From a virus: a stretch of 43,051 bases of DNA. Within the stretch, counting starts at the first letter, position 1. Each line of letters begins with the position of its first letter. The position numbers and the translations under genes were made by a program. The stretch covers positions 1-43,051 of the IMG/VR virus record IMGVR_UViG_3300049259_000113; one strand, given 5' to 3'. The notes below the pieces were generated by a model. It was not told the DNA's origin. It was given only the letters and a program-made list of their open reading frames with translations, and did no database searches. Positions 1 through 43,051 of the stretch are shown piece by piece.

Positions 1-127
1 ACCAACGCTGACCCCTCAGAGAATGGTAGACTAGTGCTATGACCGAGACCACCGCCCCCGTAGCGTGCACGCAGTGTGCACGACCCCTGACTGACGAAGA
101 ACCTTGGAGCATTGAGATAGATCCACT
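1..127. repeat. Terminal direct repeat, left copy
   Basis: Bases 1-127 are identical to 42925-43051. This fits a circularly closed assembly whose overlap was not trimmed. The true unit length is then 42,924 bp, and the genes at the two ends are one continuous region. The length of 127 matches a common maximum assembler k-mer, so a genuine 127-bp terminal repeat is less likely. Confidence 0.95.
24..32 (+). promoter_or_regulatory. Extended -10 promoter TGGTAGACT
   Basis: TGG followed by the hexamer TAGACT (27-32), then exactly 6 nt to the ATG at 39. No Shine-Dalgarno sequence fits between them, so the transcript is probably leaderless. No convincing -35 box is visible 16-19 nt upstream. Confidence 0.55.
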
Positions 128-392
128 GTGCTGGGTATGTAAGAAATTCGTCCCCGTTCCGACCGGACGTTATGCCACGCGCATCCACGACTTGCTATTC
201 CTCGTCAAGATAACTCGCAGGAATGGAGCCCGCCGCTGGACGACAATCGAAGTGTCCACCCCCGACGCATTTCCCGCTTGGGCGCCCGTGCCCGATACTC
301 ATGCCAAGAAGTACATTCTCGATACCCTTCGTGAGGTGAATCTGGATACTGCCGCTTTCCTGTACTCTGAGTACGTGAGGAAAGGAAAATGA
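39..392 (+). CDS. Zinc-finger-like small protein (117 aa)
   Basis: I do not recognise a named family. The N-terminus has two cysteine pairs, C10-x2-C13 and C31-x2-C34, the layout of a four-Cys zinc ribbon. The rest is mixed alpha/beta without a membrane segment. The ATG lies 6 nt after a TAGACT -10 box, implying a leaderless mRNA. Its stop overlaps the start of the next gene by 4 bp (ATGA), so it heads a small operon (39-941). Its first 89 bases recur at the right end of the window because of the circular overlap. Confidence 0.75.
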   Translation: MTETTAPVACTQCARPLTDEEPWSIEIDPLCWVCKKFVPVPTGRYATRIHDLLFLVKITRRNGARRWTTIEVSTPDAFPAWAPVPDTHAKKYILDTLREVNLDTAAFLYSEYVRKGK

Positions 393-529
393 GAGGCAAA
401 GTCCCTGCGACCGATTGGAAGCTAACCCTACTGCTAATGGTATTCATTGTGGTGTTAGCATTGTTTATCAGCTACTTCGTCACGGCCATTGCCGACGTCT
501 ACTCAATGGTTTCATCGCTACTGCCCTAG
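389..529 (+). CDS. Small single-pass membrane protein (46 aa)
   Basis: The ATG overlaps the upstream stop (ATGA) and is preceded by a purine-rich AGGAAAGG ribosome site. The product has a short polar N-terminus (MRGKVPATDWK) and then one continuous hydrophobic helix, about residues 12-35. No family is recognised. It sits between two zinc-finger-like proteins in the same operon; function unknown. Confidence 0.7.
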   Translation: MRGKVPATDWKLTLLLMVFIVVLALFISYFVTAIADVYSMVSSLLP

Positions 530-537
530 GAGAATCC

Positions 538-732
538 ATGCCCCGACAGATGACAATCGAGAATGCCATTAAGCTTTGGTCCGATGCTGATGGCTATCAC
601 TTCAGCTGCAAGTGCTGCGGTGAATCCTGTGCTCAGGCATTCAATACCCGCACCAAGCGTACCAATGCCATTGTTACTCATCTCGGTACGTGCCAGTCAT
701 ACAACAATGTGGACGGAGGAAAAGGAAAATGA
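538..732 (+). CDS. Cys-rich zinc-binding micro-protein (64 aa)
   Basis: The start is set by TAGGAG seven bases before the ATG; longer in-frame extensions upstream lack such a site. The cysteines fall in a cluster, CKCCGESC, followed by a distal His and Cys (HLGTC), consistent with one bound zinc. It ends in an ATGA overlap with the next gene. No family assignment; a DNA- or RNA-binding role is possible but not shown. Confidence 0.72.
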   Translation: MPRQMTIENAIKLWSDADGYHFSCKCCGESCAQAFNTRTKRTNAIVTHLGTCQSYNNVDGGKGK

Positions 733-941
733 GAACTCTACTGCGCTGGCTATTCGGGTGGAAGTTTCAATACCGCTGGCGGATCAACTTCTTGTGGAGG
801 CGATGGAATTTTGTCAACTTCCGCAATACTTCCACCTCTACCCATCTCGGCCCATACAATAAGAACCATCGAACCGGGCGGACTACGATCAATACTCCCG
901 GGCGCGGCTTTCTGCTCAGAAAGCGTTACCGCCGTCGCTAG
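729..941 (+). CDS. Basic, aromatic-rich small protein (70 aa)
   Basis: Starts in an ATGA overlap with the preceding gene. The N-terminus is rich in Trp, Arg and Phe (MRTLLRWLFGWKF), and the C-terminus reads RTTINTPGRGFLLRKR. The latter loosely recalls the 'RTTVGIPGTGLSY' edge of DUF4236-type proteins; this is only a faint resemblance. Strongly basic. Last gene of the 39-941 operon. Confidence 0.65.
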   Translation: MRTLLRWLFGWKFQYRWRINFLWRRWNFVNFRNTSTSTHLGPYNKNHRTGRTTINTPGRGFLLRKRYRRR

Positions 942-950
942 TGATAGCAT
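942..950 (+). promoter_or_regulatory. Extended -10 promoter TGATAGCAT
   Basis: This is the same nine bases as at 25355-25363 upstream of the scaffold gene. It directly follows a stop codon and precedes about 110 bases with no gene but two strong inverted repeats. Confidence 0.45.
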
Positions 951-1045
951 GTCTGCGCGGCTGATTCAGAGGCAGCCGTGGTATTGGCCCTGTCGCGGGA
1001 TTGCTCCCACTTTCCCTTCCTGCGGCAGGGCTCCTTCGTGAAGGC
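951..1045 (+). ncRNA. Structured intergenic segment, possible small RNA or leader
   Basis: No open frame is supported here. Stem 1 is 956-963 with 973-980 (core CGGCTG/CAGCCG, loop of 9). Stem 2 is 988-996 with 1022-1030 (CCCTGTCGC/GCGGCAGGG, one G-U pair, loop of 25). A short CCTTC/GAAGG repeat lies at 1033-1044. The segment is flanked by a TGATAGCAT promoter and by the next gene's promoter. It could be a stable RNA or terminator-like structure; inference only. Confidence 0.3.
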
Positions 1046-1048
1046 CTT

Positions 1049-1057
1049 TGGTATAAT
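1049..1057 (+). promoter_or_regulatory. Extended -10 promoter TGGTATAAT
   Basis: A consensus TATAAT with an upstream TGG. The six bases TAAACC separate it from the ATG at 1064. The spacing equals that at 27-39 and 20305-20317, so a leaderless transcript is predicted. Confidence 0.65.
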
Positions 1058-1063
1058 TAAACC

Positions 1064-1378
1064 ATGAGACGCTTCGATCTCCCCCTAGTTATCATCTGGC
1101 TGACAAGCCTTATGCTCGGTACCATCTGGTGTGGCGGTCTACTATCTGAGTACGGCCACTCGCTCTCACCCTCTACTCCCGCGGTCATAGCGGATATTCC
1201 TGAGGGCTACGCTGTATACGTCCCCTGCTCAGACGGCGACACTTGTGCAGTCACGCAGCGATGGGCGCCGGGCACTCTAGTGACCGCTTCCTGCGAGGTA
1301 CACGAAGAGGGCGTAGAGTGCGTCCCCTGGGCTCCCTCAGCGTTGAGCCGCGTCGAGCTGAGCATCTACTCTCGCTAG
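1064..1378 (+). CDS. Membrane-anchored or secreted Cys-containing protein (104 aa)
   Basis: One hydrophobic N-terminal segment (about residues 6-25, LPLVIIWLTSLMLGTIW) is followed by an extracytoplasmic-looking domain with four cysteines (C56, C62, C77, C86) that could form disulfides. It has no ribosome-binding site but a consensus TATAAT 6 nt upstream, so it is probably leaderless. Its last 42 bases overlap, tail to tail, the end of the leftward VRR-NUC gene. Function unknown. Confidence 0.65.
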   Translation: MRRFDLPLVIIWLTSLMLGTIWCGGLLSEYGHSLSPSTPAVIADIPEGYAVYVPCSDGDTCAVTQRWAPGTLVTASCEVHEEGVECVPWAPSALSRVELSIYSR

Positions 1379-1648
1379 TATCGCGAGGACGTCACGGACG
1401 CTCCTGACGACCAATGAGATACCCCCCGCATCTCTTATCTGAGATTCGACATAGATCTGCCTAGCCGACTGATGGCCCTCTTGCATCTTGACTTCGAGCC
1501 CGATGAATAGACCGCGATAGCAAACTACTAGGTCGGGCAATCCCGCCATCATGTACTCACTGCCATGTACTTTGAATACGAATGCACCCTCACGCTTGAG
1601 GATATCCTGGATCTGTCGCTGCAAACGGGTCTCTGGCATACTAGTCAT
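1337..1648 (-). CDS. VRR-NUC domain nuclease (103 aa)
   Basis: The PD-(D/E)XK-type VRR-NUC signature is present. An N-terminal Glu (E6) precedes G-L-P-D-L with D39, then G-L-E-V-K with E52 and K54, then a conserved Gln (Q64), and an aGGxxxVV segment near the end. Phage VRR-NUC proteins of this size are structure-specific nucleases, often suggested to act as Holliday-junction resolvases. The start at 1648 is chosen because GGAAAGGACC lies just before it. It is last in the leftward recombination operon, after the ssDNA-binding protein, and overlaps the convergent 1064-1378 gene by 42 bp. Confidence 0.85.
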   Translation of the reverse strand: MTSMPETRLQRQIQDILKREGAFVFKVHGSEYMMAGLPDLVVCYRGLFIGLEVKMQEGHQSARQIYVESQIRDAGGISLVVRSVRDVLAILARVDAQLDAAQR

Positions 1649-1762
1649 TGTGGTCCTTTCCACCGAAAGGCAGGACGCTCTCAACCAACATTCCTGGGAG
1701 GAGATGAGGGAGTTACCAGGAACTGGGAAAGCGCCCTGCCTAGATCAACAATACTCTATTGC

Positions 1763-2362
1763 TTACAGATCGTCAAGCTCAAGAGCCTCCATTTCCTCAT
1801 CGTCCACGTCGTCGTCCTCATCCTCTACGGGAGGCTTGCGATTGCGGCTACTGCTTCGAGCAGGCGTCTTCTTTGCTGCGGGCTTGGTTGCAGGCCTACG
1901 GCGGCTTTTCGAAGTCACAACCTCCTCTTCCGCCTCGGGCTCTTCCTCGACTTCCTCAGGCGGGAATACGTTGGCAATGACGCTCTTCATGCGGCCTTCG
2001 TATTCGTCGTCCTCCATTGTGACGCCGACTTCCTTGCCGACCAGTTTGTTCGGGTCGACCTTGACCTTCTTCTTGGGGACTTCGACTCCCGTTGCCTGGA
2101 TCAGATTGCGAATCTTCCAGAGGTTGTCATCGGTCTGGCAGTAGTAAGGATAAGTACCCTTACCCGGGTGATTGACCAGTGAAAGGATGAAAATCCACTG
2201 CTCATTCCCCGCATTGCTCTCGCCCTCAGTCACCGAGTCGATTACCGCCACGTAGTCGCCCTCAGGGACATTCTTGGGATTGACGGCAGAGCGGTCTTTC
2301 ACGTCGGTCATGTCGAGTACTCGGGCTGAGGCCTTGCTGGAAGTGCCAGTAGCTGGGGACAT
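1763..2362 (-). CDS. DUF669-type single-stranded DNA-binding protein (199 aa)
   Basis: Residues about 15-130 look like the phage DUF669 fold (VLDMTDV; PEGDYVAVID; QWIFILSLV; DDNLWKIRNLI; VGKEVGVTM). This family commonly takes the SSB role in recombination modules. It is followed by a basic Ala/Lys/Arg linker and an acidic tail ending ALELDDL. That design resembles the protein-docking acidic tip of bacterial SSB. The gene begins 1 bp after the Sak4-like gene, in the same operon. GGAAGG precedes the ATG. Confidence 0.75.
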   Translation of the reverse strand: MSPATGTSSKASARVLDMTDVKDRSAVNPKNVPEGDYVAVIDSVTEGESNAGNEQWIFILSLVNHPGKGTYPYYCQTDDNLWKIRNLIQATGVEVPKKKVKVDPNKLVGKEVGVTMEDDEYEGRMKSVIANVFPPEEVEEEPEAEEEVVTSKSRRRPATKPAAKKTPARSSSRNRKPPVEDEDDDVDDEEMEALELDDL

Positions 2363-2363
2363 A

Positions 2364-3131
2364 TTACTTATACCTTCCTGATTCTAGTGCGGAGACAATG
2401 CGTGGAACTGATGGCCGACGAATGAAGTCGGGCAATTGAAAACAGGATCGGAATCCCGTGTCATATTGCGGATGGGGCGATATCCACAATCTCCTTTCGA
2501 GCTTGGTCTCATCATCCGGGTTCTTGACGACATACAGTCGGCCTATCACGTCGACCACTGTAGTCACACTAGCACGCACCTGGTTAGGCAAGTCGGGAAC
2601 GTACCGGAGCTTTACTTCCTCCAGGCTCTCCTCATCCACATCATCCCCAGACCCAGTATCTGCTACAATCCTTTCCTGGGCAGTAAAGATAACGCCAACG
2701 TCTCGCGCTGAGTGAAGGCGATAGAGAAGGTTCTCCACTAGCTCACCCGCTCGCCCACGATCCTTCAGCATCACCATCCCAGGGCGGCGATCTATTGCCC
2801 CGTCAGTGGATTGTTTGATAACCCATTTCAATGCCATCTTGGTGATCCGAGTCAATCCGTCGGGGGCAATCCAATCGTAGTCATGCCGAGCCTCTGTGGC
2901 GAAACGAACAGCCTCGATGACGTCTTCCCACTTGGATACATGCCAGACATGAGGATCCAGCTTGGGCGTATTCATCCAGTCAGTTCCGTGCTCAGGGTCA
3001 ATGATAAGGACTCGCCCCTGCCCGGCGCTAGCGGATAGTGCGGACTTACCCTTCTTGGAGCGGGCATAGATGAGTAGTCTAGGCGGACGAGTGGATTGCG
3101 AAGGCCTAGATATTTTCGCGTTCGGTGGCAT
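2364..3131 (-). CDS. Sak4-like RecA-fold ATPase / annealing protein (255 aa)
   Basis: A P-loop (ARSKKGKS, residues 23-30) lies close to the N-terminus, followed by an acidic beta-strand region (LIIDPEHGT) and a Walker B-like segment ending APDGLT. The length and compact single domain match AAA_24/Sak4 phage proteins, which are short RecA relatives proposed to anneal single strands. Neighbours support the role: an Fe-S PD-(D/E)XK nuclease upstream and a DUF669 SSB downstream. AAGGAG precedes the start, and a TGATAGACT promoter lies 28 bases upstream. Confidence 0.8.
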   Translation of the reverse strand: MPPNAKISRPSQSTRPPRLLIYARSKKGKSALSASAGQGRVLIIDPEHGTDWMNTPKLDPHVWHVSKWEDVIEAVRFATEARHDYDWIAPDGLTRITKMALKWVIKQSTDGAIDRRPGMVMLKDRGRAGELVENLLYRLHSARDVGVIFTAQERIVADTGSGDDVDEESLEEVKLRYVPDLPNQVRASVTTVVDVIGRLYVVKNPDDETKLERRLWISPHPQYDTGFRSCFQLPDFIRRPSVPRIVSALESGRYK

Positions 3132-3158
3132 ATGTCATATCTCCTTACTCCCGACGCA

Positions 3159-3167
3159 AGTCTATCA
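3159..3167 (-). promoter_or_regulatory. Extended -10 promoter TGATAGACT (minus strand)
   Basis: On the minus strand this reads TGATAGACT, identical to 14783-14791 and 38641-38649. It sits in the 36-bp gap between the PD-(D/E)XK nuclease stop and the Sak4-like start. It would boost transcription of the ATPase, SSB and VRR-NUC genes. Confidence 0.5.
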
Positions 3168-4175
3168 TCACGAACCATCGCGGCTATAGTAGGCTAATGG
3201 ATCACCCACCACGTAGTCATTTCGTAGGATGGCCTCCGTATTTCCGTCGAATAGCTCAGTGGCACAGAGGCGGCTATACGAACAGCCCCACTTGCAATCG
3301 GGCCCAATTACTCTTTCGACCGAGTCACGGTTGCTCGTGAAATCATAGCGAGCCATTCTCTTCCGGGTGCGATACATCTCCAATACCATGCGATTAATTG
3401 TCGCGTCATCCTTGTCCATAAACTCGCGCACAAAGAATGGGGATTCTTGCTCTTTACCCGGTCGCCAGTAGACTGCGCGAAGCCGAGCTAGATGAGGCTC
3501 GTATAGTTCTCGGTCCACATCGAGATTGTTACGCAGCACTCCACGAAGGGTAACGTAGTCCGTCTCTATCTTTCGACGGGATAGCTCTCGCCCATTCTTG
3601 AGGACACGAGGCACTGCCGGCGGCTTCATTCGGACGTAGTTCCAAATCATCCCACGGACTCTAATGCCATTCTTGCGCAGGCACCAAAGGTAAAGAAGAG
3701 ATTGCGAGTCTAAGAGCCTCTGTAAGTGTCCCGGCAGTTGAGAGCGCAGCTTATGATCCATGACCCACAGGTCGTTCTCATACTCCACTAGGCTATCTAT
3801 CATGCACTGATAGAGACTGCCGTCGGGCCATAGTGTTGAGTAGGCCTTTTCAGCCTCTATGACACGGAAACCATACTTTTCTTCGAGCTGGTAATACCAC
3901 AGATAAGAGCGCATAAGCCGCTCACAACTACGAGGGACATCACGCACTTCTTCGGCAAAGAATTTACTTTCATGCTCCTCTATAAGCTGCTGATGCCGCG
4001 CTCTCCAATCGCCTCCTCGATAATGAGTCTCCAAGAGGGCATGAAACCAGTTGCCCATCTTGAGTGGGCGAGAAACAGACTTAGGCACCAGGCAATCGGA
4101 ATACGCATACATGGCCTGGCGAGGGCAGCGCCTAAACTTAGTCAACATAGAGTGAGTCGAAACCTCAATGGCCAC
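3168..4175 (-). CDS. RecB/Cas4-like PD-(D/E)XK nuclease with Fe-S cysteines (335 aa)
   Basis: Matches the PDDEXK_1 family. FRRCPRQA (C17) and GNWFHALLE (H45) come first. E107 follows in VIEAEKAY, then D127 in MIDSLVEYEN, and a D140-H-K142 pair gives the D...D-x-K nuclease core. A C-terminal cluster CKWGCSYSRLC plus C17 gives the four cysteines of the AddB/Cas4-type 4Fe-4S cluster. It probably resects DNA ends for the neighbouring Sak4-like protein. The start is GTG at 4175 with AAGGTGG upstream, and it overlaps the micro-gene ahead of it by 11 bp. Confidence 0.85.
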   Translation of the reverse strand: MAIEVSTHSMLTKFRRCPRQAMYAYSDCLVPKSVSRPLKMGNWFHALLETHYRGGDWRARHQQLIEEHESKFFAEEVRDVPRSCERLMRSYLWYYQLEEKYGFRVIEAEKAYSTLWPDGSLYQCMIDSLVEYENDLWVMDHKLRSQLPGHLQRLLDSQSLLYLWCLRKNGIRVRGMIWNYVRMKPPAVPRVLKNGRELSRRKIETDYVTLRGVLRNNLDVDRELYEPHLARLRAVYWRPGKEQESPFFVREFMDKDDATINRMVLEMYRTRKRMARYDFTSNRDSVERVIGPDCKWGCSYSRLCATELFDGNTEAILRNDYVVGDPLAYYSRDGS

Positions 4176-4287
4176 GTCGAGGCCACCTTATGACTAGAGT
4201 AGGAATGAGGCATACGAAGTGGTGATGATCTCCTCTATAGTAGCCTACCCACCAATCACGGAAGTCGAAGTAGATGTTAATCTCCAT
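4165..4287 (-). CDS. Aromatic/His-rich micro-protein (40 aa)
   Basis: A 40-residue frame fills the gap between the polymerase and the nuclease. Its ATG overlaps the polymerase stop, it has GGAGGAGATC about 10 nt upstream, and its stop overlaps the nuclease start. The product begins MEINIYFDFRDWWVGYYRG, followed by three His and then VCLIPTLVIRW. I recall small actinophage proteins with a similar RDWWVGYYRG...VCLLPTLVIRW pattern, so it is likely conserved. Function unknown. Confidence 0.75.
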   Translation of the reverse strand: MEINIYFDFRDWWVGYYRGDHHHFVCLIPTLVIRWPRRGH

Positions 4288-6739
4288 AATTATAGATCTC
4301 CTCCACTGTTAGCTCCTTCAGCTCGCCACCCTCTTCGTCTGTATCCCAGTGCTTGGAGAGCTTGACATTAGCAATGATGGGAACGGTGAGCTTTACTCCG
4401 AACATTCGCTGCAAAGGCAGGTTCTCCATTGTGCGATGAATGATGGGCAAGACATAGGGCAACTCAGGATTTGGTATTTCATAGAGGGCCTCATCGTGCA
4501 CGGTACCGATAGTTCGTGCCTTATAGCCTTCTCGGCGCAATTCCTCATTTACCAAGAGGACAGAGAGCAGAGTCATATCCGAGGCTAATGATTGCACGGG
4601 ACTGTTAATAGCCTGGCGCTCTGCCTCTGCTCTCGTCTCACGATTGGTCGACCGGATGTTGGGAAGATGACGTACTCGGCCTATCAACGAATCGACGAAC
4701 CCGTTCTCTCTCGCGAACCGGCGTTGCTTTTCGTGCCATGTGAGGAACTCGGGAAAGGTCTGGAAGAAGGTACGCCGTGCCAGCTTTGCCTCTGCCTCAG
4801 GGACTCGGATCTGGTAGCCGCGCCAGACCGTATCGATGAAGGTCTTCCACTGCATTCCGTAAATGAATCCGAAGTTAACCCACTTGGCTCGCTTTCTCTC
4901 TTCCTTGAGAACGGCCTCCTCAGGCTTACCTGTAAGCCGAGAAGCCATAACAAGGTGGACATCTTTCCCCGCAGCATAGAGGTCGATGACGCTCTCTGCA
5001 TTGGCCAACATGGCCGAGAGTCTGAACTCCACCTGGCTATAATCAGCCGTTGCAAGAGAACACCCAGGAGCTGCACCAATAACGCCGCGAACAAAGCGAT
5101 CACGAGGAACCTGCTGAGGATTAACTCCGCGCTGTGGCTTTGCCTGAACCTTAGTCTCATCCGCTTTCCCTGCGCTCAGCCGGCCTGTCACAGTACCGGA
5201 CAATTTGAATGTCGTATGCATTCTATCGTCCGAATCCATCAGCTCGTCATAGGCTGAGAAGAAACAAGAGTCGTACTTATACCACTTGGTCCTCTCCATC
5301 AGCAGGGCGATAACAGGATGCTTTCCGAGTAGCTGGAACATCACCGCTTCAGCCATGCTAGGATTGCCGGTCTTAGCGGAGCGCTGAAGAACAGGAAGGC
5401 GAAGGTGTTCGAATAGCCACCAGAGCATAAAGTGACTAGGATTGAAATTAACACCTTTACCGTTGATATGCTTGGGAAGGGTGTCTGGCACATAGGTCAT
5501 TAGCTCGGCCTCAATACGAGCAAGCTCGGCCTTTGCTATCTTCCAGTTCTTGTGCAGTAGTTCGCGGTCAATCCATATGCCAGTCCGCTCAACATGCATG
5601 AAAAGATTGGACGCGGGCATCATGAGGAGTTTGAATAGCCGAGCCAGTTTAGGCCTCTCAATGAATTGTGCCCGCAATGCAAAGTAGAGCCGAGCGGTAT
5701 TCAACGTATCTTCGGCATTGTACTTTAGTACTTTACTGAGTGGCTCAGCGACTAGGTTCTTGTTCTTTATCTTCCAGTCCTCGACAGTCAGCTCTTCTCG
5801 GGCGAGACTGGCCAAGGCCTTTGATCTATTCTCGTCTAGGATATGTGCAGCCAGCATGGTGTCGAAGGTAAAGGTAATGGGAACGCCAAACTCATTAAGC
5901 CATCTCCCGTCGAACTTGCCGTTATGGGCAACTCGGACAGGAATGTCACATAAGACCTTCCCTATTATCTTCAGCTCTTCTTTCCACCTATCCCGAAGCC
6001 AGCTCTGTGGATGCCAGAGAGGAACGGCCCATATTATTCTCGGGTCAGTATCACCTTTACCCCAGAGAGTGAATGCAATAGAGACCATGCGAGAGTCGGG
6101 CTTGAATTCATCAAAGGCATTGCTCTCGATATCCACTGCTACGCCGTGAGCAAACATGCTCATATCGGTCAGCATCTCTTCAAGAGCCTCTGGCGTCTGT
6201 ACTCGCCCGTACGGGACCTTTGGGTATAGCTTGCTCTGAACGCCTAGCAGTAGAGAGTTGAATAGCCTCAGGTCAGCTCGGAAGCCTTTCTCATGCCCCG
6301 GCTGCATCTCAACCATTGCGGGAGACAGCGTGCCAAAGGCTTGTGCAGTATGTCCTTTCGTAGGATAAACTTTGCCGCGGTGTTTCATAATGCCCGAGTG
6401 GCCAGTGACTGCTAGCAGTGCCTCATTGCCAAAGGTAAGAATCCACTCCGGCTGTAGAGCCGCCAGCTCTTGTGCGAGATAATGGCCACACGACTTGATG
6501 TCTGCCTTACTGGGCTGTAGAGTCCAGGTGCGGCAACGTACTGCACTGGTTAGCGCAAAGGGTTCAACTATTCCCGAAGTCTTGAGAAGATGTTCGATCT
6601 TGGCTCGACTAGCTGGGAACTTCGTCACTACCAATAGGCGAATGGGCTTACTGGGCGATGTGGCAATGACGCAGCGGTCTTCTCCGTGAGCCTCTGAATG
6701 TAAGGGACAGCGCTCACAATGGGCATCACGAATAGGCAT
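4277..6739 (-). CDS. polA: DNA polymerase I with N-terminal UDG-like Fe-S domain (820 aa)
   Basis: Replicative family A polymerase. Residues 1-160 resemble a family 4/5 uracil-DNA glycosylase. Cysteines C8, C11, C69 and C84 sit where the 4Fe-4S ligands lie, with an LQPEWILTFGNEAL helix and HRGKVY. The catalytic GEAPG and HPS motifs are absent (VTKFPAS and LSPAM instead). Residues about 200-350 are a 3'-5' exonuclease with D203/E205, N273/D277 and Y340/D344. The polymerase domain has motif A DYSQVEF (D566), motif B R625-x3-K629-x7-YG and motif C HDE (748-750), all intact. There is no 5'-3' exonuclease. Its start lies 14 bp inside the TS-like gene, implying translational coupling. Confidence 0.93.
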   Translation of the reverse strand: MPIRDAHCERCPLHSEAHGEDRCVIATSPSKPIRLLVVTKFPASRAKIEHLLKTSGIVEPFALTSAVRCRTWTLQPSKADIKSCGHYLAQELAALQPEWILTFGNEALLAVTGHSGIMKHRGKVYPTKGHTAQAFGTLSPAMVEMQPGHEKGFRADLRLFNSLLLGVQSKLYPKVPYGRVQTPEALEEMLTDMSMFAHGVAVDIESNAFDEFKPDSRMVSIAFTLWGKGDTDPRIIWAVPLWHPQSWLRDRWKEELKIIGKVLCDIPVRVAHNGKFDGRWLNEFGVPITFTFDTMLAAHILDENRSKALASLAREELTVEDWKIKNKNLVAEPLSKVLKYNAEDTLNTARLYFALRAQFIERPKLARLFKLLMMPASNLFMHVERTGIWIDRELLHKNWKIAKAELARIEAELMTYVPDTLPKHINGKGVNFNPSHFMLWWLFEHLRLPVLQRSAKTGNPSMAEAVMFQLLGKHPVIALLMERTKWYKYDSCFFSAYDELMDSDDRMHTTFKLSGTVTGRLSAGKADETKVQAKPQRGVNPQQVPRDRFVRGVIGAAPGCSLATADYSQVEFRLSAMLANAESVIDLYAAGKDVHLVMASRLTGKPEEAVLKEERKRAKWVNFGFIYGMQWKTFIDTVWRGYQIRVPEAEAKLARRTFFQTFPEFLTWHEKQRRFARENGFVDSLIGRVRHLPNIRSTNRETRAEAERQAINSPVQSLASDMTLLSVLLVNEELRREGYKARTIGTVHDEALYEIPNPELPYVLPIIHRTMENLPLQRMFGVKLTVPIIANVKLSKHWDTDEEGGELKELTVEEIYNYGD

Positions 6740-7532
6740 TGCGTAGATCGCCCACCATCGCGTGGAGATTCATGATGTGCATCACCAGAATGCCCGGCTG
6801 AAGGTCGTCTTCCTCTGGATCAAAGAGCTGATCGGCTACCCACTGTTGAAGTCGTGCAGCCATGTAAACGTCATTGCGAAAGTGTCGGATCAGATCGCAG
6901 GATCGAATCATATAGGTCATGTCGAGGCGATTGGTTTCTGGGTTGTACTGAAAGTGATAGCCCAGGCTGCAAGGCACTCGCTGGCCCATTGCAACGCCTG
7001 TATCTTCTGGAAACCAGATAGGCAGATAAGCCTGCCGTGTCATTATTTTCTCATCGAGCAGATGAACCACATCGTTAAGATCCCCGTATCGGAAACGTAT
7101 ACCTTTTTGTTCAGCCGGATCAGTTGAGTAGCCATTGCCTCCAGGTTCTGCGTGCTTAGGCCACATACGCTCAGGGTAAGTATGATCGAAGACTCCTCCG
7201 TCGGCATGAGCCATAGGACTACCGTGGTGATGTGGCCATTTCGAGACACTTGGAGGGGGATTATGAGGGACTCCGGATACTCGCTCCTGAAAGTGTTCTT
7301 CGGCCCAGGGCAGATCGGGATGAATTTCATCAGCGGCTTTCTCCATTGATAGGGGGACGGCATAACGAACGGTGACATTAAGCCTTTCATGCATGAGGTG
7401 AACGACCGAGCCGCTGACGTTGAGCTTCTGCCACTCCATTCGGTTAGTAGCCGGGCGGTCATTCAAGTCCGAGAGAAGGAAATTGTAGAATACCTCGAAC
7501 TCGGTGTGCTTTCCGCCCACATTATATTCCAT
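6726..7532 (-). CDS. Thymidylate-synthase-superfamily protein, dCMP-type (268 aa)
   Basis: Shows the TS core. R185-V-P-C188 is the nucleophile motif, followed by GYHFQY, then IRSCD with R210, and FRNDVYMAARL. D221 stands exactly 11 residues after R210, where TS has the Asn that selects uracil. In T4 dCMP hydroxymethylase the equivalent residue is also Asp (established). Near the end, MNLHAM stands in for the GDAHIY nucleotide-binding strand. Predicted to act on dCMP, by hydroxymethylation or methylation at C5, on soluble nucleotide before polymerisation. Coupled by a 1-bp TGATG junction to a second TS-like gene and overlapping polA. Classical TS activity on dUMP is the alternative. Confidence 0.75.
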   Translation of the reverse strand: MEYNVGGKHTEFEVFYNFLLSDLNDRPATNRMEWQKLNVSGSVVHLMHERLNVTVRYAVPLSMEKAADEIHPDLPWAEEHFQERVSGVPHNPPPSVSKWPHHHGSPMAHADGGVFDHTYPERMWPKHAEPGGNGYSTDPAEQKGIRFRYGDLNDVVHLLDEKIMTRQAYLPIWFPEDTGVAMGQRVPCSLGYHFQYNPETNRLDMTYMIRSCDLIRHFRNDVYMAARLQQWVADQLFDPEEDDLQPGILVMHIMNLHAMVGDLRNAYS

Positions 7533-8482
7533 CAGCTAACTACCTCCACTTTGTCGAAGTCGGGCTCAGCGCGCGATGCTCTCTTGGAGAAGTGTATCAC
7601 AAGGTCAGCGGGTCGGAAGTGAGCAATGGGCTTGAATCTCCGCATGGCCGGCGTCTCAAAGGGCTCTCCATATTCAAACCCCAGGATCTCGGTATGGTAT
7701 CGCCGACGGAATCTAGCCATTGTGTTATAGGCCATATCGGCATAAGGAATACCGGCCTCATCCAGCTCTATCCACTTATCAAACCATTTCCGCGAGTGAT
7801 ACACACCCGGGCATTCCTGTCGAGCCGTTTTGGCCTTTGGGTCAAAGTTGAGGAACTGGTCTTCATTTTCATAGAACATCCAGCCGACACTTCGCATGGG
7901 ATGAAACTGAATAGCGTCGAGATGCCAGACGAAGCGCATTGCCTCAACGGGCAATCCTACTCTCTCTCCAACTTCCCGGGCCATGCAATGTGCAAGTGAG
8001 ATATCGAGGCCGCCAATGTATCCCAGGTAGGATGTTCGAGAGTGCATGGTAATCTGTGGGAGAGGGAGCTGTCGATAGCTGAATCCAAGAATGCAGCTTC
8101 CCCAGCGGCGAGTGAGACCACGACCCGACTGTCGGGGGGCAACCATGTTCGTTCGCAGCGTTGCGATTCCTCTTGCATTCTTCTTTACCGCCAATCCATT
8201 CTCGATGGAATCCAACCACAATTCGTACGCGCCCTTGTCAAGGTATTGTGATACCAGCGCTCCCCATCTGGCCTTACTGTACCAGTGCTTGTGGAGAGGG
8301 TAATCCCACTTGAAACTCTCGGCAACTGCGAGAATGTTGTGGCGACTGACGCTGATGGAGATGTCATCGTCCACTTGACCTTGACTGGTAATGGCCAGAG
8401 AGCGCACCATCTCGCGGTAAAGTCGAGTGGCATCTTTGGTCAAGTAGGTATACATCAATCCCTCATTTCCGTAAACATACAT
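7532..8482 (-). CDS. Second, divergent thymidylate-synthase-like protein (316 aa)
   Basis: The central region aligns by eye to TS. RRWGSC130ILGFSY corresponds to the nucleophile motif. R149 in MHSRTSYLG corresponds to the phosphate-binding RS motif. D160 in IGGLDISLAH, 11 residues later, stands at the TS Asn position. VWHLDAIQFHP corresponds to the GDAHIYxNH strand, with the nucleotide-binding His and Tyr replaced by Ile and Phe. It is longer and more diverged than its downstream neighbour. It may be a second nucleotide-modifying enzyme or a partner subunit. It starts at a TGATG junction with the kinase gene. Fold moderately sure, substrate unsure. Confidence 0.6.
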   Translation of the reverse strand: MYVYGNEGLMYTYLTKDATRLYREMVRSLAITSQGQVDDDISISVSRHNILAVAESFKWDYPLHKHWYSKARWGALVSQYLDKGAYELWLDSIENGLAVKKNARGIATLRTNMVAPRQSGRGLTRRWGSCILGFSYRQLPLPQITMHSRTSYLGYIGGLDISLAHCMAREVGERVGLPVEAMRFVWHLDAIQFHPMRSVGWMFYENEDQFLNFDPKAKTARQECPGVYHSRKWFDKWIELDEAGIPYADMAYNTMARFRRRYHTEILGFEYGEPFETPAMRRFKPIAHFRPADLVIHFSKRASRAEPDFDKVEVVS

Positions 8483-8985
8483 CAGGCTCTGATGCCTTCT
8501 CTCAGTCGCCAGTGACTGTCTGCTCGGGCGATTGCTTTGCGATAGCTGTAGGGATCTAGGTAATTGTACTCGATAACCCTCGCATCAGTCAGTGGGTAAC
8601 GGAGAAGGAAGTCGTATAGATTAACCGCAGGATCGGTGAGAACGTTGTCAGGCGGACGGCAGTAAATAATGAGCGATTGATCAAAGAAGAACTCAAGCAA
8701 TGGCCTAATGCTGCTGGAATCAAAACCCTCCGAGATTCGCCCTCGATGAGTGGTACCGTAAACGTACTCGTCGATCAGAGGATAACCATCGTAAATGCCC
8801 GTGCCATAACGATAGTTAGGCCAATCGTGAAGTTCCTCTCGGACTTTGTCGAGAAGGAAATCACCTCGTCCGCGATGCCCGGTAAATGGCTGACGAACGG
8901 GCAATTGAAGATCTACGGATAGGCTATTGACGAGGGTAGTCTTTCCAGAATCTGCGGGACCCTCAACTATTATCACCTTTCTCAC
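8482..8985 (-). CDS. P-loop nucleotide kinase paralogue 2 (167 aa)
   Basis: GTG start at 8985, so the protein begins VRKVIIVEGPADSGKTTLV, aligning end-to-end with the neighbouring kinase; a longer upstream frame would run deep into that gene. The P-loop GPADSGKT is intact, but the DR(F/Y) motif of thymidylate-kinase-like enzymes reads YDGYPLIDEYVYG, with Arg replaced by Gly. SLIIYCRPP is shared with the paralogue. Likely phosphorylates a (modified) deoxynucleotide, or has lost that activity. It overlaps the upstream kinase by 23 bp and the downstream TS-like gene by 1 bp. Confidence 0.75.
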   Translation of the reverse strand: MRKVIIVEGPADSGKTTLVNSLSVDLQLPVRQPFTGHRGRGDFLLDKVREELHDWPNYRYGTGIYDGYPLIDEYVYGTTHRGRISEGFDSSSIRPLLEFFFDQSLIIYCRPPDNVLTDPAVNLYDFLLRYPLTDARVIEYNYLDPYSYRKAIARADSHWRLREGIRA

Positions 8986-9478
8986 CCCATGACCGTCTAT
9001 GCGCTCGAATTGTAGGACCCAGATTGCTGGGCTTTTCATCGGTGTAGTCGTACAGAAGATGCGGCACACTGGTAAAGTATTCATCATAGGCCTGGATGAT
9101 GGGCATTATCTTAGCCTGAATGTCTTCGGGCTGGCCAGTAGTCGCAACATTGTCCAGGATCACCTGAATGGGCGGGCGACAGTAGATAATGAGGGTATCC
9201 TGCATCAGGCGATTGAGAAGCAAGGTAGTCGCCAGATTGTCCAGTGCAAACTCGGTGGATATGTTGCGTCGGCGAATGGGGCCATAGATGTACTCACCCA
9301 CTAAAGGGAATCGATCATAGACGCAAAGGGCATCCCTCTCCCATCCGGTCATTTCAGCAAGTGCCCAGAGGTAGGGGTCCTGATGAATGCGGCGTCTGGT
9401 CTCTATCTTGTGAATAGCCGACAGAGAGGCCGCTAGTGTGGTTTTACCCGCACCGTCTGGGCCTTCAAGAATGATCAC
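8963..9478 (-). CDS. P-loop (deoxy)nucleotide kinase, thymidylate-kinase-like (171 aa)
   Basis: Walker A EGPDGAGKTTL at the N-terminus, DR motif in YDRFPLVGEYIYGPI, and a TLIIYCRPP strand, all as in phage thymidylate/deoxynucleoside monophosphate kinases. The start is taken as GTG at 9478, which gives a GTGA overlap with the MazG-like stop and a GGAG 8 nt upstream; a TTG six bases earlier is less likely. In context it would return a monophosphate, perhaps a modified dCMP, to the di/triphosphate pool used by PolA. Confidence 0.8.
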   Translation of the reverse strand: MIILEGPDGAGKTTLAASLSAIHKIETRRRIHQDPYLWALAEMTGWERDALCVYDRFPLVGEYIYGPIRRRNISTEFALDNLATTLLLNRLMQDTLIIYCRPPIQVILDNVATTGQPEDIQAKIMPIIQAYDEYFTSVPHLLYDYTDEKPSNLGPTIRAHRRSWGEKGDNS

Positions 9479-9774
9479 AGCCAATTCTCCATCTGCACCA
9501 CGCCCGACTTAATGGCCTGAACACCGGACAGCATGACGTTAGCGGCCTGAATCATCTCCTCCATTACTCGCTCCGGCGTCTCTCCCTCTACCATTGCTCG
9601 GGCGACCTCTCCCAGCTCCTCTAGGCCACAAGCAAGGATATAGGACATATCTCTCTTGCCCGACAGAATGCTTCCCTCGCCGTGCTTGTGATGAGCCCTG
9701 ATGGATTCCCTACACACCATAGCGAGAACATCATGGCCCAGCTCACCGGTAATAGCTTTATTCATCGGCGGCAT
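9475..9774 (-). CDS. MazG-like nucleotide pyrophosphohydrolase (99 aa)
   Basis: A small all-helical protein. LEELGEVARAM gives the first acidic E-x-x-E pair (E53, E56). EEMIQAANVMLSGVQAI resembles the second helix of the phage MazG-like group, although the canonical metal-binding Asp of that helix is not evident. Such enzymes hydrolyse (d)NTPs to monophosphates. Beside two dCMP-type TS homologues, a dCTPase-like role is attractive but unproven. AGGAG precedes the ATG, which overlaps the helicase stop. Confidence 0.7.
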   Translation of the reverse strand: MPPMNKAITGELGHDVLAMVCRESIRAHHKHGEGSILSGKRDMSYILACGLEELGEVARAMVEGETPERVMEEMIQAANVMLSGVQAIKSGVVQMENWL

Positions 9775-11281
9775 AGCCTCTCCTTAATCTTTCTGGGTGG
9801 CGGATAATGGCACGTGCAACCTGGCCATCAGCTTGAAGGGTTTCGTAGAGCAAGTCATCGATCCCTCCCGCTAACATATAGGTGAACGTAGTGCTTACTC
9901 TACTCAGGGCGATCCTGTCGCAGCACTGCAGGTAATCCACAAAGGAGTTGGTAAGGGAGTACCAGATCATCCGACTGGCGAATGACATATCGATCCCCAA
10001 GGATGCAGCGCGCGGTTGTACTATGTGAACGCACGGGCCAGTTAGTCGCCTGGCCTTTTCTAAGTCAGCAGTAACCCAGGCTCGTTTCATTCCTCCCCTG
10101 ATTTCGAAAATCGGGAGGCGACTACTAATACGGCGAACTGCGTCATAAAGGCAATCAAGATCTGGACGAAACCTTGCAGCGACAACGATCTTCTCCCCAT
10201 TATCCAAGGCATTTTCGATCAGCGGCATTATCGCATCGAGCTTTTCTCGGCCCACTGTTATTACCTCGCCTTTGTCTGTAGTCACATGGCCAGACGTTAT
10301 CTGGGCGAGGCGTAATACTTTCACCAGCGGTATTGGTGCTTCTGCGGTGTGCTGACGAATATAGGCAACCATCCTCTCGGCCATGTCATCATAGGCCTTA
10401 GCAGCTCGGGAGAGCTTAACCCGAACAATCTGAATGTCCGACTCTGGCAGATCAAAGCACTGGTCGCGAGCAATGCTGAATGCATCCTTTGCCATTAAGG
10501 CTTGTAATTCCTCGAAGTGGCGCGCTCCTTTCCACATCTTGACTGGAACATCCGGCAACTGAATGAAGCGGCCAAAGTAATTTTTGAACTCGTCGAAATC
10601 CTCCCATTCATCGAGGCGATCTGGGTTAAGAAACCGCCACTGCATCCAGATGTCATGCGCTCGGGAAGCCTTGGTAATGGGAGTGCCTGTCATAATGACT
10701 CTATATGGGGCGTCGCGATGCAGAGTCACCAGGGTCTGTGCCGCTCGCCCACCAGTAGACTTGATTCGATGGCTTTCGTCCAGAGTAATGCCCGTTGTGT
10801 GGTCTGCCCATTCGCGAACCAGGTTGCGATTCTTGATGCGGCCATTCTTGGTGGATCTGCGAAACTTGGGATTACCGTTAACGTCTTTCTTTCCAGTAGG
10901 TATCTTGCGACCAGGAACACCAAAGGCTTCGTAGTTGGTAATGACCACGAGCAATCGATTGGGATGAGGAATGGGAAGGCCGCCATGGCCATTCGCGGTG
11001 TACTTTCTCTCGCGCTGGTCCCAGTGATACACCTCGTAAGGAACGGTAGCGTGAGTGGCCAACTCTGATTCCCACACATCAGCTACGAATTTCGGACATA
11101 CGATCAGTATTTTTGACACTTGGCCGAGCTGGAATTTAGCGCACCAGAAGTCAATGGCCACTTTCGTCTTGCCCGTTCGTGGATCCATGAGCAGGGCTCC
11201 GCCATAGCCTTGCCTAAGCAATTGCTTGAGGGCCTTTACCTGATGAACGTAAGGCCTCGTCTTATAGCGGTATTGTGTCAC
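9758..11281 (-). CDS. SNF2-type superfamily 2 DNA helicase (507 aa)
   Basis: Motif I MDPRTGKT (residues 32-39) follows an N-terminal RPYVHQ Q-motif-like stretch. Motif II is LDESHRIK and motif III VIMTGTPIT. The C-terminal lobe contains IVQPRAASLGIDM and DRIALSR, as in phage SNF2-like helicases. Probably translocates on duplex DNA during replication or recombination. GTG at 11281 is chosen because it forms a GTGA overlap with the 54-aa gene upstream, so the longer TTG-initiated version is not needed. Confidence 0.88.
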   Translation of the reverse strand: MTQYRYKTRPYVHQVKALKQLLRQGYGGALLMDPRTGKTKVAIDFWCAKFQLGQVSKILIVCPKFVADVWESELATHATVPYEVYHWDQRERKYTANGHGGLPIPHPNRLLVVITNYEAFGVPGRKIPTGKKDVNGNPKFRRSTKNGRIKNRNLVREWADHTTGITLDESHRIKSTGGRAAQTLVTLHRDAPYRVIMTGTPITKASRAHDIWMQWRFLNPDRLDEWEDFDEFKNYFGRFIQLPDVPVKMWKGARHFEELQALMAKDAFSIARDQCFDLPESDIQIVRVKLSRAAKAYDDMAERMVAYIRQHTAEAPIPLVKVLRLAQITSGHVTTDKGEVITVGREKLDAIMPLIENALDNGEKIVVAARFRPDLDCLYDAVRRISSRLPIFEIRGGMKRAWVTADLEKARRLTGPCVHIVQPRAASLGIDMSFASRMIWYSLTNSFVDYLQCCDRIALSRVSTTFTYMLAGGIDDLLYETLQADGQVARAIIRHPERLRRGYAADE

Positions 11282-11442
11282 CGACCGTGTCTCTTCTTGA
11301 GGGCTGATTGTAGCTGGCAATTCAGCTGGTCGTACAGGAAGTTCCTCATTCTTTCTGGGTCTTCTTCAGAGTCCACCTCAACTACTATTTCCGAATGGCG
11401 CTGGTCTTTCAGAATGGCTCCAATTCTCGCTAGGTATTTCAT
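11278..11442 (-). CDS. Small hypothetical protein (54 aa)
   Basis: A 54-residue frame joined to both neighbours by 4-bp overlaps (ATGA at its start, GTGA at its end). It begins MKYLARIGAILKDQRHSE, then VVEVDSEEDPERMRNF, and ends LKKRHGR. Predicted as a small alpha/beta protein with an acidic middle and basic end. No family recognised. Confidence 0.75.
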   Translation of the reverse strand: MKYLARIGAILKDQRHSEIVVEVDSEEDPERMRNFLYDQLNCQLQSALKKRHGR

Positions 11443-11741
11443 AGTTTATACTGCCTCCACGACTCTGTTTGTGCGATCTTCTCCCCGTCGCCATTGACGG
11501 CTATATACCATACATAGACGAATGGCGGGCCGACATAAGGAGCTAATCCCCATTGCCTTCGTCGAGTGAGAACTTCATACAAAGGTTCTACTGTATCTAC
11601 TCCTCCATCGTCGAAGCTCAATAAGGTAATAGTAGTGACCTTACTGAGGAGTAGAACATCGCCCCGTATAGGACCTATGCCATAAAGCCAGTTGAGTATG
11701 GGATACTCATACGGTCGATAATCCTCGCGAATCATCCTCAT
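11439..11741 (-). CDS. Hypothetical protein (100 aa)
   Basis: The start at 11741 (MRMIREDYRPYEYP) gives an ATGA overlap with the upstream stop and has AAGGAG upstream; the frame stays open farther but that would bury it in the zinc-ribbon gene. Mostly beta-prone and rich in Tyr and Trp (PPFVYVWYIAVNG). No known motif. It ends in an ATGA overlap with the 54-aa gene. Confidence 0.72.
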   Translation of the reverse strand: MRMIREDYRPYEYPILNWLYGIGPIRGDVLLLSKVTTITLLSFDDGGVDTVEPLYEVLTRRRQWGLAPYVGPPFVYVWYIAVNGDGEKIAQTESWRQYKL

Positions 11742-12220
11742 AGTGGGCGTCTCCTTGGGGCCATTGACTCGCCGGCGAATACTTTGCGCACCCCACAATA
11801 ATAGCATCGGTGGGCCTCGTCGGTAGTCACGACAGGAGCAGCTTTCAACGCCCTATGGCTCTCCGACCACTGAAAGATAGTGGGGCGACGGCAGCGTTTG
11901 CACCAGTCATAGCTATCCGCCCAGGCGTCGATAAATTCGCCATTGCGTCGTAGGGATTTGGGCATAGGACACAGAATTGTCCGGCTGACAATGGCAATGT
12001 CATCGTAACCAGGCGTGCGGTAAAGCTGTAGGGTCTTCATGTAGGCGTCTCGATAGGTGGTGCAAAGGCGACTTCCCCAGCGGTTAGCATCGCCATTGTA
12101 CGCCCAGACCTGGAATGGATGACGTAGCTCCACATTGTCGGGTAGTTGCGGTGGCGTCTTGAAATAGGCCTTATAGATAGGAAAGGCCAGCAATTGTCGC
12201 AGCGTAGGGGGTGCTTGCAT
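11738..12220 (-). CDS. Zinc-ribbon protein, first gene of the leftward operon (160 aa)
   Basis: The C-terminal part has WCKRCRRP and CYYCGVRKVF, two C-x2-C knuckles about 40 residues apart, consistent with a zinc ribbon. The N-terminal half (FPIYKAYFKTPPQLPDN) has no recognised domain. It has a good ribosome site (GAGGAGACGCAC before the ATG), and a TATGAT extended -10 lies 33 bases upstream. As the promoter-proximal gene of the replication operon it may be an early regulator or DNA-binding accessory; inference only. Confidence 0.75.
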   Translation of the reverse strand: MQAPPTLRQLLAFPIYKAYFKTPPQLPDNVELRHPFQVWAYNGDANRWGSRLCTTYRDAYMKTLQLYRTPGYDDIAIVSRTILCPMPKSLRRNGEFIDAWADSYDWCKRCRRPTIFQWSESHRALKAAPVVTTDEAHRCYYCGVRKVFAGESMAPRRRPL

Positions 12221-12372
12221 GTGCGTCTCCTCTGTGTGGTGCTCCCTCGCCTTATCATATCACACCCCCCGTGGGTATGGTGCAGTGGGGTCATCCACGC
12301 TCACATATTCCACACAGTCGCGAGTGATAGTGTTGCGCTCTTACTAATTTCCCAATCAGGAAGGAGGGTTAG
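12221..12372. promoter_or_regulatory. Divergent control region between the two main operons
   Basis: A 152-bp gene-free stretch separates the leftward and rightward operons. It holds a minus-strand extended -10, TGATATGAT (12254-12262), and a plus-strand one, TGATAGTGT (12325-12333). A strong AAGGAGGG ribosome site (12361-12368) serves the HTH gene at 12373. No convincing -35 boxes are seen. This is the likely early/replication switch. Confidence 0.6.
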
Positions 12373-12552
12373 GTGGAAGCGGATGTGTTGGATGAGTGGA
12401 TATCGGTCAGCGAAGCGGCAAAGCGGGCTGGATGTACTAAGCGTGCCATTAACTATTGGATCACAGATGGAAAGGTGAGAGGTCGTCGGATTGGAAATAT
12501 CTGGATAGTCAGTCAGGTTAGCCTGGCTCAATTATTGAAGGGGGACGCGTGA
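12373..12552 (+). CDS. Small helix-turn-helix protein, excisionase/MerR-like (59 aa)
   Basis: GTG start 4 nt after AAGGAGGG. The sequence fits the HTH_17/excisionase-like wing-helix: ISVSEAAKRAGCTKRAINYW, then GKVRGRRIGNIWIVS. Such proteins bind DNA as regulators or accessory factors. It is the first gene of the rightward operon and overlaps the TOPRIM-helicase start by 4 bp (GTGA). Likely controls the adjacent divergent promoters or helps load replication proteins at the nearby repeats. Confidence 0.8.
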   Translation: MEADVLDEWISVSEAAKRAGCTKRAINYWITDGKVRGRRIGNIWIVSQVSLAQLLKGDA

Positions 12553-14354
12553 CCCTATCAGCTAGGCATCTGAACGAGCTGACGGGGGGATCGGCTATAG
12601 ATGAAGTCCTGGTTAAGGAGAGGGAATATAGAACACTGAGATGGTCGCCCACCAGGCCTAAGCCGCGGGAATATCTGAGGGGAAAGGGAATATCTGACTG
12701 GGCACTAGAAGGACGTACTGGGTCGGGGCTGTACATACCGATCTGGAATGTAGTAGGCGAGAATGGCTATTGTCAGTGGAAGCCGACAACACCAGTTACT
12801 GATGCTAAAGGAAAAGTGCGGAAGTACATATCACCGACTGGACCCAAGAGTCTCGACGTTCATCCCTGTAATACTGGGAGGCTGAAAGATGCGGGTGATG
12901 CTCTGTGGATAACAGAGGGAATTAAGAAGGCTGACAGCCTTTCGAGTAGAGGTAAGTGTGTAGTAGGGCTTACTGGAGTAGATGGGTGGAGAGATAGAGT
13001 TGGTCCGCTGGGTGATTGGTCGGAGATAGCACTCAAAGGGCGAAAGGTAGTGTTGTGCTTTGACGCGGATTCATTGACTAATTCACAGGTGAGACGTGCG
13101 CTCGCTGCACTGGGACAGTGGCTAAAGACAAAGGGATGTGTGCTGCACTATGTGATCCCGCCCGCCACCGTTGATAGTGTGGAAGTGAAGGGCGTAGATG
13201 ACTACTTTGCCGCAGGCGGAGAGATTAGAGCGCTGGTTCGTCGTGCGACGCGAAATCCCCCGGTTGACGCTAAGGTTAGGGCATGGGAAAGAGGGAAACT
13301 GGTAGTCGAGAAAGTATATGGAATGGATGCATTTCGCCCGCCCGAGATGACTGTACAGAGGCTGATTGCGCCCGGAGCAACGTTGTTTAGCGCAGGTAAG
13401 AAGGTTGGGAAGAGCCTACTGTCGACGCACATTGGGATTCAGGTTGTACGTGGGAAGCCCGTATTCGGTGAGCTTACGTCTCGTCCCGGTCGAGTGCTTA
13501 ATCTATGTGGGGAAGATAAGATCCAGCTAGTAACGTGGAGAATGGGAGCGTTGCTGGCTGTGGAGATGGGATTGACATTCTCCTATGATGATATGAATCG
13601 GTCGGGTGTTACGCACTATACAACCAGCCGCGTTACTGATGAAGCACGGAGCGAATGGCGTACTGATCGCGCTGCCTATGAGGCTCTCTGTGAGCGCGTG
13701 GTTGACGTTAGGCGACGTGGTTTTGACATAGTGACCGACTTTCCTAGGTTAGACCAGGGACTGATGGATTACATTCGCGGATGGATATCGAGCGGTGATG
13801 GTGAGGCGTCGTTAGTAGTGATTGACCACCTTACCCTTATACAGGGAGAACGTCGCAAAGAGCAGAACCTGGTTAAGTTTGACTACGAAACCACACGAGT
13901 AATAGAGGATATGTCACAAGAGACCGGCGTCGCCAGCCTCGTCATTGCACACATGCCTAAGGCAGAGCATTCGGACCTTGCATTGCGTGTTAGTGGCTCT
14001 GGTGGACTGACCGCGCCCGTGTCCAATATACTGAGCCTGGGCTTTGAACAGGACAGATCTGACACCACAAGGGTCATTGAACTTGCCTCTAGGATCATTG
14101 ATTCGAGTGGGGTTTTACGAATCCATGTGAAGAGAGGAGAGAAGATTCGTCTCTTGGACGGAGACATCGGAGACATCCAAACGACGAATGAGGCGATTTT
14201 ATCCGCGCTGAGAAATCGTCGAATGGCTCCCAGGGCTGTCTCCGATGTCTCCGGCCTCGACTACCATGTCGTCAAGAAGGCATTGCAACGTCTTTGGGCT
14301 TCAGGAGCCGTTCAGCGTGCTCAGGGCGTTTATTGGCTGTCCGACGATTCGTAA
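12549..14354 (+). CDS. TOPRIM-like / RecA-fold replicative helicase protein (601 aa)
   Basis: The N-terminal region (about 40-225) resembles DUF3854/TOPRIM domains: LWITEGIKKAD with E123-G124, and VVLCFDADS with D172 and D174. Residues about 270-510 form a RepA/DnaB-like ATPase with Walker A GKKVGKS (283-289) and Walker B SLVVIDHLTL. The C-terminus (about 535-601) looks like a winged helix (RAVSDVSGLDYHVVKKALQRL). Proposed primase-helicase or origin helicase. The 3' end itself carries GAGACAT repeats that continue into the noncoding region downstream. The GTG start overlaps the HTH gene. Confidence 0.85.
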   Translation: MTLSARHLNELTGGSAIDEVLVKEREYRTLRWSPTRPKPREYLRGKGISDWALEGRTGSGLYIPIWNVVGENGYCQWKPTTPVTDAKGKVRKYISPTGPKSLDVHPCNTGRLKDAGDALWITEGIKKADSLSSRGKCVVGLTGVDGWRDRVGPLGDWSEIALKGRKVVLCFDADSLTNSQVRRALAALGQWLKTKGCVLHYVIPPATVDSVEVKGVDDYFAAGGEIRALVRRATRNPPVDAKVRAWERGKLVVEKVYGMDAFRPPEMTVQRLIAPGATLFSAGKKVGKSLLSTHIGIQVVRGKPVFGELTSRPGRVLNLCGEDKIQLVTWRMGALLAVEMGLTFSYDDMNRSGVTHYTTSRVTDEARSEWRTDRAAYEALCERVVDVRRRGFDIVTDFPRLDQGLMDYIRGWISSGDGEASLVVIDHLTLIQGERRKEQNLVKFDYETTRVIEDMSQETGVASLVIAHMPKAEHSDLALRVSGSGGLTAPVSNILSLGFEQDRSDTTRVIELASRIIDSSGVLRIHVKRGEKIRLLDGDIGDIQTTNEAILSALRNRRMAPRAVSDVSGLDYHVVKKALQRLWASGAVQRAQGVYWLSDDS

Positions 14355-14503
14355 GCCTTGTGAAGCGTGAACGCACTCTCTATGTCTCTATGTCTCTATG
14401 TCTCCGGCCTTAACCAAACCCCCCATCATAAGAAGGGTGTCGGTTGCAGAGACATTTTTAGTGGACGTCGTGCACGATCGTGAACGCACGAGAGGATTAG
14501 GTA
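14355..14503. repeat. Repeat-rich noncoding region, candidate replication origin
   Basis: Directly after the helicase gene come 3.5 tandem copies of TCTCTATG (14377-14404) and an inverted AGAGACAT copy (14448-14455). An 11-bp direct repeat CGTGAACGCAC flanks them at 14366-14376 and 14479-14489. Related GAGACAT/ATGTCTC words also lie inside the gene end (14161, 14170, 14245). Iterons of this kind typically bind an initiator. Not proven to be an origin. Confidence 0.6.
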
Positions 14504-14671
14504 ATGGCACAATCACCCCACCAATTAGCCCGTCGCCTTAGGAATAGGATCCACTATGCTCGGGCAATGTCTGACTTCTGGACTAATCGAGTAGAGGAAT
14601 TAGAAGAGGACTTAGCAGAACTCAACCTTCCTGAACCCATTGATTCACGGGAATGGAGAGGTGCGCGATAG
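14504..14671 (+). CDS. Small basic/acidic helical protein (55 aa)
   Basis: A short frame beginning MAQSPHQLARRLRNRIHYAR and continuing with an acidic heptad-like helix (RVEELEEDLAELNL), so likely a coiled coil or dimer. GAGAGGATTAGG precedes the ATG. First gene after the candidate origin. No family recognised. Confidence 0.65.
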   Translation: MAQSPHQLARRLRNRIHYARAMSDFWTNRVEELEEDLAELNLPEPIDSREWRGAR

Positions 14672-14782
14672 CTGGTTCCTCACCCATTTAGCCCATGCGG
14701 TCCTTGACTAGGTCCGGTATGCTGGAGGCATACCTTGAGTGTGAGAGTGCCGAGATGAGAGAGCCTTCCTCGTGAACCGCGA

Positions 14783-14791
14783 TGATAGACT
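14783..14791 (+). promoter_or_regulatory. Extended -10 promoter TGATAGACT
   Basis: Identical to the elements at 38641 and (minus strand) 3159-3167. It lies in a 137-bp stretch without a supported gene and starts about 25 nt upstream of the next ribosome site and ATG at 14809. Confidence 0.45.
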
Positions 14792-14808
14792 TATACCACG
14801 AGGGATTC

Positions 14809-14988
14809 ATGATTGGAGAAGCGATGGCGAGGGTAGTTCCGGGCGATAGGGAGTGGGAGAAGAAGGACGAGCACAGGCACGGCACTCGGGCAGTCACGGA
14901 AGGCAGAGCTGATTCCGACAAGGTCCAAGGTGCTGGCACAGTAGACGGAGTTCCAACGGGATGGACTCGACGGAGCGCGAGGAACTGA
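14809..14988 (+). CDS. Small charged hypothetical protein (59 aa)
   Basis: The ATG at 14809 is preferred over 14782 because GAGGG lies 5 nt upstream and the TGATAGACT promoter would remove the earlier ATG from the transcript. Polar, with EWEKKDEHRHGT in the middle and a basic C-terminus. Ends in a TGATG junction with the next gene. Function unknown. Confidence 0.55.
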   Translation: MIGEAMARVVPGDREWEKKDEHRHGTRAVTEGRADSDKVQGAGTVDGVPTGWTRRSARN

Positions 14989-15101
14989 TGGCTACTGACG
15001 AGACACCGCGCACTTGTCCGCATGGCAATCCCGTTACCGTGCATTGCAGCCAGTGTGACCATTGCCTAGCCTGTGAGAGAGAGGCAGCCAGCGATGGGTA
15101 A
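14988..15101 (+). CDS. Zinc-knuckle micro-protein (37 aa)
   Basis: A 37-residue frame with C10-P-H-G, C20, C23, C26 and C29 (TCPHGNP, HCSQCDHCLACE). That is enough ligands for one or two zinc ions in an otherwise tiny protein. It starts at TGATG with the previous stop and has AGGA upstream. Its end overlaps the next gene by 8 bp. Confidence 0.7.
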   Translation: MATDETPRTCPHGNPVTVHCSQCDHCLACEREAASDG

Positions 15102-15216
15102 CTGGACAGATGCCTATGAGAGGCTAAGAGATCTATCCGACTCTGGCGCTTCAATTGAGGAGATCGAAGAAGCTGCCGCTAAAGAACTGAACCAACTCCT
15201 TGACGGTGAGGAGTAA
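15094..15216 (+). CDS. Acidic helical micro-protein (40 aa)
   Basis: Sequence starts MGNWTDAYERLRDLSDSG and then has an acidic helix (IEEIEEAAAKELNQLL). The start lies inside the previous gene. It ends in TAATG, shared with the next gene's ATG. No family recognised. Confidence 0.65.
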   Translation: MGNWTDAYERLRDLSDSGASIEEIEEAAAKELNQLLDGEE

Positions 15217-15368
15217 TGGCTAAGCAACAGCAATGGACTCACGGGCAATGGGCACAAACATGGGAGAATGCCCGTAATCAATGCATGGCTCGAGATGACG
15301 AGGATGGGGCGGAATACACGGAGTTCCTCAGGATTCAGAATCAGAAGGCAGAGGATCGTGAAAGATAG
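15216..15368 (+). CDS. Small hypothetical protein (50 aa)
   Basis: Begins MAKQQQWTHGQWAQTWENAR and continues as one long charged helix (FLRIQNQKAEDRER). Initiated at a TAATG junction, with GGTGAGGAG just upstream acting as ribosome site. Overlaps the following GTG-start gene by 11 bp. Confidence 0.65.
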   Translation: MAKQQQWTHGQWAQTWENARNQCMARDDEDGAEYTEFLRIQNQKAEDRER

Positions 15369-15504
15369 GGCGACCGGAGAGAAGGTAGAACTGGTAGAGG
15401 CATACATCGCCAGTTCTCATGCCCTTATCCGAGATAGTGACGGAGAGACCCGAGTGGTTAGACTCGATACGATTGGACCGGACAATGACTTGTCAGCTAG
15501 GTAA
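15358..15504 (+). CDS. Small hypothetical protein (48 aa)
   Basis: GTG start at 15358 preceded by GCAGAGG. The open frame extends further upstream but that part overlaps the previous gene. Looks beta-rich: VKDRATGEKVELVEAYIASS, then RDSDGETRVVRLDTIG. Overlaps the next gene by 20 bp. Confidence 0.55.
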   Translation: MKDRATGEKVELVEAYIASSHALIRDSDGETRVVRLDTIGPDNDLSAR

Positions 15505-15664
15505 TGGGCAGTGCAGTCATAGGCTCCTAAACTTTGGCCGCTGCTTTGACCTAGCCACAACTAGCCGGGCAATCGTATCCCCTGACCACAAGGTTATCTA
15601 TGATGTGCCGCTATGCCAAGACCACGCCGACGATTACGATCTCACCAACGGACATCAGGAATAG
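15485..15664 (+). CDS. Cys/His metal-binding small protein (59 aa)
   Basis: ATG at 15485 gives MTCQLGNGQCSHRLLNFG, then RCFDLA and VPLCQDHADDY. The spacing of C3, C10, H12, C20, C47 and H50 suggests a zinc site. The ribosome site is weak (GGACCGGAC). No family recognised. Confidence 0.6.
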   Translation: MTCQLGNGQCSHRLLNFGRCFDLATTSRAIVSPDHKVIYDVPLCQDHADDYDLTNGHQE

Positions 15665-15674
15665 GAGAAATACA

Positions 15675-15740
15675 ATGGCTGGACCTGACGACGGGATGGA
15701 CATGGAAGAGGACGAGACAATCTGGATCGAAGTGCCATGA
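15675..15740 (+). CDS. Acidic micro-peptide (21 aa)
   Basis: A 21-residue frame, MAGPDDGMDMEEDETIWIEV plus Pro, with AGGAG 9 nt upstream and an ATGA overlap with the membrane protein that follows. It may be a real peptide or mainly a translational lead-in for the downstream gene. Confidence 0.5.
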   Translation: MAGPDDGMDMEEDETIWIEVP

Positions 15741-15889
15741 TTGTTATTCCATTCCTCGCCTTCATCGTCCTCATGGCAATGGCGGTGAGCAAGGGCATTC
15801 TCTACGGGCCGGCGATGTGGCTTGTCTGCGCCGCTATTGTCGGGTATGCAATCTTTGGACCCACTCATATCCGCCGAAGAAGGAGGTAG
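15737..15889 (+). CDS. Two-helix membrane micro-protein (50 aa)
   Basis: Two hydrophobic segments, MIVIPFLAFIVLMAMAV and PAMWLVCAAIVGYAIFG, separated by a short SKGILYG turn, with a basic tail of five Arg residues. Starts in ATGA with the preceding stop. The AGG AGG codons of its tail double as the ribosome site for the next gene. Function unknown. Confidence 0.68.
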   Translation: MIVIPFLAFIVLMAMAVSKGILYGPAMWLVCAAIVGYAIFGPTHIRRRRR

Positions 15890-15892
15890 TGA

Positions 15893-16009
15893 ATGGTAGA
15901 CTCGTCTCGCGATGAAAGATGGCACAGGTTGCCAGATGACTTCTACGAAACGGAGGAAGAGGATGGGCCTATTCAGAAAGTCGGAGAAGGAGAAGTGGGC
16001 AGCGGCTAA
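15893..16009 (+). CDS. Acidic micro-protein (38 aa)
   Basis: ATG six bases after a perfect AGGAGG. Sequence MVDSSRDERWHRLPDDFYET, followed by EEEDGPIQKV and a Gly-rich end. Its first codons contain TGGTAGACT (15894-15902), which may also serve as an extended -10 for downstream genes. Confidence 0.58.
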   Translation: MVDSSRDERWHRLPDDFYETEEEDGPIQKVGEGEVGSG

Positions 16010-16121
16010 GCTTGACTCCACTCGCAACGCTAAGGCCGGGCGAGGAATGACTGCCGAGCAGATCGTAGCCGCCCAGACCAAGCACTCCGACGCCAAGAAT
16101 AAGAGGCGGTACGGCAAGTGA
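15963..16121 (+). CDS. Small basic protein with MGLF N-terminus (52 aa)
   Basis: ATG at 15963 is preferred over 15912 because GGAGGAAGAGG directly precedes it. Begins MGLFRKSEKEKWAAAKLD and is Lys/Arg-rich and helical throughout, ending KNKRRYGK. The MGLF start is shared with the protein at 16549. It ends in GTGA with the next gene. Confidence 0.62.
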   Translation: MGLFRKSEKEKWAAAKLDSTRNAKAGRGMTAEQIVAAQTKHSDAKNKRRYGK

Positions 16122-16378
16122 GTGACCAGAACTGGGTTCCGGTTAAGCCTCAGCACTGGATTCCTTGGTACGACGAGGATCTCATTCACTGGGGTTTCGT
16201 CAACGTCGACCACATTATCCACATCTGGACGGCAAAGGATACAAAGAATCCTATCCCTCAGGCAAGGGCTCTCTGGAGTGTGTATGCCGCTACTCCACGG
16301 AGCACGGTGATTGTGGCCTATGGCAATCCTGACAGAGAGACCGCGCTGAAACGTACGGCCCAGATACTGAATGGGTAG
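16118..16378 (+). CDS. Aromatic-rich small protein (86 aa)
   Basis: GTG start in a GTGA overlap. Sequence is Trp/His-rich (VSDQNWVPVKPQHWIPWYDE, then HWGFVNVDHIIHIW) and ends with a predicted alpha/beta unit (STVIVAYGNPDRETALKRTA). No named family. Confidence 0.68.
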   Translation: MSDQNWVPVKPQHWIPWYDEDLIHWGFVNVDHIIHIWTAKDTKNPIPQARALWSVYAATPRSTVIVAYGNPDRETALKRTAQILNG

Positions 16379-16445
16379 TATCGCGGTGTTTGCCATTGCC
16401 GCGGTGATCTCATTCACAGGAACACCAGCATGGAAAGGAGGATTC

Positions 16446-16535
16446 ATGGCTAACGAGGGCCAAATCGATACGCCCATCGAAGACGTCCTGATCGAAGTTG
16501 AATGGCAGGGAATGGTCGAGGCAGGCAACAAGTGA
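16446..16535 (+). CDS. Acidic micro-peptide (29 aa)
   Basis: ATG 5 nt after AAAGGAGG, the strongest ribosome site in this stretch. Product MANEGQIDTPIEDVLIEVEW plus a short tail. The same frame is open upstream to 16371 with a hydrophobic N-terminus but lacks a ribosome site there. Confidence 0.52.
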   Translation: MANEGQIDTPIEDVLIEVEWQGMVEAGNK

Positions 16536-16548
16536 TAGGTGGAGAGGC

Positions 16549-16845
16549 ATGGGACTATTCAGCGGGAAAAGTAATACGAGCTGGGAAACTGAGTTTGATC
16601 GACGAGCGGCTGACCCTAAAGCACCGAAGGACAGAATGACCAACTGGCGGGTCGGTGGGTCGGAGACTCGGGTTGCTGATGATGACGGCGTTATGCGTCG
16701 TCGCAATGGTGCCGTATGTTGTGGCTGTGGTAAAGGTCGTCACGGTGATTCAGCTGACCCAGAGAATGTGGACTTGGATAAGCCCAACTTCAGTTCTCAT
16801 CACCATGAGGAAGAAACGCCTCGACGTTTCCTCGGCCTCTTCTGA
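16549..16845 (+). CDS. Zinc-motif hypothetical protein with MGLF N-terminus (98 aa)
   Basis: Start set by GGAGAGGC before ATG at 16549. Begins MGLFSGKSNTSWETEFDRRA, has a compact CCGCGKGRHGD motif in the middle and ends TPRRFLGLF. Polar and probably soluble. A second open frame with a hydrophobic stretch overlaps its 3' half. No family recognised. Confidence 0.65.
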   Translation: MGLFSGKSNTSWETEFDRRAADPKAPKDRMTNWRVGGSETRVADDDGVMRRRNGAVCCGCGKGRHGDSADPENVDLDKPNFSSHHHEEETPRRFLGLF

Positions 16846-16863
16846 ATCCATTCGGCTCGGTCG

Positions 16864-16872
16864 TGATAGTGT
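16864..16872 (+). promoter_or_regulatory. Extended -10 promoter TGATAGTGT
   Basis: Identical to the elements at 12325 and 20302. It lies in the gap after the 98-aa gene, upstream of a 29-codon frame and the 188-aa gene. Confidence 0.42.
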
Positions 16873-16901
16873 TTACCTAGAGCGGAAGAGGTGAGTCCGA
16901 T

Positions 16902-16991
16902 GTGAACGTTGCTGTGGCTCAGGCAAACCATAGGGGTGTACTCCGGTGGCTGTGGGTGTTGATTCCCTGCAGCCACTGGTTCATGAAATGA
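16902..16991 (+). CDS. Hydrophobic micro-peptide (29 aa), tentative
   Basis: A GTG-initiated 29-codon frame, VNVAVAQANHRGVLRWLWVL then IPCSHWFMK, following a TGATAGTGT promoter. The ribosome site (GGTGAG) is weak. Could be a short membrane-active or leader peptide; equally could be chance. Confidence 0.3.
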   Translation: MNVAVAQANHRGVLRWLWVLIPCSHWFMK

Positions 16992-17016
16992 CGCGGAGAG
17001 GGAGAGTAGACTAGCC

Positions 17017-17583
17017 ATGAGTGATGACAACGCCCCAGCTTCAGGAGGAAATGTGAACTGGAATGAGCCGATAAATTACATGGAAGCGGCAGCCAAGGCA
17101 AGGGCTGAGCATGGAGATCCTGCGGAGGTCTCGCAAACCTACGGATTCATTGACGTGGTGACTCGCACTAACCTAGTGGAGTTCTCCATCCGCCACGATG
17201 GGCTGGTCGTCTGGCTGAATGTCAATGGCGTTTGTGTCGCCCGCATCCAGAACGTCGATTCTCTCACCCTCACAGATGCCCGTCCAAAGAACTACGATCC
17301 CAAGGTATTCGGCGAGTACCTAGAGAGGATAGTCCCTCTGCAAGAAACGCCTTCTGGCTTGACCGTTGAAGAATGGGATGCAGAGGTAAAGAAGTCAGCC
17401 GCTAAACTCCGCGAAACTCTAGGGCGGATCAAGGTTAAGCTAGAATGCACCTGTGACCTAGAAACCAATCAACTCACGACGGGGGACCTCACTTGTCCTC
17501 TACATGGTGACGACCATCGAGCTGCACTGCGGCGAGTCGAGAAGGACGCTCAGGGCGACGCAGGCGAGCCGAGCGCTGAGTGA
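17017..17583 (+). CDS. Hypothetical protein (188 aa)
   Basis: The largest protein between the replication helicase and the membrane gene. A TAGACT box ends 4 nt before the ATG, a purine-rich GGAGAGGGAGAG lies just upstream, and translation could use either. The N-terminal part is beta-rich (FIDVVTRTNLVEFSIRHDG). The C-terminal part has CTCD...CPLHGD, a possible zinc site. It ends in a GTGATG junction. Confidence 0.75.
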   Translation: MSDDNAPASGGNVNWNEPINYMEAAAKARAEHGDPAEVSQTYGFIDVVTRTNLVEFSIRHDGLVVWLNVNGVCVARIQNVDSLTLTDARPKNYDPKVFGEYLERIVPLQETPSGLTVEEWDAEVKKSAAKLRETLGRIKVKLECTCDLETNQLTTGDLTCPLHGDDHRAALRRVEKDAQGDAGEPSAE

Positions 17584-17936
17584 TGCGTGTTCGTGCTGCT
17601 AAACGTGACTCGGATCGCCTGAGAAGCTCTCAGGACGAGGGAGCGTGCGCCGGCAAGAGTCTGCGCCAGATGTTAGAGGCCGAGCTACAGCGCACCCTGA
17701 TTAAGTATCTCCGGGCAAAGGAAGCCTCTGCCGAGGAGGGTACTTCAGAATTCGACGATCTTCTATTCCAGGAAGAGAATCTGAAGGGACAGATCAAGGC
17801 CTACTCCCATAGCCTGCTCATTGTGATTGCTCCCTACAATCGCGGCGATGAGAAGGCACGAAAGGCGATAGTCTCCGAGGCAATGGCCAAGGCAAAGCAT
17901 ATGGAACGAGTATTCAACGAGAGGAAAAAGAAGTGA
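17583..17936 (+). CDS. Conserved-looking helical protein (117 aa)
   Basis: Predicted almost entirely alpha-helical and highly charged (LRQMLEAELQRTLIKYL, FQEENLKGQIKAYSHSLL, AMAKAKHMERVFNERKKK). The pattern resembles a widespread actinophage hypothetical family that ends in a basic helix. Starts in TGATG; ends in GTGA with the next gene. Confidence 0.72.
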   Translation: MRVRAAKRDSDRLRSSQDEGACAGKSLRQMLEAELQRTLIKYLRAKEASAEEGTSEFDDLLFQEENLKGQIKAYSHSLLIVIAPYNRGDEKARKAIVSEAMAKAKHMERVFNERKKK

Positions 17937-18145
17937 GGGAGATAAAGGAAAGGCCGCCGAAGACGGAGTTTGTGATCGCAGCGGACGGGCATGAGTGGCT
18001 GAGAACCATGTGCCGCTATGACACCTGCCATTTTCACGTCATGCAGAAGCTCGGACAACCGGGCGATAAGCCGCCTCCTGCTGGCCTATGGATTCACTGG
18101 TGCTGGGAGCGCGATGCCTTTGTTATCTGGGATGGGCGCGGATGA
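17933..18145 (+). CDS. Small hypothetical protein (70 aa)
   Basis: GTG start in GTGA overlap. Contains MCRYDTCHFHVMQ, a Cys/His cluster that may bind metal, and an aromatic C-terminus (LWIHWCWERDAFVIWDG). Ends in an ATGA overlap with the DUF4031 gene. Confidence 0.65.
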   Translation: MREIKERPPKTEFVIAADGHEWLRTMCRYDTCHFHVMQKLGQPGDKPPPAGLWIHWCWERDAFVIWDGRG

Positions 18146-18522
18146 CCGTTTATGTGGATGAGGCTGCAATAGGTGCGGCAGTGCACAATGCCATTACTGG
18201 ACGTACGGTGCGCGGTGTTTGGTACCATATGTTCTCGGATCGCCTTAATCCACGAGAGCTGCATGAAATGGCAGAGGCTATTGGCCTACGTCGCGCTTAT
18301 TTCCAGCGTAGCGTATATGCCGGTGGAAGGTATATGGGTAAGATAAACTATGCCCATGATCACTACGATGTCACGCGATCCAAGAGAGCGGAGGCTATTA
18401 GGCTGGGCGCAGAACCAGTAAGCATGAGCCGTGCAGTAGAGATCTGGCAGGATAAACGACAGCGTGAATGGGCAGCGAGAGAGGCAGCTAATGAAAGCGA
18501 ACATGCCGCAGGTGGTAACTGA
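18142..18522 (+). CDS. DUF4031 domain protein (126 aa)
   Basis: The DUF4031 pattern is clear: MTVYVDEAAIG at the start, then HMFSDRLNPRELHEMAEAIG, RRAYFQR, a HYDVTRSKRAEAIRLGA segment and a trailing helix. The family is common in actinobacteria and their phages and its biochemistry is not established. The N-terminal 'xVYVD' plus conserved His residues look enzyme-like. The start at 18142 forms ATGA with the upstream stop. Confidence 0.82.
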   Translation: MTVYVDEAAIGAAVHNAITGRTVRGVWYHMFSDRLNPRELHEMAEAIGLRRAYFQRSVYAGGRYMGKINYAHDHYDVTRSKRAEAIRLGAEPVSMSRAVEIWQDKRQREWAAREAANESEHAAGGN

Positions 18523-18712
18523 TGGAACGGTAGAAGGAACTCAGGTGGTGATTGACGGAGTGGATGTCTATCCGTTCTGCACGTCATTTGTGATGGACTT
18601 TCCCATGGGTAGTCGGCTTGGGACAGTGACCATTACCTTTCCAGCAACGGCCGATATGCTTCCGACACCACGCCACATTGGTGGGGCTCAGAGATTGGAG
18701 CTGCGGGGATGA
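18491..18712 (+). CDS. Small beta-rich hypothetical protein (73 aa)
   Basis: ATG at 18491, with GAGAGAGGCAGC upstream, yields MKANMPQVVTDGTVEGTQVV and then beta strands (FVMDFPMGSRLGTVTITFPA). No known motif. Overlaps the end of the DUF4031 gene by 32 bp and the next gene by 4 bp (ATGA). Confidence 0.62.
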   Translation: MKANMPQVVTDGTVEGTQVVIDGVDVYPFCTSFVMDFPMGSRLGTVTITFPATADMLPTPRHIGGAQRLELRG

Positions 18713-18951
18713 ATCGACCGGAGAAGATGATTGCCTACGGAGCAGTATGCTCCTGGTGGGATTCAAAGGACAAGGTAGGTCAACTCCCTAGTGGGTTGCC
18801 CTGCTGTCCTCACTGCGGGCTCGTCCTCTATGAGATGGAGGAGACGCGCTGGTGGGCTAGTGTCGACGACTATTCTCAAAAGGTGAAGGGCTATCGAGAG
18901 CTGATCGAGGCAGACCGCGGGAAATGTAACATGGTCGGAGTAGGGCGATGA
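18709..18951 (+). CDS. Zinc-knuckle small protein (80 aa)
   Basis: Contains LPCCPHCGLVLYEME, a rubredoxin-like C-x2-C knuckle, and two Trp-rich stretches (CSWWDSKD, TRWWASVDD). Starts and ends in ATGA overlaps. Similar small 'W...CPHCGxxL' proteins are frequent in actinophages; no function known. Confidence 0.7.
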   Translation: MNRPEKMIAYGAVCSWWDSKDKVGQLPSGLPCCPHCGLVLYEMEETRWWASVDDYSQKVKGYRELIEADRGKCNMVGVGR

Positions 18952-19601
18952 GTTGGATAGTGGATTATCTGATCGCTCCCATGGCTGGCATAATGATGCT
19001 GGCCTTTGCGATGCTCGTCACCGTGTGGTATCTGGCTATCTGCATGGGAAAGGACGAGAGATTCAGTCGCCATGCTCTGGGCGTAACGTGCACGGTCTTT
19101 CAGATAGGCCATTTGATCGAGCACACCATTCAGCTCGGAGCATGGGGGATAGCGCCCGAGAATGGAATGCCATGGATGAGTCCCGTCGCTTACGTAGGTG
19201 AGAAGGGCCTCGCCATCATCGGGCGACATCCAGGCAATATGGCAGTAGGCATGGAGATGTTGCATTTCATTGGCAACTGGATATTCCTGATTGGGCTTAT
19301 GACATGGGCAAGCCAATTTTCTCATCCGTGGCTTACCTTTGCTGTACGCCTGCAATCCCTTCACGTCCTTGAGCACGTAGCTTTGACGCTGACCGTATTC
19401 ATTCATGGATCGCCGATAGGGCTGAGCACTTTGTTTGGCTATGCGGCGACTCTGCCATGGACATTCTTCAGTGATGGCGGCTATCGAATCTGGTTCCACT
19501 TCCTTGCAAACGCCGTTGCCACAATCGCCACAGTGGGGGCGTTGGCTTACTGGCGTAGAGCGCCCGCACCGGAGGTATCTTATGAGCCGATTCATGCGTA
19601 A
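18948..19601 (+). CDS. Multi-pass His-rich membrane protein (217 aa)
   Basis: Five or six hydrophobic helices with histidines inside or at their edges: H55-x2-E-H59 (FQIGHLIEHTIQ), H106, H139-x2-E-H143 (LQSLHVLEHVAL), H153 and H184 (WFHFLAN). The repeated HxxEH pattern suggests an internal duplication and a metal or heme site in the membrane. I cannot name the family. It starts in an ATGA overlap, and a lipoprotein gene overlaps its 3' end by 20 bp, so the two may act together in the envelope. Confidence 0.75.
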   Translation: MSWIVDYLIAPMAGIMMLAFAMLVTVWYLAICMGKDERFSRHALGVTCTVFQIGHLIEHTIQLGAWGIAPENGMPWMSPVAYVGEKGLAIIGRHPGNMAVGMEMLHFIGNWIFLIGLMTWASQFSHPWLTFAVRLQSLHVLEHVALTLTVFIHGSPIGLSTLFGYAATLPWTFFSDGGYRIWFHFLANAVATIATVGALAYWRRAPAPEVSYEPIHA

Positions 19602-19965
19602 TAGTGTCGGGCTCTCTGTTCTGCTATTATGCACCCTTGTGGTAGCGGGATGTGACTACGGACAGCCAGCTCAGCCATTGCCGCCTACTAATGTCACGGT
19701 CAATATTCCGCCTTCACAGCCTGTCGATACGTCAGGGCTATGGGTTCTACTTGGAGGATTTATCATCGGTTGCTTTGTTCTCCTTATCCTCTCGGTCTTG
19801 GGCTGGACCTTGTGGGGAACGGAGAAGAAGCAGCGTAAGGATATGGAGAGGTATGTCCAGGCATTAACGGGGGAGGCCGTCGAAGTAATTCGGATCGAGG
19901 CCAGTCGTGGACCACAACCCTACGTTCATCGAGCCCAACTTACCGCGCCGCCCCAAGCTCGATGA
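19582..19965 (+). CDS. Lipoprotein with transmembrane anchor (127 aa)
   Basis: Start at 19582 has GGAGG 7 nt upstream. A signal peptide ends in lipobox LVVAGC (Cys24), a Pro-rich linker follows (QPAQPLPPTNVTVNIPP), then one membrane helix (about 51-75) and a charged C-terminal tail. Surface lipoproteins in phages sometimes block superinfection; that is only a suggestion here. Co-transcribed with the His-rich membrane protein. Confidence 0.72.
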   Translation: MSRFMRNSVGLSVLLLCTLVVAGCDYGQPAQPLPPTNVTVNIPPSQPVDTSGLWVLLGGFIIGCFVLLILSVLGWTLWGTEKKQRKDMERYVQALTGEAVEVIRIEASRGPQPYVHRAQLTAPPQAR

Positions 19966-20098
19966 GCATCCTATTAGAGGGGTCAAGTGTGAATTATGTG
20001 AGGGAGGTAAACCTTTCATCTGGGAATGGTGGGATAAGAAGGCTCAGGAGATAGTGCTGGCTCATAGCGAATGTTGGACAAGGAGAGAGGACAGATGA
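19907..20098 (+). CDS. Small zinc-motif protein (63 aa)
   Basis: GTG start at 19907 is provisional, since it overlaps the lipoprotein tail by 59 bp. The core is GVKCELCEGG...HSECW, a four-ligand C-x2-C...H-x2-C zinc site typical of small phage proteins. Ends in ATGA with a similar protein downstream. Confidence 0.6.
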   Translation: MDHNPTFIEPNLPRRPKLDEHPIRGVKCELCEGGKPFIWEWWDKKAQEIVLAHSECWTRREDR

Positions 20099-20304
20099 GA
20101 AAGTCTAGGATACGACTACACTTTCAGGCTTGGAAGGCGGGAGTTCATCTCGTCCTCTTCTGGGATAGGACTCGTGAGTTTCCATGCATTGAATGCGGTG
20201 AGCTGACGCCTTTCCTTCTCAACTCAGATGTGGCTATTCATCCACAATGTTACAGGAGATGGCAGATAGGCCGATATGATCGTCAGCGTCAAGACCTAGC
20301 GTGA
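20095..20304 (+). CDS. Small zinc-motif protein (69 aa)
   Basis: Contains CIECGELTPFLLNSD and HPQCYRRW, the same C-x2-C...H-x2-C layout as the preceding gene, so the two may derive from a duplication. Basic N-terminus (MRKSRIRLHFQAWKAG). Starts in ATGA overlap. Confidence 0.68.
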   Translation: MRKSRIRLHFQAWKAGVHLVLFWDRTREFPCIECGELTPFLLNSDVAIHPQCYRRWQIGRYDRQRQDLA

Positions 20305-20310
20305 TAGTGT
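20302..20310 (+). promoter_or_regulatory. Extended -10 promoter TGATAGTGT
   Basis: The hexamer TAGTGT ends 6 nt before the terminase small-subunit ATG (20317), with no ribosome site between. This predicts a leaderless start for the late/packaging operon. Confidence 0.55.
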
Positions 20311-20316
20311 ACTGAC

Positions 20317-20775
20317 ATGCCACCTCGTCGGAAGAGCAACTTCGGGGATACTCAGCGGCATATCCTGATTAGGGAGCGTACCGCTAAGGCATTGAAGATG
20401 AGGCGAGCCGGCTATACACCTGCTCAGATTGCACGACGTCTTCCTGAGTACAACACTGAGAAGCAGGTAAGGGTTGATCTGCGGAAAGCGTTGCAGGAGA
20501 TGATTCAAGAGCCAGCGCAAGAATTGCTGGCCCTGCAATACCACCGATTCGAAGCGCTTATCCTTTCCATCTGGCGAGAAGCATTGGCCGGGGATTATCA
20601 AGCGCACGATCGGATTCTTAAGTTGATCGAGGGCGAGAATAGACTACTTCGCCTTGGTCAAGGTACTATCGGGGAGGACAACCACTCGGATGTCGAACGC
20701 TGGTTGGCTGGACTAATAGGGCAAGTCGCAGAGTCTACCAGCGACGATATAGAAGATGACGCCTATGAGGAGTAA
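20317..20775 (+). CDS. Terminase small subunit, putative (152 aa)
   Basis: The N-terminal part carries a helix-turn-helix (RRAGYTPAQIARRLPEYNTE) and the rest is helical (YHRFEALILSIWREALAGDY). This architecture is typical of small terminase/DNA-recognition subunits. It lies three genes upstream of the large subunit, at the head of the structural operon. Start probably leaderless. Confidence 0.7.
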   Translation: MPPRRKSNFGDTQRHILIRERTAKALKMRRAGYTPAQIARRLPEYNTEKQVRVDLRKALQEMIQEPAQELLALQYHRFEALILSIWREALAGDYQAHDRILKLIEGENRLLRLGQGTIGEDNHSDVERWLAGLIGQVAESTSDDIEDDAYEE

Positions 20776-20781
20776 ATCCAG

Positions 20782-21018
20782 GTGCATCTCCCAGCTTTGC
20801 TATTCATTGGCCTACTCACCGTAACCAACGTAACCCAGGTAACTTTACTGGTCTGGGGAATAGTTCAGATGAGGTCCTTTACTCGCCGAGTAATGGGCAT
20901 GCTGGTTGCTAATGGTTGGAACATCTCACGAGAGGAACCGGGCGATGGCAGACATCATTCGCAAACAAGGGACAGGGCCCCCACAAGGCGGGACGTGGAT
21001 AACCGGTCAACTAGTTAA
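20782..21018 (+). CDS. Single-pass membrane protein (78 aa)
   Basis: GTG start preceded by GAGGAG. Hydrophobic helix at residues 3-30 (LPALLFIGLLTVTNVTQVTL), then a polar tail whose last 25 codons overlap the following gene in another frame. The overlap makes the C-terminus uncertain. Confidence 0.5.
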   Translation: MHLPALLFIGLLTVTNVTQVTLLVWGIVQMRSFTRRVMGMLVANGWNISREEPGDGRHHSQTRDRAPTRRDVDNRSTS

Positions 21019-21622
21019 GGATTCTATCGACGTCACCTGGAAATGCACGGCAGGAGGAACGCCAGGTAGTTGGGTAGCCCTCACCAATTCTACAGGCGGA
21101 GCTGCTCCTATCGGACATGGCCTGTCAGCATGGACTTTCGATGGTGCTACTGCCGAGCTGAGCAATCTTCTGGTGGGCGGCACACTGTACCTCATGGGAA
21201 TGACGGCTGGAACGGATAAGGTGATCCGAAACCTGCAGTACTGGATCGCCACTGCTGGAGTCACGCCTACTGTCGGGCAGAACTTTGCGGCCCTATTCGA
21301 CAGCTCAGGGGCACGCATGGCAAACGTCGGAATCGACGCTGCCGTTACTGCAACTGGACTAAGATCGGAAACATTGACCGTTCCATTGCCTCAGCCTGCA
21401 CTCGGCGACTTCCTTGTCATGGCGCTGCTATTCAATGCTGGCACTCTGCCCTCTCTCGCGAGAGGCAGCAACCTAGGCGGGGCGCTATACAACGTCGGCC
21501 TGTCGCCTTCTCAGTATCGTTTTGCCACTGCTGGGACGGGCCTCACGGCGATGCCAGCGAGTCTTAACCTGGCGAGTAATGCACTCGCGCCGTTCGCTAT
21601 CTGGGCAGCACTGGGTAACTGA
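20945..21622 (+). CDS. Probable virion protein, beta-rich (225 aa)
   Basis: Start at 20945 with GAGGAA upstream. The C-terminal two-thirds alternates small residues and aromatics as in beta-sandwich capsid or fibre proteins (LVGGTLYLMGMTAGTDK, FLVMALLFNAGTLPS). The N-terminus has a GTGPPQGGTWITGQL linker-like segment. A structural gene upstream of the terminase is unusual. Head fibre, decoration or host-binding protein are options. Confidence 0.55.
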   Translation: MADIIRKQGTGPPQGGTWITGQLVKDSIDVTWKCTAGGTPGSWVALTNSTGGAAPIGHGLSAWTFDGATAELSNLLVGGTLYLMGMTAGTDKVIRNLQYWIATAGVTPTVGQNFAALFDSSGARMANVGIDAAVTATGLRSETLTVPLPQPALGDFLVMALLFNAGTLPSLARGSNLGGALYNVGLSPSQYRFATAGTGLTAMPASLNLASNALAPFAIWAALGN

Positions 21623-21855
21623 TGGAGACTCCTGACGAAGAGGCTGAGGTGGAGAGATGCAAGACTTGTACCTCACCCGTGATAATGATGACTCAACGTG
21701 GCAGTGGCTATTGCTGCCAGTATTGTCAGGCTATAGGAGAAGCTCGTGGCGCTGAAGCCCCTGAACCGGTATCAGGCGCAAACGATAGCCCTGGCAACAG
21801 AGCGGCTAAATATCTGGGAAGGCTCCGTAAGAAGCTCAAAGACAACCTGTGCTAA
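21622..21855 (+). CDS. Zinc-ribbon small protein overlapping terminase (77 aa)
   Basis: RCKTCTSP and GYCCQYCQAIG give two C-x2-C knuckles. The last 110 bp overlap the terminase gene in a different frame, encoding a basic tail (AAKYLGRLRKKLKDN). Starts at a TGATG junction. Confidence 0.62.
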   Translation: METPDEEAEVERCKTCTSPVIMMTQRGSGYCCQYCQAIGEARGAEAPEPVSGANDSPGNRAAKYLGRLRKKLKDNLC

Positions 21856-23005
21856 CCTGGCATGGATTCGCTTTGTGCTGAGCATCTCGCAGGATGAGGA
21901 TGCAGATGACAGCCCACTACTCATGGTGGGCAAGACGGAGCGTACCCTCAAGCGCAACGTGATTGACCCCATGACCAGGATGCTGGGCGTCAAGCGTTGC
22001 CGCTTTGTGGCGGGCCTTGGTGAATTGCGATTGATGGGTCGGACCGTTTATGTGGCAGGTGCCAATGACGAGAGATCTGCTGATCGTATCCATGGCCTTA
22101 CTCTTCGTGGTGCTTATGTTGACGAAGGATCCCTGATTCCTGAGTCCTTCTTCAAGATGCTGATGTCTCGGCTTTCGATGGACGACTCGCGTTTGTTCGC
22201 AACTTCTAACCCAGACTCGTCCAATCATTGGCTTCTGAAGCAATACCTTAAGAAGGCTAAGCGTCATCTTACTGCCAAAGGGCCGCAACGTGTCTCCGCC
22301 TCCCCTCTTGATTTGGTTCGATTTAGCTTCCGCCTTAGCGATAACCCTCATCTACCTCGGCACTATGTGGAGGCGCTAGCAAAGGAATACACGGGTCTTT
22401 GGAGACTGCGTTATATCGATGGCTTATGGGTGATTGCAGAAGGCGCAATCTATCCTATGTGGGATGACCATCTAGTGGTACCTTGGGAAGCGGGAGGTGG
22501 GATCATTGTCATCGGCATTGACTACGGAACCACTAACCCATTCTCAGCAGTGGCAATCGAGATAGGGTCAGAGCGGATTCATGCATTTCGGCAGCTACGC
22601 ATTGAGGATCCACTAACAGACTCGGAGTTGTCGGCCGCACTCAAGAAGTGGATGGGAGAGGAGCAGATCAACCCCAAGTGGCTATGTGTTGACCCGAGTG
22701 CAGCTTCCTTCAAACGGCAGCTATATCGAGACAAGCATCGGAATGTGGTCGACGCTGATAACGACGTGGGTGATGGTATTCGTATGGTGTCGAGCCTATT
22801 CTCGGCTCAACGACTGGTAATTGATCCACACTGTGAGAGCCTGCTCGAAGAGATTCCTGGTTATCGCTGGGACCCAAAGGCCAGTCTGAAAGGACTTGAT
22901 AAGCCGGTCAAGGAGGATGATCACGACGTTGATGGATTGCGCTATGCAGTAGCCACCACAGAGAATCTCTGGCGCCATATGATTACAATGCCGGCAGCCG
23001 CATGA
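21746..23005 (+). CDS. terL: Terminase large subunit (419 aa)
   Basis: Packaging ATPase/nuclease. The N-terminal WEGSVRSSKTT (24-34) is the Walker A region of the Terminase_3/PBSX group. GAYVDEGSLI is Walker B, and FATSNPDS the coupling motif. The RNase H-like nuclease has IGIDYGTTNPFS, LCVDPSAAS and DDHDVDGLRYA acidic motifs. GTG start at 21746 is required to retain the N-terminal adenine-binding Q (RYQAQ), hence the long overlap with the zinc-ribbon gene. Confidence 0.93.
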   Translation: MALKPLNRYQAQTIALATERLNIWEGSVRSSKTTCANLAWIRFVLSISQDEDADDSPLLMVGKTERTLKRNVIDPMTRMLGVKRCRFVAGLGELRLMGRTVYVAGANDERSADRIHGLTLRGAYVDEGSLIPESFFKMLMSRLSMDDSRLFATSNPDSSNHWLLKQYLKKAKRHLTAKGPQRVSASPLDLVRFSFRLSDNPHLPRHYVEALAKEYTGLWRLRYIDGLWVIAEGAIYPMWDDHLVVPWEAGGGIIVIGIDYGTTNPFSAVAIEIGSERIHAFRQLRIEDPLTDSELSAALKKWMGEEQINPKWLCVDPSAASFKRQLYRDKHRNVVDADNDVGDGIRMVSSLFSAQRLVIDPHCESLLEEIPGYRWDPKASLKGLDKPVKEDDHDVDGLRYAVATTENLWRHMITMPAAA

Positions 23006-23088
23006 TTGCATTCAATGTTTTCTGGGTGGTTGTGATATTGTTAGCCCTGAGCGTTATCTATGTAGTCTGGCCAAAGGAGAGGAAATGA
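23002..23088 (+). CDS. Single-helix membrane micro-protein (28 aa)
   Basis: A 28-residue frame tied to both neighbours by ATGA overlaps. Almost all of it is one membrane helix (FNVFWVVVILLALSVIYVVW), followed by PKERK. AAAGGAGAGG at its end serves the next gene. Function unknown. Confidence 0.62.
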   Translation: MIAFNVFWVVVILLALSVIYVVWPKERK

Positions 23089-23300
23089 AACACAACAAAG
23101 GCCTTTGCCATTTGGTTCTGCCGAGAGCAGGATTGGCTGGGGGTATTCTCGATACCTACGTGGACAATCCTGAGGAAGTCGCTCAGGGCTACTCGACTAC
23201 TACGGCCAAGAAGGATGCGATCAGTCGAGCGGAAAACATCGGCGGAATTGTAGTTAGCCTCCCCGTTACCTATCGCTACGATATGGAAGATGGTGAATGA
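23085..23300 (+). CDS. Small hypothetical protein (71 aa)
   Basis: Starts in ATGA overlap after AAGGAGAGG. Sequence includes AEVIDTY-like acidic turns but no recognisable motif (HLVLPRAGLAGGILDTYVDN). Lies between terminase and portal. Confidence 0.6.
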   Translation: MKHNKGLCHLVLPRAGLAGGILDTYVDNPEEVAQGYSTTTAKKDAISRAENIGGIVVSLPVTYRYDMEDGE

Positions 23301-23569
23301 TGGCAAAAGATCTAAAATATGGAAAGGCTTCCTTACAGTATGGCTCTATAGGGGAAGATGAGCCCATATTTATTTTCCGTGCACAGGATCGTTTGTTACT
23401 CAATATCCTGAACTACTACTATTCACTTTGTGCAGAAGAGGGATCCCCCCCTCATCACTTGGAGGCGATTCGGGAAAGTATCAGAATCACTACGGAATGG
23501 CAGCACAGCAATGCTACCCGTATCCCAAATAGTGATGAATACCACAAGAGAGTAACAGGAGGTGAATAA
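23300..23569 (+). CDS. Small helical hypothetical protein (89 aa)
   Basis: TGATG junction with the previous gene. Contains DRLLLNILNYYYSLCAEEG and a charged helical C-terminus. Ends in TAATG with the portal ATG. Role unknown; co-translated with the portal. Confidence 0.62.
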   Translation: MAKDLKYGKASLQYGSIGEDEPIFIFRAQDRLLLNILNYYYSLCAEEGSPPHHLEAIRESIRITTEWQHSNATRIPNSDEYHKRVTGGE

Positions 23570-25143
23570 TGCCTCTACCTATGAATGGAACTAAATGGCC
23601 ACCCCCACCTTACGACCATGTCCAGGATAAATATTCGGAGTGGAGCGCTTGGTATGGAGGACTTACCGACGACCTGGCGCAGCTTTATGGAGGAATCGCC
23701 GGCGGTGGGGTCGCAACGAAGTATCAATTCTTTGGCGGGGTTGTGGGTCGGCTCGCTCGCTTCTTCTGGGGCACTCCGCCCAGTAGAGGCAGCACTACGT
23801 CCTCCAAGCTCCACATTCCAATGGCCGAGGAGATCGCAGCTCAAGGCTCTTATGCATTGTTCAAGGACCCGCCACTAATCACGACCGGTAGTAAACCTCA
23901 TCAGGAAAGGATTGACCAGTACATTGATGAGGGGCTATTCACTCAGCTCCTCGAGGGCGCAGAAGTCGCCAGTGCTCTGAGCGGCGTCTACTTCCGAGTG
24001 GGTTATGACATGGACTTGTCGGAGTATCCCCTGCTCTCCGTCGTGCATCCTGATCGAGCAGTTCCTGATTTTTACTTTGGCCATATGACTGGGGTGATTA
24101 TCTGGAATATCCTTTCAGATGTCGGTGGCGAGGTAATACGACACTTGGAATTACACGAGCCGGGGACGATTCAGCACGCTCTGTATTACGGGGATCATAA
24201 GGATATCGGCAATCAAGAGCCTCTCGATAAGAGGCCAGAGACGGAGTTTCTCCCAGAAGGTGAAATACCCGGCCCAGTACCTGGACTAGATGTGGTTTAT
24301 GTTCCTAATCTCCGCACTCGGATTTGGCGGGATAAAGGTGCTGCCGCTAATTTGGGACGAAGTGATTATGGCTCGGTCATCAGCCTTATGGATGCACTTG
24401 ACGAGGCTTACACTAGCTGGATGAGAGACGTTCGTTTAGGCAAAGCACGACTGATGGTGCCTCAGCAGTATCTTGAGACTGAGGGCCGCGGTAAAGGTGC
24501 AATGTTCGATCTGGACAAAGACGTATTCGTCGGCCTCGACGTCATGGGTGCAAAGGAGGTTATGCAGATAACACCCAGCCAATTCGCTATCCGTCACATC
24601 GAGCACAAAGCTACGTGCGACACACTGATGGAGCGCATCCTAGCGGGCTCAGGATACAGCCTGCAGACGTTTGGTATGACCGGCGACGTCGCGATGACTG
24701 CTACAGAGTCTGATGCCCGAGAGCGCCGTACGTTTGATACTAGGGCCGCTAAGGTGGAAGTGTGGAAGCGTAAGGTCAAGTGCCTTGTAGAGCTGATGCT
24801 GGGCGTAGACTCGGTGATGGGCAATGTACCGCCATTCGTTGCTACTTCTGATACTGAGATCCTAGTTGAATTTCCGCCGGCAGTGCAGGAGGACCAGCTC
24901 ACTCTTGCCAATGTCTCGACATTCCTACGCACAGCAGAGGCGGCGAGCACCGATACTCTGGTGAGACTCAATCATCCTGACTGGGATGACGAGAGGGTGG
25001 ATAAGGAAGTCGCCCTTATCATGGACGAGAAGCCAGCGCCGCCTGTGGTGATTGACCCGACAAAGGAAGATCCCACTGCTCCTGCTGGGGCGGCTGATCC
25101 GGTGCCCCCAGATCTTAGCGTCCCCACTGGTGCGGGGCTGTGA
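23569..25143 (+). CDS. Portal protein (524 aa)
   Basis: Size, position after the terminase, and internal features fit an SPP1/phi29-like siphovirus portal (Phage_prot_Gp6 type). These include YVPNLRTRIWRD, the long central helix region DALDEAYTSWMRDVRLGKAR, and a Pro/Ala-rich C-terminal tail. It forms the dodecameric DNA entry ring at the capsid vertex. A TAATG start couples it to the upstream gene. Confidence 0.88.
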   Translation: MPLPMNGTKWPPPPYDHVQDKYSEWSAWYGGLTDDLAQLYGGIAGGGVATKYQFFGGVVGRLARFFWGTPPSRGSTTSSKLHIPMAEEIAAQGSYALFKDPPLITTGSKPHQERIDQYIDEGLFTQLLEGAEVASALSGVYFRVGYDMDLSEYPLLSVVHPDRAVPDFYFGHMTGVIIWNILSDVGGEVIRHLELHEPGTIQHALYYGDHKDIGNQEPLDKRPETEFLPEGEIPGPVPGLDVVYVPNLRTRIWRDKGAAANLGRSDYGSVISLMDALDEAYTSWMRDVRLGKARLMVPQQYLETEGRGKGAMFDLDKDVFVGLDVMGAKEVMQITPSQFAIRHIEHKATCDTLMERILAGSGYSLQTFGMTGDVAMTATESDARERRTFDTRAAKVEVWKRKVKCLVELMLGVDSVMGNVPPFVATSDTEILVEFPPAVQEDQLTLANVSTFLRTAEAASTDTLVRLNHPDWDDERVDKEVALIMDEKPAPPVVIDPTKEDPTAPAGAADPVPPDLSVPTGAGL

Positions 25144-25337
25144 AGGCAATGGTTCGTCATCGAGTTTCCAACAATGCCAAACGTATGAGGCCGCAAGAGC
25201 TGGGAGCCCATTTACTTGGGCTAACAGTTAAGAAAGGGGGCCGTAAGAGTCGGCATTCCTACAAAGGATTAGCCGAGAGATATAGCAAGGAGGCAGAGGA
25301 GGCATTTCACCGAGCTGAGCAAGAGATTCTTCCGTAA
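25140..25337 (+). CDS. Small basic protein (65 aa)
   Basis: GTG start in GTGA overlap with the portal stop. Lys/Arg-rich (TVKKGGRKSRHSYKGL) with a helical C-terminus (SKEAEEAFHRAEQEIL). Unknown; may be a minor head component. Confidence 0.65.
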   Translation: MKAMVRHRVSNNAKRMRPQELGAHLLGLTVKKGGRKSRHSYKGLAERYSKEAEEAFHRAEQEILP

Positions 25338-25354
25338 GATCGACTACCCTCATG

Positions 25355-25363
25355 TGATAGCAT
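25355..25363 (+). promoter_or_regulatory. Extended -10 promoter TGATAGCAT
   Basis: Identical to 942-950. It lies 26 nt ahead of the scaffold start at 25390 and would drive extra scaffold and capsid synthesis. Its position argues that the upstream in-frame GTG at 25354 is not the real start. Confidence 0.5.
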
Positions 25364-25389
25364 GTGCAAATCCAGAAAGGTTCCAGCCA

Positions 25390-26067
25390 ATGACGGCACC
25401 AGCTAACCCGCCCACCGACCCTCAGACAGGTCCTGGCGCTACTCCGCCAGCTCCTGCACCTACTACCCCACCTGCCCCTGCTCCTCCTGCAGACCCGCCC
25501 TCAGCGCCGGCACCGAGTGCTACTGACACTGCTCGTCTGGCTGCCCTCGAGGAGAGTCTCAAGAATACGGGCAAGGAGCGGGACGACTTCAAGGCTATTC
25601 TCGATCGGCTCGGTGCAGTGCTTAATCCAAGTAGTGCTGCGGATCCTAAAGATCTGACTGCCAAGCTGGAGGAGAAGGACGCTGCACTCGCTGAGACACG
25701 GCTGGAGCTAGCAGTCATGCGTCTTGCAGGTGGTGACGCTGGGGGTAGTCTACTCGACAGTAGGAGATTCATGAAGGCCGTCAAGGGACTAGATCCTGGT
25801 GGTGACGCTTTCGCTGAGAAGGTAAAGGCTGCACTAGCTGAAATGGCACCACCCGCTGATGATGACGGGAGCGGCAAGACTGACCCGCCGCCAAAGGGTA
25901 AGCCAGGTGCACCGCCGCGTAAGAGTGCGGGAGCCGACACTAATGGAGGGCGTACAGGGGCAAAGAAGCAACTGACACGGGCAGATCTCGGTGCAATGTC
26001 TTCCGCTGAGATCGTGAAAGCTCAGGAAGACGGACTCCTGGACAATCTCCTGAAGGGTGTTGGATAG
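25390..26067 (+). CDS. Scaffolding protein (225 aa)
   Basis: Typical scaffold composition. A Pro/Ala-rich disordered N-terminus is followed by a coiled-coil centre (ALEESLKNTGKERDDFKAIL, KLEEKDAALAETRLELAVM) and a basic C-terminus. It sits just upstream of the major capsid gene. ATG at 25390 follows AGAAAGG. No protease domain is seen. Confidence 0.78.
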   Translation: MTAPANPPTDPQTGPGATPPAPAPTTPPAPAPPADPPSAPAPSATDTARLAALEESLKNTGKERDDFKAILDRLGAVLNPSSAADPKDLTAKLEEKDAALAETRLELAVMRLAGGDAGGSLLDSRRFMKAVKGLDPGGDAFAEKVKAALAEMAPPADDDGSGKTDPPPKGKPGAPPRKSAGADTNGGRTGAKKQLTRADLGAMSSAEIVKAQEDGLLDNLLKGVG

Positions 26068-26915
26068 TGGCAATCACGAACTTCATTCCTGAGATCTGGT
26101 CCGCCAGACTTCTGGAATCTCTCAAGAAAGACCTGGTCTTTGGCGGGCCAATGGTCATCAATCACGACTACGAGGGCGAGATCGCTAACGTCGGTGATAC
26201 CGTCCATATTGTGTCTGTCGGGCGGCCTACAGTCAATGACTATGTGGCCAACTCTACGGTCATCGCGCCGGAGGAGCTGACTGACGCCGACCAGACACTG
26301 GTCATCAACCGGTCCAAGTATTTCGCCTTCAAGATCGACGATGTGGATGCTCGACAGGCCAAGCCGGGCATCATGAATCAGGCCATGGACGAGGCGGCTT
26401 ATGCCCTTCGTGATTTGGCTGACCAGTGGATTGCGGGGATGTATACCGGTGTTGCGCCGGCCAACATTCTGACTCCAATGACGACCATCGTCTCTGCGCC
26501 GACCGATGCTTACCTGGCGCTGGTCAATCTGGATGTTCGTCTCGACCAGGCTAACGTTCCCAAGGAAGGCCGTTGGGTGATTGTGCCGCCAGCATTCTAT
26601 GGGGCACTTCAGCAGGACGTTCGATTCACCAGTTACCTGAACAGCGACTCTACGGAGACACTGCGTAATGGTGTGGTCGGTCGGGCATCGGGATTTACCA
26701 TCATGGAGAGCAACAATGCCCCAGACCTTGGTGGTGGCGTAAAGGTAGTGATCGCGGGTCATCAGAGGGCATGGTCATTCGCTCAGCAGATCGACAAGAC
26801 TGTGGCCTATCGCCCAGAAGCCAGCTTCTCGGATGCGATCAAGGGACTGCACCTCTACGGTTCCAAGCTGGTCGTTCCTCAGGCACTCGCCACGATCAAC
26901 GTCAGCCCGGCGTAA
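26067..26915 (+). CDS. Major capsid protein, P22-coat-like HK97 fold (282 aa)
   Basis: Begins VAITNFIPEIWSARLLESLK, the hallmark start of P22 coat-like phage capsid proteins. DTVHIVSVGRPTVNDY, DQTLVINRSKYFAFKIDDVD and a C-terminal LYGSKLVVPQALA follow. Located right after the scaffold, sharing a base at TAGTG. Builds the icosahedral shell. Confidence 0.92.
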   Translation: MAITNFIPEIWSARLLESLKKDLVFGGPMVINHDYEGEIANVGDTVHIVSVGRPTVNDYVANSTVIAPEELTDADQTLVINRSKYFAFKIDDVDARQAKPGIMNQAMDEAAYALRDLADQWIAGMYTGVAPANILTPMTTIVSAPTDAYLALVNLDVRLDQANVPKEGRWVIVPPAFYGALQQDVRFTSYLNSDSTETLRNGVVGRASGFTIMESNNAPDLGGGVKVVIAGHQRAWSFAQQIDKTVAYRPEASFSDAIKGLHLYGSKLVVPQALATINVSPA

Positions 26916-26940
26916 CACTAAGCGGAAAGGATAATAGCTA

Positions 26941-27306
26941 ATGGCAAGGACAGTAATTACACCCGCTGCTGGGGTGCTGAACAGCTCTATCACCAACCCG
27001 GCTGGCGTTGCGACTGACGTAGCCAATGGAATGGTGATTAACAAGGCACGGTTCCGCAAGCTGCACTTCATCGTGACCAACAGCGCGGGCTCTACGCCGA
27101 CGATCACATTCCGAGCGGGAGCTTATCCCGTCGGGTCTCTTCAGCCTCAGGGTGATCTGGTGCTCTCGGTTCCTGTCGGTGCAACTGGGATCTACGTCGA
27201 TCGGTTGGATTCTGCTCGATTCCAGCAGAACAACGGTGATCTGAACATTGACTTCTCGGCAGGCTTTGTTGGGAACATCATCGCCATCCAGAGTGCTCAC
27301 AGTTAA
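26941..27306 (+). CDS. Putative head decoration protein (121 aa)
   Basis: Directly follows the capsid gene with GGAAAGG upstream. All-beta, Ala/Gly/Thr-rich (MARTVITPAAGVLNSSITNP), in the position and size of capsid-stabilising decoration proteins. No diagnostic motif. Confidence 0.6.
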   Translation: MARTVITPAAGVLNSSITNPAGVATDVANGMVINKARFRKLHFIVTNSAGSTPTITFRAGAYPVGSLQPQGDLVLSVPVGATGIYVDRLDSARFQQNNGDLNIDFSAGFVGNIIAIQSAHS

Positions 27307-27320
27307 GGAAGGAGGACACT

Positions 27321-27626
27321 ATGGGAATGTATCTACAGGGCGAAGGTGGCGGAGTCTGGTATCACGATTTCGAGCACCATGACCACCTGCCTGAGTATGC
27401 TCGGGTTCAGTTGCGTTCAGGTGCTCTAAGGAAGGTTGCAGAGCCAAAGAATGCAGTCGACCTCAACCCGGCTATTCGGCCTCGTGACACCGATCCCAAG
27501 AGCAGGTGGGCGAGCTATCTCAGTCGCGGACTAGGCCAGCCTCTCAGTGAGAGTGATGTGGCGAGTATGTCTCGCAAGGAAATGATCGAGTGGGCGAATG
27601 AACTGGAAGCGGAGGCTAAGGCCTGA
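27321..27626 (+). CDS. Hypothetical head protein (101 aa)
   Basis: GGAAGGAGG upstream of the ATG. Begins MGMYLQGEGGGVWYHDFEHH and ends with a helix (RKEMIEWANELEAEAKA). In the head region between two beta-rich candidates. The C-terminus resembles the Rho-N/SAP-like tail common in phage head proteins, which is only suggestive. Confidence 0.6.
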   Translation: MGMYLQGEGGGVWYHDFEHHDHLPEYARVQLRSGALRKVAEPKNAVDLNPAIRPRDTDPKSRWASYLSRGLGQPLSESDVASMSRKEMIEWANELEAEAKA

Positions 27627-27970
27627 TGGCAACTCTAACCCCACAGAGGCTTCTGCGTACAGGGCTCACGCCCAACTTCCAAGCGGCTAACGTCGCGGGT
27701 GACAGTTTCGTCAATGACGGCCGTACAATGTTTCGCTGGAAGAATGGAAGCGGTGGAGTTATCACTGCAACTATCCCCCTGGTGACTACGGTCGACGGCC
27801 AGACCTTGGCGAGCAAGACCGTCAGCATCCCGGCTACTACAGGAGACGTTACGACTGACGTATTCCCAGCCGACTACAATGACAATCTAGGTCAGGTGAA
27901 CGTTACTTACTCCTCAGTTACGACCCTTACCGTGGCGGCCATTCAGATTAGCAAGATCCCAGGAACGTAG
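27626..27970 (+). CDS. Putative decoration-like beta protein (114 aa)
   Basis: TGATG junction. Beta-rich with repeated Val/Thr strands (LTPQRLLRTGLTPNFQ at the start, VNVTYSSVTTLTVAAIQIS near the end). Similar in size and style to the 121-aa protein, so the virion may carry two decoration proteins. Confidence 0.55.
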   Translation: MATLTPQRLLRTGLTPNFQAANVAGDSFVNDGRTMFRWKNGSGGVITATIPLVTTVDGQTLASKTVSIPATTGDVTTDVFPADYNDNLGQVNVTYSSVTTLTVAAIQISKIPGT

Positions 27971-27973
27971 TCC

Positions 27974-28351
27974 ATGTCCATTCGATACAGTCGGAAATCA
28001 TTTGAGGAGTATATCGTGACCGAGCCTGGAAGCCATGAAGACGAGCGCCTCTCGACCAGCTCTGACTGGGTACGAGTGCCCGGGGAGCCTTTCGGAGATC
28101 CTCTCGACATTCGTGACCCTCGCAATGTGGATGAGACCAGCCCGATCGAGGGCGCTACTCACGAAAGTCTCGGTGTCGCTGATGCAGAACCCGATGCTGC
28201 CCGTACTACGGGGGCTGAGGACGACACTGACGAGACAGATGAAGAAGGTGTGCATGAAGAGCCCGACAGTTCTCGGGCAGTGCAGAGCGGCGATCAGGTG
28301 ACGGTCAGCAAAGAGAAGCCTGGTGACGAGTACGACCTTCGTCACGGATAG
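27974..28351 (+). CDS. Acidic, probably disordered head-region protein (125 aa)
   Basis: A short structured start (MSIRYSRKSFEEYIVTEPG) is followed by a long acidic, low-complexity stretch (EDDTDETDEEGVHEE). No ribosome site is evident, so it is probably coupled to the gene ending 4 nt upstream. Unknown role. Confidence 0.6.
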   Translation: MSIRYSRKSFEEYIVTEPGSHEDERLSTSSDWVRVPGEPFGDPLDIRDPRNVDETSPIEGATHESLGVADAEPDAARTTGAEDDTDETDEEGVHEEPDSSRAVQSGDQVTVSKEKPGDEYDLRHG

Positions 28352-28359
28352 GAGCGACA

Positions 28360-28776
28360 ATGACCATACCTAGCTCTCCCCCTTCATTCCTTCCTGAGCC
28401 AGGCTACGCCACTAATGTTGATTACCTGGCGTCAGAGGGTTCACTGCCTGATACTGCCGCAGCGGTGGATGCAAAGCTCAGGAAGGCTAGTCGGTTTATC
28501 GACTCTGTTCTTATCGGGGCGTTGTACGAGACGGACACCAACAATCTCCCTACTGACACGGGTGCTCTTGCAGCACTCAAAGCGGCGGTGATTGCTCAGG
28601 CGGCGTTCTGGTATAGCGGCTATGGATCGGAGTTTGGTGAGCCGGCTTATGACGAGATGAAGATAGGTACGGTCCTGCTGAAGGGAGCTAAGTCGGGAAA
28701 CATGCTTGCTCCCCAGGCAATGTATGAGCTGCGCACCGTCGGTCTTCTGCCAGTAAGTGCTAGGACATTCGGATGA
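28360..28776 (+). CDS. Head-to-tail connector / adaptor (138 aa)
   Basis: AGGAG before ATG. A helical protein with LRKASRFIDSVLIGALYETD and ALKAAVIAQAAFWYSGYG, as in HK97 gp6-like adaptors that bind under the portal. Position after the head genes and before the stopper candidate supports this. Confidence 0.7.
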   Translation: MTIPSSPPSFLPEPGYATNVDYLASEGSLPDTAAAVDAKLRKASRFIDSVLIGALYETDTNNLPTDTGALAALKAAVIAQAAFWYSGYGSEFGEPAYDEMKIGTVLLKGAKSGNMLAPQAMYELRTVGLLPVSARTFG

Positions 28777-29084
28777 TGATTCCCGCCTACGCCTTCCGCA
28801 ACACAGTCAGTGTAGAGCCTCTACTCGGCAATTATGCACACGGGCCAAGCTATGGACCGGCAGTGACGTATAAGTGCTACGTAGAGGACGGCTACACGAT
28901 GGTGTTGTCGAAGGAGGGAAAGGAGGTAGTTAGCAGTAGCCGCGTCTACATGCCCCCGGGCGCAGTCATTCCCGTGGAGTCGCGAGTGACAGTCAACAAC
29001 CGAGAGACCATTGTCCTTGATGTTAAGGTTCTTAACGGAGCGGGAATGCCTACGCCTGACCACATTGAGGTGATCCTTCGATGA
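28773..29084 (+). CDS. Head-to-tail stopper, putative (103 aa)
   Basis: A small beta-barrel-like protein (NTVSVEPLLGNYAHGPSYGP, then TMVLSKEGKEVVSSSRVYMP) that matches the usual stopper (phage_H_T_join-like) size and place. Overlaps both neighbours by 4 bp; either of two adjacent ATGs may be used. Confidence 0.65.
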   Translation: MMIPAYAFRNTVSVEPLLGNYAHGPSYGPAVTYKCYVEDGYTMVLSKEGKEVVSSSRVYMPPGAVIPVESRVTVNNRETIVLDVKVLNGAGMPTPDHIEVILR

Positions 29085-29425
29085 GTGCCTTTGAGATGGT
29101 CAATGCCTGGCATGGAGCAGAAGTGCTCGCCACTGTAAAGGCAATGGCTGATGAGGGGGCTAAGCTCGCGGCTGAGCATCTCAAGACAAAGAGCCAGGAG
29201 GTGGTCCCTTATCTATCTGGGGCCCTTCACAATTCATGCGCGGTGAATAGAGTAGAGGAGGGCGAATATGCCGTCTCGTACGACACGCCCTATGCGGTTG
29301 CCGTGCACGAGAATCTCGCGAGGTTTCATCCACACGGCAAGATTGCCAAGTATCTGGAGAGGCCGATGCTCGAAGAGGCCCATGTGATGTTCCTGCTCTT
29401 GGGCGGAAAGGTGCATTTGAAATGA
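29081..29425 (+). CDS. HK97 gp10-like connector/tail-completion protein (114 aa)
   Basis: Contains VVPYLSGALHNSC and YDTPYAVAVHENLARFHPHG, the Y-A-xx-H-E motif of small minor-capsid/tail completion proteins. Usual place between stopper and terminator. ATGA overlaps on both sides. Confidence 0.7.
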   Translation: MSAFEMVNAWHGAEVLATVKAMADEGAKLAAEHLKTKSQEVVPYLSGALHNSCAVNRVEEGEYAVSYDTPYAVAVHENLARFHPHGKIAKYLERPMLEEAHVMFLLLGGKVHLK

Positions 29426-29856
29426 CGGGCCTCCCAGAGTCTCTCGCTCAATATCTGGAGAATAGAGGCTTTGGATCGTATCGAGATAGTGACCAGGTCT
29501 TTGGGCCTAATGAAGTGGGCATTTCGATTGACAGTGTGCCGAGTACTCCTAACCAGGTAATCTGCGTCACTCAGTATGCAGGCGCTACGGTCGACTCTCA
29601 GCTTCCCTGGGACGAGCCTCGCGTTCAGTTGAGGGTGAGAGGCACGCCTGATCCCAGCGTCAGTCGGAATACAGCTCAGGCCCTGTACGACTTGCTACAT
29701 GGCTGGGGACCGGGTGATATGGGAACCACTCACATCCAGCTGATTGTGGGCATAGGTAGTGGCCCTATGTATATGGGCCTAGACCAAACTAGCCGTCGTC
29801 ACGAGCACGTGGTTAATTTCGATTTCACAGTGCATAACCCGAATAGGAGAACCTAG
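29422..29856 (+). CDS. Tail terminator, putative (144 aa)
   Basis: Alpha/beta pattern LPESLAQYLENRG, PNQVICVTQYAG, VQLRVRGTPDPSVSR, ALYDLLHGW and VNFDFTV matches the phage tail terminator (lambda gpU-like) class. Sits immediately before the tail tube gene. Confidence 0.75.
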   Translation: MTGLPESLAQYLENRGFGSYRDSDQVFGPNEVGISIDSVPSTPNQVICVTQYAGATVDSQLPWDEPRVQLRVRGTPDPSVSRNTAQALYDLLHGWGPGDMGTTHIQLIVGIGSGPMYMGLDQTSRRHEHVVNFDFTVHNPNRRT

Positions 29857-30305
29857 TGGCTACGAACCAGATCAATGCTAGGGATTGGGTGTTCCAAGTA
29901 CTCGCCAATGACGGCGTGACGTGGCTCGACATTGCGGGGGTCAATAAATTCACTCTGAAGAGGTCTGCCAATGAGGCAAAGGTCGATACAACTGTATTCA
30001 CCAGTGCGGGAACTGAGGAATCTCAGGCAATGCAACGTAGCGCTGACCTTGACTGTGAAGGGCGCTACATTCTCACGAGTGGTAACGTTCGCAATCCAGG
30101 TCAAGCTCAGATAGATGCAGTGGGTCTACTCGTCGGTGAGGCCAGTCTCGGGCAGGTTCGATTCCGTCATATCGTACAGACCTTGTGGACTGTGTGGACG
30201 GCATGGGTAACTCTGATGGACGTGACAGGCGCTAACAACGATAAGTCCGCCTGGGGCTTCACCGCCCACAAGTCAGGAGTCGCTACCACGCTGAGTGCTC
30301 CGTGA
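29856..30305 (+). CDS. Major tail tube protein, putative (149 aa)
   Basis: GTG start at TAGTG. Beta-rich with INARDWVFQVLANDG, VNKFTLKRSANEAKVDTTVF, SADLDCEGRYIL and a closing GFTAHKSGVATTLS, as in siphovirus tube subunits. Directly precedes a small membrane gene and the frameshifted chaperones. Confidence 0.72.
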   Translation: MATNQINARDWVFQVLANDGVTWLDIAGVNKFTLKRSANEAKVDTTVFTSAGTEESQAMQRSADLDCEGRYILTSGNVRNPGQAQIDAVGLLVGEASLGQVRFRHIVQTLWTVWTAWVTLMDVTGANNDKSAWGFTAHKSGVATTLSAP

Positions 30306-30469
30306 TAACCGTCGCCATTCTTGCGATTGCCGCTATTCTCATCGGAATGGGAGTCATACTAGGCCCACCAGTCGACCGACGCATCATGGCTGGTGCAGGA
30401 GTTATTCTTGCATTAGTCGCCTTGATCTTCACTTTCGTGGCGCTGGGAGGTCAGAGTGGCCTCATCTAG
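30302..30469 (+). CDS. Two-helix membrane protein in the tail operon (55 aa)
   Basis: A GTGA-coupled frame missed by longer cut-offs. Two hydrophobic segments (VITVAILAIAAILIGMGVIL; MAGAGVILALVALIFTFVAL) surround a PPVDRR turn. An odd position, between tail tube and tail chaperone. Could be holin-like or superinfection-related; unknown. Confidence 0.62.
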   Translation: MITVAILAIAAILIGMGVILGPPVDRRIMAGAGVILALVALIFTFVALGGQSGLI

Positions 30470-30926
30470 TGACGACCCCAGTACCGTTGACTTCGATATG
30501 TTCTGGGCTGGCCATACAAAGAAGGCCGCTCCGATAACTATCAGGGTATGCGGTAGAATCGCCGAGCTGAATACCGGCCTCTCGCTCGCAGAGATGCAGG
30601 CCATTAATGGCGCAGACATCACTGATGCCAATCAGATCGAAGTAATCCTCGTCCGACTCTATGGGCAAGAAGCCTACGATCACTGGGTCGCTTCAGGCAT
30701 GCTCTTTACTCAGGCCCCGATTCTCGTAATGTGGGGGATGTTCAAACTGCAAGGAATTGATATGCCTTTGCAGGAGGTGTCAAAGCATATGTCCTCAGTG
30801 GCGGGAAAAGTATTGATGTCCTCCGGGCCTACTGGGGGGCAATCGAAGCCGGATTCCAACAATACTACGGCATTAACGCAAACAGCCTTAGGACCATTAG
30901 TGCGAGACGGTTCTACGTCCTCTTAA
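30456..30926 (+). CDS. Tail assembly chaperone, unshifted product G (156 aa)
   Basis: GTG start overlapping the preceding gene. A helical domain (LSLAEMQAINGADITDANQ, QEVSKHMSSVAGK) precedes the tape measure gene, as tail chaperones do. The codons G-GGA-AAA at 30803-30809 form a canonical -1 slippery heptamer. Without a shift, a low-complexity Ser/Thr tail is read to 30926. Confidence 0.82.
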   Translation: MASSSDDPSTVDFDMFWAGHTKKAAPITIRVCGRIAELNTGLSLAEMQAINGADITDANQIEVILVRLYGQEAYDHWVASGMLFTQAPILVMWGMFKLQGIDMPLQEVSKHMSSVAGKVLMSSGPTGGQSKPDSNNTTALTQTALGPLVRDGSTSS

Positions 30927-31033
30927 GGCATATGCCGGCTGACTGCACCTTCTATGAGCTGTGCCGCAGTACCCCGCGAGAGGTGACGTCAATGGAAGAG
31001 ATCGAGCAGATCACCGCAATGGCCCGAGCATGA
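30456..31033 (+). CDS. Tail assembly chaperone, -1 frameshift product G-T (about 192 aa)
   Basis: Frame 0 is read through AAA at 30807-30809, then the -1 frame from 30809 to the TGA at 31031-31033. This adds 74 residues: SIDVLRAYWGAIEAGFQQYY, later RRFYVLLRHMPADCTFYELC, ending EEIEQITAMARA. That extension looks far more protein-like than the frame-0 tail and resembles known T-domain chaperones. It ends in ATGA with the tape measure start. Confidence 0.82.
30803..30809 (+). promoter_or_regulatory. Programmed -1 frameshift site GGGAAAA
   Basis: The heptamer fits X-XXY-YYZ in the zero frame (G GGA AAA), the same class as the lambda G/T slippery site. The -1 frame stays open for 75 codons beyond it. 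Confidence 0.8.
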
Positions 31034-33327
31034 GTACCAGCATAGGCGAGCTGGTTGGCTTCCTCAAGATGGACAGCACCAATTTTGAATCAGGTGCTAA
31101 GACCGCAGAGTCTCGCATGGGTACTCTCGGCGGGAGTATGACCACATTCGGCAAGATTAGTGCCGGTGTTGGAATAGGTGCTGCGGTAGCAGTAGTGTCC
31201 TTTGTCAAGGCAGCGGGTGATTATGAGTCGAGTACCCAGCGACTCGTATCCAGTGCTGGCGAGTCGGACAAGAATCTCAATACTGTTCGACAGGGAATGT
31301 TAGCTCTCGCTGGCCAAGTGGGTTACAGCGCTGAAGAGCTTTCGACGGCCATGTATAAGGTCGAGTCAGGTGGGCAGCATGGGGCTGAGGGACTCGTCGT
31401 ACTCAAGGCAGCGGCACAAGGTGCTAAGGCTGAGAACGCGGATCTCGCGGTCGTTTCTGATGCACTCACCAGCGCGCTACAGGACTACCACCTAAAGGCG
31501 TCTGATTCAGCCGACGTGACGTCCAAGCTAGTCGCGGCTACTTCCCAGGGTAAGATGACGTTCGAGGACCTAGCGGGCTCTCTAAACGCCATCCTGCCTA
31601 TCGCCTCTGCTAACCACATCTCTCTGAACGACATCCTCGGTGACATGGCGAGCATGACCGTTCACGGTATCAGTGCTCAGCAGGCCAGTCAGAACCTAGC
31701 TAACGCCGTTCGCAATATGTCGGCTCCTAACGCGGTGGCCTCGAAAGAACTAGCCGCACTGGGCCTAAACGCTACTGAGCTGTCGGCCAATCTTGGCAAG
31801 CGCGGGCTTAGCGGTACGATGGAGCTTATTTCCAGCACCATCATGAAGAGCATGGGCCCGGACAGTACGAAGGTAGTCGTAAACCTAAAGAATGCTCTTA
31901 ATGGCCTTCCGCCAGCAGTAAAGAAGATAGGCGATGAATACTTAGCAGGAACACTGACTTCCGCTCAATTCCGTGCTGAGCTGAAGACCATGGATCCAAT
32001 TGCCGCTAGTCAAGCTCGTTCCTTTGCGGCTCTCGTCAACCAGAGTCACGGGGTAGGTAAAGAAGCAAAGAGTAACGCCGAGATCTATCAGTCCTACACG
32101 GCTGCTCTAGGTAAAGCAACTGGCGGTGCTACTGGCCTCAATGTCGCGCTGATGCTGACGGGCGATAACCTCGATACTACCAAAAAGGCCATTGCTGCCG
32201 TCTCCGGTGCTACCGCTGATGCTGCGGGCAATGTGCATGGCTGGGACGAGATTCAAGGGACATTCAATCAGAAGCTCTCAGAGGCCAAAGCTGGTGCTGG
32301 TGCAATGGCCATTAGCATCGGTACTTACCTATTGCCCATAGCCAGTAAGATAGCTACGGTATTCGCTGATGCGAGCAAGTTCCTCACCGAGCATAAGATC
32401 ATTGCCGGAATAGTGGCCTATACTCTAGGGACGCTAGTAGTAGCCGCGCTGGTGATGCTTACTGCGGCGACCCTAAAGTGGGCCGTACAATCTGCACTGG
32501 CGTTTGTAGGGGATCAGGATAAAGGCGCTATCTGGCTGGCTACCAAGCTCTTTCAATTCGGCGCGGTTACTGCCTCAGCAATCGCTTCAGGTATCGCTAC
32601 TGCCGCTGCATGGGTAGCTGCCAACATTGCCATGATAGCGGCGACAGGCGGAATCGTTCTCGCTATCGGTGCAGTGATTGCAGTAGGCTATCTCATCATT
32701 ACCCATTGGGGAACGGTTAAGCGAGTAGCTGGTGAGACGTGGGATTGGATTTGGGGTAAGATTAGTGGCGTCGCCGGATTCATTGCTAACCTCTTTATGA
32801 ACTGGACTTTGCCTGGTCTTATCATTGGACACTTCAGACAAATCACCGACTTCATCGGCGGGATTCCGGGCACTATCATGGGATTCTTTGCAGGAGCTGG
32901 TAACTGGCTACTCGATGCAGGGCAGCGTCTTATCGGCGGATTCATTAATGGCATCAAGAATATGATTGGGAATGTGGGATCGGCAATAGGGAGTGTCGTC
33001 ACCACAGTCCGTAATTTCTTACCATTCTCGCCCGCAAAGGTAGGGCCTCTATCGGGATCGGGTTCACCAGAACTAGCCGGGCGTAAGATAGGCTCCATGC
33101 TCTCTGATGGGATGCTAGCCGAGCTAAATCGCGTGCGCTACTCATCAGTCAGTCTAGTGGGCAACGTCGCACTGGCTACTCCTAAGCAACTTGCATTGCC
33201 TGGTGCATCGGGTAATAGCGGTAGAGGGCCCGGCCTTACAATTCAGAATTTCCATGCGGCTAATGCAACTGATGAGAAGAAGCTAGCCCAAGAGTTGGAC
33301 TGGTTAGCGAAAGGTCGTGGCTTCTAA
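31030..33327 (+). CDS. Tape measure protein, TP901-1-like (765 aa)
   Basis: ATG at 31030 (ATGA overlap) begins MSTSIGELVGFLKMDSTNFE. The TP901 tape-measure core follows (YSAEELSTAMYKVESGGQHG, SDALTSALQDYHLKASD, GISAQQASQNLANAVRNM). Three or four hydrophobic segments then follow (about 480-600). A C-terminal FLPFSPAKVGPLSGSGSPE is typical of tape measures. Sets tail length and enters the host envelope during DNA delivery. Confidence 0.93.
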   Translation: MSTSIGELVGFLKMDSTNFESGAKTAESRMGTLGGSMTTFGKISAGVGIGAAVAVVSFVKAAGDYESSTQRLVSSAGESDKNLNTVRQGMLALAGQVGYSAEELSTAMYKVESGGQHGAEGLVVLKAAAQGAKAENADLAVVSDALTSALQDYHLKASDSADVTSKLVAATSQGKMTFEDLAGSLNAILPIASANHISLNDILGDMASMTVHGISAQQASQNLANAVRNMSAPNAVASKELAALGLNATELSANLGKRGLSGTMELISSTIMKSMGPDSTKVVVNLKNALNGLPPAVKKIGDEYLAGTLTSAQFRAELKTMDPIAASQARSFAALVNQSHGVGKEAKSNAEIYQSYTAALGKATGGATGLNVALMLTGDNLDTTKKAIAAVSGATADAAGNVHGWDEIQGTFNQKLSEAKAGAGAMAISIGTYLLPIASKIATVFADASKFLTEHKIIAGIVAYTLGTLVVAALVMLTAATLKWAVQSALAFVGDQDKGAIWLATKLFQFGAVTASAIASGIATAAAWVAANIAMIAATGGIVLAIGAVIAVGYLIITHWGTVKRVAGETWDWIWGKISGVAGFIANLFMNWTLPGLIIGHFRQITDFIGGIPGTIMGFFAGAGNWLLDAGQRLIGGFINGIKNMIGNVGSAIGSVVTTVRNFLPFSPAKVGPLSGSGSPELAGRKIGSMLSDGMLAELNRVRYSSVSLVGNVALATPKQLALPGASGNSGRGPGLTIQNFHAANATDEKKLAQELDWLAKGRGF

Positions 33328-34205
33328 TGTCAGCGGGTGACCTAATAACAGGGGAGTACCAAATTGAATGGGCCGGTCTACTCTTTGGTGCTACTCCTCT
33401 GTATGGTATCCGGTCACTTACTGGCTGGCTCGATTTACCAGCTGAGCGACTGGGTGTGGAATCGAGATCGAATCGTCACGGAGCTTACCCCGGTCAATTC
33501 TTTGCCGACAGTAAGACCATTACCGCACAGCTCTTAATCCGAGGCCTACCCTCCAATTTTACCGCGGGTGTAAAGGCATTGCGCCGAGTAACAGCCTTTG
33601 ATGAGAATGCGGCTGAGCAACCATTCGTCGCTCGATGGGGCGATGGGCGAAAGCTAATGGTAATGGCCCGATGTGCTCGCCGCGACATCCCATCTGACTC
33701 GGGCTCATATCCTCAGGGTGTTGCTCTCGCGACCATTCAGTGGGTGGCTTCTGACCCGAGAATGTATGAGCTGCCCGGCAATAACTTCTTTACGGCTCTT
33801 GCGATAGCTAGTGGTGGCGTAGTGTTTCCTCTAGTGTTCCCGCTTGACTTTGGAGCCGGTGTCAGCGGAGGTAAAGTACTTCTCTCCAATACCGGTAATT
33901 CTCAAGCTTGGCCCGTATTCAATCTGACTGGGCCTTTGACTGCACCCGCACTCACTGATCAGCTCACCGGGAGAGTTCTGGGATTCAAGACCACTACTCT
34001 TATTCCTGCGGGACAGACGTGGCAGGTAGATACCAATCGTAGAACTGTTACCGTGCTCGGGACTACTGTTAGCCGGAATAACGAGCTTCTCACTAGACAA
34101 TGGTTCTCTGTACCAGGAGGAGGGTCAACGACGGTTGTATTCACTTCTCAGGTTTATGATGCGGGGGCTGCCCTTTCGGCTTTTCTGTATAACACCGATC
34201 TGTAG
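33327..34205 (+). CDS. Distal tail protein (Dit-like, 292 aa)
   Basis: Follows the tape measure at a TAATG junction. N-terminal EYQIEWAGLLFGATPLYGIR and HGAYPGQFFADSKTIT match Dit/minor-tail N-domains, and the second half is beta-sandwich-like (SNTGNSQAWPVFNLTGPLTA). Forms the hub connecting tube and tip. Confidence 0.8.
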   Translation: MSAGDLITGEYQIEWAGLLFGATPLYGIRSLTGWLDLPAERLGVESRSNRHGAYPGQFFADSKTITAQLLIRGLPSNFTAGVKALRRVTAFDENAAEQPFVARWGDGRKLMVMARCARRDIPSDSGSYPQGVALATIQWVASDPRMYELPGNNFFTALAIASGGVVFPLVFPLDFGAGVSGGKVLLSNTGNSQAWPVFNLTGPLTAPALTDQLTGRVLGFKTTTLIPAGQTWQVDTNRRTVTVLGTTVSRNNELLTRQWFSVPGGGSTTVVFTSQVYDAGAALSAFLYNTDL

Positions 34206-34213
34206 GAGGAATA

Positions 34214-35476
34214 ATGGCTGAGAGACCGTCATGGGCGACCAGTGTTGCAGGTGGCCAAATAAGCGTAGAGGATGCCCGAGTCGCAGTCGGCGGGGCATTC
34301 ATTAATGGGGGTGCTAATGCTACTGATGCTCGCAGTGGCTGGCTTCCCGCTCCCAGTACCATATCGCCCGGTCAGGTAACTGCTAACAGTACCCCGAATA
34401 ACTCCGTTAACATCGCGCCCTTTATGAGGATTCAACAATCAGTTCGCGGCAAGGGCCCATACATCATGTGCCTGGATACCTCTAAGTCCATTAACGTTCT
34501 TGCTACTCCTGCCGATCCGACTAATCCTCGGCGTGACCTCATCATTGCTCAGCAGTCCGACGCCTTCTATGGTGACGCTAACTCGCTGATGTCAGTGCGC
34601 CAAGTCGTAGGCACTCCTGCGGGCTCCCCAGTAGACCCTACAGTCACTGGCAGCGCTGACTTCGTACTGCTAGCGCGAGTGCGTGTCGCAGCTAATATGA
34701 CGACCGTGGCAGCCGGCGTTATTGACGACCTTAGGCCTACAGCCTTCAGCGTGGCCAGTGGTGGGATTCTTAACGTCGCTAATGCCACGGAGAGGAATGC
34801 CCTCGCTAATCCCTGGGTGGGGATGACGATATTCCGGGCAGATGGCTTATGGCATGAGTTTTGGACAGGCTCGGGATGGCGTATCATCGAGATGCCCGTT
34901 CTCAATGCTTTCGCCGATTTGGCAACGTTCATTACCAGCCCATACGAGGGGCAGATTGCCTACATCCTTAATGACCAGGGCCTCTATCGTAGGCGTTCAG
35001 GTGCATGGGGATTCTTTGTATTCGCCGAAGCGGGCGGAGGGTTTGCTCGTTATCGACAGAGCACTCTCCAAACCTATACGAATAGCCTGCTCACCAAAGT
35101 CCAATTTCAAACGGCTCTTAACACTTGCCCCCAGATTACGCCAAGTGGTACAGGTAATACGGACTTCAACTTCAACCTGGGAGGCACGTGGACAATAGCC
35201 GCTACTCACCGATTCGTCGGTCTTGGTGGTGCAGCGGGTGAAAGGCAGATAGCTATTGCCGACTCCGCTAACCTGGTGAATAACAGATGGGGCCAGCAGT
35301 ATGCAAACAATGCAGTAGCCGGTCTTCCATACATCCAATCCTGCAGTACCACTCGACGCTTTGCCGTTAACGATAAGATCTCATTAGCCGCCTTCCAGAC
35401 TTCGGGAGGCAACCTTAACTCTGATCCTCTTAATGCCGAGGAGATTAACATCTCCTTCAACTGGGAGGGCAACTAG
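34214..35476 (+). CDS. Minor tail / tip protein (420 aa)
   Basis: TAGGAGG before the ATG. The N-terminal domain (SVEDARVAVGGAFINGGANA, ISPGQVTANSTPNN) resembles tip attachment modules. The C-terminal 130 residues are beta-rich with Gly-Gly turns, like a jelly-roll carbohydrate-binding head. Likely part of the host-recognition tip. Confidence 0.7.
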   Translation: MAERPSWATSVAGGQISVEDARVAVGGAFINGGANATDARSGWLPAPSTISPGQVTANSTPNNSVNIAPFMRIQQSVRGKGPYIMCLDTSKSINVLATPADPTNPRRDLIIAQQSDAFYGDANSLMSVRQVVGTPAGSPVDPTVTGSADFVLLARVRVAANMTTVAAGVIDDLRPTAFSVASGGILNVANATERNALANPWVGMTIFRADGLWHEFWTGSGWRIIEMPVLNAFADLATFITSPYEGQIAYILNDQGLYRRRSGAWGFFVFAEAGGGFARYRQSTLQTYTNSLLTKVQFQTALNTCPQITPSGTGNTDFNFNLGGTWTIAATHRFVGLGGAAGERQIAIADSANLVNNRWGQQYANNAVAGLPYIQSCSTTRRFAVNDKISLAAFQTSGGNLNSDPLNAEEINISFNWEGN

Positions 35477-36612
35477 TGGCTGAATATACCTATCAGATCA
35501 TAGACCTCAGGACTCAGACCTTCCTCGCCGAACTGCCATTCGAGGCAGTCAGCTTTACTCTCCTCCTCAATGGATCAGGTAAATTCCAAGGGACCATTGT
35601 AGTGGGTCCTGACTTGAGAACATCGGGATTGGACTTGTATGACCTGACCACTCCAGTTCGTAGGTGTATCTATGTGCTCCGTGATGGCGTTCCTCTATGG
35701 GGCGGTCTCATCTGGACGAGAAAGTATGATTCCGCTACTAAGCATCTAGATCTGAATTGCGGTGATTGGTGGTCTTACTACGGCAGTAGAAAGGCCTTAC
35801 TGAATGTAATGCTGCCGGTAACCGACCCCCTTTATATTGCCACTCAGTCGGGCCTCAATTTCATCGCGCAGGATCAGAATACCATTGCTCGCGGCCTAGT
35901 AAAGAATGCAGACAATACCTTAGGCGGTAGTATAGGTCTGGTGTATGACACCGGTTCTTCGGGAGTGGTGAGAGACCGAGTTTACAATGGCTATGATCTT
36001 GGTGACGTATCCTCTCTCCTTACCAATCTCATCAATGTGTCAGGTGGCCCAGACATTCGCTTTGACATCGCTCTAGGAGCAGGGGGGTCGATTGTTCGTC
36101 GGATGCTAGTAGGAACACCACTACTCGGGGCATTAGGCTCACCAAACATCTGGGAGTATGGGGGAAACATTCAATCCTATGTATGGCCTAGTGACGGCTC
36201 AAAGATGGCTACTCGGATCTATGCAGTAGGTAATGGTACAGGCGTATCATTGCCGGTTGCAGTCGCGGATGACGCCACTCGATACGCCCTGGGCTGGCCT
36301 TTGCTTGAGGGGGAGACTAGCTACAATACCGTTGCCGATGCAGTCGACCTACAGAACCATGCTAACGCGGATCAGACAGCAGCACGATCCCCTGTAGTTC
36401 TCCCCCAGCTTATCGTGCGCGCCGACATAGCGCCGATACTAGGAACGTACGCACCGGGCGACGATGCACAGGTAATCATCCAGGATGACTTTTTAGCCAA
36501 TGGTATTAATACCACCATGAGGATTGTGCAGATTGATGTTAAGCCTGATCCCGTTATCGGGGAGCAGGTCATTCTGACCATGGCGCCCGGCTCTGATGAG
36601 GTGACCTTCTAG
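35476..36612 (+). CDS. Tail hub protein, Gp37-like (378 aa)
   Basis: GTG at TAGTG. Begins VAEYTYQIIDLRTQTFLAEL and contains PLWGGLIWTRKYDSATKHLD and NCGDWWSYYGSR, as in the siphovirus ReqiPepy6 Gp37-like/baseplate hub proteins of actinophages. Ends in a beta domain with YAPGDDAQVIIQDDF. Confidence 0.78.
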   Translation: MAEYTYQIIDLRTQTFLAELPFEAVSFTLLLNGSGKFQGTIVVGPDLRTSGLDLYDLTTPVRRCIYVLRDGVPLWGGLIWTRKYDSATKHLDLNCGDWWSYYGSRKALLNVMLPVTDPLYIATQSGLNFIAQDQNTIARGLVKNADNTLGGSIGLVYDTGSSGVVRDRVYNGYDLGDVSSLLTNLINVSGGPDIRFDIALGAGGSIVRRMLVGTPLLGALGSPNIWEYGGNIQSYVWPSDGSKMATRIYAVGNGTGVSLPVAVADDATRYALGWPLLEGETSYNTVADAVDLQNHANADQTAARSPVVLPQLIVRADIAPILGTYAPGDDAQVIIQDDFLANGINTTMRIVQIDVKPDPVIGEQVILTMAPGSDEVTF

Positions 36613-37529
36613 TGGCTCAACTGAATTTACCCCAGGATATTATCGACCGCATTCTTGGGATAGAGCGAGATATCCGTGAGATTAGAAAGAAGACAGGCGG
36701 ACTGGTCTCAGGATTCAATCCCGTCAATCGTCAACTCTTCTTAACCTCTGGCGTATGGGTTAAGCCGGGAACTGGCTATGTAGCGGCTTACGCGGCAGTA
36801 CTTTCAGGAGGAGGCGGAGCAGGGGGTGGCCCTAGTCTAGTTGCCGGTTGTGCTGGTGGAGCAGGGGGCGGAGGCGGTGCATTTACCTCCAACATATTCA
36901 GCATCTCCGATTTGGCCGCTACAGAAACGGCTACAGTAGGAGCAGGCGGTATAGGGGGATCTTCTCGTAGTACTAATGGCCCGGGCATTGATGGGTCTAT
37001 AGGGGGGAAGAGCATATTCGGGACCATTCCTAAGCTAATTTCCTTCCCGGGCACTCAGGGATTAGGCGGACTATCAGGGCCTACCGCAGCGGGATTAGGC
37101 GGAACGGGTAGCGTGAATGGCACTGATGGTGGGGCTGGCGTATCAGCCGCTAATGGTCTCCCCGGAACGACGTCAAGAGGAATTGGTGCTGCAGGCGGAG
37201 GAGCAGGCGGGGGAGTTAATGCGCCAGGAACGCTCGACTTTGCAGGTGGTGATGGTGGGATTTGCCAGCAACTCAACTTCGTAGGCCAAGGACTAGGCGG
37301 GCCTTCTGGGACTGATGGCACTAGTGCGACTGGAGCACCTGCTAATACCGTAGTTGGCGGTCAAGGCGGTGGTGGAGGTGGAGGAGACGTAGCAGGATTC
37401 GGTGGTGGTAATGGCGGCAATGGCGGCATCTACGGAGCAGGTGGAGGAGGAGGAGGCGCTTCATTCGGGGGCACTTCCGGTAGAGGCGGTAATGGCGCTC
37501 AAGGTATTATCCTCGTCATCTCTTGGTAG
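36612..37529 (+). CDS. Glycine-rich tail fibre tip protein (305 aa)
   Basis: A helical N-terminus (LPQDIIDRILGIERDIREIR) probably trimerises and attaches to the tail. Residues about 55-300 are very Gly-rich (GGGGAGGG; GAGGGGGGASFGG), like the glycine-rich receptor-binding domains that form polyglycine-II bundles in phage adhesins. Probable host receptor-binding protein. Confidence 0.75.
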   Translation: MAQLNLPQDIIDRILGIERDIREIRKKTGGLVSGFNPVNRQLFLTSGVWVKPGTGYVAAYAAVLSGGGGAGGGPSLVAGCAGGAGGGGGAFTSNIFSISDLAATETATVGAGGIGGSSRSTNGPGIDGSIGGKSIFGTIPKLISFPGTQGLGGLSGPTAAGLGGTGSVNGTDGGAGVSAANGLPGTTSRGIGAAGGGAGGGVNAPGTLDFAGGDGGICQQLNFVGQGLGGPSGTDGTSATGAPANTVVGGQGGGGGGGDVAGFGGGNGGNGGIYGAGGGGGGASFGGTSGRGGNGAQGIILVISW

Positions 37530-37537
37530 GAGATCTA

Positions 37538-37888
37538 ATGCGGTATGTAAGAGTGTCTTTAGACCTTACGGATAAAGTCATTAAGGAGGGACCCATTCTT
37601 TGGAATGGCGATATCCCTCTCATTGCCCCGATCGATCAGCAATTCTATCCTGAGGATTTCGCAATAGCTCAGGGCTACACTTACTCACCTCTCTCTCCTG
37701 ATGTAGCTAATGCCTTCACCCTTCGGCAGCGTGCTCTAACCGCAATCACCGCGAATAATAGTTTCTTGGCCTTAACACCCCCGCTCACCAATGCTCAGGT
37801 AGTAGCCCAGGTTAACTCTCTTACTCGACAGAATACCGCTCTGATAAAGTTGCTGCTAAACCAGACAAAGGACGTGAGCGGGACATGA
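37538..37888 (+). CDS. Tail-associated hypothetical protein (116 aa)
   Basis: AGGAGATCTA precedes the ATG. A beta N-terminus (MRYVRVSLDLTDKVIKEGPI) and a helical C-terminus (ANAFTLRQRALTAITANN; ALIKLLLNQTKD). Resembles small tail-tip accessory proteins; unconfirmed. Confidence 0.65.
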   Translation: MRYVRVSLDLTDKVIKEGPILWNGDIPLIAPIDQQFYPEDFAIAQGYTYSPLSPDVANAFTLRQRALTAITANNSFLALTPPLTNAQVVAQVNSLTRQNTALIKLLLNQTKDVSGT

Positions 37889-38265
37889 ATGGGGCAAAGC
37901 TCAATCCGTCCAGTACTTGGACCTCTCTGATGATGACCAGCACAGGCATTACTGCATTGGTCCTGGGAGAGGGCGCATCAAAGGCATTCACCAATTTAGG
38001 CGGGGCGACCATGATTCGCCTCATGGGGGCGTTCCTCTTAGTAGGTGGGGTGATGCTATTCTACGGCACCTGGAAGGATGATGAATTCTGGCGAGCAGTA
38101 TCCTGTATATTCACTGGGCTCGGTACAGCTATCTATTGCATGGGCGTAGTTCTTGGCCTTCATAATCAAGGGCTAGTCTCGGGTCAACTCTCTTTGTGTC
38201 TCGCGGGGCTATTCGCGATCCATCTGCTCACCGTATTAAGAGCCACAAGGAAGAAGAAAGAATGA
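37885..38265 (+). CDS. Multi-pass membrane protein (126 aa)
   Basis: ATGA overlap start. About four hydrophobic segments (TGITALVLGEGAS, IRLMGAFLLVGGVMLFYG, SCIFTGLGTAIYCMGVVLG, LSLCLAGLFAIHLLTVL) and a basic tail RATRKKKE. At the front of the lysis region, so a holin or holin regulator is possible. Confidence 0.65.
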   Translation: MNGAKLNPSSTWTSLMMTSTGITALVLGEGASKAFTNLGGATMIRLMGAFLLVGGVMLFYGTWKDDEFWRAVSCIFTGLGTAIYCMGVVLGLHNQGLVSGQLSLCLAGLFAIHLLTVLRATRKKKE

Positions 38266-38633
38266 ACTCCTGGCTAACCCCGGACCACATCCTGCCCATC
38301 CTCACCACATTCTTAGGAGGTGGCGCGAGTAATCTACTCGTCCGGCTGTGGTTCAGAAAGTCTGAGGTTCGTAACCTTAGGCAAACGGGTGACGCCACAA
38401 TGCTTAGCAGTGCTAATACCTATGTGGATACTTTGCAGGAACAGATCACCAAGCTGAATGACCGAATGACGGTCAAGGATAGTGAACATGCAGAGGACAA
38501 GAAGAATCTTTCGGAGCAGCTAACCCGAGCGCACGATGAGAATCGACGTCTCTCCAACATGGTGGCCTCTTTGCAGACGGATCTTGATATAGCCCGTGGG
38601 CAGATTGCGCAGCTTCAGTCTCGCATGATATAA
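38262..38633 (+). CDS. Membrane-anchored coiled-coil protein (123 aa)
   Basis: ATG at 38262 gives MNSWLTPDHILPILTTFLGG, a short membrane segment, then a long coiled coil (YVDTLQEQITKLNDRMTV; EDKKNLSEQLTRAHDENRR). Architecture recalls unimolecular spanin or holin-associated proteins of Gram-positive phages. ATGA overlap with the previous gene. Confidence 0.65.
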   Translation: MNSWLTPDHILPILTTFLGGGASNLLVRLWFRKSEVRNLRQTGDATMLSSANTYVDTLQEQITKLNDRMTVKDSEHAEDKKNLSEQLTRAHDENRRLSNMVASLQTDLDIARGQIAQLQSRMI

Positions 38634-38640
38634 GCCCACG

Positions 38641-38649
38641 TGATAGACT
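38641..38649 (+). promoter_or_regulatory. Extended -10 promoter TGATAGACT
   Basis: Between the coiled-coil gene and the GTG at 38669; GGAGGGAG follows as ribosome site. Could give a separate lysis transcript. Confidence 0.45.
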
Positions 38650-38668
38650 GGCCGCGAAAGGAGGGAGA

Positions 38669-38932
38669 GTGAACTGGAGATATCCATTTCGGAGACGTAA
38701 CCGGCATGTTCTGAGAGAACCGACAATGGAGGAAAGAATGGCTACTGTCGAAGAGCTTCTCGGCCGCCTCGAATCGGCGGTCACCACCATTCAGGACAAC
38801 GAGGACAATGAGGATGCGGCCGTTGCCGCCAAGCTGGAGCCAGTAGTGGCTCACGTTGAGATGCTGGCACAGCACGGTGCATCAGCGTCTCAGGCCCCGC
38901 AGGACCCGTCAGCTACTCCGCCCGTCCAGTAG
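38669..38932 (+). CDS. Small acidic helical protein (87 aa)
   Basis: GTG start after GGAGGGAG. Basic N-terminus (VNWRYPFRRRNRHVLREP), then a coiled-coil helix (ATVEELLGRLESAVTTIQDN) and a Pro/Ala tail. An internal ATG at 38726 or 38738 could be used instead. Unknown; in the lysis region. Confidence 0.6.
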   Translation: MNWRYPFRRRNRHVLREPTMEERMATVEELLGRLESAVTTIQDNEDNEDAAVAAKLEPVVAHVEMLAQHGASASQAPQDPSATPPVQ

Positions 38933-38947
38933 TCCCGTAAACGTCGT

Positions 38948-38978
38948 GGAGGGTAGTCACCGGGGCAGGCTGCCCTCC
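38948..38978 (+). terminator. Inverted repeats before the holin gene, possible attenuator
   Basis: GGAGGG (38948-38953) pairs with CCCTCC (38973-38978). The inner GGGCA-GGC-TGCCC (38963-38975) can form a competing hairpin. There is no U-run, so a Rho-independent terminator is doubtful. It may modulate holin translation. Confidence 0.35.
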
Positions 38979-39003
38979 TCGGCCCTTAACAGAGGCGGTA
39001 GAC

Positions 39004-39276
39004 ATGGCCACTGTTCATACCCCTGTCACTTCGACCAAATTCCTGATCGCTTTCGGCGCTGCACTAATCACCTCTGCCAGCATTGCCATGAGGGCTCTCT
39101 CGATTGGAGTGTTCACGCCCGATGACATCACTGCTATTCTCACAGCACTTCTGGGAGCAGGCGCCGTATGGCTGGCTCCAAATATTCTTAAGTCCCCGGC
39201 TGTATCTCCCGTTCCCGCGTCTCCTCTGGTAAAGCCCTCTTCTACCTCTACTGAAGTAATTCAGGGCCTGCCGTGA
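39004..39276 (+). CDS. Holin, putative (90 aa)
   Basis: Two hydrophobic segments (FLIAFGAALITSASIAM; DITAILTALLGAGAVWLAP) with a short loop and a Pro/Ser tail. This resembles actinophage holins with the 'ALLGA..VW.AP' second helix. Overlaps the endolysin start (GTGA), the usual holin-lysin pairing. AGAGGCGG upstream. Confidence 0.7.
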   Translation: MATVHTPVTSTKFLIAFGAALITSASIAMRALSIGVFTPDDITAILTALLGAGAVWLAPNILKSPAVSPVPASPLVKPSSTSTEVIQGLP

Positions 39277-40142
39277 GTAACGTTCTCTGGAGTGATGTCA
39301 GTGAATGGCAAGTACCGGTGGATGACAGCTATCCTTTCAACGTATTAGCCGTTCGCAGTGATGACGGAACCTATCGAGATCGCAACTTTGCCTGGAACTA
39401 TCAGTGGGGTTGCAATGCTCTCGACTCGGGCCGCCTCTCGGTACTCATCATTTACCTAGTCTACCGTCAGAACTGGCGAGACGAGCTGGCAACTATAAAG
39501 GCAATGGTTGGGCCCATCCATCCGCGCACTGCCTTTATGATTGACGTCGAGAGCTGGTCGGGACAGATCAAAGGCGATCAGTCTACCGGCATCAATAGCT
39601 TATTCTGGGAGTTAGCGGCCTGGGCGGGCGAACCCAAGCGAGTTATCGGGTACGGTAATGCTGGCGACCTCAATTCGCTATGGCCAGTAAAGCCTCCAGG
39701 TGCTCGAATCATTCTCGCCAATTACAGCGCCAACCCAGACTATCCGGGCAAGCTGGGTCATCAGTTCACTAACGGGAAGACCCTTGACCATCTACTGGTT
39801 CCGCCATTCGGCTATGCTGATGTCAACAGCGCGGATGGATACGATCTCGCCGCATTCTGTGCAGCACTAGGAATTAAGGAAGATGACATGGATGCTAACC
39901 AGGCTCGTCAGCTTGCAGAGCTTCACGATCGCCTACTCGTTCCTATCCCGACAAGAGCAGGCAATCCCAAAGAAGACCCGGCTCATCCCTATAAAGATGA
40001 TGTCGTCGGCTTCTCTGCTAATGCCGATGGATACGGCTGGCGGGCAGAGCAGCAGATCTTTCCAGCGTTCAGCGCACGACTCGACAACATCGAAGCCACG
40101 CTATCTAAGCTGGTCAGCTTGCTTTCCACTCCTCCGAAGTAG
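39273..40142 (+). CDS. Endolysin, GH25-like muramidase (289 aa)
   Basis: The N-terminal 195 residues show the GH25 lysozyme pattern. NVLWSDVSEWQVPVDDSYPF carries the first acidic D, YRDRNFAWNYQWG follows, and FMIDVESW holds the catalytic D-x-E. IGYGN and IILANYSANP form later strands. The C-terminus (about 205-289) is a linker and coiled coil rather than a known cell-wall-binding domain. Cleaves peptidoglycan at lysis. No lysin B gene accompanies it. Confidence 0.85.
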   Translation: MSNVLWSDVSEWQVPVDDSYPFNVLAVRSDDGTYRDRNFAWNYQWGCNALDSGRLSVLIIYLVYRQNWRDELATIKAMVGPIHPRTAFMIDVESWSGQIKGDQSTGINSLFWELAAWAGEPKRVIGYGNAGDLNSLWPVKPPGARIILANYSANPDYPGKLGHQFTNGKTLDHLLVPPFGYADVNSADGYDLAAFCAALGIKEDDMDANQARQLAELHDRLLVPIPTRAGNPKEDPAHPYKDDVVGFSANADGYGWRAEQQIFPAFSARLDNIEATLSKLVSLLSTPPK

Positions 40143-40147
40143 GTAGC

Positions 40148-40176
40148 TTGACACGTTGGCCGGCGGTGTGTAGAGT
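40148..40176 (+). promoter_or_regulatory. Strong sigma-70-like promoter
   Basis: TTGACA at 40148-40153, a 17-bp spacer, and TAGAGT at 40171-40176. This is the only near-consensus two-box promoter I found. The leader runs about 36 nt to an AAAGGA ribosome site and the ATG at 40219. Confidence 0.8.
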
Positions 40177-40218
40177 GGTTCTCAACGCACTTCACAGCCG
40201 TTAGCGAAAGGAATCACA

Positions 40219-40824
40219 ATGCCCACCGCCACCCGTACTCGCAGGACTCGCAAGTCCGCTCCCGAGCCTGAGGTCGAGGAGCTCGATGTTGACGAGACCG
40301 AGCTGGAAGAGGATGACGTCGAAGAGGATGACGTCGAGGAAGCTCCTGCCCCCAAGCGTCGGGGTCGTCCCGCCGCAAAGACCGCTGCCAAGGCCGTTCC
40401 TGCTCAGCGCAAAGCCCCTGAGGCCGAGACATACGGGACTGCCTGGCTGACCGACCACGTCAATGATGCGCTCGACACTGAGTACGACTCGAAGGCCATT
40501 CGGGTTCGCCTGCGCCAGATGGTCGAGGCCGGCGCTCTCGCTCGTGATGAGGGTCGCTACTCTTTCACCGGCCCCAACGATCGTCGGGTCGCCAAGATCG
40601 TCAAGTACATTCGCGACAGTGCCAAGGCCGATGCTGCCAGGCAGGCTGCGGCTGTCGAGGATGACGAGGACGAGAAGCCAGCTCGTCGGGCTCGTACTGC
40701 GGGTCGCTCCAAGGCTACTGCGGCTCCCGCTGCCAAGCGGGGACGACCGGCTCGCAAAGCTGCCGTAGTTGAGGAAGATCCCGATCTGCCGGACTTCGAC
40801 GAGGACGAGATCGACGACCTGTAA
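40219..40824 (+). CDS. AT-hook / winged-helix nucleoid-like protein (201 aa)
   Basis: Modular. An acidic N-terminus (about 18-42) is followed by AT-hook KRRGRP (46-51) and a small winged-helix-like domain (about 70-135: AWLTDHVNDALDTEYDSKAI, RQMVEAGALARDEGRYSF). A second AT-hook KRGRPARK (173-180) and an acidic tail ending DEDEIDDL complete it. Codon use is unusually biased toward C/G-ending codons, suggesting high expression. It has its own strong promoter and terminator. Probably binds DNA minor groove and coats or reorganises host or phage DNA; inference. Confidence 0.75.
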   Translation: MPTATRTRRTRKSAPEPEVEELDVDETELEEDDVEEDDVEEAPAPKRRGRPAAKTAAKAVPAQRKAPEAETYGTAWLTDHVNDALDTEYDSKAIRVRLRQMVEAGALARDEGRYSFTGPNDRRVAKIVKYIRDSAKADAARQAAAVEDDEDEKPARRARTAGRSKATAAPAAKRGRPARKAAVVEEDPDLPDFDEDEIDDL

Positions 40825-40837
40825 CTCAGAGTACCGG

Positions 40838-40871
40838 AGCCTCTCACTCTACGGAGTGAGGGGCTTTCTGG
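40838..40871 (+). terminator. Rho-independent-style terminator with UACG tetraloop
   Basis: Stem AGCCTCTCACTC (40838-40849) with GAGTGAGGGGCT (40854-40865), one wobble, closed by C(TACG)G, a stable UNCG-type tetraloop, and followed by TTCTG. The clearest terminator in the window, 14 nt after the AT-hook gene. Confidence 0.82.
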
Positions 40872-40911
40872 TGGATACACTCGTTTAGCCCAGTGGGATC
40901 GTTCGGGGAAG

Positions 40912-40920
40912 CGGTAGACT
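40912..40920 (+). promoter_or_regulatory. -10 element CGGTAGACT
   Basis: TAGACT preceded by CGG rather than TGG. Lies downstream of the terminator and 36 nt before the GTG at 40957, so it would start a new transcript. Confidence 0.45.
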
Positions 40921-40956
40921 AGTGTCAAGAGCCAGCCGCCAGAGAGCGAGAGTCAA

Positions 40957-41619
40957 GTGAACACCACTGAGCAAGAGTCAAGAGCCCGCAGAGCCGCTGC
41001 GCTCAGAGCCAAGGCCAACGCCACTACGTTCGAGGCCGAGCGTGACGCGTGCAACGAGAAAGCTGCCAAGCTCGAGAAGACTAACGCCGACGAGGGATAC
41101 GTCGACCAGGTCTCAGCTAAGCAAGCCGCTGATGCCATGTTCGATCTCTTTACTGCACAAGCCCGCGCCGAGAAACTGCGTCGCTACCAAGAGCACATTG
41201 CTCGCCAACAAGCCGGTACACTGCACGACCCAAACTGCCTCTGTAACGAGTGCCTGGATCTTGATCCCATGAAGATCTTCAAGGTCTTTGATGCTCAAGC
41301 TCCCCGAGTCCGTCGCACTCGCACCAATCGCACCCATGCCGCGCGTTGCTCATGCTCAACGTGCTTCGAGCGTCGTGCCAACGCAACTGGCGGGACTTAC
41401 AGCTCATACACCGAGTACGACCCAGAGACCGGCGAGTCTCGCACCCATACTCCTTGCACAAAGTGCCAGCCCGACGCGATGTGTAACGATTGCTTCGTGA
41501 AGAAGTACCCGACCCAGCCGGCTCAGCGTTCGCGCTCTAGTCATGCTGACTGCTACGCCAACGGCGTGCACGATAACTCCAAAGCCGGTCGTGCAGCTTG
41601 CCGCAGGGGTCGCGTCTAA
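40957..41619 (+). CDS. Cys-rich protein with DUF2786-like helical N-terminus (220 aa)
   Basis: Residues 8-45 (RARRAAALRAKANATTFEAE...KAAKLEKT) recall DUF2786 helices. Three cysteine groups follow (C94/C96/C99; C131/C133/C136; C167/C170/C176/C179), likely zinc sites. The C-terminal SSHADCYANGVHDNSKAGRA motif (194-213), followed by C215, recurs in the 42093 protein. GTG start. Function unknown; likely early nucleic-acid-related. Confidence 0.68.
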   Translation: MNTTEQESRARRAAALRAKANATTFEAERDACNEKAAKLEKTNADEGYVDQVSAKQAADAMFDLFTAQARAEKLRRYQEHIARQQAGTLHDPNCLCNECLDLDPMKIFKVFDAQAPRVRRTRTNRTHAARCSCSTCFERRANATGGTYSSYTEYDPETGESRTHTPCTKCQPDAMCNDCFVKKYPTQPAQRSRSSHADCYANGVHDNSKAGRAACRRGRV

Positions 41620-41633
41620 TCCCACCCAGATAG

Positions 41634-41659
41634 CCCAGGGTACTCTCCCCGGCCCTGGG
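41634..41659 (+). terminator. Hairpin after the Cys-rich gene
   Basis: CCCAGGG (41634-41640) pairs with CCCTGGG (41653-41659), 12-nt loop, 15 nt after the stop. No U-run follows; instead a -10 box begins at 41661. May terminate or insulate the next promoter. Confidence 0.5.
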
Positions 41660-41660
41660 T

Positions 41661-41666
41661 TATGAT
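41661..41666 (+). promoter_or_regulatory. -10 element TATGAT
   Basis: TATGAT, then six bases (TGGAGT), then ATG at 41673: the same 6-nt spacing as the other predicted leaderless genes. Confidence 0.5.
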
Positions 41667-41672
41667 TGGAGT

Positions 41673-41849
41673 ATGACAGTGACAATCCGCCCCCCAGTCT
41701 TCGTAGCCGTGCAGTGGACCCTAATTCTCATCGCCGTCTCTTCGATGGCCCTAGGTCACGCTCTCTTTGCTCTCATCATCTTCCTCTTGGGTCTGCTCTT
41801 CACCGTCTCCTGGCTGAACAGTCGCGGCCAGCCTCCGAAGGGTTGGTGA
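41673..41849 (+). CDS. Small two-helix membrane protein (58 aa)
   Basis: Sequence MTVTIRPPVFVAVQWTLILI then VSSMALGHALFALIIFLLGL and LLFTVSWLNSRG: two close hydrophobic segments and a polar end. Predicted leaderless start (TATGAT 6 nt upstream). One base separates it from the next ATG. Unknown function. Confidence 0.65.
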   Translation: MTVTIRPPVFVAVQWTLILIAVSSMALGHALFALIIFLLGLLFTVSWLNSRGQPPKGW

Positions 41850-41850
41850 C

Positions 41851-42021
41851 ATGATGCGCCACTTCGATCAAATCCAGCGCTGGAAGCGCATAGCCTTGAT
41901 CTTTATGCTCGCGGGGATGATGGTCGTTGCGCTCGTTAGTCCTCACGCTGCGTTACGGCTGTTCCTGGCAGTGACCCTGCTCTGGCAATACTGGTACTGG
42001 TTCCACACGATTAGCCCATAG
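41851..42021 (+). CDS. Small two-helix membrane protein (56 aa)
   Basis: MMRHFDQIQRWKRIALIFML opens into a first helix (to SPH), and ALRLFLAVTLLWQYWYWFH forms a second, Trp/Tyr-rich helix. Likely works with the neighbouring 58-aa membrane protein; both are candidates for envelope-directed early functions such as superinfection exclusion (speculative). Confidence 0.62.
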   Translation: MMRHFDQIQRWKRIALIFMLAGMMVVALVSPHAALRLFLAVTLLWQYWYWFHTISP

Positions 42022-42038
42022 CATCTCCCCCCGCCCGC

Positions 42039-42047
42039 TGGTAGACT
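42039..42047 (+). promoter_or_regulatory. Extended -10 promoter TGGTAGACT
   Basis: Same nine bases as at 24 and 15894. A 45-nt leader follows, ending in CGAGGAG before the ATG at 42093. Confidence 0.55.
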
Positions 42048-42092
42048 TGAGTCAACAAGTTCAGAGCCCACCCCCTCCCCGAGGAGCCCGCC

Positions 42093-42437
42093 ATGTCTGC
42101 ACCCACCCTCACCCACGATGACATTGACGACACCACCGCTGTCCCTGTCCGCAAGCGTGCGCTAGACGGCGAGACGTTCTATTCCAGCCACTCCCACTGC
42201 TACGCGATCGGGCGACACGCTGCCACCAAAGCGGGACGCGAGATGTGCCGAGTGGGCAGCTACAAGATCACCGGTCAGCCCGTGATGAACATCAAGTCCA
42301 AGATCTCTAATGTCGTGCACACCGCCATCGGGGGCACCACCACCCTGTGCGATGTCAAGATCGCCAACGCCGACACTGTGCCCGCGACTGACTTCCCCGT
42401 GACGTGCAAGCGTTGCCTCAAGCTCACCGATGCCTGA
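42093..42437 (+). CDS. Hypothetical protein with SSHxxCY motif and Cys pairs (114 aa)
   Basis: GAGGAG precedes the ATG. SSHSHCYAIGRHAATKAGRE (31-50), completed by M-C52-R, matches the C-terminus of the 220-aa protein. The C-terminal half has TLCDVKIAN and VTCKRCLKL, a likely zinc ribbon. The two proteins may share a domain. Function unknown. Confidence 0.7.
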   Translation: MSAPTLTHDDIDDTTAVPVRKRALDGETFYSSHSHCYAIGRHAATKAGREMCRVGSYKITGQPVMNIKSKISNVVHTAIGGTTTLCDVKIANADTVPATDFPVTCKRCLKLTDA

Positions 42438-42531
42438 GACTGAGTGGCCAGAGTCATTGACAGCGCAGGACTGCCAGTGGCTCTGGTTTCTTAGTTACGC
42501 CCGAGACAGGGAGTTAAGGGCATGGATGTAA
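42430..42531 (+). CDS. Trp-rich micro-protein (33 aa)
   Basis: A frame linking the 114-aa and 137-aa genes with 8- and 10-bp overlaps. Product MPETEWPESLTAQDCQWLWF then LSYARDRELRAWM. No family recognised. Confidence 0.55.
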   Translation: MPETEWPESLTAQDCQWLWFLSYARDRELRAWM

Positions 42532-42935
42532 AGAGTGCGGCCGCGGCAGTGGGAGTCAATCCCAAGCGACTGAGAGCATTTCTCCGCAGCAATGCGGCTA
42601 AGTACTGCCCGCCCGGAGCCGGCGGTCGTTATGATCTGTCGAGCTTTACCGCGGATGAGCTGCGCTCCGACTATGAGGCCTGGCGCTCAGCTTTCACGCC
42701 GCGTATAGCCCGCACAGACACGCTAGCTGATGACTGCGACGATGACACGGGCGACGACGATACGCTTCCCCTGGGGGCGCCTAGAGACGCCGTACGGGCC
42801 CAAGCGAGAGCACGCGTCGAGAGACTAGAGCAGCTACTCCGAGCCAAGGGACTTCATCTTGCCCAGATGACAGAACATCCTAGCTGGGCACGCGCAACAC
42901 AGCCTCGTACTTCCACCCGTAAGCACCAACGCTGA
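42522..42935 (+). CDS. DNA-binding-like protein with helical C-terminus (137 aa)
   Basis: The N-terminus MDVKSAAAAVGVNPKRLRAF, then LRSNAAKYCPPGAGGRYDL, looks like a MerR/Lsr2-like helix-turn-helix followed by a small wing. An acidic linker (CDDDTGDDD) leads to a basic helix (RAQARARVERLEQLLRAKG). A role as regulator is plausible. It is followed, after the circle junction, by the 39-392 gene's promoter. Confidence 0.65.
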   Translation: MDVKSAAAAVGVNPKRLRAFLRSNAAKYCPPGAGGRYDLSSFTADELRSDYEAWRSAFTPRIARTDTLADDCDDDTGDDDTLPLGAPRDAVRAQARARVERLEQLLRAKGLHLAQMTEHPSWARATQPRTSTRKHQR

Positions 42936-43051
42936 CCCCTCAGAGAATGGTAGACTAGTGCTATGACCGAGACCACCGCCCCCGTAGCGTGCACGCAGTG
43001 TGCACGACCCCTGACTGACGAAGAACCTTGGAGCATTGAGATAGATCCACT
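42925..43051. repeat. Terminal direct repeat, right copy
   Basis: Exact copy of bases 1-127. It begins within the last codons of the 137-aa gene, so that gene is complete only when the circle is considered. Confidence 0.95.
42963..43051 (+). CDS. Duplicate partial copy of the 117-aa zinc-finger-like gene
   Basis: Identical to 39-127, truncated by the window end after 29 complete codons. It is not a second gene but the same locus seen twice because the assembly is circular. Confidence 0.9.
   Translation, partial: MTETTAPVACTQCARPLTDEEPWSIEIDP

Follow-up and report, generated by a model that had tools for sequence, protein, structure and literature searches.

Two thymidylate synthase-like families that recur as a pair across scores of phages, with a candidate role in dCMP-directed DNA modification

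Here we describe a block of leftward genes in a 43,051-nucleotide stretch of viral DNA (IMG/VR record IMGVR_UViG_3300049259_000113, hereafter the window), in which a MazG-like protein, two kinases and two thymidylate synthase (TS)-like proteins are encoded next to a phage DNA polymerase. The two TS-like proteins are not products of a local duplication; they represent families that diverged anciently and are maintained as a pair by scores of phages. On balance, we lean towards reading the whole pathway as a module that would modify C5 of dCMP before replication and give modified DNA.

Layout of the Gene Block

The first-pass annotation had described five overlapping leftward genes directly upstream of polA; all of these open reading frames are present there on the minus strand (Table 1), and the MazG, TS-like, kinase and PolA arrangement was borne out as well. 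Neighboring genes of the block overlap by 1 to 14 bases, with the exception of the two kinases, for which the overlap is 125 bases as listed; since homology of kinase B begins near residue 34, its start has probably been called too far upstream. The named relatives, too, have a gene for a helicase or recombinase on the upstream side of their kinase.

Table 1. Genes and key codons of the block (positions in the window).
Feature	Position	Strand	Properties	Profile matches (E)
MazG-like nucleotide pyrophosphohydrolase candidate	9475..9774	-	99 aa	phrog_2831 5e-6
Kinase A, P-loop (d)NMP kinase-like	8963..9484	-	173 aa, TTG start	phrog_761 thymidylate kinase 3e-18
Kinase B, diverged paralogue	8482..9087	-	201 aa from the listed start, the actual one being probably near residue 34	
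TS-like family 2	7532..8482	-	316 aa; C130, R149, D160	phrog_13667 (unknown function) 8e-73
Codon of family 2 Asp160 (TS position 177 equivalent)	8003..8005	-	11 after R149	
TS-like family 1	6726..7532	-	268 aa; C188, S189, R210, D221, H257	
Codon of family 1 Asp221 (TS position 177 equivalent)	6870..6872	-	11 after R210	
DNA polymerase I (PolA)	4277..6739	-	820 aa; 3'-5' exonuclease, N-terminal UDG-like domain	DNA_pol_A 2e-75
SNF2-type helicase, conserved upstream neighbor	9758..11320	-		SNF2-rel_dom 2e-19

Pfam and PHROG searches agreed with the proposed identities of TS-like family 1, both kinases and PolA. The MazG-like assignment is weak: besides its PHROG match (Table 1), the predicted protein had no match in Pfam, and its 35 bits against the cassette MazG/dUTPase profile were obtained with a profile that itself included this protein, which is short and divergent from the MazG of other cassettes.

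The duplicated kinases are indeed paralogues (39% identity over 117 aa, E 3e-18) and local to the window, and a profile search supported the family assignment of kinase B (E 6e-9). Kinase A carries the P-loop GPDGAGKT and a DR motif. The Arg of this motif is kept in 72 of 73 cassette kinases, kinase B being the only exception with Gly in its place, and the P-loop of kinase B (GPADSGKT) has lost its Asp; judging from these residues, kinase B looks impaired. A simple recent tandem duplication of the kinases was considered and not adopted; in the tree, both fall within a poorly resolved clade of five that has very long branches.

Conservation of the Pair in Other Phages

A megablast search with the cassette region found no phage match, so proteins were used to look for relatives. 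The order kinase-MazG-family 2-family 1-dCMP deaminase-PolA was found again in 74 loci, with the deaminase in all 74 relatives carrying both families and the polymerase gene in 73 of 74 pair loci. A viral scan seeded with a narrow family 2 alignment found family 1 after family 2 in each of the 68 loci able to show it. Family 2 was missing from 22 of 23 records scored for family 1 only, some of them over 340 kb; in its distribution, family 2 depends on family 1. The first-pass annotation had spoken of duplicated TS-like proteins; these are not a duplication peculiar to this phage, but two anciently diverged families that recur together. Among the relatives the window block is atypical: a dCMP deaminase was looked for in the window and none was found, and there are two kinases, one with key residues lost.

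The hosts of cassette phages include Gordonia, Mycobacterium, Streptomyces, Pseudomonas, Serratia and others. Cultured relatives are Muddy, which carries the cassette too, Emalyn, Cleo and PMBT14.

TS-Like Family 1

The window member of family 1 matches Pfam Thymidylat_synt at 27.9 bits (cut-off 24.3, E 1.7e-6) and phrog_160 'thymidylate synthase' at 4e-25. Its AlphaFold model (pLDDT 84.6) has the TS fold, with a Z of about 17 to TS, and in Foldseek searches TS, MilA and the dCMP 5-hydroxylase AfhB rank together. C188 and R210 are unvaried in 95 of 95 sequences; D221 is Asp in 94, the single Asn belonging to Triscuit gp67, a separate true TS. Thr or Ser replaces His at TS position 147, and the window protein ends 11 residues past the His207 equivalent, without the TS tail that closes over folate. 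By its modeled fold, nucleophilic Cys, phosphate Arg and Asp177, family 1 appears to be a dCMP-directed enzyme of the TS superfamily.

An Asp exactly 11 residues after the phosphate-binding Arg had been reported in both TS-like proteins, and it is there in each (R149 to D160; R210 to D221). The suggestion that dCMP rather than dUMP is the substrate is likewise favored by Asp at 177 in both families and Thr/Ser147 in family 1. According to PMC8670742, these two positions (Asp at 177, Thr/Ser for His at 147) mark modified-cytosine contigs, and work cited there found that N177D switches TS from dUMP to dCMP. The Asp instead of Asn at 177 and the missing C-terminal folate tail speak against family 1 being a thymidylate synthase (ThyA).

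Four such genes of the Gordonia phage Azira have been published as 'thymine synthesis' (PMC10353413), which would amount to plain thymidylate supply, with the deaminase giving dUMP, family 1 dTMP and the kinase dTDP. The deaminase accompanying every pair fits this reading. However, we consider it improbable: true TS has Asn where nearly all family 1 sequences have Asp, Triscuit (ThyA) and Zuko and KimJongPhill (ThyX) have a real TS besides family 1, the window yielded no deaminase, and family 2 is left unexplained. Nor do we give much credence to a dCMP methyltransferase making 5-methyl-dC DNA as in phage Xp12: N177D alone makes TS a dCMP methylase, according to the work cited in PMC8670742, but family 1 lacks the C-terminal tail with which TS closes its folate site when it methylates (PMC6400193).

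Family 1 is nearest to the dCMP 5-hydroxylase (AfhB/RB69) and the T4 dCMP hydroxymethylase. By hhalign, its profile matched the RB69-type 5-hodCMP synthases at 7e-17 and the T4-type enzymes at 7e-14, with few reference sequences, and profile scores were 28.7 bits for RB69 versus 22.5 for T4. Its motifs are like those of the RB69 enzyme (AE..SG, F..Y..R and HxF..D/E at the end). A T4-type folate-dependent dCMP hydroxymethylase, with 5-hydroxymethyl-dC or a derivative as the base, is a possibility that we entertain with some reserve. In its favor, the window protein has in common with T4 gp42 an FRND motif ending in the Asp, Thr/Ser147 and the absence of a C-terminal tail (PMC6400193), and Trp99 is invariant, at a position that fits the folate Trp80/82 (W82) missing from hydroxylases; R219 of the window protein fits the T4-type R177 and varies among relatives. 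Against it stand the nearer hydroxylase profile, the RB69-like end motif, Arg216 in place of the hydrophobic folate-gate F174 in 93 of 95 sequences, and the likely E58/E60 equivalent, where 64 of the 95 sequences have Glu and 25 have Asp. Hydroxylation as in AfhB is slightly favored for family 1, as far as sequence comparison can tell.

TS-Like Family 2

Family 2 (PHROG 13667) also has a TS fold in its AlphaFold model (pLDDT 91.4). The best structural matches of the model are AfhB (Z 16.9) and MilA (15.7), followed by TS at about 12; 190 residues superpose on AfhB at 3.8 A (Foldseek E 2e-5). Some members are only 13-24% identical to that of the window, and across 73 sequences only Y80, G128, C130, R149 and D160 are unvaried, the last three being kept in 72 of 72. 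The spacing from Cys to Arg to Asp is 19+11 in family 2, 20+11 in the T4 enzyme and 22+11 in family 1. Because it is invariant across such divergent sequences and TS-like in spacing, this pattern exceeds chance. TS Asp169 is absent from family 2, and the His207 counterpart varies.

The proposed HMM comparison with TS and dCMP hydroxymethylase families succeeded for family 1 and failed for family 2. None of 57 family 2 members matched TS in Pfam, profile searches of the PDB gave no link to TS, and hhalign of family 2 against the family 1, RB69-type and T4-type sets found no significant match (E 0.34 for the AfhB-type). An early hhalign result with C, R and D in register (P 0.087) vanished with larger alignments and was not counted. 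T4 dCMP hydroxymethylase is missing from the best 50 VIA matches listed for family 2, which proves nothing. By modeled fold and Cys/Arg/Asp spacing, family 2 would be a member of the TS superfamily without detectable sequence homology, nearest AfhB in fold. Its TS-like fold by itself is not proof of dCMP binding.

Family 2 probably takes the step that follows family 1 or forms a complex with it. Enzymes of the TS type are dimers that share their active sites (PMC5175136; PMC6400193). As both subunits contribute to each site, family 2 could be the partner that lends family 1 residues or a cofactor site, in one heteromeric enzyme that makes a single modification. Consistent with such a heteromer, the two genes are neighbors in an order that does not change, in the window they share one base, and family 2 was not seen without family 1 at any of the 68 loci. 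We find it rather doubtful: Cys, Arg and Asp are retained by every family 2 sequence, although a silent partner would have no need of them, and family 1 occurs alone elsewhere. We tentatively propose that family 2 may be a new TS-superfamily branch performing a second, novel reaction on the 5-modified dCMP of family 1, so that in many phages two TS-fold enzymes acting in succession would complete an unusual cytosine base while it is still a nucleotide.

Proposed Pathway and Its Implications

From these data we infer a dCMP substrate, oxygen chemistry, an order of steps and modified virion DNA. The MazG-like enzyme would convert dCTP to dCMP. Family 1 would bind dCMP, with Cys188 attacking C6 and Asp221 reading the cytosine edge, and add an oxygen-bearing group at C5 by hydroxylation (AfhB) or hydroxymethylation (T4). 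In the same pathway, the other TS-fold protein, family 2, whose active site is likewise of the dCMP type, would most likely act on the family 1 product. Kinase A and a host NDP kinase may then produce the modified triphosphate, from which PolA would make modified, restriction-resistant DNA. Counting against a modification module are the lack of a deaminase in the window, the weak MazG-like protein, the impaired-looking kinase B and, in family 2, the lack of TS sequence homology, the absent Asp169 and the variable His207 counterpart.

A GT2 glycosyltransferase (PF00535) was absent from the cassette phages searched except Zuko and KimJongPhill. RB69 and T4 glycosylate and yet also miss PF00535, so its absence says little about other transferases in cassette phages.

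PHROG 13667, whose function is unassigned in scores of phages, gains a likely fold and active site along with a probable pathway, and the 'thymine synthesis' genes of well-studied actinobacteriophages get a different reading. If this is true, the DNA of cassette phages would contain modified cytosine, with consequences for restriction, CRISPR and modification-dependent defenses and for attempts to sequence or edit these phages.

Comparison With Known Systems

The MetaGPA cytosine-modification contigs have TS, PRA-PH, dCMP deaminase and carbamoyltransferase; the Asp177 signature and the associated domains are common to both systems, and family 2 is not among the features in the passages considered on these contigs. 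Unlike those contigs, the window has no carbamoyltransferase, nor do 22 other cassette phages searched.

The Stenotrophomonas phage AXL3 has a cluster of dCMP deaminase, TS, kinase and NTP-PPase, the same helper genes. Its TS homologue, with Asp177 and Thr147, scores 60 bits against the family 1 profile and lies in a kinase-MazG-TS cassette. AXL3 DNA resisted 35 of 37 enzymes, namely those with G/C in their sites, and the two that did cut it have sites of A/T alone (PMC7504290), which speaks for a modification module. In contrast to the window, AXL3 has no family 2 within the stretch examined, and a methyltransferase adjoins its cassette; both points weaken this support.

T4 gp42, the dCMP hydroxymethylase, had been offered as the model, but it is neither the only nor, apparently, the nearest one: in profile comparisons family 1 seems closer to AfhB, which is also the structure that the family 2 model resembles most. 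T4 gp42 shares with the window family 1 protein Asp at 177, FRND, Thr/Ser147 and the missing C-terminal tail (PMC6400193), and its dCTPase/deaminase/kinase setting is comparable to the cassette; it differs in its weaker profile match and in the folate-gate residue, which is changed in family 1. We know of no second dCMP-directed TS-fold enzyme in T4, where td, also of the TS fold, is a true thymidylate synthase.

The RB69/HY126 dCMP 5-hydroxylase (AfhB, 5-hodCMP synthase; PDB 9iqc, 9iqu) belongs to the TS superfamily and, as here, has Cys/Arg/Asp and no C-terminal tail (facts on AfhB were drawn from PDB titles and PMC13390438). It is far in sequence from both families, and Trp99 and Arg216 mark family 1 as different. 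To our knowledge, AfhB is a single enzyme for which no family 2 partner is known. Unlike in the AfhB system, no arabinosylation cluster was recognized in the window. As in the cassette, RB69 has a related kinase gene near its dCMP 5-hydroxylase gene, and in Ochrobactrum phage ORM_20 a homologue of the RB69 enzyme stands behind dNMP kinase and pyrophosphohydrolase genes.

Organization of the Cassette in the Window

The first-pass annotation had proposed a gene cassette at PolA, and this was borne out: all members were located in the leftward replication arm of the window, an IMG/VR virus record of 43,051 bases. Outside this arm, the window has genes for primase, terminase, portal, capsid and tail proteins and for lysis.

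Features of the window and their coordinates
Feature	Coordinates	Direction	Remark
SNF2 helicase	11320-9758	leftward	furthest upstream in the listed replication arm
MazG-like	9774-9475	leftward	short, weakly supported
Kinase A	9484-8963	leftward	
Kinase B	9087-8482	leftward	
TS-like family 2	8482-7532	leftward	PHROG 13667
TS-like family 1	7532-6726	leftward	
PolA	6739-4277	leftward	exonuclease and polymerase domains fused at the N terminus to a uracil-DNA-glycosylase-superfamily domain (PF03167, 1e-9)
Cas4-type exonuclease, Sak4-like, SSB-like genes			downstream of PolA in the replication arm
DUF4031 and DUF6008 proteins	18088-18522, 18948-19601		unknown function
Small protein	20317-20775	rightward	match to PHROG named RNase E (phrog_645, 1e-19)

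Unlike every other pair locus compared, the window lacks a deaminase, and a PF00383 search of the whole record, which may be incomplete, found none; PolA overlaps family 1 directly (6726-6739), the relatives' intervening dCMP deaminase being missing. The window is also unique among pair loci in having two kinases. In kinase B, Gly replaces the DR Arg retained by 72 of 73 cassette kinases, the P-loop is altered and its Asp lost; the protein may be inactive, re-purposed or acting on another substrate.

Distribution and Pairing of the Two Families

The closest phage matches of both TS-like proteins showed less than 60% identity. The two genes are adjacent or almost so, in the same order, in Gordonia phages, Mycobacterium phages Muddy and JacoRen57, Streptomyces phages Zuko and KimJongPhill, and the Microbacterium Triscuit, Curtobacterium Shrew, Pseudomonas PMBT14 and Yersinia P744 phages, where the order is kinase, MazG or 'dUTPase', family 2, family 1, dCMP deaminase, PolA, exonuclease and RecA-like; Serratia phage Tlacuache also has the cassette, its deaminase unannotated. 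Family 1 relatives are encoded on 450 matched IMG/VR stretches. The pair was found in 74 fetched loci, all with conserved order and deaminase, accompanied by PolA in 73, kinase in 71 and MazG in 61, and a family 2-seeded scan gave 67 viral loci plus two metagenome-bin contigs, with family 1 within 1.5 kb in all 68 loci extending past family 2; the two seeded scans have contigs in common and are therefore no independent samples. Family 2 was absent from 22 of 23 whole records that had looked family 1 only, so the distribution of family 2 depends on family 1 and not the reverse. What this adds is that two TS-fold proteins of the dCMP type are paired almost obligately, and have been so since ancient times.

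Several loci depart from the common layout. One cassette has two tandem family 2 genes (L049:4912-7010), and in another locus (L055:55-926) two frames share family 2, through a frameshift or sequencing error. Five large phage contigs of 153-373 kb (L059, L078, L080, L088, L096) carry family 1, with cassette kinase, MazG, deaminase and PolA absent within ~7 kb.

Active Sites, Folds and Probable Substrate

Among 95 family 1 sequences, C188 and R210 were found in all, H257 was invariant and D221 was present in 94; the sole exception, Triscuit gp67, is a complete, genuine TS encoded beside that phage's family 1 gene. Position 147 (TS numbering) is Thr or Ser where TS has His. Positions 177 and 147 best separated TS homologues of modified from those of unmodified contigs in the MetaGPA study, Asp177 being found in the modified ones (PMC8670742). 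Across 73 family 2 sequences, Y80, G128, C130, R149 and D160 were the only unvarying residues (72/72, with a gap in one fragment), and the Cys-Arg-Asp spacing equals that of TS to within one residue. From the alignment we infer how the Asp would meet the base.

The family 2 model, built from 57 sequences (pLDDT 91.4, pTM 0.90), had only TS-superfamily members as top structure matches, led by the phage HY126 dCMP hydroxylase AfhB (9iqu, Z 16.9, 190 residues, 3.8 A), then MilA (Z 15.7) and TS (Z about 12); the model would newly place PHROG 13667 in this superfamily. The family 1 model (pLDDT 84.6, weaker at residues 100-150) matched TS with Z about 17, and Foldseek ranked TS, MilA and AfhB about equally.

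Thymine synthesis was the published reading of the same arrangement (deaminase, 'TS', dUTPase, thymidylate kinase) in Gordonia phage Azira (PMC10353413). Asp177 in family 1 speaks against it, as does the presence, besides family 1, of ThyA in Triscuit and of ThyX in Zuko and KimJongPhill. In T4, dCMP is also diverted to dUMP, and by analogy the relatives' deaminase would be explicable. The core idea of the first-pass annotation, a dCMP-directed modification module next to PolA, is well supported by inference from Asp177, Thr/Ser147, the TS folds and the conserved cassette.

Candidate Reactions and Known Systems

The Mosigvirus enzyme is a TS-superfamily 5-hydroxy-dCMP synthase (PMC13390438); AfhB corresponds to the RB69 ORF048c protein (540 bits), and flavin dependence is named in the title of PDB entry 9iqc. 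Family 1 matched five 5-hydroxy-dCMP synthase sequences at 7e-17, against 7e-14 for four T4-type hydroxymethylases. It shares the HxF..D end of the RB69 enzyme, where T4 has HxY..H, carries Arg216 in place of the T4 folate-gate Phe174 (PMC6400193), and has, in a quarter of its sequences, Asp instead of the probable catalytic Glu. We therefore tentatively favor hydroxylation over hydroxymethylation, giving it a share somewhat short of even, judged rather than computed. Against hydroxylation counts the invariant Trp99, whose spacing suits the folate Trp known from TS and T4, a residue missing in the hydroxylases; hydroxymethylation keeps a lesser but substantial share, likewise judged. Zuko (MN204493, 76267-77803) and KimJongPhill (MW822144, 76338-77867), both cassette phages, carry GT2-type glycosyltransferase-like genes, possible tailoring enzymes.

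A partial experimental parallel is AXL3, which has a 'TS' with Asp177 and Thr147 beside kinase, MazG and deaminase, and whose DNA resisted 35 of 37 enzymes, only two with A/T-only sites cutting. Its cluster has an adjoining methyltransferase and no family 2 was found there, so the parallel is only suggestive. Three consecutive genes of Ochrobactrum phage ORM_20 (L106:3782-5699) encode a kinase, a pyrophosphohydrolase and a TS homologue of the AfhB type, which makes a one-enzyme version of the cassette.
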